64,000 nt of DNA from Sulfurisphaera javensis. Lineage in GTDB: Archaea > Thermoproteota > Thermoprotei_A > Sulfolobales > Sulfolobaceae. Location of the stretch: contig NZ_AP031322.1 in the NCBI RefSeq assembly GCF_041154675.1, positions 744,001-808,000 on the forward strand, given 5' to 3'. Both the position numbers and the translations under genes were made by a program. Below, piece after piece: positions 1 through 64,000 of the stretch. Positions within the stretch are counted from its first letter, which is position 1; each line of letters begins with the position of its first letter. The notes under the pieces are model-generated. The model did no database searches, was not told where the DNA came from, and saw only the letters and a program-made list of their open reading frames with translations.

Positions 1-360
1 GTCTCCTTTTCTTGCTTCTCTCATGATTCTAAATATTTGTAAAATAATGTCATCTGGCAAAACTGAAGGTACTTTTGGTTCGCATTCTCCATAATAGTCA
101 CAATTATAAAGATACTTTGCTAGATAGCCTGCAAGGAAAGTTTTTCTTCCTATTCTTTTATCAATAAAATTTCTAAGTATTTTTTTCTTGTTATCAATTG
201 ATAATGGAAGCAAATTTACTTTATTAACAAAACATTCCCAAGGATCATTCTTGCTACTACAATACTTGAAAATCTCTGGTAATATATAATCTTCAAAATA
301 ATCCATAAGTAAGGGATTCCTTCTTTGATCCTTAAAAAATATTTGCTCACATAATTTCAT
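1..360 (-). CDS. Hypothetical protein, 3' end beyond the window
   Basis: An open frame reads leftward off the edge from an ATG at 360, giving at least 120 codons. The ATG overlaps the TGA stop of the upstream ABC permease (357-359), so the two are probably translationally coupled and in one operon with the ABC ATPase. The visible part is soluble, begins [15 protein letters not shown], and has several cysteines (KYCSS, YNCDYYGECE). I do not recognise a family. The coupling suggests a role linked to the exporter. Confidence 0.6.
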   Translation of the reverse strand, partial: MKLCEQIFFKDQRRNPLLMDYFEDYILPEIFKYCSSKNDPWECFVNKVNLLPLSIDNKKKILRNFIDKRIGRKTFLAGYLAKYLYNCDYYGECEPKVPSVLPDDIILQIFRIMREARKGD

Positions 361-1091
361 ACACTTCTCCACCTACTAAACCTCAATGAGACGTAGTAAA
401 ATGCTACCGTTTCTAATATGAGTAAGATCCATGAAAATACTAATAAATCATTATTTATTGAAACTAGACCGACTGATTCTTGTGCTATTATTGCTGACAA
501 AGTAGTTGGTAATAAATATAATATATAAAATGCAATTTTAGGTAAAAGGTAATAAGGATAGAATATTGGTGGAATTATACTTAAGAATGTTGATAATAAA
601 CCCCCAATACCCCAACTATATCTCATGTGAGGAATTAATGTACTAATAAAGAAGCCAATAGCGGAAGTATTAAAGAGTAATAGTATCATAACTACTAACA
701 CTAAGGGGTTAAAGACTTTAAATAACAAGGACAGTATAACGTAAACTATTACACCGGGCAAAGAATATACTAGATTTGATAGCATTAAACCTAAAATATA
801 GTCGTTAGGAGAAACCTCACTAGCCACTAATAAATCTTGTAATTTTATTTCTAATCTTAGATATGCAAAATCTGCTGTAGATGATAATCCATTACTAGCT
901 ATTACGGTAATTAATCCTCCGACTATTCCAAATCCTAAGAAAGTTCCGTGAGATATCATATAAATTAAGAATAGTTCAGCTAATGGGATTGCCATGTAAG
1001 TTAAAACGTAGATGAACCCTCGTCTTATAGATGAAATTCCATAAAAGCGTATAAAAGCTAATAAAAAGTCAATTTTCCTCAAGGCTCTCAC
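357..1091 (-). CDS. ABC-2 type transporter permease
   Basis: A membrane protein of up to 244 residues with about six hydrophobic segments and no ATPase motifs, the usual size for an ABC-2 exporter permease. It lies directly downstream of the ABC ATPase and overlaps its 3' end, so the two should form one exporter. The reading begins with GTG at 1091. A GGTGAG sequence lies a few bases before an in-frame TTG at 1082, which may be the true start. The substrate cannot be read from the sequence. Confidence 0.8.
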
Positions 1092-1899
1092 CTGTATATA
1101 AAATGAAAAGATCTTCCAAAGTTATTGGTTTAACTACGTATTTTCCTAGGTACTTAGATGCATCTTCTTTATCTACATAAGAAATTCTCAGTCTGCCTAC
1201 TTTAATATCTCCGACTCCCTCAACCCTTACCTTATCTTTTAATTTATATAGAAGAGAATCAATTGTACCTTTTGCTATTATTTTCCCTTTGTGCAAAAGA
1301 ATAATGTCATCAGAAAGTTCCTCGGCTTCTTCCATGTAATGAGTTGTTAAAACAATTTTACTTTTCATAGTTTTCAATATTGACCATATTTCAGTTCTTG
1401 AATATGGATCAAGACCAGTTGTTGGCTCGTCTAAAAATACTACTTCTGAATTAGAAGCTAAAGCCATGGCAACGAATATTTTTCTTTTCATTCCCCCAGA
1501 AAGCTCATCAGAGGGTTTGTCTTTTGATTCCCAAAGGCCAACTTCTTTTAATACATCTCTTGATATCCTTTCTGCTTCAGATAAAGAGTTACCTTTAGCT
1601 GTTAAAAACATAATTAAATGCTCATAGGGAGAAGCCATTCCAACTGGTTGAGCCTCTTGAGGAATTGATGTAATTATTTTCCTAACCTTATTTGCGTCTT
1701 TAACAATATGATATCCCTCGATATAAGCTTCTCCTCTGGTAGGTAAAAGTTGTGTAGACAAAATTCTAGTTAAAGTAGTTTTACCTGCACCATTCCTTCC
1801 TAATAGAGTTAATACCCTTGAATTGCTGGAAAATGAAATATTATCAAGTGCAACTGTTCCATCTTTGTAAATCTTAGTTAAATTAATAGTTTCAATCAC
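1069..1899 (-). CDS. ABC transporter ATP-binding protein
   Basis: A 276-residue ABC ATPase with Walker [10 protein letters not shown], the signature LSGGMKRK, Walker [11 protein letters not shown] and a switch histidine in LTTHYMEE. The C-terminal part after about residue 215 is the short tail usual in ABC-2 exporters. The start is GTG at 1899, just 12 bases from the divergent TrmO gene, so the transcript is probably leaderless. It is the first gene of an operon with the permease at 357-1091 and the partial gene at 1-360. Confidence 0.88.
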
Positions 1900-1911
1900 A
1901 AATTACTATTA

Positions 1912-2319
1912 ATGAGTGTTTGTTTTAAGTACATTGGTTATATAAAGAGAAAAGACAATTCAGCTTCAAGACATGAAATAGTTGAAGTACATGTTAACAA
2001 AGAATATGAAGATGGTCTTACTGGAATTGAAGAATTCTCTCATCTAATCTTGGTTTATCACCTTCATTTAGTTAACTTTGACGGTAGGCTTTTAAGAGAA
2101 AGAGAAAACAGACAAATAGGGATATTTGCGACTAGGTCTCAACATAGACCTAATCCTATAGGAATATCAGTTTGTGAATTAATAAAAAGGGAGAATAACA
2201 TACTTTATGTTAAAGGAGTAAATGCATATAATGGCACACCAGTCTTAGATATTAAGCCTTATGATGAATGGGATAGAATAGAAAAAATAAGAGTACCTTC
2301 ATGGCATAATGCTAGATAG
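1912..2319 (+). CDS. trmO: TrmO-family tRNA methyltransferase
   Basis: A 135-residue protein that fits the TrmO/TsaA family, whose members methylate N6-threonylcarbamoyladenosine at position 37 of tRNA using S-adenosylmethionine. The diagnostic stretch ATRSQHRPNPIG is at residues 73-84, with HLILVYHLH earlier and a DIKPYDEWD region near the end. It is close to the length of the core domain, without the C-terminal extension of many bacterial versions. The ATG is 12 bases from the divergent GTG of the ABC ATPase, so both promoters must lie in the opposite gene. The fold assignment is firm; the substrate is by family. Confidence 0.85.
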   Translation: MSVCFKYIGYIKRKDNSASRHEIVEVHVNKEYEDGLTGIEEFSHLILVYHLHLVNFDGRLLRERENRQIGIFATRSQHRPNPIGISVCELIKRENNILYVKGVNAYNGTPVLDIKPYDEWDRIEKIRVPSWHNAR

Positions 2320-2610
2320 TTACTCTTTATCTTCTTTTATCTTATTTCTAAGACCTTTTATGAAAGACTTACTAACATCCATGAAATTCTGAGACATATG
2401 AACAGCAATATTTTCGGCTTTTTTACCAAGATCGATCGAAGCTTTAACAGCTTCAGAAGTTATTTCCATAGATTTTGTGACTGCTTCTTTCATGTATTTT
2501 CTATCCTCGTAAGCTTTTTGAATAGCTTCTCCTATTTTTTCTCCCATTTCATTAGAAGCTTTTATCATTCTTTCCTTTAATTCGTCTTTTTTATTTGAAT
2601 TTTCCACCAT
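2320..2610 (-). CDS. Small helical protein, partner of the RHH protein
   Basis: A 96-residue, highly charged, alanine-rich helical protein with no recognised family. I chose the ATG at 2610 (MVENSNKKDE) because AGGTGGT lies about 5 bases before it; a longer reading to 2715 would overlap the upstream gene and carries an unlikely N-terminus. The segment GEKIGEAIQKAYE resembles GEKIDEATQKTIS in the upstream RHH protein, so the two may share a helical interaction region. It is the second gene of a two-gene operon. Confidence 0.6.
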   Translation of the reverse strand: MVENSNKKDELKERMIKASNEMGEKIGEAIQKAYEDRKYMKEAVTKSMEITSEAVKASIDLGKKAENIAVHMSQNFMDVSKSFIKGLRNKIKEDKE

Positions 2611-2632
2611 ATCATACCACCTTAGGGTACAA

Positions 2633-3130
2633 TCATAAAACTGTAATTTTCTTAACGAATTTGCATTTTTGTAATAATAAAAGCTTATTGATGGTAGACG
2701 GGACAACAACTTCATCTACAGAAATGATTGAATCAATGTAGGTATCTATTGTTTGTTGGTCAATATCATCTAAGATTAATCTCTTAATATTTCTGAAAGA
2801 AACAGGTTTACCAAGACTTACTATCTCATTCTTTGTAATTCTTAATTCCTCAAGGTCTGAAACAATAAATATGTTTTTTCCAGCCTCATTATAACCTTCA
2901 ATGAAGGCTTTTCCAACCGAAATTGTTTTTTGCGTAGCTTCATCTATTTTTTCACCGACCTTTCCGGCAATCCCTAAGAAAGTCATCATTGCTTGATTCA
3001 TAACTTCTCCTACTGTTTTACCTGAATTTCTGGCAATATTTACCATTCTCTCGTACAAATCTTTATTCACTCCTCTTATGGTAATAGTCTTTTTGTTCTC
3101 ATCTTGTTGATTGTTTGACATGTCAAACAT
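2633..3130 (-). CDS. Ribbon-helix-helix DNA-binding protein
   Basis: A 165-residue protein whose residues 14-55 look like a ribbon-helix-helix (MetJ/Arc) domain: a short basic strand (KKTITIRGV) followed by two helices with GKTVGEVMNQAM. A helical stretch (GEKIDEATQKTIS) and an unrecognised C-terminal domain follow. Two ATGs are possible, 3130 and 3121. A TATA-like stretch centred near 3150 predicts transcription starting near 3124, which favours the second. A perfect 18-base palindrome covers both start codons and looks like an autoregulatory operator. Confidence 0.65.
   Translation of the reverse strand: MFDMSNNQQDENKKTITIRGVNKDLYERMVNIARNSGKTVGEVMNQAMMTFLGIAGKVGEKIDEATQKTISVGKAFIEGYNEAGKNIFIVSDLEELRITKNEIVSLGKPVSFRNIKRLILDDIDQQTIDTYIDSIISVDEVVVPSTINKLLLLQKCKFVKKITVL
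3112..3129. promoter_or_regulatory. Perfect palindrome over RHH gene start
   Basis: TGTTTGACA followed directly by TGTCAAACA forms a perfect 18-base palindrome. It covers the start region of the RHH gene and sits about 25 bases downstream of a TATA-like stretch at 3145-3155. RHH proteins commonly bind such palindromes and repress their own gene; that role here is inferred. Confidence 0.55.
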
Positions 3131-3300
3131 GTATTACAGTTTTACAAATAAAAAGTTTTTGGTAATGGAAATTTAGTAGAAATCGTAATCCATTGTACTG
3201 TCAGCTAAATATGAATTATTTCATAGTTGTTGTGTTTATTTTAATAAAGTCCTTTTAAAGAGAATTTAGATAATTTTATTTATTTAATAAAATTAGAGAA

Positions 3301-4311
3301 TTACTCAACAATTTTACTCACATCTTTGAATTTTGATGGATCACCTAGAACAAAAAGTATCTCTCCAGGCTTTACTTCAGTTTCTTGTGTAAAATAAGGA
3401 TCGAGTTTTCCGTTATGTAATATTGCTATTGGAATTACACCCTGAGGCAATTGATTTAGTTTTATGCTTTTCTGAACTTTAAAAATTCCAATTGAATAGT
3501 CTCCCTCGGCAGAAGGGTACACTATTCCAGCAAAGTTCTTCGATATTGCAGCTGACGCCATAATTCTTCCCATAAAATCCTCATAAGGTATTACAATATC
3601 GGCGCCAGCAGTTTTAAAAACGTCAATTAGAGAAGAATCTTTAACCATTGTAACTATTGTTAATGGTGGATTTAATTTTTGTACTTTTAATGTAATTAAA
3701 AGCGTCTGAGAGTCATCATCCATAGCGATTATAGCTGAATTAGCATTCTGAATTCCAGCAGCTATAAGATTATTTTCATCTTGCGGGTCACCAAATATGA
3801 CTTTATCACTCTTTAGCTCTTCATAAAGCTTTTTAGAACTCGTTACTACAACATAGTCATTTCCTAATACTTCAAGTCTTCTTACTGCTGATAGTATACT
3901 TTCTGTATTTCCTATGAGAACATAATGCCCTTTCATTAATTTTCCTCTCCATCTTGCCCTTGCGTCTATCCATGTATTCCTGTTTAAAATAGTTGATATT
4001 AAAGATTGAGCCATGCTAGCAAATAAACCTACTGTGAAAAGTATCATAATAGTTAGGAAAAGCTTTTCTTGCGAAGGCATTTGATTAATATTTGGAGCAT
4101 AAAGCCCTACAGTAGTGATCACATTTACAGCAGCATAAATTGCTGAAATCCAATCTAAGCCTTGATAATATACAAATACAAGGGCAATAATGTAAACTAC
4201 TATACTAAGTAATATTAACTGAACGTAAATTCTCCTTAAAACTGAATACGGAGCTGCTATAAATTCAAGAATACGTATAACATACTTATTCCAAAATCTT
4301 AATCTGTCCAC
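3301..4311 (-). CDS. Potassium channel with RCK (TrkA-N) domain
   Basis: A 336-residue two-helix ion channel: a membrane helix near residues 31-50, a pore loop near 55-72, a second helix near 84-107, then an RCK/TrkA-N Rossmann domain (GHYVLIGNTESILSAVRRLE) and a TrkA-C-like end. This is the MthK layout, in which the cytoplasmic ring gates a potassium pore. The selectivity filter reads T67-V-G-L-Y71 instead of TVGYG, so ion selectivity may differ. The start is GTG at 4311 with a TTTAAAC box about 26 bases upstream, giving a leaderless transcript. Confidence 0.82.
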   Translation of the reverse strand: MDRLRFWNKYVIRILEFIAAPYSVLRRIYVQLILLSIVVYIIALVFVYYQGLDWISAIYAAVNVITTVGLYAPNINQMPSQEKLFLTIMILFTVGLFASMAQSLISTILNRNTWIDARARWRGKLMKGHYVLIGNTESILSAVRRLEVLGNDYVVVTSSKKLYEELKSDKVIFGDPQDENNLIAAGIQNANSAIIAMDDDSQTLLITLKVQKLNPPLTIVTMVKDSSLIDVFKTAGADIVIPYEDFMGRIMASAAISKNFAGIVYPSAEGDYSIGIFKVQKSIKLNQLPQGVIPIAILHNGKLDPYFTQETEVKPGEILFVLGDPSKFKDVSKIVE

Positions 4312-4400
4312 AATCTATGATATTCCTTTGTATGTTTAAAGTTTTCTAATGTTAAAGTAAGTTTAAATTATCATTATCAAAATTCAAACTTACTTAAAGC

Positions 4401-4408
4401 TTATATAT
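4401..4408 (+). promoter_or_regulatory. TATA box of the MFS transporter
   Basis: TTATATAT is centred about 25 bases before the ATG at 4430, the spacing expected for a leaderless Sulfolobales transcript. This supports ATG 4430 over the TTG at 4427. Confidence 0.6.
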
Positions 4409-4429
4409 TTTTAAACTATATAAATTTTG

Positions 4430-5851
4430 ATGGCCGATAAACCCTCAAAAGATCAAATCTATAATAAAGTAGCTGAATTAACTGCAAGAATTGACAGACT
4501 ACCTACTATGGTACTACCTATATCAGTAATTCTTGCATTAGCATTTGGTTATTTTATTGCCTTATATGATGTAATTGATATTGGTATTGCATTTTCTGGT
4601 ACTTCATTACCGTATACTGGATTAACACCATCAGAAGCATCAACCGTAGTTTCAATGGGATTAGCAGGCTACATTCCTGGCGCTATAATATTAGGTTATC
4701 TAGCGGATAAATATGGAAGAAAGCCAATGCTAATGTTTACTGCATTATTAACCGCTATAGGAAGTTTAGGTAATGCTTTATCATTTAATTATCCAATGTT
4801 TATAGTTTTCAGATTCATTACTGGAATGGGAATAGGCGGAGATCTAATTTTAGTGCCAACTTATATAGTGGAAATGGTTCCAGCTGTCAAAAGAGGGCAG
4901 TATTTTAACCTAGTTTATATTGCCGGATGGGCTGGATTAGGTTTAGGTCCATTTCTAGCATCTATTATTGATCTACTTAATCCAGCTATAGGTTGGAGAG
5001 TAATATTCTTAATAGGTGCAACTCTAGCATTCATAGTCTTAATAATAAGATCTCATGCATCAGAAACAGTTAGAATGCTTGCGTTAAAAGGAAGGATTAA
5101 TGAGGCTGAAAAGATAGTTGCAGAGATGGAAGAGAAAGCAGTCCAAAAGACTGGGATTTCCCTTCCTCCTTATAATCCATTAAATTATAAAGTTGAGGAA
5201 AAGAATCCACTTGCAGTATTTAAGAACAAGAAGTATGCTGTAAGGATTATATCAGTTATGTTATCAATATTCTTCTTCTATTTTGGTGAATATCCGTACT
5301 TAACAGAGTTCTTATTATGGGCTGGTGGTTTAAAGAACTTAACTCAAGCGCAAATAAATGAACTAACCTTCTATTATGGTTTAGCGGGCGTAGCAACATT
5401 TTTAGGAGCTATAGCATTAAGGTTCATAGTAGAAAAAATTAGGAGAGCTATACTAACAACAATTGCCTATTTTGTTGGAATGTTATTAGGAGTATTGATA
5501 GCCACTTTAGGAACTATTAACTTAAATATTCCATTAGCATTTGGAGGAATGTTATTAACAAACTTTATAGGTGTAGGATGGAGTAATCAGTTAAACTATT
5601 TAAATGGAACTGAAAACGTACCAACTTATGCGAGAGCTACATCGTTTGCATTTAGCGATGGTGCAGCACATTTAGGGGCTGCGATATCTACAGCAATAAT
5701 CTTACCTATAATTTCAAGTATTGGAGCTTTATCTACATGGGTTTTATTCCAAGTACCTATGGTAATAATGGGAATTGTACTAATCTTCGTATTACCAAAC
5801 ACTATAGGGCAAAGTTTAGAGAAAATTAATGAAGCTGGAGCTGGTATTTAA
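4430..5851 (+). CDS. MFS transporter
   Basis: A 473-residue major facilitator with about 12 membrane helices. The loop between helices 2 and 3 carries the family motif in LADKYGRKPM, and there is a second motif-like stretch near RFITGMGIGGD. A cytoplasmic loop near residues 210-260 separates the two halves. It resembles the metabolite:H+ / sugar-porter type used for organic acids, phosphate or sugars, but the substrate is not evident. ATG 4430 is chosen from the TATA spacing. It converges with the small gene at 5848. Confidence 0.85.
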   Translation: MADKPSKDQIYNKVAELTARIDRLPTMVLPISVILALAFGYFIALYDVIDIGIAFSGTSLPYTGLTPSEASTVVSMGLAGYIPGAIILGYLADKYGRKPMLMFTALLTAIGSLGNALSFNYPMFIVFRFITGMGIGGDLILVPTYIVEMVPAVKRGQYFNLVYIAGWAGLGLGPFLASIIDLLNPAIGWRVIFLIGATLAFIVLIIRSHASETVRMLALKGRINEAEKIVAEMEEKAVQKTGISLPPYNPLNYKVEEKNPLAVFKNKKYAVRIISVMLSIFFFYFGEYPYLTEFLLWAGGLKNLTQAQINELTFYYGLAGVATFLGAIALRFIVEKIRRAILTTIAYFVGMLLGVLIATLGTINLNIPLAFGGMLLTNFIGVGWSNQLNYLNGTENVPTYARATSFAFSDGAAHLGAAISTAIILPIISSIGALSTWVLFQVPMVIMGIVLIFVLPNTIGQSLEKINEAGAGI

Positions 5852-6096
5852 ACCTTAAGACAGTCCTTAATTTTTTCTATTAAAAGTTCTGCATCTTCTT
5901 TTTCTATATGAATGAAATATCTCCAACTCTCATCATTTAGTGAAGGAAAATGAAGTACAATATTTGCTAAGTTTTTACATTCTTCACTATCTATGAGTAT
6001 GCTAGGATTATTTTTCAAAAATTGCTTAATGAAATTTAATGCTGTCAGAGGTTTCCCCATCTTTACTAAATTTAATGCAACTTCAATTTCCTCCAT
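5848..6096 (-). CDS. Hypothetical small protein
   Basis: An 82-residue soluble, mainly helical protein with no recognised family. Its first 25 bases overlap the 3' end of the upstream amino-acid permease, so it is probably translated from the same message and may act with that permease. It overlaps the last four bases of the convergent MFS gene. Confidence 0.6.
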   Translation of the reverse strand: MEEIEVALNLVKMGKPLTALNFIKQFLKNNPSILIDSEECKNLANIVLHFPSLNDESWRYFIHIEKEDAELLIEKIKDCLKV

Positions 6097-7382
6097 TTTA
6101 ATCCCCAGTGTACAAAACCTAATATAATTCCGCTAATTAATGAAAGTATTCCTACTAGTGATATGGTCCCGCTATAAGGATAGATGTTTGAAAATATACC
6201 ATAACCCATTAGTAATACTGCTGAAATAGATAAGAGAGCATCATAATATTTAAAGCCTATTGTTTTTCTTGTGAAAAATGGGAATAAAGCTGAAACAATA
6301 ACGTGAGAGCCATAAAGCGTTACTAAAGAAGCTTCAGTAGTTAAATTATATACTTCAGTATATTGTCCTGTAATACTAGCAATTAAGTTAATAATTAAGA
6401 AAAATCCAGCAACAGCTAAAATAGATTCTAGCATATTATTCCTTAGTAAACTATATGTTAATCTTGATAATGCAACATATGCTGCTGTTACTGAGCCTAT
6501 TAAACTATTTAGTGTGAAAATAAAAATAACTAATGCCATAGGATTTCCCATTAGTTCTTGAGCGATATAAAAAGCTGGATACTGAGTTATATTAAGCAGG
6601 TTTTGAACACCAGAATCAGAATAGCCAGCAAAGGCAATCTCGAAATATGAGGCAAAGAGTACTGCTATAGAAGCAATCCAATATGCGTATAAATATGATT
6701 TTGCGACGGTTTTTCCTTTTCCTATTGCCTCATATCCTAAAAAGAAGGATGCACCTCCACCAGCTAAAGTAAAACCTACGGCTAATGCACCAGAGAAAAA
6801 ATTAGAAGATGAAACAGTTATGTGTAATGGTTCTAATGAAAATCCTGTGACTGAAAGAACTTTTATTCCTAATATAAAGATGAGAATAACTTCTATTGCA
6901 GATGTTATCAATGCATAGAATAATGGTGGTCTTATTCCTGTAAGAAGAAGTAAAGTCAAAATTATTGGTATTAAGATTTCTATTATGGAAATTACATAGG
7001 TTGGCAGTGAAAATTCAGAAGTTATTACAATTCCGGTTAAATAAGTAGTTGCTGATGGCAAGTAAATAGCATAACTTATCCAGTAAAGCCATCCAGCAAT
7101 TCTACCTAATAATTCTCCTCCTCCTCTTCTTGCAAACTCATAAGTTCCACCAGTTGAGGCAACTACTTTTGAATATCTATAACCTATAAGAACCCATAGA
7201 AAGTAAATTAACGCTCCAAGTACGCCTGCTATAAAAGTAGAGGATAAAGCGTCTGAAAGGGCAAAAGTTAGATATGCAGATGCTGATCCTAGAGGTGCAA
7301 TTGAGCTTAATGATTGAGCGTAGACTAAATAGCTTGGTATTGAGTTCTCTTTTGGTTCCAATTTCTTGGATAAGCTAACCAT
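6072..7382 (-). CDS. APC-family amino acid permease
   Basis: A 436-residue polytopic protein with about 12 hydrophobic segments. The N-terminal region (APLGSASAYLTFAL, TGGTYEFARRGGGE) matches the amino acid-polyamine-organocation superfamily, which imports amino acids or amines by proton or sodium symport. An AAATATATTTA stretch upstream of ATG 7382 suits a leaderless start. The substrate is unknown. A small protein gene overlaps its 3' end. Confidence 0.83.
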   Translation of the reverse strand: MVSLSKKLEPKENSIPSYLVYAQSLSSIAPLGSASAYLTFALSDALSSTFIAGVLGALIYFLWVLIGYRYSKVVASTGGTYEFARRGGGELLGRIAGWLYWISYAIYLPSATTYLTGIVITSEFSLPTYVISIIEILIPIILTLLLLTGIRPPLFYALITSAIEVILIFILGIKVLSVTGFSLEPLHITVSSSNFFSGALAVGFTLAGGGASFFLGYEAIGKGKTVAKSYLYAYWIASIAVLFASYFEIAFAGYSDSGVQNLLNITQYPAFYIAQELMGNPMALVIFIFTLNSLIGSVTAAYVALSRLTYSLLRNNMLESILAVAGFFLIINLIASITGQYTEVYNLTTEASLVTLYGSHVIVSALFPFFTRKTIGFKYYDALLSISAVLLMGYGIFSNIYPYSGTISLVGILSLISGIILGFVHWGLKWRKLKLH

Positions 7383-7564
7383 ATGTTTAATTTAGATAAG
7401 GTAAATATATTTTTTCTTACCTCTCTTTACCTTCTGTTATCGTTCTTTGCAAAACAAGTAAGAGAAAGAATTAGAAGTTAATTGATACGGTAGAAAGTTT
7501 CTTAGATTCTTGGCTCATTCTTATATTTCAAGAATTTAAGATAGTTTATAACTTTTCGAAACGA

Positions 7565-9016
7565 CTAAGTGAATTTCCTAGAAAATTTCTGTATTATATT
7601 TCTAATATCATGAGTCACTATGTTATCATGAGGGCATGCTTCAATACAGTCTCCTACTCCTACACATTTGAAAGCCTTAAATTCACCCTTCTTAATGAAC
7701 GAAGCTCGCATATCTGTTAAACCAACTGGACAAGCTGTGGCGCAATCAACACTTCTACAATTTAAACACAGCTTAGGATCCTTAACCTTAAGTTTAAAGA
7801 GACCTAGATATCCAAAAAATTGATTAAAGGATCCCCATGCACATAATCCAGAAGTTACACAAGAATAATTTCCTAGGAAGGGCATCGTTACAAACTGAAG
7901 ATACCAAATTACGTTAAAGTAAAGGCTACTATAAAATACTGTCGGATCGTTACCTAGAATAGTGAAGTTAATTATTTTTTCAAAATTAAGGTAAGATAGA
8001 ATTGCAAAAATAATAAGTGAGCCCCAAATTATTATCATCAATATTTTGTAGAAATTGCTCATTTTTGATGTTAGAGTCTTTTTACCTAATTTTGATATCC
8101 TATTGTATTTTTTCATAGAATCTTGAAAAGTCCCTTGAAGCATAAAAGGTGCAGTACAAGTCACAGAGCAAACTTGTCTAGATCCAAATAAAAATGAAAG
8201 AATTGCAGTTACAATATAAGTGCCCAAAATACCATCAATAAGATATGAAGGTTCTACAGGACCATAAGTTCCAAAACCATTAAACCACATATATGGTATG
8301 TATTCCACACCATTAGCTATTGGTGAAAAACTAGGTAACCAAATACTATATACAAAGTAAGCTAAAATCATAAGAAATATTCTTACTTTATTCTCTATCT
8401 TATTTACTTCAACTAACCTAAAGAAAGCTAAACTTCCTAACCAGACTCCCATTTCTAACATAAACCAAGGACTTGCTGTAATCGTTGCAAATACAGACAG
8501 AAAGTCGACAATCAGATATAAAGGATTAGAAATCGGAAAATATCCGAATTGATTAAATAAGTTCTGAATGTTGGTAACATATCCAGTCACGTAACTTAAA
8601 ACTCCACTAGAGAACCATGCAAATACAAAAGCTAAAAATAGTAGTAAGAATGCTAATTTAGAATTATTAAGATATGTTGTTTTTCCTTTTCTCATGAAGA
8701 AACGTAATAAAAGATATAATTCTGGGATAGCTAAAAGATAAGTAGGTGTGTCAATAAAATCATTAAGAAATAAAATCATATATGTTAATGATAAAGCGAT
8801 AAGTATATCTAATGCGACAAATGGATATTTAGTATTTGTATTTCTGTTTAGATATAGATTCTGAAATAATATTGCAACTAGAAATAGATTTATAAATATT
8901 AAAGGTATAATGCAAAATGCACTAAATGGAATAGAAATAAATATTAAAAAATATATATTTTTAGATATTAAAAATACAAATTTTTGTAAAAAAAGGTTTA
9001 AATTGGAAAACTTCAC
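7565..9016 (-). CDS. Membrane-bound polyferredoxin-type Fe-S protein
   Basis: A 483-residue protein with about ten membrane helices followed by a cytoplasmic ferredoxin-like tail. Membrane-side cysteines occur in RQVCSVTC and YSCVTSGLC, as in NapH/CcoG-type proteins. The tail has one full 4Fe-4S set at C417, C420, C425 and C429. The second set has only C451, C457 and C461: the usual second cysteine is a valine (CVGVGDC). It probably passes electrons between membrane quinone and soluble partners. Sulfolobales iron-oxidation (fox) clusters hold proteins of this general type, but I cannot confirm a link. It starts with GTG at 9016. Confidence 0.75.
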   Translation of the reverse strand: MKFSNLNLFLQKFVFLISKNIYFLIFISIPFSAFCIIPLIFINLFLVAILFQNLYLNRNTNTKYPFVALDILIALSLTYMILFLNDFIDTPTYLLAIPELYLLLRFFMRKGKTTYLNNSKLAFLLLFLAFVFAWFSSGVLSYVTGYVTNIQNLFNQFGYFPISNPLYLIVDFLSVFATITASPWFMLEMGVWLGSLAFFRLVEVNKIENKVRIFLMILAYFVYSIWLPSFSPIANGVEYIPYMWFNGFGTYGPVEPSYLIDGILGTYIVTAILSFLFGSRQVCSVTCTAPFMLQGTFQDSMKKYNRISKLGKKTLTSKMSNFYKILMIIIWGSLIIFAILSYLNFEKIINFTILGNDPTVFYSSLYFNVIWYLQFVTMPFLGNYSCVTSGLCAWGSFNQFFGYLGLFKLKVKDPKLCLNCRSVDCATACPVGLTDMRASFIKKGEFKAFKCVGVGDCIEACPHDNIVTHDIRNIIQKFSRKFT

Positions 9017-9020
9017 TTAG

Positions 9021-9027
9021 GTCACCC
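9021..9027 (-). promoter_or_regulatory. Shine-Dalgarno site of the Fe-S membrane protein
   Basis: GGGTGAC on the minus strand ends four bases before the GTG start at 9016. It fits the anti-Shine-Dalgarno sequence and supports this GTG as the start of an internal operon gene. Confidence 0.5.
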
Positions 9028-9028
9028 T

Positions 9029-10077
9029 TTAGATAGGATATGGATATATATTTGGATCACTGAAGAATAATACCATATTAGAGTTAGTAGTGTTGAATAG
9101 ATCTGATGGAGAGGTGATTCCTGGGATAACGACTTGCAATGCGCCTGGCTTTAATGTCTGCCATATAGGATTATCTTGATTTGCAGATATAACTGCACTA
9201 TCATATGTTGTCATAGCTGCCTCTAAAGCTGAAATACTATTTAGACAATTTCCAGTTGGATCAGTTAAATTAGATGGCACTATTTGTTGGCATTGTCCTG
9301 TCACTGGATTTGGAAATATATTAGGATCAAAAACTAGTACTACTACAATATACCATGGAATTGAAGTATTTGTAGTAAATGTTACTAAATGATCGTGAGC
9401 TGGTGTAGGTAAAACTCCTTCAGGAAGTCCAAATACTCCGTTATAAATTCCTAAATGCTGTTCAACGGCTGTAAATGCTGGAGAATATATTAAGCTCATA
9501 TGATCTGGGCATGCAGTTGGTGTAAGTGCAGCACCACATTGAGTTAATATAATGTATGTTTGATTCTCATAACTAAATGTTGGAAATCCTTGTGGAGTCA
9601 CACCTAATTTCTGTACTCCAAATATTGATAAACCAGCAAAAGCTGGAACTAAAACAAATACTGGTGCAGCTCCTTTAGGAAAAGCAGAAATATTACCAGC
9701 ACCTACTTCACAGCCCATAGCTTTACTTACATTTAATGCTGCGTTAGGGAAGAACACTGTACCGTTAGGAGTGCATTCAAATTGTGCAGTATACTCAAAA
9801 GTGATCACTTGGCCATTATAAAACGCTCCTCTTGCATTAACAGTTAAAGGCTTTGTAACTATCTGAGTTTAAGTACTTGTAGTTGAAGATATCGAAGTTA
9901 AGGTAGTTGTTGTAGTAGAGATTGATGTACTTGTAATTGTTTTAGTTATGGTTGGTTTTGATGCATATAGATAAAAGCCTATAGCCGCTATTATAATTAA
10001 TATTATGGTTACAGCTCCAAACACTATATTTGATACTGCTCTTTTAGATTTTTATCGAACTTTTCAGTCTTTTTCAT
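9029..10077 (-). pseudogene. Secreted protein gene broken by frameshift and stop
   Basis: The intact 3' part (9029-9808 and a little upstream) encodes about 260 residues of a secreted, cysteine-containing protein (MGCEVG, TQCGAAL, TACPDH). Continuing upstream in the same frame gives a Thr-rich linker and a membrane anchor (NIVFGAVTIILIIIAAIGF), but a TAA near 9869 interrupts it. The likely ATG at 10077 (MKKTEKFDK) is in another frame, the shift falling in the A-run of GATAAAAATCT. The whole has the design of an anchored extracellular protein. The downstream Fe-S membrane gene starts 13 bases after the stop, so they formed an operon. The family is not recognised. Confidence 0.6.
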
Positions 10078-10186
10078 GATGTTTCTAAAGAAACAATTAT
10101 TATAGCTTATTTAAGGATTACTTAAACTTTTTTAACACAAAATAATACAGTGATTATAGTTATAAGCTTTTATATATTATAAAACT

Positions 10187-11008
10187 ATTAGGAATATCAG
10201 TCTTCTAGCCTTTCTAATAGGGATAATTATAGCAATACTATTTCTCTCGATATATAAAGGCTCCTCAAGTAATACCATTATAGGTAAGACTATATCTTCT
10301 AATTTATATAGGCAATTAATTGAGCTTAGTAATAACGGATATAACATTTCAGTAGCAACTACTAACATTAGAATATTTCCAGAAAATTTCTCACCTAATG
10401 GTAAACCTGCAGTAATATTTGTTGGAGCAGAATATTGCCCTTATTGTGCAGCTGAAAGATGGGCCCTTATAATAGCATTACTTAGGTTTGGTAACTTTAG
10501 CGGGTTAGAATACATGTTATCTAGTTCTATGTATGTTTATCCAAATGTTCCTACTTTTACATTTGTTAACGCAACTTACCATAGTAAGTATATTTCTTTT
10601 ATAGGAATTGAATACGAAAATAGACAAGGTCAACCATTAGAAGAAGTACCACAGAGCATATATCAGATGTGGATAAATTATGGTAATGGCTCAATACCCT
10701 TTATAATTTATGGATATTATTATCAAGTTGGAACCACTATTGATCCAGAGTTATTAGCTGGGAAGAATTGGACATACGTTGTATCTCAACTTCATAATTC
10801 AAATAGTTTAATATATAAAGAGATATATGCACAAGCTAATCTTATAACTAAAATAATTTGTCAAATAGACGGAAATAAGCCTTTTAACGTATGTTCTCAT
10901 TTTATAATTGGTAACACTACAAGTAACTTAAGTTTTTATCAAAAATCTAATGCTGAATATTATTCTACTTTAATAGTATTATTATCAGAGGATCTAAAAA
11001 ACAAGTAA
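10187..11008 (+). CDS. Thioredoxin-like CPYC protein (DUF929-like)
   Basis: The frame is open from 10166 to 11008, but its first ATG/GTG/TTG is at 10514, already past the conserved part. Upstream in frame are a membrane anchor ([17 protein letters not shown]) and [12 protein letters not shown] with CPYC at residues 84-87, typical of the Sulfolobales DUF929 thioredoxin-like family. I therefore place the start at ATT 10187, with a TTATAAG box about 25 bases before it, giving 273 residues. Either the gene uses a non-AUG start or it has lost its start codon. Membrane-anchored and facing outside, it may handle disulfides. Confidence 0.6.
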
Positions 11009-11074
11009 GAAAGAAAGTGTTTACTGAATCAATATTATAGCTTAATTTAAATAAGCTAAACCTAATTTTTTCTC

Positions 11075-11269
11075 ATGGATAAAGAAAAGATTAAAAATAT
11101 GTTAGAGGAGTTAAAGGATGAAATAGATTCAATATCTTCTGATTTAGACGAAATAATAGATAATATAGATAGTATGTCTGAAGATGAAATAAAAAAGAAA
11201 ATAGATGATATTGTTGATGCAATACTTGATTTAAAAGATGATGCTAAAGATTTACAGAAATCAATTTAA
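11075..11269 (+). CDS. Small acidic helical protein
   Basis: A 64-residue protein made almost wholly of Asp, Glu, Lys, Ile and Leu in a heptad-like pattern (EELKDEIDSISSDLDEII), so probably a coiled coil. A TTTAAATA box about 25 bases before the ATG suits a leaderless message, which supports a real gene. No family is recognised. Confidence 0.6.
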   Translation: MDKEKIKNMLEELKDEIDSISSDLDEIIDNIDSMSEDEIKKKIDDIVDAILDLKDDAKDLQKSI

Positions 11270-11332
11270 TTTTTTATCATACCGTATTATTATAAAGATA
11301 AATTTAAATTCCTCAAATTTAATATTAAATTG

Positions 11333-11530
11333 ATGCTTATATCAGCTGAGTTGACTATAAAAATAATTTTCACTGTTATAAGTTTAGTTACGGGTTTTTA
11401 TGGAGTAGTAAATCTAATATTTTATAAGTTGAGTTTACCAGGATTTGAAGGTAAATGGGTAATCCACATGTCAGCTACCTTATTAGCTGTTTCAGTCGCT
11501 TTAATTATTTTAGCCTATACGTTTATTTAA
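11333..11530 (+). CDS. Small membrane protein
   Basis: A 65-residue protein with two hydrophobic helices (IIFTVISLVTGFYGVVNLI and LLAVSVALIILAYTFI). ATG 11333 is chosen over the TTG three bases earlier because an AAATTTAAATT stretch lies about 26 bases upstream. The function is unknown. Confidence 0.55.
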   Translation: MLISAELTIKIIFTVISLVTGFYGVVNLIFYKLSLPGFEGKWVIHMSATLLAVSVALIILAYTFI

Positions 11531-11545
11531 TTACTTGTATTTAAG

Positions 11546-12184
11546 ATGATAAGGATTGGAAAAATATCTAAAGATGAAGAGGAGTATTATTTTGCCTATG
11601 ATAAAGGGAAATGGAGAGAAGTTAAAGTAAAAAACAAGGTTTGGCATTCAGTCAAAAGCCAAAAATATTTTGAAGCAGAAATAAGTGAAGAAGAAGGTAC
11701 AATAATAAAGAGAGTTTTTAAGAAGGAAAATAATACAATCATCGATTACTTCGTAATAGAAAATGGAGAATTGAAAGAACTTATTTTGAATTGCAAAGAA
11801 ATTGATAAAATTCTAGAGGAGTCTGTCTTTATTTGTGAATACAAAGATAAAGTAAAATTTTATAAATACAAAGGTAAGCTATTTGAAGATAAAGTTCAAC
11901 TACAGAACTATATTTATAATCAAATAAAGAGAGAATTTGATAACGATTTAATTAAGGTGGAAGGGAAAATGAAAGTTGAAACATCAAAAGCTTATCTTTT
12001 CTCTATAAAGGGAAAAGAAGTATGGATACCTAAAAGTGTTTGTTCATTTAATGAGAATTACATTGAAATACCATTATGGTTTGCAAAGTCTAATTATATT
12101 ATAAGTGAAAAGGAATATAATCAAATTATAAGTGAAAAGATGAAGAAATATGAAGAAGAGTTAAGCAAAATTGTGTTCATCTAA
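11546..12184 (+). CDS. Hypothetical protein
   Basis: A 212-residue soluble, lysine- and glutamate-rich protein with alternating short strands; the N-terminal half looks like a beta-rich repeat (YYFAYDKGKWREVKV). I do not recognise a family. It follows the small membrane gene by 15 bases, with an AT-rich promoter-like stretch between. It overlaps the convergent gene at 12177 by eight bases. Confidence 0.6.
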   Translation: MIRIGKISKDEEEYYFAYDKGKWREVKVKNKVWHSVKSQKYFEAEISEEEGTIIKRVFKKENNTIIDYFVIENGELKELILNCKEIDKILEESVFICEYKDKVKFYKYKGKLFEDKVQLQNYIYNQIKREFDNDLIKVEGKMKVETSKAYLFSIKGKEVWIPKSVCSFNENYIEIPLWFAKSNYIISEKEYNQIISEKMKKYEEELSKIVFI

Positions 12185-12518
12185 TAAAATGATGTTTTTC
12201 ATCCTCTACAATTTTTTCAATTTCGCCTTTAACCTCAAAATTTCTCAAATAAAAATTAAGAGCTTGTTCTTCAACCTTATTAACAACTAATTTAATCGCT
12301 TTGTTACCTAGTAAACCTACAATGATTCCAAGAAATAATAGTAAGTAATATACCGGCTTTTCTAAACGACTTTTTCTAAATCTTTTGAAGTAATTCCAAT
12401 GCGTTAATTCATTTTCGTAAGCGTAAAAGAATCTCCCTTCTTTTTTTATCATATAAATACCTTTAGCTAAACCAGTAGCTCCTGCTTCACCCAATAAGGC
12501 TAAAAGATACTTGTCCAT
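12177..12518 (-). CDS. Hypothetical single-helix membrane protein
   Basis: A 113-residue protein with a glycine-rich N-terminal segment (LLALLGEAGATGLAKGIYM), a basic loop, and one clear membrane helix (YYLLLFLGIIVGLLG) followed by a charged tail. There is no recognised family and no obvious operon partner. Confidence 0.5.
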   Translation of the reverse strand: MDKYLLALLGEAGATGLAKGIYMIKKEGRFFYAYENELTHWNYFKRFRKSRLEKPVYYLLLFLGIIVGLLGNKAIKLVVNKVEEQALNFYLRNFEVKGEIEKIVEDEKHHFIR

Positions 12519-12582
12519 AAGTTAATATGAGAATGGAAATTTAAAAACAAGTGTAATAATCTCTTAAACATAATCTTTATAA

Positions 12583-13602
12583 TTATGCTTTGCTGTTGAG
12601 TAATTTCTTAACTTCTCTCTCTAACCAATACTCACTATCTAATAAGAACGTTATCGCTTTACCTTGTTTTCCCATTCTTCCAGTTCTTCCTATTCTGTGA
12701 ATATAAGTCCTTATATCTTTGGGTGCATCGAAATTTATTATCTCGCCAACCAAAGGAATATCTAAACCTCGTGAAGCTACATCAGTAGTAATTAACATAT
12801 CATATTCTCCTTTTCTAAAAGCATCAATATTTCTGTTCCTTACACTTTGCGGTAAGTCCCCTCTTAATTCTACAGCATTATCAAATATTCTTACTAATTT
12901 AGCTACTCTACTCCTTGTTCTCACAAATACTATAATTCCACTTTCTTTATAAGTCCTTAATGCTTTTATTTTACTTCTCCAATCATCTTCAACTCTAATA
13001 AAGTTGTGTTCAACATTGGCTAATCCAATACATGCTTCTACTTCCTCGTAATCAGAGATGAACTCTCTTGCAATCTTTCTTATTTCTTCTGGTATAGTTG
13101 CAGAAAAAAGTCCCGTAATTTTTCTATTAGAAGTCTGAGAAAGTATTATTTTTACGTCATCAATGAATCCCATCTCTAACATTAAATCCGCTTCATCAAG
13201 GATTACAATTTCGAAAGATGAAAGATCTATTTCGCCCTTGCTCCATAAATCTAAAAGTCTACCCGGTGTAGCAACTATAATATTAGCATCTTTTACTCTC
13301 TTAATTTGGGATTTATAGGGCATTCCTCCATAAACTTCTGCAACTTTAACGTCCATATATCTACCTATGTCCCTTATATGTGAGGCTATTTGTCTTGTTA
13401 ATTCTCTAGTAGGTGTAACTATTAAGCTCTTTTTACCTAGCTCAAGAATTGGGATTACGAATGCTGCAGTCTTTCCACTTCCAGTTTTTGCTCTAACGAC
13501 AACATTTTTTCCTTGTAACATCAAAGGAATTGTCTTCTTTTGAACTTCTGTGAGTTCTTTGAAGCCCATTTCTTTAATGGCTTTTTCTATTTTTTCATTC
13601 AT
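12583..13602 (-). CDS. DEAD-box RNA helicase
   Basis: A compact 339-residue DEAD-box helicase holding only the two RecA-like domains. Motifs in order: Q-motif region FKELTEVQ, motif I AKTGSGKT, Ia PTRELTRQ, Ib TPGR, II DEAD, III SAT, IV-V region with RGD and TTDVASRGLDIP, and VI HRIGRTGRMG. It unwinds RNA using ATP, probably in ribosome assembly, RNA decay or cold response. There is no C-terminal extension and no operon partner. Confidence 0.93.
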   Translation of the reverse strand: MNEKIEKAIKEMGFKELTEVQKKTIPLMLQGKNVVVRAKTGSGKTAAFVIPILELGKKSLIVTPTRELTRQIASHIRDIGRYMDVKVAEVYGGMPYKSQIKRVKDANIIVATPGRLLDLWSKGEIDLSSFEIVILDEADLMLEMGFIDDVKIILSQTSNRKITGLFSATIPEEIRKIAREFISDYEEVEACIGLANVEHNFIRVEDDWRSKIKALRTYKESGIIVFVRTRSRVAKLVRIFDNAVELRGDLPQSVRNRNIDAFRKGEYDMLITTDVASRGLDIPLVGEIINFDAPKDIRTYIHRIGRTGRMGKQGKAITFLLDSEYWLEREVKKLLNSKA

Positions 13603-13709
13603 AGGATATAAACTACAGTCATTGGAATAAAAGATTATGCATTTTTATTTTAACCCTTTATATTTTCTAGGTAATAAAGTTATATTTTACAAGAACTGTA
13701 GGCAGAAAG

Positions 13710-13830
13710 CCTCACTCTTAACGGTACTCCTCAAATTCAATTCATGAAAAATATTTATTTTAGGCTGGTATGAGGAGATGCAAATTAAAACTTAAGAAAT
13801 AAATTGACTCATCCTATGTAGGCTCATCTG
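13710..13830 (+). repeat. Degenerate dispersed repeat, copy A
   Basis: This lies in a 492-base stretch without a gene (13603-14094). It shares CAAATTCAATTCATGAAAAA and, further on, AATTAAAACTTAAGAAA with copies near 59.33 and 60.80 kb. The copies can be read as the same degraded coding sequence (QIQFMKN... KLKLKK). Elsewhere in the stretch I see only AT-rich DNA and a small hairpin (AGGC/GCCT) at about 13700. Confidence 0.5.
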
Positions 13831-14094
13831 TAGTTAAAATTTTTTACATACATTTTTTCTCTTTATTAAGGTAATCATAAAACTTATGATATTAATATAT
13901 TTCGAAATAATTTAACACTTCTCTGACAATATATGATAGAATGTTTTTATATGCTAAATGAAATGAAGATGAATTTTTACCAAAACAGATTAAAACTATG
14001 TATAACTTTTTATCTACCTTGATTTATTATCAATGGAATGATTTTGGGAGAACCATAAATGTCGGAGATAACGTCCACACTTTTTGTTATAATT

Positions 14095-16071
14095 CTAGTA
14101 AAGTTTAACCTTATCAATTTTTACAATAGTGTATTTATACTTAGGTGTTTTACTTTCTTCATCTAAACTGTCACAAACAACATAGTTAACATTCGGATCA
14201 TGCATATACGCAAACACACTCCCTTCTTTTACTTCATTAGAGATTGAAAGTGTGAAGATTGCTGAACCACATTTAGAAGATACCTTGACAATATCTTTGT
14301 CCTTTAATCCTAGTCTTTCAGCATCTTTAGGGTTAATATATAATGGCGATTTAAAGCTATTGAATCCGGGAGTTCTATTTATAAGCTCATCGGTATTATA
14401 TCTTGTTACAGTCCTACCAGTAATTAAGATAAGACCCTCCTCTTTCATTTTCTTATATTCGACTGGGATAAACTTTGCTTTACCAGTAGGGGTAAGGAAT
14501 TTCTCTCTATAAAGGATTGTATCATTAACCGGATATCTGGATGGTTTAGAGTAATCCATAACTTCATCTAAGGTTAAGTTCGAGTAAATTTTGACAACCT
14601 CTTTCATTTCAAGAAATACTTCTTTTGGATCAGATGTGAATCCTTTAAATCCAAGTTCTTTAAACAATAAAGAAATAATTTCAAGTTCACTCTTTGCTTC
14701 TCCAGGCGGATTTACAGCCTTAAATCTCCATTTAACAACTCTATCTAAACTTGTCACAGAACCCTCTTTTTCTGCCCACATTGCAGATGGTAAAACAAAA
14801 TGTGCAAGTTTCGCGGTCTCAGTCATAAATGGATCTATAACTACCAAAAGTTCTAATGATTCTAGCACTTTCTTAACTTTATTTCTATTAGGCATACTTA
14901 TTACTGGATTAAAATTCATTAAGACTAATGCCTTTAATCCACCTTCGAGTAATGCTTCAGTTACAGTTTTTCCAACCCAGGTTGGAGGTTTAAATCCCCA
15001 TATTTTCTCTAATTCTCTAGCGTTTTCCTCATTCATTATACCGTTGGGAAAAACATTAGGTTTTATAATATCGCCAGAACCTTGAACGTTTGCTTGACCC
15101 CTATAAACTATTAATCCACTTCCGTCAGTTCCAATATTGCCAGTAAGTAATGCTAAGTTTATATAAGCTCTAACGGCATTAACTCCTTCGGATTGAGTTA
15201 AACCTAATCCCCAAGAAAAGATTACTTTTTTCTGAGAGATTAGCTTTGCAAATTCTATTATTTTTTCCTTATTTATTCCCACTATTTTCTCAGCTTCGTC
15301 TAACGTGTAAGAGGAGATAGTCTTTTTATACTCTTCAAATCCTTCAGTCCTCTTTGAGATAAATTCTTCATCTATTAAATTATTAGAAATTAAATAATTA
15401 GCAACAGTGTTAAATAAGTAAATATCTGTTCCAGGGTTAACTTGTAAATGAAGATCTGCAATTTTTGCTGTCCCAGTCATTCTGGGGTCTATTACAACAA
15501 TTTTTCCTCCATTTTTCTTCAGTTGTACTAGATATTGGGAAATTACTGGATGACTTTCAGTTATTGATTCTCCAGCAATAACTAATACCTTTGCTTTGGA
15601 AATTTCTGTAACTGAAGTTGCTGAGGCTCCTATTCCTAGCATTTCTTTTAAAGCCATGGCTGAAGGCTCGTGACAGACTCTCGCGCAAGAATCAATGTTA
15701 TTTGTCCCTAACGCTCTAGCTAATTTCATGAAAGAGTATACTTCTTCCAAAGTATTCTGGCAACCTCCATAAAAGCCTATTGCTTTTTCTCCGTATTTCT
15801 TCTTTATTTCTAATAACTTTGAGGCTATTTCCTTTATTGCTTCCTCCCACGTAATTCTAATGAAAACTCCTTTTTCTCTTTTAAGAGGATATGTTAATCT
15901 ATCCCAACTATAAATTGGTTCATGGGCTGTACTTCCTTTTCCACATATATGACCTCTACTTACTATATGAGAGGAATCTGGAATTGTCCTTACTATAATA
16001 TTATTAACAACTTCTAATTTTAAACCACATCCAACCCCACAATAAGGGCATATCGAGCTAACTTCACTCAT
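14095..16071 (-). CDS. Formate dehydrogenase-type molybdopterin oxidoreductase
   Basis: A 658-residue member of the molybdenum/tungsten bis-MGD (DMSO reductase) family. The N-terminal 4Fe-4S site is C8, C11, C15 and C43. Residues 130-137 read ARVCHEPS: C133 takes the place of selenocysteine in formate dehydrogenase H and is followed by the catalytic H134, so formate is the likely substrate. The C-terminal MGD-binding domain starts near residue 545. I start at ATG 16071, immediately before the iron-sulfur motif; a reading to 16131 adds a hydrophobic stretch not expected in the family. No electron-transfer subunits are adjacent. A HipA-like gene lies just upstream. Confidence 0.82.
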   Translation of the reverse strand: MSEVSSICPYCGVGCGLKLEVVNNIIVRTIPDSSHIVSRGHICGKGSTAHEPIYSWDRLTYPLKREKGVFIRITWEEAIKEIASKLLEIKKKYGEKAIGFYGGCQNTLEEVYSFMKLARALGTNNIDSCARVCHEPSAMALKEMLGIGASATSVTEISKAKVLVIAGESITESHPVISQYLVQLKKNGGKIVVIDPRMTGTAKIADLHLQVNPGTDIYLFNTVANYLISNNLIDEEFISKRTEGFEEYKKTISSYTLDEAEKIVGINKEKIIEFAKLISQKKVIFSWGLGLTQSEGVNAVRAYINLALLTGNIGTDGSGLIVYRGQANVQGSGDIIKPNVFPNGIMNEENARELEKIWGFKPPTWVGKTVTEALLEGGLKALVLMNFNPVISMPNRNKVKKVLESLELLVVIDPFMTETAKLAHFVLPSAMWAEKEGSVTSLDRVVKWRFKAVNPPGEAKSELEIISLLFKELGFKGFTSDPKEVFLEMKEVVKIYSNLTLDEVMDYSKPSRYPVNDTILYREKFLTPTGKAKFIPVEYKKMKEEGLILITGRTVTRYNTDELINRTPGFNSFKSPLYINPKDAERLGLKDKDIVKVSSKCGSAIFTLSISNEVKEGSVFAYMHDPNVNYVVCDSLDEESKTPKYKYTIVKIDKVKLY

Positions 16072-16127
16072 ATCAAAATAATTTGTCACAATAGTATTTA
16101 TCTGAAATATTAGTAAAAATAAATATT

Positions 16128-16709
16128 TCAATTTGTAAATAAAAGATGAAGTATCTTCTTTCTATATTCTAAAATCTTACTACTTATGTTAACAAAGTCA
16201 TTTATCTCATCATCTTTCAACTTAAATAAGTGTGCTACTTCGTTGGCTGTTTCCTTTAGGTAAATTCTAGTGTGATCACAATCAAGTGACTTAACTATTT
16301 CTACTCCTTCTTTATAACTTTCTAAGTCACTCCAAAGTTTAAATCTAGTTACTGGTTTGTTGATAATTTCTACGACGTAATATAAGGGTTTCCAGGCAGA
16401 TAATGTATGACCATGATCAATAATATATGCATTATTTTCTTCATCATCCATCACATGTTCCTCTTTCAAATCAATATTTAATAACCATTCTTCGAAGGGT
16501 AATGCTCTTTTAATTTTTTTGAGGTTTTTTACATTTCCATTAGATTTCTTTTCAAGTTGTTTCATTATCATTCCTTCATTTTTGGCTGTAACTTCTAAGA
16601 CCGGCATATCTAGTATTTTTCCAATCCTAGACGAAAAAAGTTCTGCTATTACTTCATATTTTGTATTAATATCATTATCTTGCTTATATTTCTTAATGAA
16701 AAATTGCAC
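16128..16709 (-). CDS. HipA-like kinase-fold protein (putative)
   Basis: A 193-residue protein. The stretch FEEWLLNIDLKEEHVM followed by NNAYIIDHGHTLSAW resembles the HipA_2-type kinase fold, in which an N-x-D loop and an IDHG metal-binding motif form the active site. The N-terminal nucleotide-binding part is short: only one lysine strand (FFIKKYK) precedes the first helix. GTG 16709 is fixed by an in-frame TAA just upstream. It sits 56 bases before the formate dehydrogenase ATG. The assignment comes from motif recall and is moderate. Confidence 0.45.
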   Translation of the reverse strand: MQFFIKKYKQDNDINTKYEVIAELFSSRIGKILDMPVLEVTAKNEGMIMKQLEKKSNGNVKNLKKIKRALPFEEWLLNIDLKEEHVMDDEENNAYIIDHGHTLSAWKPLYYVVEIINKPVTRFKLWSDLESYKEGVEIVKSLDCDHTRIYLKETANEVAHLFKLKDDEINDFVNISSKILEYRKKILHLLFTN

Positions 16710-16786
16710 TTGTTATAGCAGTTTTTCAACCTTAAAAAACTTACTAAGAGATGAAAATATAAATACGTCTAACCCTCACTTACAAT

Positions 16787-17641
16787 ATGTACTTTCTCCT
16801 TACGTTTATATTACTTTACGTTATTTCAATTGTGATTGGGAAGTTTGTTAAACTTCCTTCGATAGTTTCTGATATTGTAGTTGTAATCTTAATATTTACA
16901 ATTTCATTCTGGGGAGGAATTGAGGTAAGTGGGAGTACAATTCTTTATGTTTTACTTACTTCATTAGCTACTTCGTTAACAATTGTAGTTGTTACATATT
17001 TTATGGGAATCTTCTTTACTATTTCTGGTAAATCTGAGTGGAGAAAAATAGATTGGAAAGGACAAATAAAGTATCTTACTCCGTTAATCCTTGGATTAAT
17101 TTTAGGAATATTTGTGAAGATAAACGTAAACTTTGATGAAATAATTGATTATGAACTATATGCTTTAGTTATAGTTATAGGATTGCAAATAGGAGAAAGT
17201 TTGAAGATTAATATTTTAAAGAGAATATCTGGATTAGCTGTAATTTCTATTGTGATTGACGTTTTAGGAGCAGTTGTCTCTGCTATTCTATTATCTCCTT
17301 TTTATCCTTTCAAAGAGATCTTACTTACTGCCTTAGGTTCTGGTTGGTATTCCTATACTGGTCCTTTTTTAGCTAAATATTATGGACCTACAGTAGGAGT
17401 ATTTGCTTTTTTAGTAAATTTTCTTAGAGAACAACTTACTTTTCTTTTAGTTCCCTTATTTTTTAGGGTTAAAGCATCTCCTATAGGTGCTATTGCTGTT
17501 GGCGGTGCAACTAGCATGGATGTAACTTTACCACTTTATGTGGACCTTCTTGGAAATGAATATGCTATAGGAGCCTTAGTTAATGGTTTAATCTTGACCC
17601 TTCTAGTCCCAGTGATTTTACCATTAATGGTGATTTTATGA
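16787..17641 (+). CDS. LysO-family (DUF340) exporter
   Basis: A 284-residue membrane protein with about eight helices. The C-terminal half has the LysO/YbjE pattern: GSGWYSYTGPFLA, an NFLREQLTFLLVP stretch and GGATSMDVTLPLYV. The family exports lysine or related solutes. A box AATATAAATA 21-30 bases before the ATG suits a leaderless start. Its last codons overlap the MFS gene start (ATGA), so the two are co-translated. Confidence 0.78.
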   Translation: MYFLLTFILLYVISIVIGKFVKLPSIVSDIVVVILIFTISFWGGIEVSGSTILYVLLTSLATSLTIVVVTYFMGIFFTISGKSEWRKIDWKGQIKYLTPLILGLILGIFVKINVNFDEIIDYELYALVIVIGLQIGESLKINILKRISGLAVISIVIDVLGAVVSAILLSPFYPFKEILLTALGSGWYSYTGPFLAKYYGPTVGVFAFLVNFLREQLTFLLVPLFFRVKASPIGAIAVGGATSMDVTLPLYVDLLGNEYAIGALVNGLILTLLVPVILPLMVIL

Positions 17642-18750
17642 AAAAGTGGCTAATAGTTTTTATATCTTCCTTATCTTTCTTTTTAAGTTATTTTTCAAGA
17701 ATAGCTTGGAGTATTGTTTCAGTATATTCCTCCCTTAAACCTACAGTCGTTGCAGATGGTATAATATTTTCGCTTTTCTTTGCTGGTTATATTATAGTTC
17801 AAATACCAGCAGGTCTTCTGTCTGACTTATTCCCTCCAAGGAATATTGGTTTATTAAGTTTAGTTGGACTTAGCATTTCTTCATTTCTTTCTGGAGTTGC
17901 AAATTCCATAGTGATAGAGTATATAGCTAGTTTATTAATGGGACTATCTGCTGGTTGGATTTACCCTGTTACAATAAAGATTCTTTCACTTAACTTCTCC
18001 CGATCAGAATTACCCATAGCAATTGGATATTATAGCTTAGCTTGGCCATTATCAATTGTTATTGCCGGACTAATTTTACCTTATATAAGTATAAATCTTG
18101 GATGGAGATTTTCATATTACTTAATTGCAATAATTTCTTTTGTAACAGCTTTAACTTATTTATCTTTTGATAAAAAAAGAGGAGAAAAATTAAAAAGAGA
18201 AATAGTAGTAAAAGATAAAAACGTGATAATAGTTAGTTTAGCTGGCTTTATGTTCTTTTTAGCTTATTGGATAATTACACTTTATGCATACAAGTATTTT
18301 CTTTTCATTGGTCTTAATGATTATATAGCTGGATTTGCATATTCCTTATTAGCATTAGCTGGAATCCCTTCTACGATTATAGCTGGTTATATTATAAAAA
18401 AGATTGGAGTAAAACTCACGCTATCGTCTTGTGAGTTATTTTACGGTCTTCTTACAATTTTACTATCCTTTTTTATCTCCTCCATTTCTATAATGATCAT
18501 TTCCACCTTCATGGGTTTCATTAGGTTTATAATTACTCCGGCAAACTCTACGGCAGTTTCAATTATAGGAGGTAAAAAGGCTGGTAGTGTAACTGGATTT
18601 GCAAATTTCTTTTGGCAAAGTAGTGGAATTATAGCTCCTTTAGTAGCATCTTTTGTAATACTATCTTTTGGTTACTTTTTCCTTTGGATTTTAAGTGGTA
18701 TAATTATACTAATCTCTTCTCTCATGTACTTTACTCTTCTAAAAATTTAA
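17638..18750 (+). CDS. MFS transporter
   Basis: A 370-residue major facilitator, short for the family but with about 12 hydrophobic segments. The motif between helices 2 and 3 is loose (GLLSDLFPPRNIG). Its ATG overlaps the stop of the LysO-type exporter, indicating coupled expression and perhaps related amino-acid or drug efflux. The substrate cannot be deduced. Its 3' end overlaps the convergent HAD gene by 20 bases. Confidence 0.8.
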   Translation: MKKWLIVFISSLSFFLSYFSRIAWSIVSVYSSLKPTVVADGIIFSLFFAGYIIVQIPAGLLSDLFPPRNIGLLSLVGLSISSFLSGVANSIVIEYIASLLMGLSAGWIYPVTIKILSLNFSRSELPIAIGYYSLAWPLSIVIAGLILPYISINLGWRFSYYLIAIISFVTALTYLSFDKKRGEKLKREIVVKDKNVIIVSLAGFMFFLAYWIITLYAYKYFLFIGLNDYIAGFAYSLLALAGIPSTIIAGYIIKKIGVKLTLSSCELFYGLLTILLSFFISSISIMIISTFMGFIRFIITPANSTAVSIIGGKKAGSVTGFANFFWQSSGIIAPLVASFVILSFGYFFLWILSGIIILISSLMYFTLLKI

Positions 18751-19360
18751 TTTCTTTTAAATTTTTTACGCCGAATTCATAGAAATTAAATCTATTTAGT
18801 AAAATTCCTTCTATTCCAGCATCTCTTGCTCCTTTAATGTCCATTTCGTATATATCACCAATATGAAACCTAGGTTTTCCGAAATTTCTAATCACTAAAG
18901 AAAATATTTTAGGGTTTGGTTTTACTAGACCAACTTCAAAAGAGAATATAGTGAAATCAAAGTATTTATTTAGTCCTAGCTTATAAAAAACTTCTTTTCC
19001 TCTAGGCGTTGCATTAGAGACTAAAACTAACTTATGTCCTTTTGACTTTAATTTCTCTAAAAAATCTATTACCTCATCATATACCCAGTATTCTTCTCCT
19101 CTATCGATTTTTTTAATTTCCTTTACTAATTTTTCATTAGAAGGATTAATTCCTAGTTCATAAAAGAAATCCCTTAAATCAAAGGGATTAACACCATTAG
19201 AATCTGGAAAATAATGTTTTGCCATAGTTCTTATATAAGCTTTATATACTTTCTTTAACGAGAATATATAGCCGTTATCTTTTAATATTTCGTAGATTTT
19301 TTCATATTTTCTTGGTGTAAAAGCGATTAAAGTATCTCCCATATCTAAGGAAACTATCAT
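18731..19360 (-). CDS. HAD-superfamily hydrolase
   Basis: A 209-residue HAD protein. Motif I is LDMGDTL (residues 5-11), motif II LVSNAT, motif III lysine VKPNP and motif IV HIGDIYEMDI, with a helical cap between residues 15 and 90. The position two after the nucleophile Asp is Gly rather than the usual acid/base Asp, as in several HAD branches whose activity differs from classic phosphatases. The substrate is unknown. Confidence 0.8.
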   Translation of the reverse strand: MIVSLDMGDTLIAFTPRKYEKIYEILKDNGYIFSLKKVYKAYIRTMAKHYFPDSNGVNPFDLRDFFYELGINPSNEKLVKEIKKIDRGEEYWVYDEVIDFLEKLKSKGHKLVLVSNATPRGKEVFYKLGLNKYFDFTIFSFEVGLVKPNPKIFSLVIRNFGKPRFHIGDIYEMDIKGARDAGIEGILLNRFNFYEFGVKNLKEIKFLEE

Positions 19361-19476
19361 TGATTTCTGTTTTCATTATCTCGTAAATTCTTATAAAATT
19401 AACCTAAAAGAAATTTTTAAATAGTACAAGTAGAGTTATAACATTTAATTATTGTTTTCATAAAGCTTAAAGGGTA

Positions 19477-20409
19477 TTGAACAAAAATAGTAATAGGTTG
19501 CTAGAATTAATAATAATCTTTATATTTCTTGCTCTTTCAGCAGAACTAATAGCTAGGGGAACAGAGAAATTAGAGGCTTTCATGGGACAAGGAATGGCTG
19601 GCGGAATTATAATGGGGCTACTTACCGCTTTACCAGAAACAATTTTTGTAATAGTTGCAACACTCAGAAAAGAGCCTTATGTAGCTTTAGGATCTGCCAT
19701 AGGTGGAAATGTACTTCTATTTACCTTTGGAATTGGATTTTTAGGAATATATTTCTACTTAAGATGGCAAAAAAATCTTAAGATTAATGAGGATTATTCA
19801 GTAGAACACAAGTTCTTAATATTAACTACTATTGCTTTAATTGCTATATTGATTTATGGACATCTAAATATTTTTACAGCCATACCGTTGTTAGCAATTT
19901 ACTTCTATTATGCAACTTATAGAGTAAGAAAATTTGTAAGAGAAGAGAGAGATTTAGATGAAAAAGAAATTCTTAAAGCTGTTATATACTTAGTTGTTGG
20001 TGCTTTTATTTTAATATTGTTTTCAGAACCTTTCGTAGAACAAATAGTCGATTTATCTAAGGAACTTGGAGTACCTTCAATATGGTTAGCTTTAATTATT
20101 TCTCCTTTAGCTGGAGAATTAGAGGAGACTTTTTCAGCTATAAGGTTAGCTCACTCTTCAGACTCTGGTGGCTCATTAGCTATTTTTGACTTTGTGGGAA
20201 GTAAAATAGAAAATGCAACAGTATTATTAGCTGTAATAGGGATTTTTTCGGATATATCATTAATGCCTGGTGTAACAGAACTTATAGCAACAGTTATTGC
20301 TAACTTTATTGCAATAATGATTTTAATGGATAAAAAATTAGGAGTTAAAGAAAGCGTTGTGTTACTAGTTCTTTATTTCTTTATCGCTACCATGACCTTA
20401 TATTTCTGA
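19477..20409 (+). CDS. Sodium/calcium exchanger-like membrane protein
   Basis: A 310-residue protein with about ten helices in two halves. The repeats that form the ion site appear as [11 protein letters not shown] in the first half and [14 protein letters not shown] with [11 protein letters not shown] in the second, the pattern of the CaCA cation exchangers. The start is uncertain: TTG 19477 has AAAGGG just upstream, and a second TTG is at 19498. The ion is not known. The DUF202 gene follows by 17 bases. Confidence 0.72.
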
Positions 20410-20426
20410 TATAAAAATCTAAATTC

Positions 20427-20768
20427 ATGAGTGCAAGAGATCATTTAGCAAATAAGAGAACCTTTCTTGCCTGGGTTAGAACAGCTATAGCATTAATGGG
20501 TTTCGGTTTTGTAATAGCAAAGTTTCAGATTTTTCTTCATATACTAGTTCACCAACAACTTTCTTCAACATCCTTATTAGGTGGAGTCATAATGATTATT
20601 ATGGGAATTGCAACTCTCTTATACGGTTTTTATGAATATGTAGAACAAGAAAAAGAACTAAAGAAAGAGACATTTACACCTAGGCTTACTCCTATGATAG
20701 TATATACAATTCTGTTAACAATCTTAGCTATAGCATTGGTCGTAAGCTTATACGTAAGTGTATCATGA
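20427..20768 (+). CDS. DUF202 (YidH-like) membrane protein
   Basis: A 113-residue protein with three membrane helices. The hallmark of the family is present near the N-terminus: LANKRTFLAWVRTAIALMGF. The function of DUF202 proteins is not settled. It follows the exchanger gene closely and probably shares its message. Its last bases overlap the convergent EF1A-like gene. Confidence 0.78.
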   Translation: MSARDHLANKRTFLAWVRTAIALMGFGFVIAKFQIFLHILVHQQLSSTSLLGGVIMIIMGIATLLYGFYEYVEQEKELKKETFTPRLTPMIVYTILLTILAIALVVSLYVSVS

Positions 20769-21617
20769 GATTTCAGCATAACCAAAAACTCTAGGCGTTT
20801 TAGGTTTAGCGTTAATATTTATTATTATACCTCTTTCTATTGATACTGGTATTTCACCATTTAAGATAATTTCCTCATTATTTTTTATACTACCCATTAC
20901 TTTTATTCCTCCCGCGATAACATGAACATTTTGGGCATCTGAGGCCCATTTAAATTTCTTAAATTTAATTTTATCAGTAAGTTTTAAGCCTGGCTTAATT
21001 AACGCTGTAACTCCTTCAATCTCCTCTAGTTTAACATTTCTTAGTGCAAAACCTATTCTTGTCCCTGGTAAAACACCTTCTTGGTCTTCATCTAGAACTT
21101 GAATGCTCTTAACTTCAACTTCTTTCTTCATAGGTAAAGCAATTAATTTATCATGAACTTTTACTTCTGTTAATGCAAAGCCTAAGACAACCGTACCTAC
21201 ACCTTTAACATTAAAGGCCCTATCAATGTAAACATAGCCCTTATCTTTAGGTTCAATGTCAATTTCTTTAAACTCATCAACCATAGATGAAATAGTAAGC
21301 TCTTTAAAGAATTTACTAAAATTTTCAACATCATCTGGTAAAACTATCCCTTTAATTCCAGACGCCTCAGCTAATAAAGCAAGTTCAGCCTCAACGGCTG
21401 TAATTTTAGGAATTCTTAAATAAAATGTTGTTGATAGTGATAATGCTTCGGCTTGATCTAATAATTTCTGAGGAGATGGAACTAAAACAGATCTTATTAA
21501 ATCTCCAATTCTTCTATAATAAATTTGATTTTCTGTCTTCTTACCTAATTTTTCAGCTAAATTAATTGCATCATTTTCATCAGACGAAAGGATCGTAATG
21601 ATTGAACCTTTAAACAT
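20763..21617 (-). CDS. EF1A/SelB-like protein lacking a GTPase site
   Basis: A 284-residue soluble protein. The region after residue 125 (YVYIDRAFNVKGVGTVVLG, then LPMKKEVEVKSIQV) has the beta-barrel pattern of domain 2 of EF-Tu/EF1A/SelB, followed by a domain 3-like end. The N-terminal part is shortened and shows no P-loop, no DxxG and no NKxD, so GTP hydrolysis is not expected. It may be a degenerate translation factor or a tRNA/RNP-binding relative. It has no operon partner. Confidence 0.6.
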   Translation of the reverse strand: MFKGSIITILSSDENDAINLAEKLGKKTENQIYYRRIGDLIRSVLVPSPQKLLDQAEALSLSTTFYLRIPKITAVEAELALLAEASGIKGIVLPDDVENFSKFFKELTISSMVDEFKEIDIEPKDKGYVYIDRAFNVKGVGTVVLGFALTEVKVHDKLIALPMKKEVEVKSIQVLDEDQEGVLPGTRIGFALRNVKLEEIEGVTALIKPGLKLTDKIKFKKFKWASDAQNVHVIAGGIKVMGSIKNNEEIILNGEIPVSIERGIIININAKPKTPRVFGYAEIS

Positions 21618-21921
21618 AAATGAAAGTAATACGTGGGAATTATATAGTTATTCTTTAAGGCGAAACTAAGCCTCTACAATTAAAAGATTTTTTAAATTCT
21701 TTTATTTAATTCTTCTTTCTTTTAAAAGATAATAATCTGTATTACTTGTTTAAGATAAAAACCAAATATACTTAATATGTAAATTATTGAACATTATATG
21801 ATTTTTATGGCTAAAAGATCTGTAAATTATTTATAAAAACAATTATATTAATAAAATTTACGCATGTTACTTATTATCTTAAAATTTAAAAAGTTACCAC
21901 TTGAGACTGACTTGATCTAAA
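21618..21921. other. Intergenic region between divergent genes
   Basis: A very AT-rich stretch. I see only candidate promoters: AAAATTTAAAAAG about 30-40 bases before the beta-propeller gene, and weak AT boxes facing the EF1A-like gene. No ORF or stable structure is evident. Confidence 0.5.
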
Positions 21922-23622
21922 ATGAACACAAAAGCATTATTAGTAGTATTTCTTCTAATAGGTTTAGTAATTGGAATAGGAGTAGGTTATTTAATTCATC
22001 AACCGTCAAGTAAAGTTAAAACAGTTACACAAACAACTACTCAAACGGTAACACAAACATTATCGCAACCCCAGGGGATTGCAATGACTACGGCGACTAT
22101 AACGATGAAATCACCATTAACTGGTGTAGATGAAAAAGTTACTATAACGGCCTATCAAAATTCTTCTATGAAGTGGTATCAATACACTTACTATAATTAT
22201 GGTAATTGTTATTTACCATGGTGGACAATAGTAACTTATTATCCTAGTAATTTGCCAAAAGATCCTGCTACCATAGGAAATTGGACAGTCTATGCATATC
22301 AGCAAGCTCATGAATCAGTTATTAATATTAATTTCCCTGCAGTGAATTGGTCATTTATGCAGATGAATGCCTTACCATTAAACGCGCCATTTCCAGCATA
22401 TCAAGCGTTAGGAAATAGGACTGCACCAGTAATCTTAACTCAGTTAGTTGGTGATGCTGTGGGAGTAACATATTTTGATGGAATAATTTATGTTCCATCT
22501 GATGCTAACGAACTTTATGCAATAAATGCTTACACTGGTAAATTAATATGGTCAGCAACTACAGCAAACTCAGTAATGAGTAATCCTATAGTAGTTAATA
22601 CATCAAAAGGACCAATAGTTTATGTATCTGTTGGTGATGCTGGATTTTCAGCTTCCCACAGCATATTTGCTGTAATTACTGGGAATTACAAGAATGTCAT
22701 TAGAGGTTATAGCTATGGTGCGGTATATGCATTTAATGCAACTAATGGACAATTATTATGGGTTCACTTTGATGATGGTAATGTAATGCCAACTCCAGCT
22801 TATATAGATGGTTTATTAATTTATGGTGATGGTTCTGGGCATATAGTTGCATTAAATGCAACTACTGGACAAGTAGTTTGGAGGGATTATGTAGGAGTAT
22901 CAGCTTTTGACTCAATGAGCTCAACAAACTATTATGTATTTCCTAATGGAACAACAATAGCAATAATGGGTTTCACATTAGCAGTACCACCTTATGGAGA
23001 ATTAATAGCTATCAATGTACAAAATGGTGAAATCGTATGGCATTTCACTTTGCCTAAAGGTTATACTCCATTTAACACTGGTATGGGTGATGTATCACCA
23101 GCAGTTGATGAGAAAAACGGAATTGTAGTACAAAGTACAATTGTAAACTTCAATAAAACTAATAGGACTGTTGGTTTTGCAGTATTTGCATTAAATGCTA
23201 CTAATGGAAAATTATTATGGATAGAACAATTAGCAAGAGGTTATGTACCACCAGCATTTAAAGGAGGAGTACCTACAATTTACAACGGAGTAGTATATGT
23301 AGGTACTCCAGTAGCTAATGAGGTATTTGCATTAAATGAAAGTAATGGAAAAGTATTATGGGTTGCAAAGATTCCAAATGTTCAAGGACCTCCAAGTGGA
23401 GCTGGTGGTGGTAGAGCTAATCCAGTAATTATTGATGGGTATTTAATAGAACCAGCCGGAGCTTATATAGATGTATATAATGCAAGTAACGGAATGCTAA
23501 TAAAGAGTTATTACGTAGGAGGTAGGTTTGGAATAGTTAATGCTGTCGTAGTTGGTCAAACAGTATTTGTAGATAATAGCTATAACTGGGTATTTGCAAT
23601 ACCACTCTCAGATTTAATTTAA
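21922..23622 (+). CDS. Secreted PQQ-type beta-propeller protein
   Basis: A 566-residue protein with an N-terminal membrane anchor (residues 5-25), a Thr/Gln-rich linker and a beta-propeller. Blade signatures repeat at least six times (YTGKLIWS, TNGQLLWV, TTGQVVWR, QNGEIVWH, TNGKLLWI, SNGKVLWV), the PQQ-repeat pattern. It should sit outside the cell. Quinoprotein dehydrogenases use this fold, but I cannot identify PQQ and metal ligands, so it may be a scaffold. It is predicted to be transcribed alone. Confidence 0.75.
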   Translation: MNTKALLVVFLLIGLVIGIGVGYLIHQPSSKVKTVTQTTTQTVTQTLSQPQGIAMTTATITMKSPLTGVDEKVTITAYQNSSMKWYQYTYYNYGNCYLPWWTIVTYYPSNLPKDPATIGNWTVYAYQQAHESVININFPAVNWSFMQMNALPLNAPFPAYQALGNRTAPVILTQLVGDAVGVTYFDGIIYVPSDANELYAINAYTGKLIWSATTANSVMSNPIVVNTSKGPIVYVSVGDAGFSASHSIFAVITGNYKNVIRGYSYGAVYAFNATNGQLLWVHFDDGNVMPTPAYIDGLLIYGDGSGHIVALNATTGQVVWRDYVGVSAFDSMSSTNYYVFPNGTTIAIMGFTLAVPPYGELIAINVQNGEIVWHFTLPKGYTPFNTGMGDVSPAVDEKNGIVVQSTIVNFNKTNRTVGFAVFALNATNGKLLWIEQLARGYVPPAFKGGVPTIYNGVVYVGTPVANEVFALNESNGKVLWVAKIPNVQGPPSGAGGGRANPVIIDGYLIEPAGAYIDVYNASNGMLIKSYYVGGRFGIVNAVVVGQTVFVDNSYNWVFAIPLSDLI

Positions 23623-23663
23623 CTTTCATTTTTCTCTCCTATTCATATTTTCCCTTTTTTATC

Positions 23664-23798
23664 ATGCCAGTCTGGGTAAAAATAGGAACTCTAGACGTAA
23701 TATTTCCAGATGAAGAAAGTATGATGAGAGTACTTAAAGAATCTGGAATAGATCTTAATGATGTGATAGTAATAGAAAAGATGAAGGAGGATAAGTAA
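23664..23798 (+). CDS. Small protein, 44 residues
   Basis: An ATG-started frame encoding MPVWVKIGTLDVIFPDE and so on, ending in a charged KMKEDK tail. The mix of alternating strand-like and helical residues and the lack of low complexity look protein-like. It lies 41 bases after the beta-propeller gene and stops two bases before the stop of the convergent nuclease-helicase. No family is recognised. Confidence 0.5.
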   Translation: MPVWVKIGTLDVIFPDEESMMRVLKESGIDLNDVIVIEKMKEDK

Positions 23799-23800
23799 GG

Positions 23801-25552
23801 CTACTTAATTAAGCTAAGTAAGTAATCTCTTGTTTTTTCATCCTCACAGAATATGTAAACTCCTCTTATTCCTCTCGTAAGCATAATGTAGTATCTATTC
23901 TTTAGCAAAGTTAATGCTCTATCTTTATCTTTTTTAGCAATTTGTTTAAGTGAAAATCTATTCCCGCCTACATTATCAGTTATTACACTTGGATTTATTT
24001 CCCATTTTTCTCTCCAAACTAAATCTCTTCCCCAAACTACGCCTACATAATCAGCCTCAAATCCTTGAGCACCATAAACTGATGCACAATATGATAAGGG
24101 ATCAAGTTGTCCACTCCAATACCTTGGGTATTCAGTTTTTGCATCCATTAGCCAAGTTATATGTAAGTTCTTTCCCTTATATAAATCAAAGCCAGATTGC
24201 AAAGGATAGCCGATTCTAACGTTTTTTATCGATTTTTTATTCTTTAGATCCCCTTCCGATTCAGTAAATGCACAAACCAATGCTTTCTTCCCTGGCTTTT
24301 CTCTTAATTCGTTTAACATAACCTCAATGTCAGTGAAAACTTTGAAGAACGAACTAGGTAGTTCAACTTTTTCACCATTTAATAACTTCTCGATAAGAGA
24401 AGTGTAGGGCATTCTGAAAGAGCCTGTCAAACCTCTTTTTTCGACGATCGAGTATTTACTAGCAATAGACATGAAGTTTGCTTCTGTGCCTTCTTCTTCA
24501 CCAAGTAAAATCTGCTCTTCATCAAAAAAGTAAACTTTTACCTTAGCCCTTTTCTGAGTATTCTCAATAACTTTAGTTGTCATTCTTTGAGCTTCATCAA
24601 AAACTGCTAAATCATGAGTTTCATTATAGCCATCATCACCTATTCCAGCTGGTTTAACTCTACCAGTAGAATAAAATCTTATCAATCCCGTTAAAGGTCT
24701 AGTTTTGTAATGTTTTTCCAAAATGTATTTTAACGTATTTAATAACCTATTATTTTTGTATCCAAGAACTACATTATATCCATGTCTTAATGCCTCAAAA
24801 AATAATGTTATTGCGACTAATGTTTTCCCGGATCCACTACCTCCTTTAACTAAGTAAGTTTTATCTATATTCTTTTTTACAGAATCGAGAATGTCTTCTA
24901 TTAGCAGTAACTGTTCTTGTGTTAATCCGTAACCGTTTGTATAAAGAGTATTAGTAAAATCTGATAGTATCTGCTGATCACTTATTCCTTGTAGCAAAGA
25001 AATAAGATCTTTAGTAATTGTAAGTATACTATTTATGAAATTGTAAATCTTATCTTGAGAGGGCAAAGTTAGTTTATCAATTTCCCTCTTTAATTCATCT
25101 GGTTTTCTAATAATTAAACAATCCTCTGATGTGCTATAATCGCTAGTGTTATAAAGAAGTAAAATTCCTCTGAACTTAATCTTCATAGGATGGAAATAAT
25201 TCAGTTTGCTCACATAATTTTTCAATTGAATGCAAGGATCTTGTCTTAACTGTCCGTCTGCTTCTACAGTATACTCATCAATCTTTTTTACTCTTCTCCA
25301 TCCTTTAGCCTCAACGACAATTCCTTCATTGTCGTTAAGGAAAATAAAATCTGCATACTCTGAAAAGATTGGATACTCAGCAATTACTGGATGAGTAATT
25401 TTTGATTTTAAGAGGAACTGAAGGGAAGATTTCCATGAGTTTACTCTCTCTATTTTTGGTTCTTCGTTAAAAGTATTTTCATATTCACTAATCATCGTAT
25501 TAACCATCTCATCAAGGCCGTCAAGTTTGTAAAATACTACTGGTAATACCAC
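23801..25552 (-). CDS. Nuclease-helicase, DUF2075 type
   Basis: A 583-residue protein. The N-terminal domain has a PD-(D/E)XK nuclease pattern: D68, then E81-A-K83 in GIVVEAKGW, followed by a conserved-looking Q near 110. From residue 210 it is a superfamily 1 ATPase: a Q-motif-like GLTQEQLLL, Walker A GGSGSGKT (237-244), Walker B FDEAQ (D319, E320), and near the C-terminus YGAQGFEADYVGV and YYIMLTRGIRG, typical of DUF2075 proteins. It probably cuts and moves along nucleic acid, in repair or defence. It starts with GTG at 25552. No partner gene is adjacent. Confidence 0.75.
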   Translation of the reverse strand: MVLPVVFYKLDGLDEMVNTMISEYENTFNEEPKIERVNSWKSSLQFLLKSKITHPVIAEYPIFSEYADFIFLNDNEGIVVEAKGWRRVKKIDEYTVEADGQLRQDPCIQLKNYVSKLNYFHPMKIKFRGILLLYNTSDYSTSEDCLIIRKPDELKREIDKLTLPSQDKIYNFINSILTITKDLISLLQGISDQQILSDFTNTLYTNGYGLTQEQLLLIEDILDSVKKNIDKTYLVKGGSGSGKTLVAITLFFEALRHGYNVVLGYKNNRLLNTLKYILEKHYKTRPLTGLIRFYSTGRVKPAGIGDDGYNETHDLAVFDEAQRMTTKVIENTQKRAKVKVYFFDEEQILLGEEEGTEANFMSIASKYSIVEKRGLTGSFRMPYTSLIEKLLNGEKVELPSSFFKVFTDIEVMLNELREKPGKKALVCAFTESEGDLKNKKSIKNVRIGYPLQSGFDLYKGKNLHITWLMDAKTEYPRYWSGQLDPLSYCASVYGAQGFEADYVGVVWGRDLVWREKWEINPSVITDNVGGNRFSLKQIAKKDKDRALTLLKNRYYIMLTRGIRGVYIFCEDEKTRDYLLSLIK

Positions 25553-25627
25553 ATAATTTCTATTATACTTACAACATATAAAGATTAAGAATGTTAAACT
25601 CTTAATGTGTGAGGCAAATATTAATTT

Positions 25628-26374
<747 letters not shown>

Positions 26375-26531
26375 CAAATCTTATTTCCAAAGCGCTCAGA
26401 ATAGGTTGAGACATAGTTAATGACATATTTTAATTACTTAGACACTAAAACATGGATTGAGTAACGTTATCTATATGTAAATAAGCCTCTAATGATCTGC
26501 ATTATTGTAGTGACGTTAAAAATTTGCTCTC

Positions 26532-26586
26532 AGATGAAGCTTACGGCGTCCGCCTGAATAGAGTCATGAAGTGTGAGTTAAGCTGA
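26532..26586 (+). ncRNA. Candidate C/D box sRNA
   Basis: In a gene-free stretch (26375-26654) a locally G+C-rich segment has a C-like box AGATGA (26532-26537), D' CTGA (26554-26557), a 6-base gap, C'-like TCATGA (26564-26569) and D CTGA (26583-26586). The gaps are 16 and 13 bases, near the archaeal guide layout. Such RNAs direct 2'-O-methylation of rRNA or tRNA. The C boxes are not perfect and the targets are unknown. Confidence 0.4.
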
Positions 26587-26654
26587 ACACTGTATTTACA
26601 ATATACACATTCGTAAGAAAAACGTTAGAGTAAAGGATATTGTTTTATAATAAA

Positions 26655-27122
26655 CTAAAGTTTTCTCTTCTTAAATATTCTAACAACATAGACAATCAGA
26701 GATAATATAGACCCTATAATACTTGAATAATAAAGTAATGTTGAGTGTAAGACTAATTTAAGTTTTGTAATTTCTACTTTAGCTGTTGCGTTATACTTTA
26801 TTGGAATTTCAGTGAAATTATTTGTTGTTGCGTTATATAACCATTCCTTTATTATTATAAATGAGTAATCTCCAGGCTTAAGCGAGATAGTATATGGAGA
26901 TGATGAAGTTACATTAACTATGATTCCATTTATTTGAATTTCACTAATAATATCAGTTTTGTTTTGTGTAATAGTAATATAACCATTTTCGACTAGGGGT
27001 GAAATTGAAAGATTTAGTGTTTGGAAATTATACACTAAATGAACTGGTGTTGAGATTGATGCAGTAGTTAAGGCTAGAAGTGTGATAAACATAGATAAAG
27101 ACAAAAGTTCCAATCTAATCAT
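26655..27122 (-). CDS. Secreted or membrane-anchored protein of the ABC operon
   Basis: A 155-residue protein with an N-terminal hydrophobic segment (LLSLSMFITLLALTTA), an extracellular beta-rich middle (YTISLKPGDYSFIII) and a C-terminal membrane helix followed by a basic end (RIFKKRKL). A GGAGG lies 8 bases before the ATG and the permease stop is three bases away, so it belongs to the ABC operon. It could assist export at the cell surface. No family is recognised. Confidence 0.6.
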   Translation of the reverse strand: MIRLELLSLSMFITLLALTTASISTPVHLVYNFQTLNLSISPLVENGYITITQNKTDIISEIQINGIIVNVTSSSPYTISLKPGDYSFIIIKEWLYNATTNNFTEIPIKYNATAKVEITKLKLVLHSTLLYYSSIIGSILSLIVYVVRIFKKRKL

Positions 27123-27125
27123 TTT

Positions 27126-27869
27126 TTATACCTCCATTCTTAGCATTATTAAAAAGGAGATTATAAGAAGGATCACAGCTAGAATAAAATCAATTAAAAC
27201 ACCACTCATCGCGTAACCTAAGTAAGTTGCATTGGAGGAAATTGCATAAGCTAAAAGAAGAGGGTAAGGATTTAAAAACGACGTAATTGAGAGTACAGAA
27301 GGATTTGTAGATAGTAGACTATAGTTTCCAAATCCACCAACGATGAAAATTGATCCTAAAATGAACATTGAGGCTAAAGTTGTTGCCCCATTACTTCTTA
27401 TTGTTAATGTTAAGAATAAAATTACGTTAGTTGAGAAGAAGTAACCAGCAGTAAATGATGCTGTTAGTATTTGTGTCATAAAGTTCCAATAACCAATATC
27501 CATTAAGTAGAATACATTAATTATTAGCCACATGAGATACGGTAAGATAACGTCAAGGAAATAGCTCATCAAAAAGAAAGTTCTTCTCTTAATAGGCATC
27601 ATAAGAAAAGACACAATACTTCCACTAGTTAAATGGTCTCCAAGGACAAATATTATATTTCTCAAAGCTAAAGCAAAGGCAACAGTTTCTGATAAACTAA
27701 TAATTGGAATGAAAGCAACAACCAATGCATAAGTTTGAAATCCTCCTTTCTCTAGAAAAGCTGGAATGAAAATATTGCCTATTAATATTGTTGGTAACAT
27801 TAACTGTAACGTTGGATCCTTGTATCTTTCCTTGAAAAGGATTTTGAATACGCTTATTGTGCTACTCAT
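27126..27869 (-). CDS. ABC transporter permease
   Basis: A 247-residue membrane protein with six hydrophobic segments, the ABC-2-like permease of the operon. I start at ATG 27869 ([11 protein letters not shown]), which overlaps the ATPase stop by eight bases; a longer reading to 27905 overlaps more and adds an atypical N-terminus. It pairs with the ATPase at 27862. The substrate is unknown, but the palindromic operator before the operon is shared with a NiCoT-like transporter. Confidence 0.72.
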
Positions 27870-28743
27870 TGTTTTCACCGCTAAGTTTTCTAAATACATC
27901 ATCAAGACTAGTCTTTCTAACGTTAAGTATTTCTATTCCATTATCATCTAATATATCAACAATTTCCCTTAATTTTCCTTTTATTTTTATATATGCTCCT
28001 TCAGAGACTGGATTATATTTTTTGAGTACTTCCAATGCTTTTTCCTTATCTTTAACCAGTAAAATTATTTCCTCAGAATTAAATACTGATTCAACCTCAT
28101 TTATCTCCCCTTGTGCTGTTACGATCCCGTCGTTGATAAATACAACATGAGTTATTACTTTTTCTAATTCTGAAAGGATGTGAGAAGATATAAAGAAAGT
28201 TACGTCATATTCCTTGTTTAGTTTCTTCACTAAGTCATAAAACTCAATCCTAGCCTTAGGATCTAAATTTGCCGTTGGTTCATCAGCTATTATTAATTCC
28301 GGGTTTTTGATAAGTGCAGCTATTAATTGTATTTTTTGTGCTTGCCCAGATGAAAGTTGAGAAATCTTCTTTTTCAAATGTTCAGTTAAGTTGAATTCCT
28401 TAATGAGAGACTTCAGATCACCGTGATAAATAGAATTTAAATCATTAAGATATTCCTCAACTGAGTCATTAGGAGGGTAAGGCAATTTAGTAAAGATTAC
28501 TGATACCCTCTCCTTAACTCTGGGATTATCCCAAGGATCTTCACCTAGAACTCTTACAATTCCCCCGTCTTTTCTTAGTAAACCGGAAAGGATTTTAATA
28601 GTTGTAGTTTTACCCGCACCATTTGGACCAATAAAACCTGTGATTGAGTTTTTAGTAACAATAAATGTAACCCCTTTTAATACTGGTTTTTCGTTAAATT
28701 TCTTCACTACATTAATAAGTTCAATCACATGGTAAATTTCCAT
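27862..28743 (-). CDS. ABC transporter ATP-binding protein
   Basis: A 293-residue ABC ATPase: Walker [10 protein letters not shown], signature [11 protein letters not shown], Walker [12 protein letters not shown] and switch HILSE. The C-terminal 70 residues form the regulatory tail seen in exporters of the ABC-2 type. ATG 28743 lies six bases after the upstream gene's stop; a GTG a few codons in is an alternative. It is the second gene of the four-gene operon 29094-26655. Confidence 0.86.
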
Positions 28744-28749
28744 GAGAAG

Positions 28750-29094
28750 TTATAAATGTTTTAGTAAGTAGAAAATTTCTTTAGTTAATTCTTTTACATC
28801 TTCTGTTACTATATATCCTTTTATTGATTTAAGCTTCTTAATTGCTTCTTCATAATTATTTACTTCTCCATTTTCAATCCATTCACAGAGTGCTTCTAAG
28901 GCAACTTTTTGTGTTAAGCAAGTAGTTGGAGAGTATCTAAGGATTAGTTTTCCATTCTCTTTCTTCCATAAAAGTTGTACAAACCCTTTCTCTGTCTTTA
29001 TGAGTTCACAATTATATCCTTGTATATCTTTAGTTTGATAGATTGGTCTTAGGATAAAATCTATAGCTTTTTTCCTTCTCAATTTTAGGGTCAC
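28750..29094 (-). CDS. Hypothetical protein, first gene of the ABC operon
   Basis: A 114-residue protein starting with GTG at 29094. The N-terminus is basic (MTLKLRRKKAIDF) and three cysteines are spread through it (NCELI, TTCLT, LCEW). A TTTAAATATTTT box is about 25 bases upstream, and a perfect palindrome covers the start, so it is probably leaderless and tightly controlled. It could be a regulator or metal-binding accessory of the exporter, but I recognise no family. Confidence 0.6.
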   Translation of the reverse strand: MTLKLRRKKAIDFILRPIYQTKDIQGYNCELIKTEKGFVQLLWKKENGKLILRYSPTTCLTQKVALEALCEWIENGEVNNYEEAIKKLKSIKGYIVTEDVKELTKEIFYLLKHL

Positions 29095-29102
29095 CCTAAA
29101 AT
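29082..29102. promoter_or_regulatory. Palindromic operator of the ABC operon
   Basis: Perfect 10-base arms ATTTTAGGGT and ACCCTAAAAT flank one central base. The element covers the GTG start of the first operon gene, just downstream of its TATA box, where a bound repressor would block initiation. A shorter version with the same TTAGGG/CCCTAA core lies at 30316-30330 before the NiCoT-like gene. Confidence 0.65.
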
Positions 29103-29279
29103 AATCATAGCTAGTGTTTAAATATTTTGCTTTGCTAAGTGAAGTGAATTTTTAACGTGTGAAAAGGTAAATTATTTCTATGAATTTCTTAATTATTTCG
29201 AAATTCATTTACGTAAATATTTCCTCAAACCTTTATATAGTAAATGCTTCAAACTTATACCTATTAGTGAACACTATGG

Positions 29280-29579
29280 TTGTACTTGAAGGATGTCCTC
29301 TTTGCTTCAGAATTAAAAAGTCATGAAATAAGAAGTATGCTTTCTACTTTAACTAAATTATTGAGAGAAAACGAGTATAAAGATTTAGCTAAAGAGATAG
29401 AAGAGTTATCAAGAGAACATAGAGATAAACTAAAAGACCTTGTAGATTCTTATATTGATTCACATTATGAAGATATTGAGTATGATAAAACACAAGCTGA
29501 CGAATTGATAGAGTTGGTGGAAAAGATCATAAGTAAACTGGAAGAGGTAAGTAAACGTGCTAAGCTGGGTGAAGGATAG
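29280..29579 (+). CDS. HEPN-domain protein, N-terminally shortened
   Basis: A 99-residue frame that matches the C-terminal two thirds of the HEPN protein at 61343-61768 (ELKSHEIRSMLSTLTKLL against EFKSHEVRTLLSYLAKLL). About 40 N-terminal residues including the first HEPN helix are missing, and three residues are deleted near the new start. The frame opens with TTG after an in-frame TGA. A CTTTATATAG box lies at 29230-29240. It is probably a damaged toxin-like HEPN protein still linked to its nucleotidyltransferase partner. Confidence 0.55.
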   Translation: MYLKDVLFASELKSHEIRSMLSTLTKLLRENEYKDLAKEIEELSREHRDKLKDLVDSYIDSHYEDIEYDKTQADELIELVEKIISKLEEVSKRAKLGEG

Positions 29580-29901
29580 GTTTAAACATCTTTCTAGATG
29601 GGGAGAACATGCTAAAAATATAGCTAAGACTCCCAAAGAGATTTATCCTAATGCTGAGGTTTATGTTTTTCGTGGAGTTGCTGAAGATAGGATCACAGTA
29701 TTAAGTGATATAGATATATTAATCGTTTTTAATTATAAGTTAGAAGATAAAGAAATAATGAATTTAAGAAAGAGAATTTTCTTTAATGCTGTTGATAAAC
29801 ACGGTTTGCCCTTTGATTCACCAGTTAAACTTCATGTCGTTGATGATGATAAAGCTAAGTTATATTTTACAATTGCAAAGAAATTAATTAAGGTGGATTA
29901 A
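29557..29901 (+). CDS. MNT-type nucleotidyltransferase (HEPN partner)
   Basis: A 114-residue minimal nucleotidyltransferase of the HEPN/MNT toxin-antitoxin type. The catalytic pattern is FRGVAEDRITVLSDID: D51 and D53 are kept, but the first glycine of the G-G/S motif is R39, whereas the second copy in this window has G39. It starts with GTG at 29557 inside the HEPN gene, with GAGGT about 8 bases upstream. In known pairs this enzyme AMP-modifies and silences the HEPN toxin. The Arg change may weaken it. Confidence 0.65.
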   Translation: MLSWVKDRFKHLSRWGEHAKNIAKTPKEIYPNAEVYVFRGVAEDRITVLSDIDILIVFNYKLEDKEIMNLRKRIFFNAVDKHGLPFDSPVKLHVVDDDKAKLYFTIAKKLIKVD

Positions 29902-30333
29902 GTCCTCTTACATATATCATTAAATGAGAACAGTGCATCAATTGTCCCTTCGTTTAGGCACAAAGTTAAGAAAACTATAATTTCTATAAGAAGATACAAA
30001 GAAAAGATCATATAAATTAATACCAAAATAGAAATAATTTATACCACGGGTACTCTCCTAAACAAATAAGAAAGTAGATTTATTATAACTTTAAATCGTT
30101 ATACGTTAACGAAACGTTAGTAAGCCTATAAGTTTTTAATCCATCTTACATTGCCTAAAATAGCTCAAAATTCTCGAAATGAATCATACAAGTATGCAAA
30201 ATTTTTAACGAAAGATTAATTATTGAACGTTACTGTAACTCCTCCTTATCAATTAACTTTTTCCTAAAATTTAATTAATCTGTTCATAAATTAAAGATAG
30301 TAAAATTTTTAAACTTTAGGGAAACCCTAATAT
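29902..30333. other. Gene-free region before the NiCoT-like gene
   Basis: An AT-rich stretch of 432 bases. A short motif GGGTACTCTCCTAAA near 30050 recalls the GGTACT(C)TCC part of the dispersed repeat family at 13.7 and 60.2 kb. The right end holds the TATA box (TTTTTAAAC, about 30306-30314) and operator of the next gene. I see no ORF of note. Confidence 0.4.
30316..30330. promoter_or_regulatory. Inverted repeat before the NiCoT-like gene
   Basis: TTAGGG and CCCTAA arms with a three-base spacer lie between the TATA box and the ATG at 30334. The core equals that of the palindrome at 29082-29102, so one repressor may control both units. Confidence 0.55.
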
Positions 30334-31239
30334 ATGATGATAAGTATTTCTGAATTGCTAAACCCACCTGAAGGATTAAGTGTTGGAGAAATACTACTAA
30401 TATCTTTAATTCTAGGAATGTTACATGGTGCTACTCCAGATGAACATACATGGCCTATAACGTTTAGTTATGCAATTGGTAAATATAGTACAAAGGGAGG
30501 AATGAAAGCTGGTTTTCTATTCTCACTAGGATTTACTATTCAAAGAGCATTCTTAACTACTATAGGATTTATCGGATTAGCTGCAATATACAAGGAATAT
30601 AACTTGGATGGGCCAGTCTATTTCGTTGTAGGTATAGTTATGGCTATTGCAGGTTCATATATCTTGAAAGGAAAATATTTACATTTACCAATAGACAAAC
30701 TCTTACATGGAAATATTCATGAGGAAGAAGAAAATCAATTAAGAGATGTTCCATTAAAGATGACTATAGTTCATGGTTTAATAGCAGGTTTTGGTTTTGG
30801 GGCATATGCAAGTATAATTACTTTTGTCCTAGCACCACAAATGCCGAGTATATGGTATGCTCCATTACCAGGAGCATTATTTGGAATAGGTACTATGATA
30901 ATGCAAATCATATTCGGAGCATTATTTGCAAATATAATGAAAGTGAAGAAAATGACAGAACAAGAAATAACCTATATTGCTAGGAGGACTGCAGGTAGGA
31001 CATTATATTATGGTGGTCTAGTCTTTGTGATTGCCGGATTAGCAATAATTGCTTTTCCCTTTATCGATAATTGGGCAATATCAACTGGAAATCCTATTCC
31101 TAACTTAGATGCAATAGATATAGGCTTTCTACTTGTAGTTACTGTAGTAGGATTAATAGGGCTTACAAGTATTATATCATCATATAGGGAGGTTATGAAA
31201 AGAAAAAGCAAGGAAGTTAAGGGAGAAGTTCAAAGATAA
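30334..31239 (+). CDS. NiCoT-like nickel/cobalt transporter (putative)
   Basis: A 301-residue membrane protein with about seven helices. The first helix carries HGATPDEHTWP, close to the HX4DH metal-selectivity motif of NiCoT and UreH-like transporters but with an extra residue (HX4DEH). A histidine/acidic loop (LHGNIHEEEEN) follows near residue 130. It may move Ni2+ or Co2+; direction is unknown. ATG 30334 fits a leaderless start from the TATA box about 25 bases upstream, with the operator between them. Confidence 0.6.
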   Translation: MMISISELLNPPEGLSVGEILLISLILGMLHGATPDEHTWPITFSYAIGKYSTKGGMKAGFLFSLGFTIQRAFLTTIGFIGLAAIYKEYNLDGPVYFVVGIVMAIAGSYILKGKYLHLPIDKLLHGNIHEEEENQLRDVPLKMTIVHGLIAGFGFGAYASIITFVLAPQMPSIWYAPLPGALFGIGTMIMQIIFGALFANIMKVKKMTEQEITYIARRTAGRTLYYGGLVFVIAGLAIIAFPFIDNWAISTGNPIPNLDAIDIGFLLVVTVVGLIGLTSIISSYREVMKRKSKEVKGEVQR

Positions 31240-31251
31240 ATTTTTTATGTA

Positions 31252-34212
31252 TTATTTAAATCTCTTTTTGCTTATTATTACAATTGCTGTTACTATTGTC
31301 AGTAAAGTGGAAATAATATTAAGCAAATTAAGTTTAAGTACTATTTTTTCATTTACTGGTGATTCAACTGTTATCGTTGCATTATTGTTAGTAGTATATG
31401 TTCCTATCCATTTTGCTGAATAATAAAACGGAACAACCTCATATAACGTTATTTTGCTTCCTTTAAACGCCCAAAATGTCTTTCCGTTAATGTTAACTAA
31501 ATATTGTTGTAAATAATAGACTGTAATATTTAACGGAGATTTAACACTAATGTTTAATGATGGAGTTGCATTATATATGGCGTATCTAGTTGTGGAGTTA
31601 ATATAATATGTAATGTTTATAATCCTTATAATGTCATATTCGTTATACCAACCTGTTAATAAACTCTCATTTGTATTGTTTACAAATGCGTGAACTGGAA
31701 GGTTTGACTTAACAGTGATAAGATACTGTATTCCCCACTTAGCATAGTACGTAAAACTTTTATTTATTGTTAGATTTTCTGGGTTAAGCAAGGCGTATCT
31801 CTCTTCAGTTGAAATCATCTTATATTGGAATGGTATTTCAATTCTCTCAGAATTATTAAACCAACCATTATTAAGTGTAATTTGTTTTCCATTTACTATT
31901 CCAACTAATGGGAAGGATGAATTAAAGAATATATAGTATTGCATGATTTTTAGAAAAGTTATGTTATAGGGCTGTGTTACTATAAACTTAATGTCTGAAG
32001 GTATATACATTATCCTTTGCGTTATAGAGATATATTTAAAGTAAGTCTGATTCAACGTAATTAAGGAATATATGTTATACCAATTTGATGTAAAGTTTTC
32101 TTTACTGCCATTTAATTCACCTATAACACTCATTTCAAAATAAACGTAAAACTGGACAGTAGCATTGATTATGATTTTCTTAGGAGAATTTACAATAATT
32201 ATTATTGGTGTTTTATTATAAATATAAATTCTTTCAAATTTTCCAACATATTGCGTATTTTGAGTTATTTCAATTTTTTCAGATTCATTATACCAACCAG
32301 TATTAAATACAAAAGTTTTTCCATTAATTGTAGCATTTACAGGGAAGCTAACTTGAATAAGATATTGTGTTAGCCAATTAGCAGTATAATTAAATGATGA
32401 CGTAACAGTAATATTAATTGGGTTTAATAGAACTTCCCTTTGTCCATAAGAAACATTATAAATCTGGTAAAATATGACAATTCTTAAACTCTCATTGTAC
32501 CAACCAGAACTCAAGTTTATAATATTATTATTAATTTTAGCTAGTAAAGGATATTCGGTTGTTATGTTAACAAAATATTGTGTTAACCATTTAGCAGTAT
32601 AATTAATGGGAGAAAGTATTTGAAAAGAAGTTGGATTCAGTAAAATTTCTCTTTGAAAGGAATTAATATAATAAGTTTGCTTAGGAATATTTACAACACA
32701 TGATGCATTAAACCAATTTGAAAATAAGGTCAATTTATGTCCGTTAATAAATGCATATAATGGATAGGCCGAATTTATCTCAACATAGTATTGTAATACT
32801 TGGTTAACATAAATACTAACATTTTGAGTAATTTGGATATAAGTTACGTTGGGGTACAATGCGTATCTTTCTAAAGAAGAGATATAAGTATAGTTCACTG
32901 GTGGAAGTAAAATTATAGTACCATAGTAATAAAATCCACTTCTCACTAACATTAGAGTTCCATTGACTAATCCCCACATAGGTATATTTATATAAAGAAA
33001 TAATTTCTTTGGCTGAATTTTATAATGGACAACTAAAAGATAATAGTTATTGGTTAAAGAAAACGTTGTTTCAGTTGTATTATATTCTTGATTTGAATAA
33101 GGTTCAATTACTGTAACCATGTATGGAGTAATAAAATAGTTTTGCTTCACTATCGGGTAAATAATTACTGAAAGACTACTTGGAGAGGTAAACGAAATAT
33201 AACATGAAAGCCCATAATGATCTGAAGGATCATAGTTCTTTAACATATTATAGGAAAAATTATATCCATTAATATTATAGGTTGAGTTGGCTATAACAGT
33301 AACCTCAGTCCAACCTGGAATAAGAGGAGTAAAGAAACTTGTTAAAAATGTAGGATTAGGAGTGCCAAGGGTAATCTGAACAAATCCCTTATTACCCAAA
33401 GATGCTTGTAAATTAGTTGCTGATTCTTCAGTATCAAAACCATAATCGTAAACTTGTGGAAAAGGTGAATATAAGTTAGGTTGAACCTCATAAAATATAC
33501 CTAAAAGCGAGTCCATCTCTGAAAATGATGCCGATCCTCCGTTTCCACTACCTCCCCATACTAGTTCAATGCTATACGGTAATCCAGCACCTGTATAAGA
33601 GGAGGAAATGCAGATTGTTGCTGACTGTAGATTCTGAACTTGAATAGTAACTTCATCATATGGTGTACTTGTGGGATTAGATGGCGTTCCATATCCAATT
33701 GTGATAGTTAAATAAGATGTTGAGTAGGACAAAGAGATAAACAGTATGTAAGTTAAATGTGTTGAGTAGTATTGTGGCGAAGTAGAATAAGAGTAGTAAG
33801 TTACTACATGGCCATTTATATTGGTAGAATACACATTCCCATTTCCGTGTATAAGATTTGAAGAAATATTAGCGTAAGAATATGTGAAATTCCATATTTC
33901 ATCATTAAAGTAAATTTGATTATTATTAAATTCAATAATATTCTGTACCCAATAATCATATATTTGTCCAAAGTAGTTAGTAGCCTTAATAACTGCATTA
34001 AATTGTAATGAGGCAGAAGATGTATCAATACTGGAGATATTAACATAACCTAATACTTCGTTTGTGCTTATTGGGGTAGAAGATATACTAGATACTCCTA
34101 TAGCATATTTATTTGATGGAATATATCTTGGTTCAGCAGTTAATTGAGTTGAGTAACTAATTGGGATTAATGACATTAAGATAAGAATCAAGAATAGCAA
34201 ATGAATTTTCAT
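31252..34212 (-). CDS. Thermopsin-like protein with beta-repeat stalk
   Basis: A 986-residue surface protein with a signal peptide (residues 1-21), a thermopsin-family (A5 acid protease) domain at about 25-360 (YWVQNIIEFN, EIWNFTYSY), then an array of about eight repeats of 65-80 residues, and a C-terminal membrane helix with a basic end. Repeats carry SGWYNES, TGWYNES, NGWFNNS-like turns and NYTAxW ends. Thermopsin itself is near 340 residues, so this is much extended. It is probably a cell-surface protease or adhesin held away from the membrane. Many N-x-S/T sites suggest glycosylation. Confidence 0.65.
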   Translation of the reverse strand: MKIHLLFLILILMSLIPISYSTQLTAEPRYIPSNKYAIGVSSISSTPISTNEVLGYVNISSIDTSSASLQFNAVIKATNYFGQIYDYWVQNIIEFNNNQIYFNDEIWNFTYSYANISSNLIHGNGNVYSTNINGHVVTYYSYSTSPQYYSTHLTYILFISLSYSTSYLTITIGYGTPSNPTSTPYDEVTIQVQNLQSATICISSSYTGAGLPYSIELVWGGSGNGGSASFSEMDSLLGIFYEVQPNLYSPFPQVYDYGFDTEESATNLQASLGNKGFVQITLGTPNPTFLTSFFTPLIPGWTEVTVIANSTYNINGYNFSYNMLKNYDPSDHYGLSCYISFTSPSSLSVIIYPIVKQNYFITPYMVTVIEPYSNQEYNTTETTFSLTNNYYLLVVHYKIQPKKLFLYINIPMWGLVNGTLMLVRSGFYYYGTIILLPPVNYTYISSLERYALYPNVTYIQITQNVSIYVNQVLQYYVEINSAYPLYAFINGHKLTLFSNWFNASCVVNIPKQTYYINSFQREILLNPTSFQILSPINYTAKWLTQYFVNITTEYPLLAKINNNIINLSSGWYNESLRIVIFYQIYNVSYGQREVLLNPINITVTSSFNYTANWLTQYLIQVSFPVNATINGKTFVFNTGWYNESEKIEITQNTQYVGKFERIYIYNKTPIIIIVNSPKKIIINATVQFYVYFEMSVIGELNGSKENFTSNWYNIYSLITLNQTYFKYISITQRIMYIPSDIKFIVTQPYNITFLKIMQYYIFFNSSFPLVGIVNGKQITLNNGWFNNSERIEIPFQYKMISTEERYALLNPENLTINKSFTYYAKWGIQYLITVKSNLPVHAFVNNTNESLLTGWYNEYDIIRIINITYYINSTTRYAIYNATPSLNISVKSPLNITVYYLQQYLVNINGKTFWAFKGSKITLYEVVPFYYSAKWIGTYTTNNNATITVESPVNEKIVLKLNLLNIISTLLTIVTAIVIISKKRFK

Positions 34213-34243
34213 ATATAAACCTTGAAATTGATATTTTTAAACT

Positions 34244-34381
34244 TTACACTACTAGAAGAATTAAGGATAGTATTGCGAGGAATAACAGAAGAAAAATAAA
34301 TGCAAACAGAATAACATCACTAACTAATGGTTTTAAATATAGAGTAAAAGTTAATAGTCTTAGAATTAATGCTGGTAACAT
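34244..34381 (-). CDS. 45-residue membrane protein
   Basis: A small frame (start MLPALILRLLTF) with a long hydrophobic helix at residues 24-45. A TTTAAGC box at 34402-34410 lies about 25 bases before the ATG at 34381, as for a leaderless gene. It sits between the thermopsin-like gene and an amino-acid permease. No family is known. Compositional bias makes it uncertain. Confidence 0.4.
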   Translation of the reverse strand: MLPALILRLLTFTLYLKPLVSDVILFAFIFLLLFLAILSLILLVV

Positions 34382-34413
34382 ATAAAAATATAAAAAAGAA
34401 TAGCTTAAATATT

Positions 34414-36357
34414 TTATATGTTGCTTTCTTTTGTCTCTTCAAGTATCTCTTCAATTGCTTGTGTTCTAAATCCACTATTTACGGCCCAGAAATAGAATAA
34501 TAATATTATGAGTGCAGCTACTACTGTATCCAATGGGAATGGTATAACTGTGTCTAAGCCAAATCCTCCAAAGTATGACAATACATATATAGCAATAATG
34601 AAAAATATTAACCACCAACCAGCATTTATCTCTTTCTTTACATCTCCACTTACATTTCCAAGGAGAAATAACACGTTAGCAGCTAACATTCCTAGTATTC
34701 CTAATATGTAGATGGCAAAAGCAAGATTATTAGCTACTGATAATCCACTTGTTGCATTAAATAATCCAAAAGCTAATAACAAATCAGCTACAAGATCTAA
34801 TACTCCAATTATTGATGCATATGTTCTATTTACTCCTAACATCTTGCTAGCATAGAATGCAAAGAATAAGGGCAATCCAAGGAAAATTCCAGTAAAGACG
34901 TAGAAAAGTACAGCAAAACTGGACCAATATACTATTAATCCAGATGCTAAGGTAGCTATAGGTGCTATTATTGCTGCAGCTGGAAGTTTAAAAGGCCTAT
35001 TTAATTCTGGTGCATGTTTTCTAAGTACAGCTAGACTTATTCCTCCCATAATGTAAGTTAATACAGTAGCTGACGATATGAAGCCAACTAATGCATACCA
35101 TGATGGGAATGGTAATAAGAATATAGCTCCAATAATTAAAGATGCAATTAATGAAAATGTAGGTATTCTTGTTTTTCCTATTTTAAGGAATATCTCTGGT
35201 AAATAACCATTACTTGCAAATGCGTAAATAGTTCTTGTAGAAGTTCCGGTATAGATCCATCCAGTTCCTGATGGGGAGATTATGGCATCAATAACAAGTA
35301 TTATTCCCCATATCGAGAAGAATGCTAATATTGGACCAGCAACTGGAGCAATTTGTAACAATATCAAGAAGGGTGCTGAAGAAATAGCAACACCAGAAGA
35401 TGTTACAGCATTGCCTAGTGCTGTCCAATTACCTGGAGTAACAGGGACTAAAGTTCCAGATTCGTTTAGATATAATTTATTCCAATCTATCCCTCCTACG
35501 AATGCAACTTGAAGTAAAGTATATAATGCTAATGCAATAAGTAAAGATCCTATTACAGCAAATGGGATATCTTTCTGTGGATTTCTTCCTTCTCCACCGT
35601 ACTCAACAGCTTGCCTAAAGCCTAAATATGAGAATATTACTCCAGTAGTAGGTATAGCAAAAAGAACTGCGTTAAATCCATAAATTCCTGAAGGACCTTT
35701 AGCTACGTACTGAGGTGCTGGGAAGAAACCTGTAACTGTAAAGTTAGAGGGATGAAAATCAAAAGCTAAGATTATGAGCACTGTTAAAGTTGGAATAAGT
35801 AATTTCCACCATCCAGCACCATGAGTAACTTTACCTAAAACATTTACGCCGAAATAATTTAAGAAAAAGAAGATAAGCAGTAATGCTATCGCTAATCCAA
35901 TACCTTCTCCAGTTAATAAAGTTACTGGAGCACCATTGAAGTACCCAGTATAACTCAATGAAGGAACGTAGGATGCTACATAGGTTACAACAGCTTCAGC
36001 CTCTATGGCGGGTACTGAGGCAGCTGAAAGGAAATAAGCCCAAGTTATTAAATATCCAACAAGCCCTCCGTGAGTATAGTGTGGATACCTAGTAATTCCA
36101 CCACTTTTAGGAATAGCAGCCCCTATTTCAGCATAAGAAAGTCCAACAAATAAAACTAGAATACCAGCAACAATCCAGCTTAAAACTGCTGAGCCTCCTG
36201 CATATTCTGCTGTACCTAATGATGCAAATAGCCATCCAGAACCAATAATTCCCCCTAGAGATAAATATAGTAATTCAAATTTACCTAATGATTTTCTTAA
36301 TTGTTTATCAGATGAAATGCCTAGATCTTTTGCACCTTTAGTTTCTCTTCCAGCCAT
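34414..36357 (-). CDS. APC-family amino acid permease
   Basis: A 647-residue permease, longer than usual because of extra C-terminal helices. The N-terminal region has the superfamily pattern (YLSLGGIIGSGWLFA, PKSGGITRYPHY), followed by about 14 hydrophobic segments and a charged C-terminus (EEILEETKESNI). ATG 36357 is chosen over the TTG three bases upstream; CTTTATAAATATT lies about 25 bases before it. It probably imports amino acids, fitting the neighbouring protease. Confidence 0.83.
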   Translation of the reverse strand: MAGRETKGAKDLGISSDKQLRKSLGKFELLYLSLGGIIGSGWLFASLGTAEYAGGSAVLSWIVAGILVLFVGLSYAEIGAAIPKSGGITRYPHYTHGGLVGYLITWAYFLSAASVPAIEAEAVVTYVASYVPSLSYTGYFNGAPVTLLTGEGIGLAIALLLIFFFLNYFGVNVLGKVTHGAGWWKLLIPTLTVLIILAFDFHPSNFTVTGFFPAPQYVAKGPSGIYGFNAVLFAIPTTGVIFSYLGFRQAVEYGGEGRNPQKDIPFAVIGSLLIALALYTLLQVAFVGGIDWNKLYLNESGTLVPVTPGNWTALGNAVTSSGVAISSAPFLILLQIAPVAGPILAFFSIWGIILVIDAIISPSGTGWIYTGTSTRTIYAFASNGYLPEIFLKIGKTRIPTFSLIASLIIGAIFLLPFPSWYALVGFISSATVLTYIMGGISLAVLRKHAPELNRPFKLPAAAIIAPIATLASGLIVYWSSFAVLFYVFTGIFLGLPLFFAFYASKMLGVNRTYASIIGVLDLVADLLLAFGLFNATSGLSVANNLAFAIYILGILGMLAANVLFLLGNVSGDVKKEINAGWWLIFFIIAIYVLSYFGGFGLDTVIPFPLDTVVAALIILLFYFWAVNSGFRTQAIEEILEETKESNI

Positions 36358-36390
36358 CAAAATATATAGTTCTAAATACTTTATAAATAT

Positions 36391-36407
36391 TCATGTACTA
36401 AACATGA
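36391..36407. promoter_or_regulatory. Inverted repeat upstream of permease TATA box
   Basis: TCATGT and ACATGA arms separated by five bases lie just upstream of the TATA box of the permease gene, where archaeal activators or repressors often bind. The arms are short, so this could be chance. Confidence 0.3.
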
Positions 36408-36490
36408 TAAATTATGTAGATTTAAAAAAGATAGAGAGTTTTAAGTAAACTATAATTTTTGATTTTAAATGTTTGGCTAAAAACATTTCA

Positions 36491-38011
36491 TTACAAGTAT
36501 TCCCAAACCCCTTTCCCACGATAATTATATACAATAGTTTTGTATGCTGTAACGTTTTCTATTGTATATCCTATACCTTCTCTTCCTATACCAGAATCTT
36601 TTCTTCCACCAAATGGGAAGTATCCAATACCATGTTTAGGATATTCATTAACATAAATAGCACCAACTTCTAACATTCTTATAGCCTTTCTAATTTTAGT
36701 AATATCATTTCCAAATATTGCAGCATCTAAACCATATCTTCTTCCATTACTTAATTCTATCGCCTCATCAATGTTATTAACTTTAGTTATTACAGCAACC
36801 GACAAGAATACCTCCTTTTTATAAAGATAAAGATCTTTAATTCTCTCTTTTCCAATTTCAATTAGTGTGGGTTCAATATACGTAGGGCCGAGTCTTTTTC
36901 CTCCATAAAGTACAATTCCACCTTTGTCAATAGCATCTTTTACAGCATATTCAAACTCATCAACAGTCCTAGAATCAATAATAGGTCCCATATTAACGTC
37001 TGGCTGTCTAGGATCACCAACCTTTACCTTCTTTAACTCTTCTACAATATTAGCTTTTAGCTCTTCATAAATCTTTGGCTCAGCAAATATGAACTTTATT
37101 GAATCGCATCTTTGACCAGAGTAGCTCGTTATTCCAGTTACAATTTTTTGTGCGGTTGTTTTAGGATCAGCATCATCTAAAACAATTGCAGGGTCTCCTC
37201 CACCTAACTCCATAACATATTGCTTTAATCCACCCACCTTCATTACATGATCCCCAGTTTCGGTACTTCCAGTTAAGGAAATCACTGAAATTCTCTTATC
37301 TGAAACTATCTTATCCATTTCACGCCCTGGAACTGTAATTATAGCTAATGCTTCTTTTGGAAATCCAGCTATTTCTAATAATTTTGCTAACATAATTGCT
37401 GGTAATGGAGTGGCCGATGCTGGTTTTAATACAAATGCGTTACCTGCAACAGTAGTATAAACAAGTTTGTTAACAATATCAAATAAAGGATAATTAAAGG
37501 GAGTTATTGCTAAAACAACTCCTAAAGGTTCTCTCCTTATTATCGCTTCTGCTTCAAGGCTTTCACTACTCCAATCTCCTGGGACGTATTCTCCATAAAG
37601 CTTTCTAACATCGAGATCGGCTCTAATTAACCTTTCAATTGCTGCATTTACTTCTCCTTCAGCAGCACTCTTAGTTTTACCATTTCCAATCATTAAGACT
37701 TCAACAAAATCTTCCCTATACTTATCGATTAAATCAGCTAATGTATGATATACTTTAAGCCTCCTCTCTCCTGGCATATCCCTAATTGCCCATCTTCCTT
37801 TTTTATATAAGGTAGAAAGAACATTGTCTACCATCTCATAGTTCAATTTAGGAACTCTGGCATAAACAGTTAGATCAATGGGAGATTTTATTTCTTCAAC
37901 GTCTTTTGATGAGACCCATTCGCCAGCTAAATATGTTTTAAAAATTGGTATGCCATCTGGATCTACAGTATATATATCTTTAAATCCACTTAGCTCTTTT
38001 AGTGAAACCAT
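36491..38011 (-). CDS. gapN: Non-phosphorylating glyceraldehyde-3-phosphate dehydrogenase
   Basis: A 506-residue aldehyde dehydrogenase that oxidises glyceraldehyde 3-phosphate straight to 3-phosphoglycerate with NAD(P)+. Catalytic residues are visible: N172 in TPFNYP, E268 in MELGGGDP and C302 in SGQRCDS; the nucleotide motif is SLTGSTETG. It is the third gene of a cluster with KDG aldolase and KDG kinase, the arrangement known for the semi-phosphorylated Entner-Doudoroff branch in Sulfolobales. It starts at ATG 38011, 24 bases after the kinase stop. Confidence 0.92.
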
Positions 38012-38035
38012 ATATTATTCTCTCTCTTTACATTT

Positions 38036-39884
<1,849 letters not shown>

Positions 39885-39922
39885 ACTTAAATTTTAGTAC
39901 AGTTATTAAAATACCTAATCAA

Positions 39923-40732
39923 ATGAATAAGTACTACCTTATTCTGGTCTTTGGTGGGATAAGTTTTGGCACTGCTTCAATCTTTATAAAGCTTTCTGGG
40001 ATGACTCCCTCAGCCTTAGCCTTCTTTAGATTCTTTGTAGCTGGCTTGATACTTTCACTTTTTTCAAGTATCAATCCGAGAAAAATTCTAAAATATTCTC
40101 TCTTTGGCTTTCTTCTAGCCCTACACATGATAACTTTTATTATTAGTGTTTACAAAACTACAATAATTGATGCTACAGTATTGGTATCAACTTCTCCTTT
40201 CTTTGTAATTTTACTTTCTAGATTTACAAAATTTAAAAACACTATTAAGGACGTTATTGGAAGCATAATAGGTTTTTTAGGAGTTATCTTGATAAATTAC
40301 CCCCTCGAGATCGGGTATTTAATAGGTAACGTGATAGCAATTATTTCAGCCTTTCTAATAGCCCTATACACAACTTTTCTAAGCAATGTTAATGAAGAGC
40401 CTCTTTTATTAACTTCATCAATTTATCTTTCATCTTCAATCTTTACCTTTCCAATATTCCTAATTCAAGGATTTGGAAAAGTTAATGAAATTTCAATCTT
40501 ATCTCTTCTGGGTTTAATCTTCTTACCAACGTTAATTGGACACACTTCAATAATAGTAGCCTCTGGTAAAGTAAAACCACAACATATAGAAATAATCGGT
40601 CTTTTAGAGCCAGTCTCAGCATCAATTTTAGCTGTTTTTATATTTAATGAAATTCCTACATTATTTCAGATCATAGGTTCGGCATTAGTTCTATTAGCTG
40701 TACTTTACATTTTGCTAAGTTCTTCGAGGTAA
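39923..40732 (+). CDS. EamA/DMT-family transporter
   Basis: A 269-residue protein with ten hydrophobic segments in two EamA repeats (SFGTASIFIKLSG near the start; IIGLLEPVSASILAVFIF near the end). The family exports metabolites such as amino acids or sugar derivatives. I start at ATG 39923 (MNKYYLILVF); the frame to 39866 would overlap the divergent aldolase gene. The position next to the sugar-acid operon may hint at substrate, but this is weak. Confidence 0.8.
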   Translation: MNKYYLILVFGGISFGTASIFIKLSGMTPSALAFFRFFVAGLILSLFSSINPRKILKYSLFGFLLALHMITFIISVYKTTIIDATVLVSTSPFFVILLSRFTKFKNTIKDVIGSIIGFLGVILINYPLEIGYLIGNVIAIISAFLIALYTTFLSNVNEEPLLLTSSIYLSSSIFTFPIFLIQGFGKVNEISILSLLGLIFLPTLIGHTSIIVASGKVKPQHIEIIGLLEPVSASILAVFIFNEIPTLFQIIGSALVLLAVLYILLSSSR

Positions 40733-41021
40733 GATTTTTCTTTAATAAGCATTTGCATAATCTGAATGAAAGTGTCAATAACAGTGAGATAATGAAATAC
40801 TTATTAGAGTGAGTAGTATAAGAGAGTACTTGTACCAGAGTTTGTAGCTTTTTAACGACACTTATGTGCAAAATTTTAAATTGAAGATTTATTACTGAAT
40901 TTTATGAACGCTCGAGAAGATGATTAGAGTTATTATATCAGTAATCTTATATTTTTTAATAAGTAATTAAAAATGTGGAATGCATAGGACTTGAGAATAA
41001 TAATGAAAAAGGGCCTCAATT

Positions 41022-42341
41022 ATGATATGGAAAATTGTAAAACTAAAGCTAAAGACGAGATTTAGTAAACCCCTTATAATATCTGGTAGCGTGTTTATGA
41101 TCGGTTATGCTATAAGTATCTTTGCATTTTATCACTCTAAACTTTCTACTTCTTATTTAACTTATTTAACGTTATATCTACTAATGTTCTTATTCCTTAC
41201 TATAAACCTTATGGCTAGTATAGGTAATCCAATTGGTACCTTTATATATGATAAATCTGACTTTGACTTCCTCTTTACCATTCCACTAGATAAAAGAGAT
41301 TTTGCGTTAGCTTTCTTTATCTTTTCTATCATTTATAATTTGTTAACATTTTCTTTACCTACTTTCATTCTTCTGGCTTATATCATGGGTATATACTCAA
41401 TACCGTTGGTAATTTCATTGGCATTTTCATTTACAACGCTTAATGTAATTGCTATTAAACTTTCAAAATATAAATGGATCTTGTTTCTCTTAATCGAGTT
41501 ATGGTTTCTCTCTTTTCTCTTTAAATTTCCATTATCACCTTTGTCTATAATTTACGGTGAGCCTGAAGGTTATTATACTTATATTGCTTTCTCTCTCTTA
41601 ACTTTGCCTTTTTATTTCAAATATTATACAATTCCTACCCAACTTACTGTTCTAGCTTTAGGAGAAAGAAGAAGACAAATTGTATTTTCCTCTTCGATTT
41701 TCATGTCAATGTTAAGGAAAAACTTAAGAATAGCCGGCTCTATTGGGATTACATCAATAAGATTAAGGGGATATGTAATTATTTCCTTAATATTGTCAAT
41801 AGTATATTATATCTTTGAGAACTTTTTTAAAGGAAATCCTCTCTATATTAACATAGTAACGTTAGTGATTCATGTCTCTTTCCTTGTTATGATTATGTCG
41901 TATGCTCAATATTCCCTTTTGGGTGAAGCAATATGGATTTATATTACTGTTATGGACGAAAAAACGTTTATTAGATATTATATTGCCTCAAAGCTTATAC
42001 CATTATACCTCGTTCTTCTTCCTTTTATTTTAACATCCGCATTACTAGGAAATCTCAATGAGTTCCTACTAGCCACTTCTATTCCACTTTTCTTTATAAC
42101 AGCTACATATTCCTTTTTGTATTCCCCATTAATAGTCAAACAAGGGATAGTGATTGAGAAGATGACAGTTAGAAAAATTTTCTTACCTGGAATTGTATAC
42201 CCCGTTTATATTTTAGTATTATTTGAATTCTTTATTTACTTCCCTCTTTACGTTATTCTCTTCATAGTAGTCTCTAATATAGCATTATTATTTATAAGTT
42301 GGAGAAAAGCAGTTGAGAACTACGTTACAAAAGAAGTTTGA
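41022..42341 (+). CDS. ABC-2-like permease, orphan paralog
   Basis: A 439-residue membrane protein with about 12 hydrophobic segments. It is a clear paralog of the permease at 57806-59149: N-terminal IVKLKLKTRFSKPL against [14 protein letters not shown], then DFDFLFTIPLDKRDF against [15 protein letters not shown]. The paralog has its own ATPase directly upstream; this gene has none, so it may borrow one. The preceding 289 bases (40733-41021) are AT-rich with no other ORF. It starts at ATG 41022. Confidence 0.7.
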   Translation: MIWKIVKLKLKTRFSKPLIISGSVFMIGYAISIFAFYHSKLSTSYLTYLTLYLLMFLFLTINLMASIGNPIGTFIYDKSDFDFLFTIPLDKRDFALAFFIFSIIYNLLTFSLPTFILLAYIMGIYSIPLVISLAFSFTTLNVIAIKLSKYKWILFLLIELWFLSFLFKFPLSPLSIIYGEPEGYYTYIAFSLLTLPFYFKYYTIPTQLTVLALGERRRQIVFSSSIFMSMLRKNLRIAGSIGITSIRLRGYVIISLILSIVYYIFENFFKGNPLYINIVTLVIHVSFLVMIMSYAQYSLLGEAIWIYITVMDEKTFIRYYIASKLIPLYLVLLPFILTSALLGNLNEFLLATSIPLFFITATYSFLYSPLIVKQGIVIEKMTVRKIFLPGIVYPVYILVLFEFFIYFPLYVILFIVVSNIALLFISWRKAVENYVTKEV

Positions 42342-42453
42342 TCTTTATTATGAAGATGAAAAAATTTCAATATCTTTTGCGAGTATGTTCGCATTTTTAT
42401 TATTTCAATAAAAAACCTTCTTTAGATTTCCCAGTTATTAGGAAGTTGTCTAG

Positions 42454-43959
42454 TTATTCTGGTGGTATTTCCTTATATATCATATTAAGATCCACGCCTT
42501 TTCTCTTATTGTAAATGTAAGATGCTATAAACACTAAAGCTGAGAAAACTAAAGTTCCTATTACAAAAGCTAAAGTTATTGGATTTGGCATACCATTAGA
42601 GTTTACAAACCCGAAGTCTGGGTTAGTGGCAGATACGTAAGTTAGATAAGCGAAATAACCAGCTGATATTGCACCAAGAGGTATTAGTATTATGTTTTTG
42701 TATTTAACACCGTGCATAATTCCAGCAATACTGACTACTAAGAAATAAAGTGCACCTAACACCGTAGCTCCATATAATGCTAACGCGTTTTGTGAACCTA
42801 AGAATACTATAACTCCTAAAAAGAAGGCAGTAGCACCTAAATCTAGCAAGTGAGTGAATATAGGACTTCCGCTCTTAGTAACGTTGGTTAAGAAAGATGG
42901 TAGAACTCTATCAAAGGCCATTGCGAAGATATATCTGGAGAAGACTATTGCACCATAGGCTAATATAAATACTTCCCATAAAATTAAGCCTAGGCCAATT
43001 ATCCATTCTAGAACTTGATTGCTTGATAAACCAATAGCTACTGTCCAAAAAGTATATATAAATCCGTTATTTATGTATTGAGCAGTAGTGAAGGAATAAC
43101 CACCAGCATAATACATTACTCCATAACCAGCCATTACAATAATGAAAGTTAAAATAAGGCTTATAAAGACATTATACTTAAGGGAGTTCTTTCCTTTAAT
43201 TTCAGCAGCTACTGCTGGACCAGCTTGCATCCATGGGAAAGTGTATAATGCCAAGAAAGGTAACATGAAGAGAGTTGCTGATAAACTAAAAGTAGGCCCA
43301 GAGTAAGAAGTTACGTTTCCTCCCATAAGAGTAATAATGTTACTGGCTTTTGTTACAAAGTTGTTAACGTTTGCTAATATTACTCCCATAGCTATTATTG
43401 TCGTAGCTAAGGAAATTACACCTAAAACGCTTATGAGTGAGTAACCCCACTTTGCTTTGACTATATTTATCCCAATAATTATAGCAAATATTACAAAACC
43501 AAGAATGAAAGAGTAAATTGGTTGAGTTAGCACGTTTCCAAGGTTAATTAAGGCCTGATTTGAATTTAATGAACCAATTTCACTAAACACAGTTTGGATT
43601 GCTGAAGAAGCGAAAAAAGCAGTTAATGCAAAATAGGCTAAGGATTCAATCATTAATGATAAAGCCATCACGGTACCAATTGCTCCATTTAATGTCCTAG
43701 ATATCCAAACATAATCTCCACCAGTCCTAGGAATCTTTGTAACGAAGTATGTATAAATATAAGCTTGAGGTAAGGCAAATAAAAATCCTATTAATGTGGC
43801 AATTAGTAAATTAGAACCAGGTTGAACATAAGGTGTTATAGAAGTGTATAATGCTAAACCTGCGGACATATTTCCTATATTTAACATAATAACATCAAGG
43901 AAGTTTACTTGTTTTATTAAACCAGAACTCTCCCTAATGAAAAGGTGTGATTTTTCCAT
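42454..43959 (-). CDS. APC-family amino acid permease
   Basis: A 501-residue polytopic protein with about 12 helices and the superfamily's early signature (IMLNIGNMSAGLALY, PRTGGDYVWISR). It is the third such permease in the window. It probably imports amino acids or related amines. It is transcribed alone toward the orphan permease. Confidence 0.84.
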   Translation of the reverse strand: MEKSHLFIRESSGLIKQVNFLDVIMLNIGNMSAGLALYTSITPYVQPGSNLLIATLIGFLFALPQAYIYTYFVTKIPRTGGDYVWISRTLNGAIGTVMALSLMIESLAYFALTAFFASSAIQTVFSEIGSLNSNQALINLGNVLTQPIYSFILGFVIFAIIIGINIVKAKWGYSLISVLGVISLATTIIAMGVILANVNNFVTKASNIITLMGGNVTSYSGPTFSLSATLFMLPFLALYTFPWMQAGPAVAAEIKGKNSLKYNVFISLILTFIIVMAGYGVMYYAGGYSFTTAQYINNGFIYTFWTVAIGLSSNQVLEWIIGLGLILWEVFILAYGAIVFSRYIFAMAFDRVLPSFLTNVTKSGSPIFTHLLDLGATAFFLGVIVFLGSQNALALYGATVLGALYFLVVSIAGIMHGVKYKNIILIPLGAISAGYFAYLTYVSATNPDFGFVNSNGMPNPITLAFVIGTLVFSALVFIASYIYNKRKGVDLNMIYKEIPPE

Positions 43960-44102
43960 AAATCTCCGTTTTTACTAATCTCTCCTAAGAGTTTAAAAAT
44001 TTTACTTACACGTTTAAACATATTACATTATCCTCTGTCAATCTTTTTACTTAATCAAGTAAAAAGAGAAAGTTTTTATCTCATTAGGAACTTATCAAAT
44101 AT

Positions 44103-46298
44103 GTGTACGTCGGTCAACGTGTAAAGAGGAAGGAAGACCTTAAGTTAATTACTGGAACTGGAAGATACGTTGACGACATAGAAATACAAGGAAACCTCTA
44201 TATAAGTATCTTAAGAAGTAACGTTTCTCATGCTAAACTTAAGAGAGTTGAGTATTCTGATGCCTTAAAACTAAATGGAGTTTATGGAGTAATAACTGGG
44301 CTAAACATTCAAGTTGATAATAGGCCTAGAAACTTTCCAATGGCTAAGGATGAAATACTTTATATGGGACAACCGATAGCTGCTGTAATTGCAAAGGATA
44401 GATATATTGCTACAGATGCACTAGATTATATTTCCTTTGACTATGAAGAATTGCCAGCTGTAATTGACCCAGAAGAAGCTATAAAAAATGAGGTAAAAGC
44501 TATAGAGGATAAAGATAATGTAATTTATAAGAAGACCTATTCTGGTGGTAATGCTGAAGAAGCTTATGAGAAATCTGACTTAAAAATTGAAGAGAAACTT
44601 GAAATCTCAAGAGTTTATGCAGCGCCAATGGAGCCTAGAGGATTAGTTGTAGATTACCAACAAGATAGAGTAACAGTTTATGCATCAACCCAGTCTCCAC
44701 ACTACATGAGATCTTTCTTATTAGCAGCTTTTGGTGATAAAGTAAAAGATATAAGAGTTATACAAGCAGATGTTGGAGGAGCATTTGGATCTAAATTATT
44801 CCCATATCCAGAGGATTACATTGCTGTTTATGCAGCATTAACGTTTAAGAGACCAGTAAAACTAATTAACACTAGAAGAGATGACATGTTTTCTACTTAT
44901 CATTCAAGAGGGCAAATACATAAAGTAAAAGTTGGAGCTTCTAAGGATGGCAAGATTAACACCATTATTGATGATTTAATAATAGACTTAGGTGCTGGAT
45001 GGCATGGTACATACTTAGCAGATATTCCAGCGACTCTAATTACTGGCCCTTACGATATAAAGAACGCTAAAGTGAATATTTATGGTGTATTAACAAATAA
45101 GACTCCATTAGATCAATATAGAGGTGCAGGTAGACCAGAGGCTGCTTTCGTTTATGAAAGGATTATGGATATAGTTGCTGATGAATTAAAAATGGATCCA
45201 ATTGAATTAAGGAAAAAGAACGTAATACAATCAACACCTTATAAAAACGCAATGGGTCTTTTATATGATTCTGGTGATTACAAAGCATTACTCTCCAAAG
45301 CAGAAAGTTATTATAGGGAAATGGAAAAAAGAGCTGAGGAATTAAGAAAACAAGGAAAAAGGATTGGTGTAGGTCTTTCGTTCTACATAGAGCAAAATAA
45401 CTTTGGTCCATGGGAAAGCGCTTCTGTGAGACTCCTCTCAAACGGAAAAGTTGAGGTTATAATAGGTGCAGCACCTCATGGTCAAGGAACTGGTACTGGA
45501 ATTGCTCAAATTGTAGCGGATGAATTAGAAATTAGTATAGATGATGTCGATGTAGTTTGGGGTGATACTGATAAGATTTCAAACGCATTTGGGACTTATG
45601 GAAGTAGAAGTTTGACTTTAGCTGGTAATGCTGCCTTATTAGCAGCAAGAAGACTAAAGGAAAACATTATGAAGCTAGCTGCAGCATTTATGAAAAGTGA
45701 TGTTGAAGAATTACAGTATAAAGATGGAAAAGTTTTCAATCCAAAATCTGGGAAATCAATGACTTTAAAGGAGATAGCTCAAAAAGCAACAAGTAACTTA
45801 GGGGGAGTCTGGCGCTATAAGGCTGAACCTACATTAGAAGCTACTGCTTCATTCGGACTTGATAATTACACATTCCCGTATGGTTCTCATATAGCTATGG
45901 TCGAAGTAACTGAAGAAGGTTTAGTTAAGGTATTGGACTACGTTGCTATTGATGATATAGGTACAGTGGTTAATCCTATGTTAGCTGAGGGACAAGTTCA
46001 TGGTGGTATTATTCAAGGCTTTGGTGAATCATTACTTGAGGAAATAGTTTATGATAAAAACGGTAATTTATTAACATCAACTTTTGCAGAATATTTGATT
46101 CCTTCAGCAGTTGAGGCATTCAATATGAAATGGTTATATATGGAAATTGGTAAGTCAAACGCTCCATTACCAGCAAAGGGGATTGGTGAAGGGGCTACTA
46201 TAGGAGCTCCACCAGCACTAATTAGAGCTCTTGAAAGAGCTGTCGGAAAGAGATTTACTAAGGTTCCAGTAAAAATGGAAGAATTATCTATTTTATGA
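44103..46298 (+). CDS. Aldehyde/CO dehydrogenase-type Mo hydroxylase, large subunit
   Basis: A 731-residue xanthine oxidase-family large subunit, matching the glyceraldehyde oxidoreductase alpha subunit of Sulfolobales. Start region GQRVKRKEDLKLITGTGRYVDD, AFGSK near 235, PLDQYRGAGRPEA near 343, APHGQGTGTG near 455 and the catalytic GEGATIGAPPA near 700 are visible. It oxidises aldehydes at a molybdenum-MCD centre. The FAD and iron-sulfur subunits normally needed are absent here. GTG 44103 has a TTTTTATC box about 26 bases upstream. Confidence 0.85.
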   Translation: MYVGQRVKRKEDLKLITGTGRYVDDIEIQGNLYISILRSNVSHAKLKRVEYSDALKLNGVYGVITGLNIQVDNRPRNFPMAKDEILYMGQPIAAVIAKDRYIATDALDYISFDYEELPAVIDPEEAIKNEVKAIEDKDNVIYKKTYSGGNAEEAYEKSDLKIEEKLEISRVYAAPMEPRGLVVDYQQDRVTVYASTQSPHYMRSFLLAAFGDKVKDIRVIQADVGGAFGSKLFPYPEDYIAVYAALTFKRPVKLINTRRDDMFSTYHSRGQIHKVKVGASKDGKINTIIDDLIIDLGAGWHGTYLADIPATLITGPYDIKNAKVNIYGVLTNKTPLDQYRGAGRPEAAFVYERIMDIVADELKMDPIELRKKNVIQSTPYKNAMGLLYDSGDYKALLSKAESYYREMEKRAEELRKQGKRIGVGLSFYIEQNNFGPWESASVRLLSNGKVEVIIGAAPHGQGTGTGIAQIVADELEISIDDVDVVWGDTDKISNAFGTYGSRSLTLAGNAALLAARRLKENIMKLAAAFMKSDVEELQYKDGKVFNPKSGKSMTLKEIAQKATSNLGGVWRYKAEPTLEATASFGLDNYTFPYGSHIAMVEVTEEGLVKVLDYVAIDDIGTVVNPMLAEGQVHGGIIQGFGESLLEEIVYDKNGNLLTSTFAEYLIPSAVEAFNMKWLYMEIGKSNAPLPAKGIGEGATIGAPPALIRALERAVGKRFTKVPVKMEELSIL

Positions 46299-46339
46299 AG
46301 TTTTTTGGGGTTAAATAAACTTCTTTGAGAATTACTTAA

Positions 46340-47617
<1,278 letters not shown>

Positions 47618-47620
47618 AAA

Positions 47621-48469
47621 ATGGAGGAATTACAACTTGACAGACTTCTTTCAGAAGAAAACCTTTCAACTTTAAATAAATTACTTAATATTTTTTCTCA
47701 GGCTGAAAATAAATATGGAATTCTATCTTTAGCTGAAGGAGTAATATCTGATGAAGACTTGATAGGAAAAATACTTAATAGTGTAGTTACTGACACGACT
47801 CTAGAACTTTTACAAAAATGGAATAATATTACAAAGATGTTAGAGACATTAAGTAATGAAGAAACATTAGAAACAATAAACCAAGCTTTAGATTTAGTTA
47901 AATTATTGAACAAGAGTGGAATATTAGATCCAATAAAAGGAATATTACAAGATGAAGATACTTTAGGAAAAGTAATGTCAGCCCTTATCAATGATGATAC
48001 TTTAAACTTACTGTCAAATTGGAATAACCTAGTAAAATTGTTGCAAACAGTTTCTAAGGAAGAAACTGTTAACAATATCAATGAGTTAATGGAATTATAT
48101 GGAAAACTAAAGAGTACAGGAATAATGGATGTAATAAAAGGGATTTTAGAAGATGAAGATACCATTGGAAAAGTTATGAATGGTTTGATTAACGATTTTA
48201 CTCTTAGCTTACTAGCTAATTGGGGTCAGATAACTAATGATTTAAGTAAATTTGATTTGACAAACTTCAAGTATTATACCTTATTAATTAATGAAACGGG
48301 TGAAGCACTTAAGGAGGAGAAAATAGAGAGAATAACTCATTGGTGGCAACTCTTAGGATTATTGAAAGACCCAGAAATACAAGTAGGATTAGGAGTAGTA
48401 ATAGCTGTATTAAGGCATATAGGAAAATACCATATGAAGTATATTGAAACAAATGGGACTCAATCATAA
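47621..48469 (+). CDS. DUF1641 repeat protein, sqr partner
   Basis: A 282-residue all-helical protein with three tandem repeats of about 67 residues: GILSLAEGVISDEDLIGKIL, GILDPIKGILQDEDTLGKVM and GIMDVIKGILEDEDTIGKVM mark the repeat starts. DUF1641 proteins often accompany sulfide:quinone oxidoreductases and formate dehydrogenases. A GGTGA sequence at the sqr stop serves as ribosome site and the ATG follows by three bases. It may help dock Sqr to the membrane or to a partner, by inference. Confidence 0.78.
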   Translation: MEELQLDRLLSEENLSTLNKLLNIFSQAENKYGILSLAEGVISDEDLIGKILNSVVTDTTLELLQKWNNITKMLETLSNEETLETINQALDLVKLLNKSGILDPIKGILQDEDTLGKVMSALINDDTLNLLSNWNNLVKLLQTVSKEETVNNINELMELYGKLKSTGIMDVIKGILEDEDTIGKVMNGLINDFTLSLLANWGQITNDLSKFDLTNFKYYTLLINETGEALKEEKIERITHWWQLLGLLKDPEIQVGLGVVIAVLRHIGKYHMKYIETNGTQS

Positions 48470-48561
48470 TTTTACAAAAGTGCGAGTAAAAATCCTCGCT
48501 AATGTATACTTTCAATTAGGAATGTAATAAGGCCTTTTCCATAATTTTCATTAATACATTT

Positions 48562-50416
48562 TTACAATTTTTTTATTTCTTCTAATGCCTTTTTTACTTC
48601 TTCAATGCTGCTTTCATCCTCTAATGTGCTAATGTCCCCTAAGTTTTCATTATTAATTAATGCTCTCAATACTCTTCTCATAATTTTCCCAGTTCTTGTA
48701 TGAGGGATCTTATTAACGATAACAATTTCTTTTATATCAACTATCTTTCCTAGCTCTTTTTGAACTTTCTCCTTTATATTCTTCTTTATCATTTCGTAAT
48801 CTGTTACTCCTTCTTTAGGTACAGCAAATATTACAATACTACTTCCTTTAATCTCATCTGGTACTGAGACTGCAGCAACCTCAGCAACCTCTGGAATGTG
48901 AGCAGTCTCCTCAATTTCTCCTACTCCAAGTCTATGACCTGCTATTTTAATTACATCATCTGACCTCCCTAGAATATATAAGTACCCTTCCTCGTCTTTA
49001 TATCCATAATCTCCAGTAAGATAATATCCAAATCTTTCATAATACTTTATATATCTATCATCATTCCATAAACCTATCATAAATGCTGGCGAAGGAGATT
49101 TTACAATTACATAACCAGCTTTACCGGATGGCAATGGATTTCCTTTATCATCTACAATATCAATATCTATACTTGGTAGAGGTAAACTTACTGACTTTCT
49201 TTATTGGTAATAAACCTATTGCCATCCCGCCTGGAGAAGCAATATAACCACTATTCTCTGTTTGCCCCCAAGTTTCAAAAACTATAGGAGAGAACTTTTT
49301 TAGCCAATCAAATGCATCTCCGCCTAAAATTTCACCAGCTGTAACAATTATCTTTAAATTGGAAATATCGTAACCATCAGCTGAACTGCCTTCTTTCATT
49401 AATTGCCTAACTAGAGTGGGAGCTGTCCATATGTAGTTAACCTTGTATTTCTCAACTAGTTCCCATATTTTATTCCCAGATAAAACTCCTTCAAACCATA
49501 ATACAGTGCCTCCATTAAGTAATGGACCATAAGTGCTGTAAGAATGACCGTTGATCCATCCTATGTCTGAAGTCGAGAGAAAAACTGAGTTGTTAAAATC
49601 AAATAACCAATTATTATGAAAATAGGCCCAAACAGTATAAGATCCCATAGCGTGAACTACGCCTTTAGGTTTTCCAGTAGTCCCAGAAGTATACAATATA
49701 AATAATGGATCCGTAGATTCAACTGGTTCTACATCAATTGAAGGATAACCCTTTGCTATAAACTCGTTATACTCAAGATCTCTTCCCTCTTTAAAGTTAC
49801 TCTTTGATTCTCTATCTAAAACAATAACATGTTCTACTGGCGCTTCTTTTAAAGCATCGTCAAGAACACTTTTTAATTCAATGCTTTTACCTCTTCTATA
49901 GGTTATATCAGCAGTGAAGATAACTTTAGGCTTTGCACTAGTTATTCTATCTATTAACGCTCTTTTACCAAAACCAGAGAACACAACAGTGTGGATTCCA
50001 CCAATTCTTGCAGTAGCTAACATAATTATCATTGCTTCTGGAATCATTGGCATGTAAAGCATTATTCTATCTCCTTTATTTACCCCCAACTCCTTCAATC
50101 CTTTACTTACTTTACTTATCTCTCTATGAAGATCTTGGTATGTAAGTTTATTAACATTTCCTATTTCGTTTTCCCAAATTAATGCTAACTGGGTTGATTT
50201 AGTTGATAACCATCTATCAATAGCGTTATAAGTTATGTTAATTTTTCCGCCAGCAAACCATCTGTATTCACTGGGAGATTTATAATCAAGCACTTTATCC
50301 CATTTCTTAAACCAAACAAGTTTAGATGCTATTCTTTCCCAAAATGATAAAGGATTTTCAATACTTTCTTTCCAAATTTTCATATAATCTGAAATTGAAG
50401 TAAATTTAATTTCCAT
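48562..50416 (-). pseudogene. acs: Acetyl-CoA synthetase, frameshifted
   Basis: Two reading frames together make one AMP-forming acetyl-CoA synthetase of about 617 residues. The 5' part (50416 to 49160) holds YTSGTTGKPKG and FETWGQTENSG; the 3' part has TGDYGYKDEEGYLYILGR and the catalytic lysine in RTGKIMRR. The frame changes at about 49195 (AAG AAA G TCA): one extra base, or two missing, separates them. Total length minus one base is a multiple of three. It is either an inactivated gene or a sequence error; a +1 programmed shift is less likely. Confidence 0.75.
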
Positions 50417-50559
50417 AAAATGAATAAGGTTAAGGAGTTTTAAGTTTTATATTCTTTTAAATCTTTGATATTCTAATTTTTTACTTCATTCTGTAGGTCT
50501 ATCTATACATTATTACACTTAAGGAAAAAATTAATAAATTACTAGGAGTAATACTATCT

Positions 50560-53500
50560 ATGAAAAGTCGAACAGTAGTAATTATTGTTTCCTTTCTTTT
50601 TCTTATTTCAATATTAACTCCTACGGTAATATTAACTGCAGCACAAAATCAATATATACAACCAATTAAGGAACAAGGATTTAAGCGAATTGGTACTTTA
50701 TCACCCAGTCAACGTGTAATTTTTACAGTTTACATACCCCTTAAGAACCTTGGTTTACTGTACTATTATGCTGAGGAGACTTCAAATCCTTCTTCTCCTT
50801 TGTATCATCACTTTTTAACCCAAAGTCAGATAGCTAAATTATTTTATCCTACTGAAGAATATAACAAAATCTTAAATTACATGAAAAGTCAAGGTTTTAA
50901 TATACTTTTCACAGCAGCCGATTCAGTTATCGTAGCTGAGGGTAGTGTTAGTCAAATAGAGAATGCTTTCAACATTGAATATGCATTATATTCTAATGGT
51001 ACTTTTTCATATTATACAGTATATGGGGTTCCTAAGTTTAACGTATATATAGTCTCTAATAACTTAACTTCAGTATTATTTGCTCATCCATCTACGTTAA
51101 TAACTCAAAAAGATTTAGAGAAGTTTTATCAGTCAATAAATCAAACATTTTCAATAGAAGCTTATTGGCCTACAGCTTTACAAAGAGTTTATAATTTAAC
51201 TTCGCTCTTTAACATAGGTTATGAGGGACAAAATTACACAATTGGAATATTAGACTTCTATGGTGATCCATATATTACTCAACAATTAGCTTATTTTGAT
51301 AAAGTTACTGGTTTACCAAATCCACCAAACTTCACTATAGTTCCGATAGGTCCTTATAACCCGAATCTAGGTATTATAACTGGATGGGCTGGAGAGATCA
51401 GTTTAGATGTAGAAATAGCCCACACTATGGCACCTAAAGCAAATATCACTTTATATATAGCTAATCCTAATTTACCCTTATCCTCCATTATTGCATATAT
51501 TGTATCTCAAGATAAAGTTGATGTTTTGTCTCAAAGTTTTTCTATTCCAGAGTCTTCATTTTCTAATTTCTTTAACGGAGAAACTTTCTATTCATGTGTA
51601 GTATTAACAGACGAATATTATGCTATGGGAGTAGCAGAAGGAATAACATTTCTTGCAAGTAGTGGTGATGCTGGAGGGAGTGGATATAGTAATGGGCCAA
51701 TAGGAACTGTAGGATATCCAGCAGTCTCACCTTTTGTAATAGCTGTTGGTGGAACTACAACTTATATTCAATTCCCTAACGGGTCTTATTACCAAACAGC
51801 ATGGTCAAACTATGGCTTTGTGCCTAATTTTATAAATTATGGAGGATCTACTGGAGGAATTAGCATAATTGAACCAAAGCCTTGGTATCAATTTGCTTTA
51901 TCAACTCCAGTAACTTATCCAAATGGCAGAGAAATTCCAGATATTTCAGCTAACGCTGATGTCTTCCCTGGAATTTATATAATATGCCCAGGGAACGTCA
52001 CTCAAATAACCGGAGGTACGAGTGAAGCCTCTCCATTAACTGCTGGCGCTTTAGTTACAGTTATGAGTTATTTACACCAAAGATTAGGATTAATAACTCC
52101 TACATTATATATGATAGCTCAAAACTCTACATTGTATAATAAAGTCTTTTACCCAATAACGTTTGGTTATAATATACCATGGACTACAAGTTATGGTTAT
52201 AATTTAGTTACAGGTTGGGGAACAATCAACTTTGGTGAATTGGCTAATGTTTTACAAAGTACGAAAACTTCTCCTAGCCTATCAATTGAGGTTAATGTTT
52301 ATAATGTAAGTGGAATGACTCCTCTTCAGTTTTATCCTGGAGAAGAAATGTTAATAAACGCTAATATCACGTATAATGGGATAGAAGTTACGTCAGGTAT
52401 TTTCTTTGCGACTATTGAATCAGTTTATGGTAACGTAACTACTGTTGAATTAGCTTATAATCCGACAGCAAAAGAGTGGACTGCAACCCTTACATTACCT
52501 TCGACTGCTGTTGGCGTAATATTTATTTACGTTTATGGTTCATCAGACGGTATTAAGGGAATAGGATATACTGAGTCATTCTCTGGATATTATATACAGT
52601 TCATAACTCCAGAAACTGGTGTTCCATTTGATAGTAATGTTACCCCAGTTATAGAAGCTTGTGCAACTAATGTATATGGGCAAGTAGCTCCTCCAAACTT
52701 TAGCTTTAGTATAACTCTTTATAGTTACAATATAACAACAAATCTATATGCAGATATTGGTGGAGAAATATTAACATTCAATTCATCAGTAGATTTGTGG
52801 ACGACTAAATTACCTACCTTACCAGCTGGAGTAATTCTCGGAGAGACAAATGGGGCTTATGGGTTTATAGCGTTCTCTAATGGAATATATTTGCAATCTA
52901 TGTTTATTTTGCCAGATGTAATAGTTGAGCCCGGTACAGTTGCTGGAGGACAAGCAGTTATAATTGAAGGAGAACCAGAACCTCCATTGGCATTATTTGG
53001 AACTTTAACTTATAGTGATATATTATATGGAACAAATATCACGGCCCAATTGATAAGTCCTAACGGAAAAGTGATAAGTAGTACAAGAGTCTTAATTACA
53101 CCTTCTGGACAATATTTAGGATTCTTACCAGTGCCTAAAGATATTCAAAGCGGATTATACACATTGATTCTAACTGCTATCTACTACTCATATACGCTTA
53201 ATGAATATATCACTGGACAATTTTACGGACAAATTTACATCAGTTCTTACTATAACGTTCCTCATGTTAATACAGTGAATTACGCTTATGAAGGACAAAC
53301 AATTAACATTTACGCTAATATAACATATCCTAACGGAACAGAAGTAAAGTTTGGAATGTACTCTGCTGACATATATCCTACAATACTTTCGTCACAATAC
53401 TCTACAATAAGCACAGAAATTCAAATACCTTTGTGGTATAATCCATCTTTGGGACTCTGGATAGGAAATGTAACACTTCCCTCAAGCATTTCGCTAGGTA

Positions 53501-54414
53501 ATTTCACATATTTACAGACTACGTATGCGGGAGTACCATTTGAAATACTTGTAACCGGAGTTTCTGCTGATGGAATTCCAACTACTACTAACATTTCTGC
53601 TGAACATACTTTCTACGTTTTACCTTACACTGAGGTAAAAGGAGAAACTATAGATGTCGGACAAACATATAATGCTTACCTTGTTGATGATACAATAGTT
53701 GGAAATGTAACGTTATTAAATGACGTACTTTATAATGACACTATCATGGGACACGCAACTATAATTAATTCCAACGTCTCACTAATTTATCTTAAGGGAG
53801 GAAGTATAACTATAGAGGATTCAAACGTTAAAGATATTTATGCATACAACTCATCAGTTACATTAATTAATACTCAAGCTAACTACGTTAATTTAACTTC
53901 ATCAACAATATCATTAATTAATTCTAAAGTATTGTCAGTATATCCGCCATTACCAAGTGTAATAATCTCATCGCCAAAAGATAATCAAAATGTCAGTGGA
54001 ACTATAACAATATCTTATAGTGTTTCTGGTTCAGACATTTCAAAAGTAGAAATATTCTTAAACGGACAGCTATTGGCTACATTACCTTCTCCCAGTGGAA
54101 GTTATACTCTCAATACTGCAAATTATCCAGACGGAACATATAATATTACAGTAATTGCAATACAAAGTGATGGTCTTTCAAATAGCTCAAGCGTTTTAGT
54201 TAGCTTTGAAAATCAACTAAATTCGTTAGGCTCTACATTAAACTCTGATATAAGCAACGTACATTCTCAAATATCGTCTTTAGGAAATACTGTTACAAGT
54301 GACTTTAACAGTTTACAAAGTAACGTGTCAAGTGTGAAAACTTATGCTATCATAGGAATAGTTTTAGCCATAATAGGCATTATAATAGGAGCTGTAGCTA
54401 TATTAAGAAAATAA
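50560..54414 (+). CDS. Sedolisin-type (S53) serine protease, surface-anchored
   Basis: A 1284-residue secreted acid protease with a signal peptide (about 1-28), a prokumamolisin-type propeptide (30-190), the S53 catalytic domain (about 200-570) with E279 and D283 in GEISLDVE, oxyanion D370 in SSGDAGG and nucleophile S488 in GGTSEASP. Long beta-rich domains follow (about 580-1190), an Ig-like domain, a coiled coil and a C-terminal membrane helix with a short basic tail. It should digest proteins at the cell surface at low pH. It pairs functionally with the amino-acid permeases nearby. Confidence 0.88.
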
Positions 54415-54427
54415 AGTTTTTCTTTTC

Positions 54428-55006
54428 TCATTTCTTTATTATTCTTAAAATTACATAAATTATAATCAATATAATTGTTACTGCTAAAGCATAAATTCCA
54501 AATTTTTCAGCTAATGTAATAATATAATTTATTTGGTTTGCATAATGATAGCCAAGAAGAGATAAAATTACATCCCATATTGAATGCCCCAAGACTGTAA
54601 ACACTAAGAATCTTATTATCCTCATTTGAGCAACTCCAGCGGGGTAAGAAATTAATGCTCTAAACTCTGGAACAAATCTAAAACTAAAAACAGCAATATC
54701 TCCGTACTTCAAAAACCAATTATGAAGTCTCATAAGTCTTGCATTATCTATAAACAAATATTTTCCATACTTTGACAAAAATGGATATCCTAACTTCAAA
54801 CCAATTATGTATGCAATAACTGAGCCAACTAAGCTACCTAAAGTTCCTATTATTATTCCTAAAACAAGGTTTAACTGATTTAAAAAAGAGTAATAACCAA
54901 CTAGCGGCATAATGATTTCACTTGGTATTGGTAAACCTAATCCTTCGCCTATCATTAAAACTAAAAGAAAAACATATCCTTGTGTACCTTGAAATACGTA
55001 AATCAT
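54428..55006 (-). CDS. DedA-family membrane protein
   Basis: A 192-residue protein with about five hydrophobic segments and the DedA/SNARE-associated pattern: EGLGLPIPSEIIMP near the N-terminus and RFVPEFRALISYPAG in the middle. Relatives act in lipid flipping and membrane homeostasis. It is convergent with the sedolisin gene. Confidence 0.85.
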   Translation of the reverse strand: MIYVFQGTQGYVFLLVLMIGEGLGLPIPSEIIMPLVGYYSFLNQLNLVLGIIIGTLGSLVGSVIAYIIGLKLGYPFLSKYGKYLFIDNARLMRLHNWFLKYGDIAVFSFRFVPEFRALISYPAGVAQMRIIRFLVFTVLGHSIWDVILSLLGYHYANQINYIITLAEKFGIYALAVTIILIIIYVILRIIKK

Positions 55007-55178
55007 TTAGGGATACGTAACATTCAAATCTAAAAAATTTTTCCCAACATAGTAAACGTACCTTTTATCTGCTTAGTATTCTCATTGCTTCTTGGCTTAT
55101 GAATCACACTTTTCTTATTGTCTTTTATGTTAATGAACTTAAAGATAAAAATAATAATTTAAAATTCATAAGAATTTT

Positions 55179-55832
55179 ATGTTAGTTATCTCTTCTGTTT
55201 ATGGTCCCGTATCTTATCCAATTATAGCATCAACAATGAAAAGACACGATATTAAAATAGTTTTTGAGAAAAGTGAAGATGCTGACGTTTATATGGATGC
55301 AATTCCTCTATTAAATAACACAGATTACGTTCTAGTATCTAAAATGCTTCTCATAACACCAAAAATAGGAGATAAAATAGCTGTATGGAAGAAAGGAAGT
55401 GCTAATGATATTTTACTTCAACTTTTAGTAAAGCTTTACAAAATTTCACCAGAAATAATTTACACTGAAGACCCTTCAGAAGTGTATAAGTTATATATTC
55501 AAGGAAAAGTTGATTCGGCAATGGTAACTGTTGGCATAACTAAGGACGGAGAATATATAGAGGATTTATTCTTAAAGAAAGGATTTATCTTGCCTGGAAT
55601 TTGTGGGGCAAAAGTGAATAGAAGAGAAGAAGACTTTGTTTCTGCTTATCAAGAAGGAATAGACTTATTTAAAGAAAACCCAGAAGAAACAGCTGAATAT
55701 GTTGCCGATAATTTACCAATACCTCGACCTTCTACCTTTATTGAGAAAATAATGACTAATGCTAAATATAAGGTAGAAAGAGTATCATTTGATTTTAAGA
55801 AATTTACTTCAGAGATAGAAAATAAAAAATAA
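55179..55832 (+). CDS. DUF3834 protein, binding-protein-like fold
   Basis: A 217-residue soluble protein resembling DUF3834, a Sulfolobales family with a periplasmic-binding-protein-like fold (SSVYGPVSYPIIAS at the start, DSAMVTVGITKDGEY in the middle). Its function is unknown; related folds include MqnA/MqnD-type menaquinone enzymes. There is no signal peptide, so it is cytoplasmic. The creatininase-like gene follows by 20 bases and is probably in the same operon. Confidence 0.6.
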   Translation: MLVISSVYGPVSYPIIASTMKRHDIKIVFEKSEDADVYMDAIPLLNNTDYVLVSKMLLITPKIGDKIAVWKKGSANDILLQLLVKLYKISPEIIYTEDPSEVYKLYIQGKVDSAMVTVGITKDGEYIEDLFLKKGFILPGICGAKVNRREEDFVSAYQEGIDLFKENPEETAEYVADNLPIPRPSTFIEKIMTNAKYKVERVSFDFKKFTSEIENKK

Positions 55833-55852
55833 GGCTTCACTTAATTTATTTC

Positions 55853-56539
55853 ATGCTACTAATTTATTCAACAAGAGACGAGATAAAAGGGAAAATTCCA
55901 CTAATTCCTATCGGAAGTATTGAACAACATGGTCCTCATTTGCCTATGGGAACAGACTCAATAATAGTTGAAGAAATTGCCAAAAGAGTAGAAAGGAGTA
56001 TGAGAGATAAAATCCTACTTTTCCCTACGATTTACTATACATGCTCTCTTGAACATGGCAATTTACCGTATTTTGGTGTTTCTTATCAAACTTTATTTAA
56101 CTATTTGCTCGATCTCTTAGAGAAGATAAAGGATTACTTTCCTCTTGCAATAATCTTGAACGGTCATGGAGGTAATGAGTCCTTACTTGATTTAGTAAGA
56201 AGACAAGTAAATTTCACTAACTCAAATTTTAAGGTTTACATTTTTTCTTTAGTCGGAAAAGGGAAACAATACTTTAATGTAAATGATCTTCATGCGGGGA
56301 CTGTTGAGTCTTCAGTTATTAAGAGAATAAACTCAGACTTAGTTAGAGAAGAAAAACTAAAAGAAGTAAATTATGAAGTAAAGCAAGGCGTTTTTGAAAC
56401 TATAACAACTTCTGAAGCAAATCCTTTTGGTATAATTAATCTTGACGGTGAAATAAAAATAAATGAACAACTGGGAGAAGAGTTTATCAAAAGGGCCACA
56501 GAAGAACTTATTAATTTCATTAACTCTCTAAACTTTTAA
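55853..56539 (+). CDS. Creatininase-family amidohydrolase
   Basis: A 228-residue protein with the creatininase metal sites: PIGSIEQHGPHLPMGTDS near residue 20 (E and H ligands), LEHGNLPYFG near 65 and NGHGGNES near 100, with a later Glu in GTVESS. Family members hydrolyse cyclic amides or act in cofactor synthesis. The substrate is not evident. The 3' end overlaps the convergent winged-helix gene. Confidence 0.85.
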   Translation: MLLIYSTRDEIKGKIPLIPIGSIEQHGPHLPMGTDSIIVEEIAKRVERSMRDKILLFPTIYYTCSLEHGNLPYFGVSYQTLFNYLLDLLEKIKDYFPLAIILNGHGGNESLLDLVRRQVNFTNSNFKVYIFSLVGKGKQYFNVNDLHAGTVESSVIKRINSDLVREEKLKEVNYEVKQGVFETITTSEANPFGIINLDGEIKINEQLGEEFIKRATEELINFINSLNF

Positions 56540-56735
56540 CTAATTCTTTCCCTTTTTGAGTAAGAACAAATCTCCCCCTTTCCCTTTTTATAATTTCATC
56601 TTTAATTAAGTCATTAAGTTCCCTCTTCAATGCGTCTGTTGAAATATTTAGCTGATCCTTTATATCTTTAAATAATACTGGTCTATCATAAGAATTCAAA
56701 ATTTTAATTATCTTAATCTTTAATTCGCTAAGCAT
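56520..56735 (-). CDS. Winged-helix transcription regulator
   Basis: A 71-residue winged helix-turn-helix: LKIKIIKILNSYDRPV, then DIKDQLNISTDALKRELNDL as the recognition helices, and a wing (IIKRERGRFVLTQKG). I start at ATG 56735, since GTTTATAAAT at 56756-56765 lies about 25 bases upstream; a longer frame to 56789 would begin upstream of that TATA box. An 11-base inverted repeat flanks this TATA box, so the protein probably regulates itself. Confidence 0.75.
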   Translation of the reverse strand: MLSELKIKIIKILNSYDRPVLFKDIKDQLNISTDALKRELNDLIKDEIIKRERGRFVLTQKGKELVKSLES

Positions 56736-56743
56736 AAAAAGGA

Positions 56744-56778
56744 AATAGAGAGGAGGTTTATAAATAATCCTCTCTATT
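56744..56778. promoter_or_regulatory. Inverted repeat flanking the wHTH promoter TATA box
   Basis: AATAGAGAGGA (56744-56754) and TCCTCTCTATT (56768-56778) are perfect 11-base arms either side of the TATA box GTTTATAAAT (56756-56765). Binding of a dimer would exclude TBP. The neighbouring winged-helix protein is the obvious candidate. Confidence 0.6.
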
Positions 56779-57092
56779 AAGAGCTTCAAAGTAGAATCTT
56801 AATTATTACTTATTCTCTTCATCAATTATATTAATTAAAGAATAGCTTAGGATAAGAGATTTTATCTTTAGTAAATTTTACTCAATACTTTTAAGAAACG
56901 CACTCTATCTATAAGTTAGCTCTCTGACAAGAATGAATTTTAGTCGCATCTTTTGTAATTGCTTATAATTTTTATGAATCTAAATCGGAAGATGTTTTAA
57001 AATATTAAGATTATTCTTCTCGAATGAGAAAATAACAAAAGGTGAAGCTTAATTCAGAAAAGTTTTTTACTTTTCTTAATTAGTCAGTAATT
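56779..57092. other. Gene-free region before the ABC ATPase
   Basis: AT-rich DNA with no ORF of note. Near the right end AGAAAAGT and ACTTTTCT (57056-57063 and 57069-57076) form 8-base arms with a five-T spacer, 17 bases before the ATG at 57093. This is a possible operator or transcript hairpin for the ABC operon. Confidence 0.4.
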
Positions 57093-57809
57093 ATGAATTG
57101 CATAGAAGTCAATAATGTTGTTAAGAGATTTGGCAATGTTCATGCTTTAGATGGGATATCGTTCTCTATTCCTTGTGGAGCTAAGTATGCTTTGATTGGA
57201 CCTAATGGTGCTGGAAAGTCTACTACTCTCAAAATTTTATCTGGCTTACTCACTCCAGACTTAGGAGAAGTTAAAATAAAAGGGATGAGACCTAACTCTA
57301 AAGAAGTTAAGAAGATCTTAGGATATCTACCGGAAGATGCTATGCCTTATAGGACTCTAACTGTATTAGAAAACTTGGAATATATTGCTTCATTAAGGGG
57401 AATTCCAAATCCTAGAGAGAAAGCTTTACAAATGATTAATATCTTTGGTTTGCAAGAGTACATGCATACTGAAGCTGGTAAACTTTCAAGAGGAAATTTG
57501 CAACGATTATCTTTAGCCTTAACTATTATTCATGATCCTGAAATAATTCTACTTGATGAACCGCTTAATTATTTGGATATTCCTACTCAGGAACTAGTGA
57601 TTAGCATTCTTAAGTCATATATACTTTCAACCCTTTTAGTCTCAACTCATATAATGTCTATTGCAACTAGATTGGCAACACATGCAATAATTATAAATCA
57701 CGGAAAAGTAGTCTGGGTAGGAAGCATTGATGATTTAAAGAAGATGGGTAAAGAAAATGAGCCAATAGAAAGCATTGTTGCAAGAATAATGACTGGTGGA
57801 ATAACATGA
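57093..57809 (+). CDS. ABC transporter ATP-binding protein
   Basis: A 238-residue ABC ATPase with Walker [10 protein letters not shown], signature [11 protein letters not shown], Walker [12 protein letters not shown] and switch STHIMS. It resembles ATPases of ABC-2 exporters. The stop overlaps the ATG of the permease (ATGA at 57806-57809), so the two are made together. Confidence 0.88.
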
Positions 57810-59149
57810 TAGGAAAGGTGATTGAATTAAAATTAAGGACTGTTTTCAGTTTGCCTCTTTTAGTTTTCTTTATATTCATTGCATTTATTTCTACGGTCTT
57901 TGCAATAGGATTTGCTAATATTCCACCTCAATTAGATCAGCCAAATTCTTTTGATATTGTTTTCCCTATTTCGATCTTTTCCTCTTTTCTTCTTGGATAT
58001 ACTCTCTTTCCTAGAAGTATATTAATTACTAAATCGGATTTGGATTTCTTATTTCAAATTCCCCTCGATGATAAAGACTTTCTTATAGCAACTACTTTAG
58101 CTGGTTTTATTATCAATTACCTTTACCTTTCCTTTCTCGTCATCTTTTTAGCTCTCATAATGCATTATTACGGTTTTCTTTTCCTTATTATTTTCTCATT
58201 AGATTTAACTTTTCTAAGTAATCTTCTTTATCTTCTAACTTTTTGGAAAAGATTACCAATAGCTATTATCTTAGTTTTATGGTTCGTTTCTTCATATTTT
58301 GATTTTCCCTTATCACCATTTTCTATAGAATATGGAAACTTCCTTGGCTTTTATTTATTCCTTATTTTCTCCTTATTACTTGCATTACTCTTGTTCAAGT
58401 ACTTTTCCTTATCAAATTACGTAAATACAATGCTAATGGAGCTTGGAGGACAAAGAGGATCAGTAAAAAGTTTAATTAACTTATCTTCTTCTTCTCCTTT
58501 CATGGCTATGCTAAAGAAGAACCTAAACTTAATAGAAATAGGCGGAAGAACTGGTGGATTTACTGGAGGACAATACAGTATCGCAAGAGTCAAGATTTAT
58601 TACTTAACATTAGGTGTTTTAGCTTTGGCAATAGCTTACTATTTCGTTGCAGATCTTATACCCATTTTCTCTTTCTACTTTGTCCTAATAGAGTTCTTTT
58701 TAAATTATTCCATCGCCCAAGCATCTTTTATAAATGAACCATTTTGGATAAATTTAACAATAATGAGCCCAATAGAATTTGTTAGGAGATACTTTTTAAG
58801 CAAATTAATCTCGCTTTACATAGTATTCATACCTCTTCCTATTCTAGCTTTTATAATGGGAAATTACAATGAAGCAATAGCATTTCTAATAATCCCATTA
58901 ACGTTCATAATTATGACCTCATTATTAGTTAGATATTACCCAGCTACCCAACAAAGCATGCAGAATGATAGGATAACTTTTAGTAAAATTATACTATCTT
59001 ATGTGGTATTGGGAATAGGAATAACAATTAGCGTTTTAGCTGTATACTTCCCATTTTACACATTAATTGGAGTAATAATATTAGATTTGCCTTTCTTTAT
59101 ATCACAAAGCTTTTGGGAAAAAGCATTTGAAAGAAATATAAGAGCATAA
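57806..59149 (+). CDS. ABC-2-like permease
   Basis: A 447-residue membrane protein with about 12 hydrophobic segments, partner of the ATPase just upstream. It is paralogous to the orphan permease at 41022-42341, including the [15 protein letters not shown] segment and an [12 protein letters not shown] region near residue 310. The substrate is unknown; the size recalls permeases of large ABC-2 systems in Sulfolobales. Confidence 0.78.
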
Positions 59150-59611
59150 TCATAGTATTGCTGAGTAGGCAAAAATTCTACCTAGAAATTGAAAGATTTA
59201 TATGCGAATAGCGTCAAAATGTCCAAAGAAGCTATAGAAATAATTTATATCTAACAATGATACTGTTGATGAACTCGGACCGAAGGAAATGTTGCTGACT
59301 TCTTCCTTATCCTCAGTGCTTTCCCAAATTCAATTCATGAAAAATATTACTATAATTTTATTTTAAATAAAATATGAATTAAAACTTAAGAAACAAATTG
59401 AATCACCTTAGAAAAAATTCGCCGTTTTCACAATGTACTTGATCACATTTTTGTCTTTAGTATAATTATAATAAAAAATTAGGAATACAGGTTTTTATTT
59501 ATACGTGTTCACACATAGCAGAATGAATACGCATTAACGCATATAAAGGAAAAAGAAAAAACTAGAAAAAAGAATAAATATTAGGATGAAGAAAAAACAA
59601 AAGTTGCTATA
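59150..59611 (+). repeat. Decayed region with repeat copy B
   Basis: A gene-free stretch of 462 bases. A segment at 59231-59264 (TATAGAAATAATTTATA core) recurs inverted at 61903-61939. Copy B of the dispersed repeat lies at about 59325-59400; its frame reads SQIQFMKN and, 20 codons later and after one stop, ELKLKKQIESP, so it looks like an eroded coding sequence. No intact gene is present. Confidence 0.45.
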
Positions 59612-60076
59612 GTGTTTTCCATAGCGGGAATATTTTTCGCTATCTTAGGTATAGGGATGGCTATCTATTCTAATCTAGAAACAGCTATTGGATTTGTATC
59701 GGTTTTGGCAGTACCAATTTATGCAATAGGGTTTATAGGTTATTGTAGAGTGCCAGATGAAAAAGTTGAACATCTAGCAGGGAATAATCTATTTTCCCCA
59801 GTGTATTGATACAATGAAAAAGGCATTTGGAAAAATAGAAAATTGATGATAGAATGGTCTCAGATACAAGATATGATTGTATATAAAGTATTCATGCGAC
59901 ATAGCGGAAAAATCGGGCCAATTTTCGAAGGATCTAGTCCAAATATTTATGGTGAATTGGAAGAAATTGGAACTATTAGAATAATTCTAAAGGATGGAAG
60001 ACAAATAGAAATAAAAAATGTCTTGACCCCATTTACTGTAGTAGATTATATAAAAAAGGTTTACCTTAAAAAATAG
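59612..60076 (+). pseudogene. Two-helix membrane PH-like protein, interrupted by TGA
   Basis: One frame runs from GTG 59612 to TAG 60076, broken only by a TGA at 59807-59809. The first part has two membrane helices (IAGIFFAILGIGMAI, VSVLAVPIYAIGFIG); the second (from LMIEWSQIQDM) is strand-rich and ends in IRIILKDGRQIEIKNV. The whole, about 154 codons, matches the layout of the intact gene at 62122-62496: helices, then IEW/ILW-x-x-I, then a strand with DGRQ/NGER. It is probably a membrane PH-like protein killed by one nonsense change. A start upstream of GTG is possible. Confidence 0.55.
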
Positions 60077-60241
60077 AATTTTTACATTCTTTACGATTTT
60101 AATGCTCTGAAGGCTCTAGCTAAGTGTTTGCGCGATCGTATCAATGTAAATGCGAAGAATAACATAATAGCAAAATCGCTCCCTAGTGAATTACTCCGCC
60201 CTTACGGTACTCTCCAAATTATTACCTTAAAAACAAGTTAA
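60077..60241 (+). pseudogene. Gene fragment, possibly transposase-derived
   Basis: A 54-codon stretch without a start codon encodes FNALKALAKCLRDRINVNAK and then PSELLRPYGTLQIIT before TAA. The composition is protein-like, unlike flanking DNA. Its end overlaps the GGTACTCTCCAAATT part of the dispersed repeat family, so the repeats may be leftovers of the same gene. A transposase origin is a guess from the dispersed copies. Confidence 0.35.
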
Positions 60242-60302
60242 GATAGATATAAAGTAATTCCATAATTTTAATCAATTAGATAAAAATACATCTTATTGAA
60301 TC

Positions 60303-60488
60303 TTGCCTAGAAAAAGCAAAAAGAGAAAAAACTTGAAATTCATTTTATTAACCTTAAAGAACATAAGATGTATACTTAAACTCATAGAAGATAGAGGAAA
60401 ACCTAGACTAATAATTGAAACAAATAATTCCTTATTCTATGTGATTGTCAGTAGACATTATAAAAATCTGATAAAAAAGAAAAATTAA
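60303..60488 (+). CDS. Possible small basic protein
   Basis: A 61-codon frame starting with TTG, rich in Lys and Arg (RKSKKRKNLKF), with a strand-like middle (PRLIIETNNSLFYVIVS). The start has no clear promoter at the right distance. It lies in a decayed region, so it may be a fragment. No family is recognised. Confidence 0.25.
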   Translation: MPRKSKKRKNLKFILLTLKNIRCILKLIEDRGKPRLIIETNNSLFYVIVSRHYKNLIKKKN

Positions 60489-60517
60489 AAAATTTTATTA
60501 GCTTATTGAGGAGTAAG

Positions 60518-60690
60518 TTAAGAATAGTTTGTCACATTTATAACGATAGTTATGTTTCCGTAGTAGCTTACGTCTGGGTAAAATATAGCAAAGTCCCATC
60601 TGGTGCATAAAGCTTCTCTGGTACCATATCTTTTTCAATCAATTCTAGTGTATCTGGGAATTCAATTGCTTCGGGAATTTCTTAACTCAC
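60518..60690 (-). pseudogene. Fragment of a secreted-protein gene
   Basis: Two short overlapping minus-strand frames look coding: EFPDTLELIEKDMVPEKL and, in a neighbouring frame, TRWDFAIFYPDVSYYGNITI up to a TAA at 60518-60520. Neither has a proper start, and both have upstream stops. They are best read as the eroded 3' end of an extracellular protein gene with a frameshift. Confidence 0.3.
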
Positions 60691-60780
60691 ATTTTTCTTT
60701 CTAATTTTGCTTCTTCTCGTCTTTAGTTGTTTTTTATATATTATTCTTTGCCCTTATGTAACTTAAACTAACTTTCTTCC

Positions 60781-60910
60781 CGCCTTAACCGGTACTTCTT
60801 AAATTCAATTCATAAAAAATATTGCTAAGGCTTTATTTTATGTTAATAAGTAAGGAATACAAATTAAAACTTAGGAAATAAATTGTGTCATCCTAGCATA
60901 GGGTTGTCGA
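60781..60910 (+). repeat. Degenerate dispersed repeat, copy C
   Basis: AAATTCAATTCATAAAAAAT and, about 55 bases on, AAATTAAAACTTAGGAAATA match copies A (13.7 kb) and B (59.3 kb), and TTGTGTCATCCTA matches copy A's TTGACTCATCCTA. After it, 60920-60987 reads DDFVKYHEDFLSTLLASFN without a start, another eroded coding piece. The stretch to 61005 holds no gene. Confidence 0.5.
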
Positions 60911-61005
60911 TTTAATTTTAAGGTGATGATTTTGTGAAATACCATGAAGACTTTCTATCCACACTTCTTGCAAGTTTTAATTTGTTCTGACATTCTTTAA
61001 ATAAC

Positions 61006-61359
61006 TTATTGGTCGGAATGAATCTCAATCAACTTTTTTGCATGTTTGAAATAGTCTTTTGCCTTTTCTTCATCAACAACATGTAACTCAACTGGTGCAC
61101 CAAAAGGCAAATTATATTTATCCATAGCTATGTTTAAAACTTGCTTTTTTAATTCTCTTCTATCCTTATCAGATAATTGATAAGGGAAAATGATTAAAAT
61201 ATCTATATCACTTAGAACAGTAATTCTATCTTCAGCTATTCCACCAAAGACATAAACCTTTACATTTTTATCAATTTCCTTTGATGCTTTAGCTATAATT
61301 TCAGCATATTCTTTCCATCGTCTTAAATGCTCAAATTTATATTTAACCCAGCTTGACAC
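61006..61359 (-). CDS. MNT-type nucleotidyltransferase (antitoxin)
   Basis: A 117-residue minimal nucleotidyltransferase. FGGIAEDRITVLSDID carries the full G-G and D51-x-D53 catalytic pattern. It starts with GTG at 61359 inside the HEPN gene; GAGGAGAT lies about 10 bases upstream. It should neutralise the HEPN partner by AMP transfer, as in known HEPN/MNT modules. A second, partly damaged pair lies at 29280-29901. Confidence 0.75.
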   Translation of the reverse strand: MSSWVKYKFEHLRRWKEYAEIIAKASKEIDKNVKVYVFGGIAEDRITVLSDIDILIIFPYQLSDKDRRELKKQVLNIAMDKYNLPFGAPVELHVVDEEKAKDYFKHAKKLIEIHSDQ

Positions 61360-61768
61360 GTTTACTTATCTCCTCTAATTTATTTATAATTTTTTCAGCA
61401 ATTGAAATAGCATTTTCCGCCTGTGATTTATCATACTCCATCTCTCCATACCTACTTTCAATATAAGCATCTTCTAGCTCAGACAGTTCATTCCTATATT
61501 CCCTAGCAAGCTCTAGAATTTCATCCGATAAATCGGGATAGCTGTTTTCTTTTAATAGCTTAGCTAAATATGACAACAGTGTTCTTACTTCATGACTTTT
61601 GAATTCAGAAGCAAATAGTTCAAACAATACTGCCTTTAGATAAAGCTGGATTGCTTCCTCAGCATGAAACATAGCTAGATCATAGAAACCATCATTTATA
61701 TCCTTCTTTGCGTCACTAAGAAACTGTAAAGCTCTTCTCTTAAGTCTTTGTACTTTTATACCACTCAC
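61343..61768 (-). CDS. HEPN-domain toxin
   Basis: A 141-residue all-helical HEPN protein of the type paired with minimal nucleotidyltransferases. The first helices (QFLSDAKKDINDGFYDLAMF, then AEEAIQLYLKAVLFE) match the family core, with ESRYGEMEYDKSQAEN near the C-terminus. Family members act as RNA-targeting toxins. Its 3' end overlaps the nucleotidyltransferase by 17 bases. This copy is full length, unlike that at 29280. Confidence 0.75.
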   Translation of the reverse strand: MSGIKVQRLKRRALQFLSDAKKDINDGFYDLAMFHAEEAIQLYLKAVLFELFASEFKSHEVRTLLSYLAKLLKENSYPDLSDEILELAREYRNELSELEDAYIESRYGEMEYDKSQAENAISIAEKIINKLEEISKRVKLG

Positions 61769-62121
61769 ATGTCTATCTAAAACCTAAATAAGCTATTAAC
61801 TTAATTCTACGATAGGATATAAATACTACTTAATTTATTAAGCGTAAATTCTACTAATTACTTAAATAGCGTTAACATACATAAATATTATTAAATCGTT
61901 TCATAGTATGATCGTTAGGTATAAATTATTTCTATGACTTTTCCGCTGTTTAATATATCCATTTTAGTCTTGCCTTTATGTAGAGATTCAAATGCTTTGA
62001 ATTTATACCTTCATGACGATATCAGAATCGTTTCTTCTTTTTTCCGGTTCTAATACATTTCTCGTTATATATGCCACCACATAGATAATAGCTCAATAAC
62101 TTTCCTAGTTAACTTCCAAAA
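61769..62121 (-). pseudogene. Decayed region with a dehydrogenase-like gene tail
   Basis: A gene-free stretch of 353 bases. On the minus strand 62010-61915 reads FKAFESLHKGKTKMDI and GKVIEIIYT before TAA, like the last residues of a zinc-type alcohol dehydrogenase, with a TGA just upstream. The end of this fragment (61903-61939) recurs inverted at 59231-59264. The remainder is AT-rich DNA, including the HEPN promoter near 61.8 kb. Confidence 0.35.
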
Positions 62122-62496
62122 TCATTTTACATTATTTTTTGTTCCTTTCTCAAATTCAACTAGTAATTTATCAGCTTTATAAACATTCTTTAGCACTTTT
62201 CTTTCTCCATTATTTAACGTGATTATTACGTTTGAAAACTTTAGTCCTTGATCAATCTTAATCTCTTTGATTTCTTTCCACAAAATTTTCTCTTTCCCAT
62301 GAATTATTATCTTATCCTTCTTCGTAAATATAGTAGGTCTTATAACTAAGTAAATGTCATAGAAACCTAGTCCTATAGTGATTAAAAACAATAATGTAAA
62401 AACACTTATATTAAAAGGAGCAATAGCTAAAGATACTATAAATGTAATAAGAGGAGAAAATAAAAGTATTAGACTTCTTCTATCGAATAATCTCAT
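62122..62496 (-). CDS. Two-helix membrane protein with PH-like domain
   Basis: A 124-residue protein: two membrane helices (residues 8-50), then a strand-rich domain (IFTKKDKIIIHGKEKILWKE, then SNVIITLNNGERKVL) resembling small membrane-bound PH-like domains. I start at ATG 62496, which overlaps the stop of the upstream nuclease gene as ATGA; a TTG at 62520 is the alternative. The coupling suggests it serves the nuclease operon. A homologous gene at 59612 is broken. Confidence 0.55.
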   Translation of the reverse strand: MRLFDRRSLILLFSPLITFIVSLAIAPFNISVFTLLFLITIGLGFYDIYLVIRPTIFTKKDKIIIHGKEKILWKEIKEIKIDQGLKFSNVIITLNNGERKVLKNVYKADKLLVEFEKGTKNNVK

Positions 62497-63704
62497 TTCA
62501 AATAATTTTTCAATATCCAAGATAAAAGGATTAGTGAGAAGGAGAGCTCATTAAAATCTCTTTTTTTCTCACACTTTAATTCTCCTATTTCTGCATTAGA
62601 AATTACATTTTTCCAATGAGTTATTGTAGCCTTATCTGAGGACAAAATCAGACTATCCTTAATTAAGAGGGGATCAATCATAGGGATTATTGCATCACAG
62701 AAGAATATTGGAGTTGGGATCATTGTAGATCTACTTATTAGCTCTTGTAAGTATATCCATGCTAATTCATGAGAAATAATTTCAGCCTTATTTCTTTTGG
62801 GCTTAGATCTATTATTAGCTATTTCAATATATGCACAATAGGGCAAAAGGGTTTGAATATCAGGATAGAATACAATACCTCTATATATTAAATTAGTATC
62901 AATTAATATACCCCTATACTTTCTCATTAGCTCTCTTAGTTCGTATTCCCTGTCAAGAACTACTTTTATCGAATAAAATCCTAACTCCTTATCCAGTGTA
63001 CCACTATTATCATTGAATAATTTTTTAACTAATTCTTCAGGTTCAACTTCTTTTCCATTAAAAGTTATTTTTCCCTTATCTAAAACTAGGAGACAATCTT
63101 CCTCTTCATTCTTTATTCTTATCTCATATTTTCTATCTATACAGAGAGTAATATCTTCTCCAACTCTATAATTATCCTTTTCTTTTACATTAAAGTCAAG
63201 TGAAAGCGAGGCAATTATTTTACTTAGCTCTCTGTTCTTTAGTAATGAATTTATTGAATCTTTTGCATAATCATAATTTATAATATCGTTAACATCTTCT
63301 TTTCCTTTAAACATTGGTACTAGAAATCTAGGTACATAAGGGTAAAATAGACCATACCACGGACCAAAGGGAAACATTACGTGATCTATAGGAATACTAT
63401 TTTTTACTGCCTCGGTGGTAAGTTTTATTACATACACTACTGAAGTTGCTGATGGCACTATTAAATCAGAATCTTTAACCTCTTCTTCTAATGGCATTCT
63501 ATAATTTATTTCCTTAATTTCAATCTTTGGTTGGGTTTTAAGAATTCGGAGAAAACTTATGATATCTTTTAAATAAGAAGTAGCAAACGGTGGATATAAT
63601 AAAACTAACTTATCAACGTCGTAAGATTCTAACGTCCTCAGTATTGTAGTAACTGCTGTCTCAAATACCTTTATTGGTGCTCCTATTGGAATTACTGCCT
63701 TCAT
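62493..63704 (-). CDS. Rossmann/CARF-like sensor fused to PIN nuclease (putative)
   Basis: A 403-residue protein. The N-terminal 130 residues look like a Rossmann-type sensor: VIPIGAPIKVFETAVTTIL, DKLVLLYPP, and DSDLIVPSATSVVYVIKL in the place of the CARF ligand loop. The last 145 residues fit a PIN ribonuclease: D270-T-N, E295, D338 and S-S-D358 (numbered from the TTG three bases upstream). A strand-rich linker lies between. CARF sensors bind cyclic oligoadenylates in type III CRISPR and related defence. It overlaps the HEPN-like gene by 44 bases upstream and a membrane gene downstream. The CARF call is tentative, PIN firmer. Confidence 0.5.
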   Translation of the reverse strand: MKAVIPIGAPIKVFETAVTTILRTLESYDVDKLVLLYPPFATSYLKDIISFLRILKTQPKIEIKEINYRMPLEEEVKDSDLIVPSATSVVYVIKLTTEAVKNSIPIDHVMFPFGPWYGLFYPYVPRFLVPMFKGKEDVNDIINYDYAKDSINSLLKNRELSKIIASLSLDFNVKEKDNYRVGEDITLCIDRKYEIRIKNEEEDCLLVLDKGKITFNGKEVEPEELVKKLFNDNSGTLDKELGFYSIKVVLDREYELRELMRKYRGILIDTNLIYRGIVFYPDIQTLLPYCAYIEIANNRSKPKRNKAEIISHELAWIYLQELISRSTMIPTPIFFCDAIIPMIDPLLIKDSLILSSDKATITHWKNVISNAEIGELKCEKKRDFNELSFSLILLSWILKNYLK

Positions 63705-63999
63705 CAATGCTATTACTTAGTCTCTCTAAATAATTATTTAAATCATTTATAAAGCTTGGAAAAACAGAAAGAACTGTCAGCATAGTTCTGTAATCTACTT
63801 CGTCATGAGCTCCTTTATTTCCAATAACCCTAAAGGCATTAAACACTGAGGAATAGTTTGCTAATTTACCATAAAATTTCATTTTTTCTTCTATTTTCTC
63901 TAGTATATCTACGAAGTTATAAAGAACTCTTAACCCTTTTCCCTCACATAATTCACTATTACTTACGTCATTCCACCCCTTTTTACTTGCGATAGAGCA
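63661..63999 (-). CDS. HEPN-like protein, 5' end beyond the window
   Basis: The frame is open from 63999 to the stop at 63661, at least 112 codons, with the start outside. It is helical, and FNAFRVIGNKGAHDEVD matches the R...GN..H helix seen in DUF4145-like HEPN proteins, which act as RNases or abortive-infection factors. The last 44 bases overlap the PIN-fusion gene, so the two are translated together. An internal ATG at 63882 is unlikely to be the true start because coding sequence continues upstream. Confidence 0.55.
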   Translation of the reverse strand, partial: CSIASKKGWNDVSNSELCEGKGLRVLYNFVDILEKIEEKMKFYGKLANYSSVFNAFRVIGNKGAHDEVDYRTMLTVLSVFPSFINDLNNYLERLSNSIDEGSNSNRSTNKGI

Positions 64000-64000
64000 T

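Follow-up and report, generated by a model that had tools for sequence, protein, structure and literature searches.

Self-control is common among the genes of DNA-binding proteins, and in the leaderless TATA promoters of Sulfolobales the center of the TATA box lies some 26 bases ahead of the start codon. For Lrs14 of Sulfolobales, autorepression by promoter occlusion is reported (PMC2995911), and a C-terminal helix, H4, that forms a dimerizing coiled coil is described for the Lrs14 family (PMC12529230). The locus considered here lies in the genome of Sulfurisphaera javensis, a single contig of 2,569,661 bases, within a 64-kb stretch that was analyzed as a whole and is called the window. The G+C content of the window is 31.4% by base counts, and 31.7% has been published for the genome of S. 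javensis KD-1 (PMC11636327). The gene of interest encodes a 71-residue protein that resembles Lrs14 in being a small winged-helix protein of Sulfolobales that is proposed to bind at the TATA box of its own gene. However, it scored 21.6 bits against the Lrs14 family model (NF040939), for which membership requires 90, it has no evident counterpart of the H4 coiled coil (PMC12529230), and the repeat arms at its promoter are not conserved. The best NCBIfam match was to Sso10a (27.2 bits), which was also the second PDB fold match (1r7j), comes from the same order, and is likewise a winged helix. Membership in the Sso10a family (NF053610) calls for 60 bits, however, and the 71 residues compare with 95 in the 1r7j sequence, so that the protein would lack the length for the extended antiparallel coiled coil to which the title of 1xsx refers. 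The score against the Sta1 family (NF053606) was 20.3 bits versus the required 80. The winged-helix core also superposed on MexR, a MarR-type protein (1lnw_F; TM score of 0.90 by query length and rmsd of 1.0), but with 20% identity and a TM score of only 0.50 by target length, because roughly half of the MexR chain is unmatched. In the literature searched, a perfect repeat around the TATA box of such a winged-helix gene was not found.

The winged-helix fold that the first-pass annotation had assigned to the encoded protein was borne out. Pfam HTH_45 (PF14947) was matched with 33.0 bits against a cutoff of 25.5, and single-sequence structure prediction (five models, with mean pLDDT values from 93.2 for the best down to 63.5) gave a winged helix plus a C-terminal helix of 11 residues and nothing more. 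Relatives with 70 to 74% identity are encoded in all three congeners compared, the Sulfurisphaera genomes G030, G028, and G029; S. javensis was represented by one strain. Weak protein matches in G017, G023, and G016 and a second match in G029 (E values of 1.5e-4 to 8.7e-4) were left out. The named relatives in the contig search, from which records near the own genome may have been left out, came from one locus, in Candidatus Aramenus sulfurataquae. A virus origin of the protein was rejected, as none of the 256 stretches of viral contigs that matched a search pattern encodes a relative.

The inverted repeat is present at exactly the coordinates at which it had been described, and its arms are perfect, with 11 of 11 positions paired in direct comparison (Table 1). 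Both arms do flank the TATA box, though not quite as symmetrically as had been described, as GTTTATAAAT is separated from one arm by a single spacer base and from the other by two. The placement of the box about 25 bases before the ATG was confirmed, and the promoter is of the leaderless type: TTTATAA starts at position −29 in S. javensis and two of the congeners and at −30 in the third, and the ATG is kept in all four genomes. The proposed promoter and start codon are thus shared with all three congeners, and transcription would begin at or next to the ATG. The repeat itself had been taken to fix the start codon; the codon stood, but what fixes it is the TATA spacing together with the conserved ATG. 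An earlier start, TTG at 56789, is disfavored by the conservation of the ATG and by the frame in G030, which is open for only 69 codons, with a 68-residue ORF inside it, although 92 to 95 codons are open in the other three genomes. The creatininase neighbor is kept in the congeners, whole at loci L003 and L004 and with its end visible beside the gene at L005.

Table 1. Features of the winged-helix locus in window coordinates
Feature	Coordinates	Strand	Description	Basis
Winged-helix protein gene, 71 residues	56520..56735	minus	ATG at 56735, stop codon at 56520-56522	Pfam HTH_45, structure model, relatives
Proximal arm	56744..56754		AATAGAGAGGA on the forward strand, TCCTCTCTATT in coding orientation (minus strand); −19 to −9 relative to the ATG	Direct reading
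Spacer, 13 bases, with the TATA box	56755..56767		GGTTTATAAATAA	Direct reading
TATA box	56757..56764	minus	TTTATAAA; center 25.5 bases before the ATG (A at 56735)	Direct reading
Distal arm	56768..56778		TCCTCTCTATT on the forward strand, AATAGAGAGGA in coding orientation (minus strand); −43 to −33 relative to the ATG	Direct reading
Creatininase family gene, convergent neighbor	55853..56539	plus		Pfam PF02633, E value 4.4e-40
ABC transporter ATPase gene, upstream neighbor	57093..57809	plus		Pfam PF00005, E value 2.5e-29

The perfect stem, with TTTCCTTTTT after it on the minus strand, is what a hairpin in RNA, acting as a terminator or leader structure, might look like. This reading is highly improbable. 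A leaderless start would leave both arms untranscribed from the winged-helix promoter, among the listed ORFs of 40 codons or more, none on the minus strand falls between 56790 and 57690 that could read into the repeat, and no Rfam family reached its gathering score within 56500-57120.

Conservation of the arms upstream of orthologs had been named beforehand as a check on autoregulation through the arms, and the outcome did not support that claim. In an ungapped comparison anchored on the TATA box, 10, 11, and 11 of the 13 spacer bases, which include the box, were common to S. javensis and G030, G028, and G029, respectively, as were 146, 149, and 142 of 200 bases of coding sequence. The distal arm shared only 3, 4, and 4 of its 11 bases with these genomes, and the proximal arm likewise shared 3, 4, and 4 of 11, which is about the random level for each arm. 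The arms are therefore absent from all three congeners while the TATA box is kept; judged from these alignments, the promoter looks to be under constraint and the arms are not common to the genus. With up to 3 mismatches allowed, the 35-base site was found at one place in its own genome and in none of the three congener genomes. When the 83 bases preceding each congener gene were scanned, the best half-site matches covered 8, 7, and 7 of 11 bases and were equaled or exceeded by 97, 409, and 407 of 500 shuffles. The longest perfect arms in the 120 bases upstream of these genes measured 10, 8, and 8 bases; arms at least that long appeared in 7, 61, and 66 of 500 shuffles, respectively. The 10-base arms of G030, with a spacer of 41, extend into the adjoining gene and do not span the TATA box; the 8-base arms of the other two congeners, plus one of 8 in G030, belong to a repeat between divergent genes that is described below. 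The sole TATA-spanning repeat among the congeners was in G028, with arms of 7, and TATA flanks in the form of a perfect 11-base inverted repeat were found only in S. javensis among the four Sulfurisphaera species compared. The distant homologues (in G020, at Aramenus locus L031 in G003, and in G002) had no long upstream repeat; their longest perfect arms in 120 bases were 7, 6, and 5, and 173, 302, and 487 of 500 shuffles, respectively, had arms of that length or more.

Autorepression, in which the winged-helix protein would occupy both arms as an S. javensis-specific operator and block TBP and TFB at its own TATA box, is a possible but doubtful explanation. It is suggested by the layout of the arms around the box and by how seldom a repeat of this kind occurs at a promoter, and promoter occlusion by Lrs14 at its own promoter is reported in Sulfolobales (PMC2995911). 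An autorepressor's operator would be expected to persist wherever orthologues share the recognition helix. At its front, the putative recognition helix (helix 3, with its limits taken from the model) reads TDALKREL in all four Sulfurisphaera proteins, so that a shared operator should look alike across the genus, yet the arms are absent from all three congeners, in which the front of helix 3 and the TATA box are kept, and the complete site, at up to 3 mismatches, is missing from their genomes. The wing reads IIKRERGRFVL in S. javensis and LIKKEKGRYAL, or an ending in -YTL, in the congeners; this difference is in favor of autorepression, since the DNA-binding preference of the S. javensis protein could have shifted. 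The geometry argues the other way. From the coordinates, the arm centers are 24 bp apart, which is about 2.3 turns of B-DNA, so that the arms lie on different faces of the DNA. The protein is shorter than its nearest structural matches, and a bare 71-residue domain contacting both arms would need an oligomer that is not evident in the predicted structure.

We additionally examined how rare the repeat is. The window contains 6 perfect repeats with arms of at least 11 and spacers of 3 to 30, compared with a mean of 1.2 (range, 0 to 4) in 12 dinucleotide shuffles, and long perfect repeats as such are therefore not rare here. Over the 120 bases preceding the ATG, 3 of 500 mononucleotide shuffles reached arms of 11 (spacers of 3 to 45). 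In a 464-kb sample, made up of the window and 400 kb of the same genome, there were 18 perfect repeats with arms of at least 11. Five of these lay outside ORFs of at least 100 codons, and only the one at 56744-56778 spans a leaderless-type TATA box; it is also the longest TATA-spanning repeat among the 151 leaderless-like promoter sites of the sample. A first re-pairing of promoter halves yielded arms of at least 11 in none of 3,020 re-paired promoters. When the halves of the other 150 promoter sites were re-paired, such arms appeared in 19 of 60,000 pairs, but 13 of the 19, with lengths of 16 or 23, were an artifact of two site pairs that represent both strands of the same DNA. Without the artifact the count was 6 in 60,000, or about 1e-4 per promoter for TATA-spanning arms of at least 11, which corresponds to an expectation of about 0.015 in the 151 promoters and about 0.3 across the 2,782 genes of the genome for a repeat that was chosen for its appearance. 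A TATA-spanning 11-base repeat is thus unusual, yet one per genome is not impossible by chance.

The same rarity would be accounted for if the arms were the operator of another S. javensis regulator that controls the winged-helix gene, and binding by the encoded protein would then not be needed. We consider this unlikely, as no regulon was seen: even with up to 3 mismatches allowed, the 35-base site has no second occurrence in the genome, and half-sites outside ORFs showed no excess in the 464 kb. Exact half-sites numbered 6 in the genome, versus 12 for a reversed control, and the 4 beyond the two arms themselves all fall inside ORFs of 328 to 753 codons. Half-sites with up to 1 mismatch outside ORFs numbered 7 in the 464 kb, both arms counted, versus 7, 5, and 4 for the reversed and permuted controls. 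A half-site regulon was rejected on these counts.

Two other repeats were observed in the same genome, outside the window. The first is an inverted repeat of 33 bases, with arms of 14, that reads TATAGTTAACAATA-GTTTA-TATTGTTAACTATA and is located between two ORFs at G000:C1:653898-653930 (L056; about 1490-1522 in L019). It is identical in all four Sulfurisphaera genomes and, at up to 3 mismatches, absent from all 27 other Sulfolobaceae genomes searched. As an operator candidate, it appears far superior to the repeat at 56744-56778. We take the gene downstream of it to resemble a transporter; a 42-residue piece of that gene had no Pfam match. The second observation consists of two identical 21-base elements, TTGTGTA-ATCAGAA-TACACAA, with 7-base inverted arms, at G000:C1:708410-708464 (L041, L060, and L062). 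They lie on either side of a TATA-like stretch that precedes a 440-residue ORF, presumably resembling an ATPase, and the last base of the nearer element is the first base of the ATG. At up to 1 mismatch, both elements were found in G000, a single site was found in G029, and none was found in G028 and G030.

The winged-helix gene of the congeners has a divergent isochorismatase-like neighbor, whose start is 88 bases away in L003 and 83 bases away in L004. Between the two genes lies a perfect 8-base repeat, ATAGTTAA-N5-TTAACTAT, which is identical in all three congeners (L003, L004, and L005; 1747-1767 in L004). It begins 38 bases before the isochorismatase-like ATG and extends across TTTTTTAA, which occupies the TATA position. 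The S. javensis isochorismatase-like gene, 91% identical, is located about 12.5 kb from the winged-helix gene, and its promoter has kept the first arm at 38 bases and lost the second. Outside the window, at G000:C1:2513302-2513766 (L033 and L034), there is a broken second isochorismatase-like copy in two pieces, one of which has a stop inside the match. Within this small genome set, TATA-spanning repeats appear to come and go. It is conceivable, but quite improbable, that the winged-helix protein once controlled the divergent isochorismatase-like gene and, after the two genes were separated, gained a new operator at its own TATA box, which would amount to rapid operator turnover. That this gene adjoins in the congeners and sits elsewhere in S. 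javensis might also point to the repeat as the scar or end of a mobile element. However, the genome contains a single copy of the 35-base sequence, and the TATA-to-ATG distance equals that of two congeners, which indicates that nothing was inserted between them; we give this idea hardly any credence.

The account that we hold to be probable, with some reservation, is that the locus carries a leaderless promoter with a young, S. javensis-specific repeat, the arms of which are not an inherited operator. In this view, TBP and TFB would sit on the TATA block, with transcription beginning at the ATG or next to it. The arms would have arisen in the S. javensis lineage, either by drift or by a palindrome-making mutation such as template switching. 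They would have formed in flanks that had diverged to near-random identity, at a place where the divergent isochorismatase-like neighbor of the congeners does not adjoin, and they may be without function. The rarity of the repeat, its position at the gene of a DNA-binding protein, and the changed wing count against this young-repeat account.

If autorepression were true, the mechanism would be one already known, as reported for Lrs14 of the Sulfolobales (PMC2995911). If the arms were a true operator, the locus would represent a compact thermophilic autorepressor bound around the TATA box, together with operator turnover within one genus. The comparison also carries a caution, in that a textbook-like promoter palindrome can be absent from sister species that share both the promoter and the protein.

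Follow-up and report, generated by a model that had tools for sequence, protein, structure and literature searches.

Two CARF families with a PIN domain were described in 2014 (PMC4012209), and PIN is among the cyclic oligoadenylate (cOA) effectors listed by the 2025 classification (PMC12669027). CARF-PIN proteins are named in CRISPR classifications, but the literature searched holds no paper characterising one. Csx1 and Csm6 (CARF-HEPN) are comparable in that an RNase is placed under the control of a CARF domain. The HEPN active site is marked by an Rx4-6H motif (PMC3710099). HEPN proteins of the DUF4145 family (PF13643) carry a C-terminal HEPN-like region with an R..GN...H motif, and no report of such a protein paired with CARF-PIN was found in the literature searched. 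Bacterial PH-like membrane proteins such as STM3941 have two N-terminal hydrophobic helices followed by a PH-like domain.

The locus described here was found in Sulfurisphaera javensis, at the end of the window, the whole stretch of 64,000 nucleotides that was analysed (positions 744001-808000, forward strand, of NZ_AP031322.1, GCF_041154675.1; a single 2.57-Mb contig). It consists of three overlapping minus-strand genes (window 62122-64827), transcribed in the order HEPN-like protein, CARF-PIN protein and membrane protein (Table 1), which confirms a preliminary description of three overlapping genes on one strand. The first gene extends 827 bases beyond the window and the contig was therefore extended (L002, which covers contig 800000-819900; adding 55999 to an L002 position gives the window position). 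This extension past position 64000, proposed in the same description, shows the HEPN-like gene to be complete.

The HEPN-like gene overlaps the CARF-PIN gene by 44 bases. The membrane ORF was listed from a TTG at 62520 (62122-62520, 132 aa), and it is through the ATG at 62496 instead that the reported ATGA coupling is present, a 4-base overlap of this start with the CARF-PIN stop. The 44-base and 4-base overlaps suggest a single transcript for the three genes. A 91-aa zinc-finger-like gene, with weak relatives in other Sulfolobaceae, stops 7 bases ahead of the HEPN start and was left outside the system as defined.

Table 1. Features of the three-gene locus and its downstream edge, in window positions (L002 positions in brackets)
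Feature	Position	Strand	Basis or remark
Putative HEPN (DUF4145-type) protein, 388 aa	63661..64827 (L002:7662-8828); C-terminal part 63661..64000 in window	-	ORF and Pfam DUF4145
CARF-PIN protein, 403 aa from ATG	62493..63704	-	ORF; ATG start placed by homologue alignment (404 aa from TTG at 63707)
Regions of the CARF-PIN protein	residues ~1-130 (CARF), ~140-255 (middle), ~262-380 (PIN)		PIN region with D269, E294, D337, D357
Small membrane protein, 124 aa from ATG	62122..62496	-	ORF, overlap sequence, hydropathy, bPH_3 and STM3941 matches
Short interspersed repeat	61902..62022 (L002:5903-6023)		copies of the whole or parts at several other contig sites

The product of the middle gene is a CARF-PIN fusion, a member of a catalogued archaeal family. 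It is matched by the PADLOC model CARF_m3--CARF_PIN (PDLC01983) at E=1.1e-43 over residues 3-392 of 404, as are all 29 of its 29 homologues, and has no significant match in Pfam or NCBIfam. The full-length match, the order of the two domains and the acidic residues of the PIN half are shared with the family. The homologues align from the ATG, and the acidic residues first reported as D270, E295, D338 and D358 therefore stand with their numbers lowered by one. Three of them (D269, E294 and D357) are invariant in all 29 aligned homologues, a diverged set in which identity to the window protein is 16-28%; the position of D337 is Asp in 24 and Glu in five. This conservation is well above chance, as a PIN active site would be expected to show. 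The FGPWxGLxYPxVPR motif in the CARF half is also highly conserved across the 29-member alignment.

The AlphaFold2 model of the protein is confident (pLDDT 89.1, pTM 0.88). Its top PDB match in Foldseek, over the whole length at E=2e-8, is SiRe_0806 of S. islandicus with cA4 (PDB 9jxx), a protein of similar size (about 407-412 aa); the two differ in having 14% identity, no sequence-level match and TM-scores of 0.40-0.44, values that point to a difference in domain orientation or fold detail. No paper naming SiRe_0806 was found in the literature searched, and a search by sequence for a solved CARF-PIN relative gave none. The next matches are structures of Can2, Cdn1, Cam1 and Csm6. The 130-residue Thermus domain 3ix7, presumably a PIN protein, was also matched (probability 1.00, TMt 0.61). 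The family model, the structure model and the fold comparison thus agree with the original reading, in which a CARF sensor is fused to a nuclease of the PIN type. The N-terminal CARF fold proposed there is borne out by the matches to Cam1, Can2, Cdn1, Csm6 and cA4-bound SiRe_0806, and the C-terminal PIN fold by the 3ix7 match together with the conserved acidic residues. The window protein differs from the rest of the family in that it has at most 28% identity to any homologue found, is encoded away from CRISPR loci and has HEPN and membrane genes overlapping its own. Only one member of the set is more diverged (end branch of the window protein, 2.0).

Of 197 genomes sampled across the order, 35 carry homologues of CARF-PIN. 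A scan of a named genome collection with the Sulfolobaceae alignment returned five loci, including those of a Thermofilaceae archaeon, a Caldarchaeum MAG and Vulcanisaeta; the same collection scanned with the CARF-PIN sequence by itself gave no relatives, and none were found in viral contigs and plasmids. A profile built on all 29 homologues had no stretch of sufficient conservation to scan with. The family spans Thermoproteota, and its genes often have cas genes, CRISPR arrays or further CARF genes as neighbours. CRISPR arrays lie within 10 kb of the CARF-PIN gene in five loci (L039, L053, L064, L065 and L066), subtype I-A cas genes adjoin it in two (L036 and L042) and Cas6 in one (L037). In L039 it is near Csx1, a III-D Cas10 operon and an array, and in L061 a CARF7 gene overlaps it by 4 bases. 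This count of CRISPR linkages is a lower bound because only selected neighbours were scanned. Neighbourhoods with CRISPR and CARF genes support a CRISPR ancillary role.

The window is not the only place where a gene for an HEPN nuclease directly precedes that of CARF-PIN, though the one in L045 (L045:7829-10419) encodes Csx1; it overlaps the CARF-PIN gene by 4 bases. This Csx1 occupies the place of the window's HEPN gene, whereas the window's HEPN protein has no CARF or Csx1 match. In L039 (L039:6640-10781), Csx1 lies ~1.3 kb upstream of CARF-PIN with a 149-aa ORF in between.

The host genome contains two Cas10 ORFs, both with intact GGDD, at ~2.39 and 2.46 Mb of the contig, and CRISPR arrays at 2.385-2.424 Mb (one repeat searched). 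Around the operon itself, the window and its extensions showed neither a CRISPR array nor a cas gene, which places the three genes apart from any type III locus detected; both Cas10 loci are ~0.9-1 Mb away on the circular map. Given the CRISPR linkage of the family and the two GGDD Cas10 genes, the best reading of the central gene is a type III CRISPR ancillary effector, a cOA-switched PIN RNase acting in trans, accompanied by two accessory proteins of unproven role. A probability of roughly 0.7 is assigned to this reading.

Under the proposed mechanism, foreign RNA would be detected by the Cas10 proteins of the cell, leading to the production of cyclic oligoadenylate, probably cA4. The ring would bind the CARF domain at the N-terminus, presumably spanning a dimer; the bound domain would allosterically turn on the C-terminal metal-dependent PIN RNase, the four acidic residues of which are intact. 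General RNA cleavage would then slow or stop growth until the infection is cleared. Action in trans on the Cas10 signal is proposed because of the distance to both Cas10 loci. The DUF4145-HEPN protein, probably co-transcribed, would most likely regulate this response or add a second arm to it, whereas the protein with two helices may be a membrane tether or a membrane-disturbing partner. The ligand, activation and substrate are predicted from the family and fold, and each functional link of CARF-PIN with its two partners is likewise putative. CARF-PIN here may answer another signal, as it is strongly diverged and neither CRISPR arrays nor cas genes were detected nearby. A diverged CARF-PIN with overlapping partners, in a genome with two active-looking type III systems, is a testable case which bears on how far effector genes detach from CRISPR loci and combine with second nucleases or membrane parts.

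It is plausible that the upstream protein carries a C-terminal DUF4145-type HEPN domain. Residues 244-342 match Pfam DUF4145 at E=1.8e-4 (21.9 bits against a cut-off of 23.1), and a search with the family gave 22.2 bits, or 25.6 with frame neighbours. The R...GN...H motif first noticed in the sequence is R333-V-I-G-N-K-G-A-H341 (RVIGNKGAH, R333-x7-H341). A stronger Sulfolobaceae DUF4145 protein (L103) has the same arrangement, AIRVFGNYGAH, which makes the DUF4145/HEPN assignment reasonable. Seven residues separate R333 from H341, outside the Rx4-6H spacing, and RNase activity is therefore uncertain. The earlier HEPN-like call thus holds at the family level only, with a catalytic spacing that is non-canonical. 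The protein differs from other DUF4145 HEPN proteins in its borderline score and in an N-terminal domain of ~230 aa in which no family was detected, and is an orphan in this part. Its single-sequence structure model (pLDDT 38) was too poor to use. Searches of 197 genomes from the order and 398 from the phylum, and of plasmids, phages and viral contigs, gave no convincing relative. Weak phylum-level matches, partial and low-scoring, were judged to be chance. A diverged Csx1 was ruled out as there is no similarity, and a by-eye impression of a GATase-like/DUF4350 N-terminus had no profile support.

The downstream protein has two N-terminal hydrophobic helices (~residues 5-55, by hydropathy), as had been described. 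The PH-like part of that description is weakly indicated, by matches of the C-terminus to bPH_3 (E=0.013, 16.4 bits against a cut-off of 23) and of the protein to the STM3941 family (E=7e-4, 19.5 bits against 40). The layout is that of STM3941 and other bacterial PH-like membrane proteins, but the scores fall under the family cut-offs. The protein is an orphan, with no convincing relative in 31 genomes of the family.

Neither the HEPN-like nor the membrane gene was found beside other CARF-PIN genes in the genomes examined, and the trio as a conserved system is therefore not supported. The preliminary description had made its proposal depend on the three genes occurring together elsewhere, and they do so in no other genome examined; the survey of neighbourhoods that it proposed bears out a linkage to CRISPR in other genomes for the CARF-PIN gene alone and not for the trio. 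The "uncommon combination" it named is true as such, but is so far a single case and not a demonstrated system. What the locus holds is an effector of a known kind that has acquired unusual neighbours within a strain-specific island. That one cOA-responsive operon fires two RNases, the PIN and a DUF4145-type HEPN with its own putative sensor domain, together with a membrane protein is unlikely. If true, the HEPN, CARF-PIN and membrane operon would be a previously undescribed composite effector cassette.

The operon lies in a variable, strain-specific island. L002 ~6.0-11.9 kb has no DNA match in three congeneric genomes, where the stretches that match L002 1.1-1.8 kb and 13.2-13.8 kb are found side by side. 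A transferred CARF-PIN may therefore have landed by chance or recently among unrelated orphan genes of this island, as the sole defence effector. This account concerns the partners and leaves the preferred reading of the CARF-PIN protein itself untouched. It is possible, with the odds somewhat against it. In its favour, the partner genes are not conserved, and no DNA of the operon matches the congeneric genomes, where the homologues of the genes on its outer flanks are neighbours. The operon is also set among repeats and toxin-antitoxin copies, and immediately upstream of the HEPN gene there is a separate TATA-like stretch (by eye). However, the 44-base and ATGA overlaps, in one direction throughout, are tight for a random arrangement, and an HEPN RNase gene overlapping CARF-PIN from directly upstream has been seen independently (Csx1, L045). 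The three genes might instead form a CRISPR-independent suicide or abortive-infection module, in which the HEPN N-terminus senses the invader, CARF responds to a different nucleotide signal and the membrane protein serves as an anchor for the complex. The strong divergence of CARF-PIN and the distance of the operon from the arrays and cas genes detected would fit such a module, as would a McrB-like ATPase and possible partner 6-9 kb from the operon, given that DUF4145 HEPN domains are known beside McrBC and restriction systems (PMC3710099). It is nevertheless quite improbable, since other CARF_m3-PIN members often adjoin CRISPR loci, the genome has two GGDD Cas10 genes and the trio is in no second genome among those examined.

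The HEPN protein could also be devoid of catalysis and hold the PIN nuclease in check as an antitoxin-like inhibitor or scaffold. An Rx4H alignment puts G336 at the position of the Arg, and the nearest Arg is the one with the non-canonical spacing to H341. CARF-fused nucleases are not generally known to require an antitoxin, which argues against a need for restraint of this kind. The R..GN..GAH motif is common to the L103 protein, and Anantharaman et al. grade the DUF4145 motif as mostly conserved (PMC3710099), so that a dead inhibitor is quite improbable. A cOA-activated RNase acting in trans is retained as the reading of the central gene.

The repeat at 61902..62022 marks the downstream edge of the operon and has no part in its function. 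Like it, the short interspersed repeats at L002:18280-18370, 3193-3253 and 4198-4375 are MITE-like by size and spread and have several genome copies. An HEPN-MNT toxin-antitoxin pair (window 61006-61768; HEPN E=4e-31, NTP_transf_2 E=2e-8) lies 0.4 kb downstream of the operon and has several copies elsewhere in the genome. Past the window, an overlapping pair at L002:14907-17755 encodes the McrB-like AAA_5 ATPase (AAA_5 E=3e-14; PRK11331 McrB 35.8 bits) together with a protein of 423 aa that matched no family and could be its nuclease partner. Also past the window, on the opposite strand and ~1.9 kb upstream of the HEPN gene, there is a Csa3-like CARF-HTH regulator (L002:10716-11276, window-equivalent 66715-67275), which matches PADLOC CARF3 at E=2e-15 and NCBIfam cas_HTH at 37 bits against a cut-off of 60.
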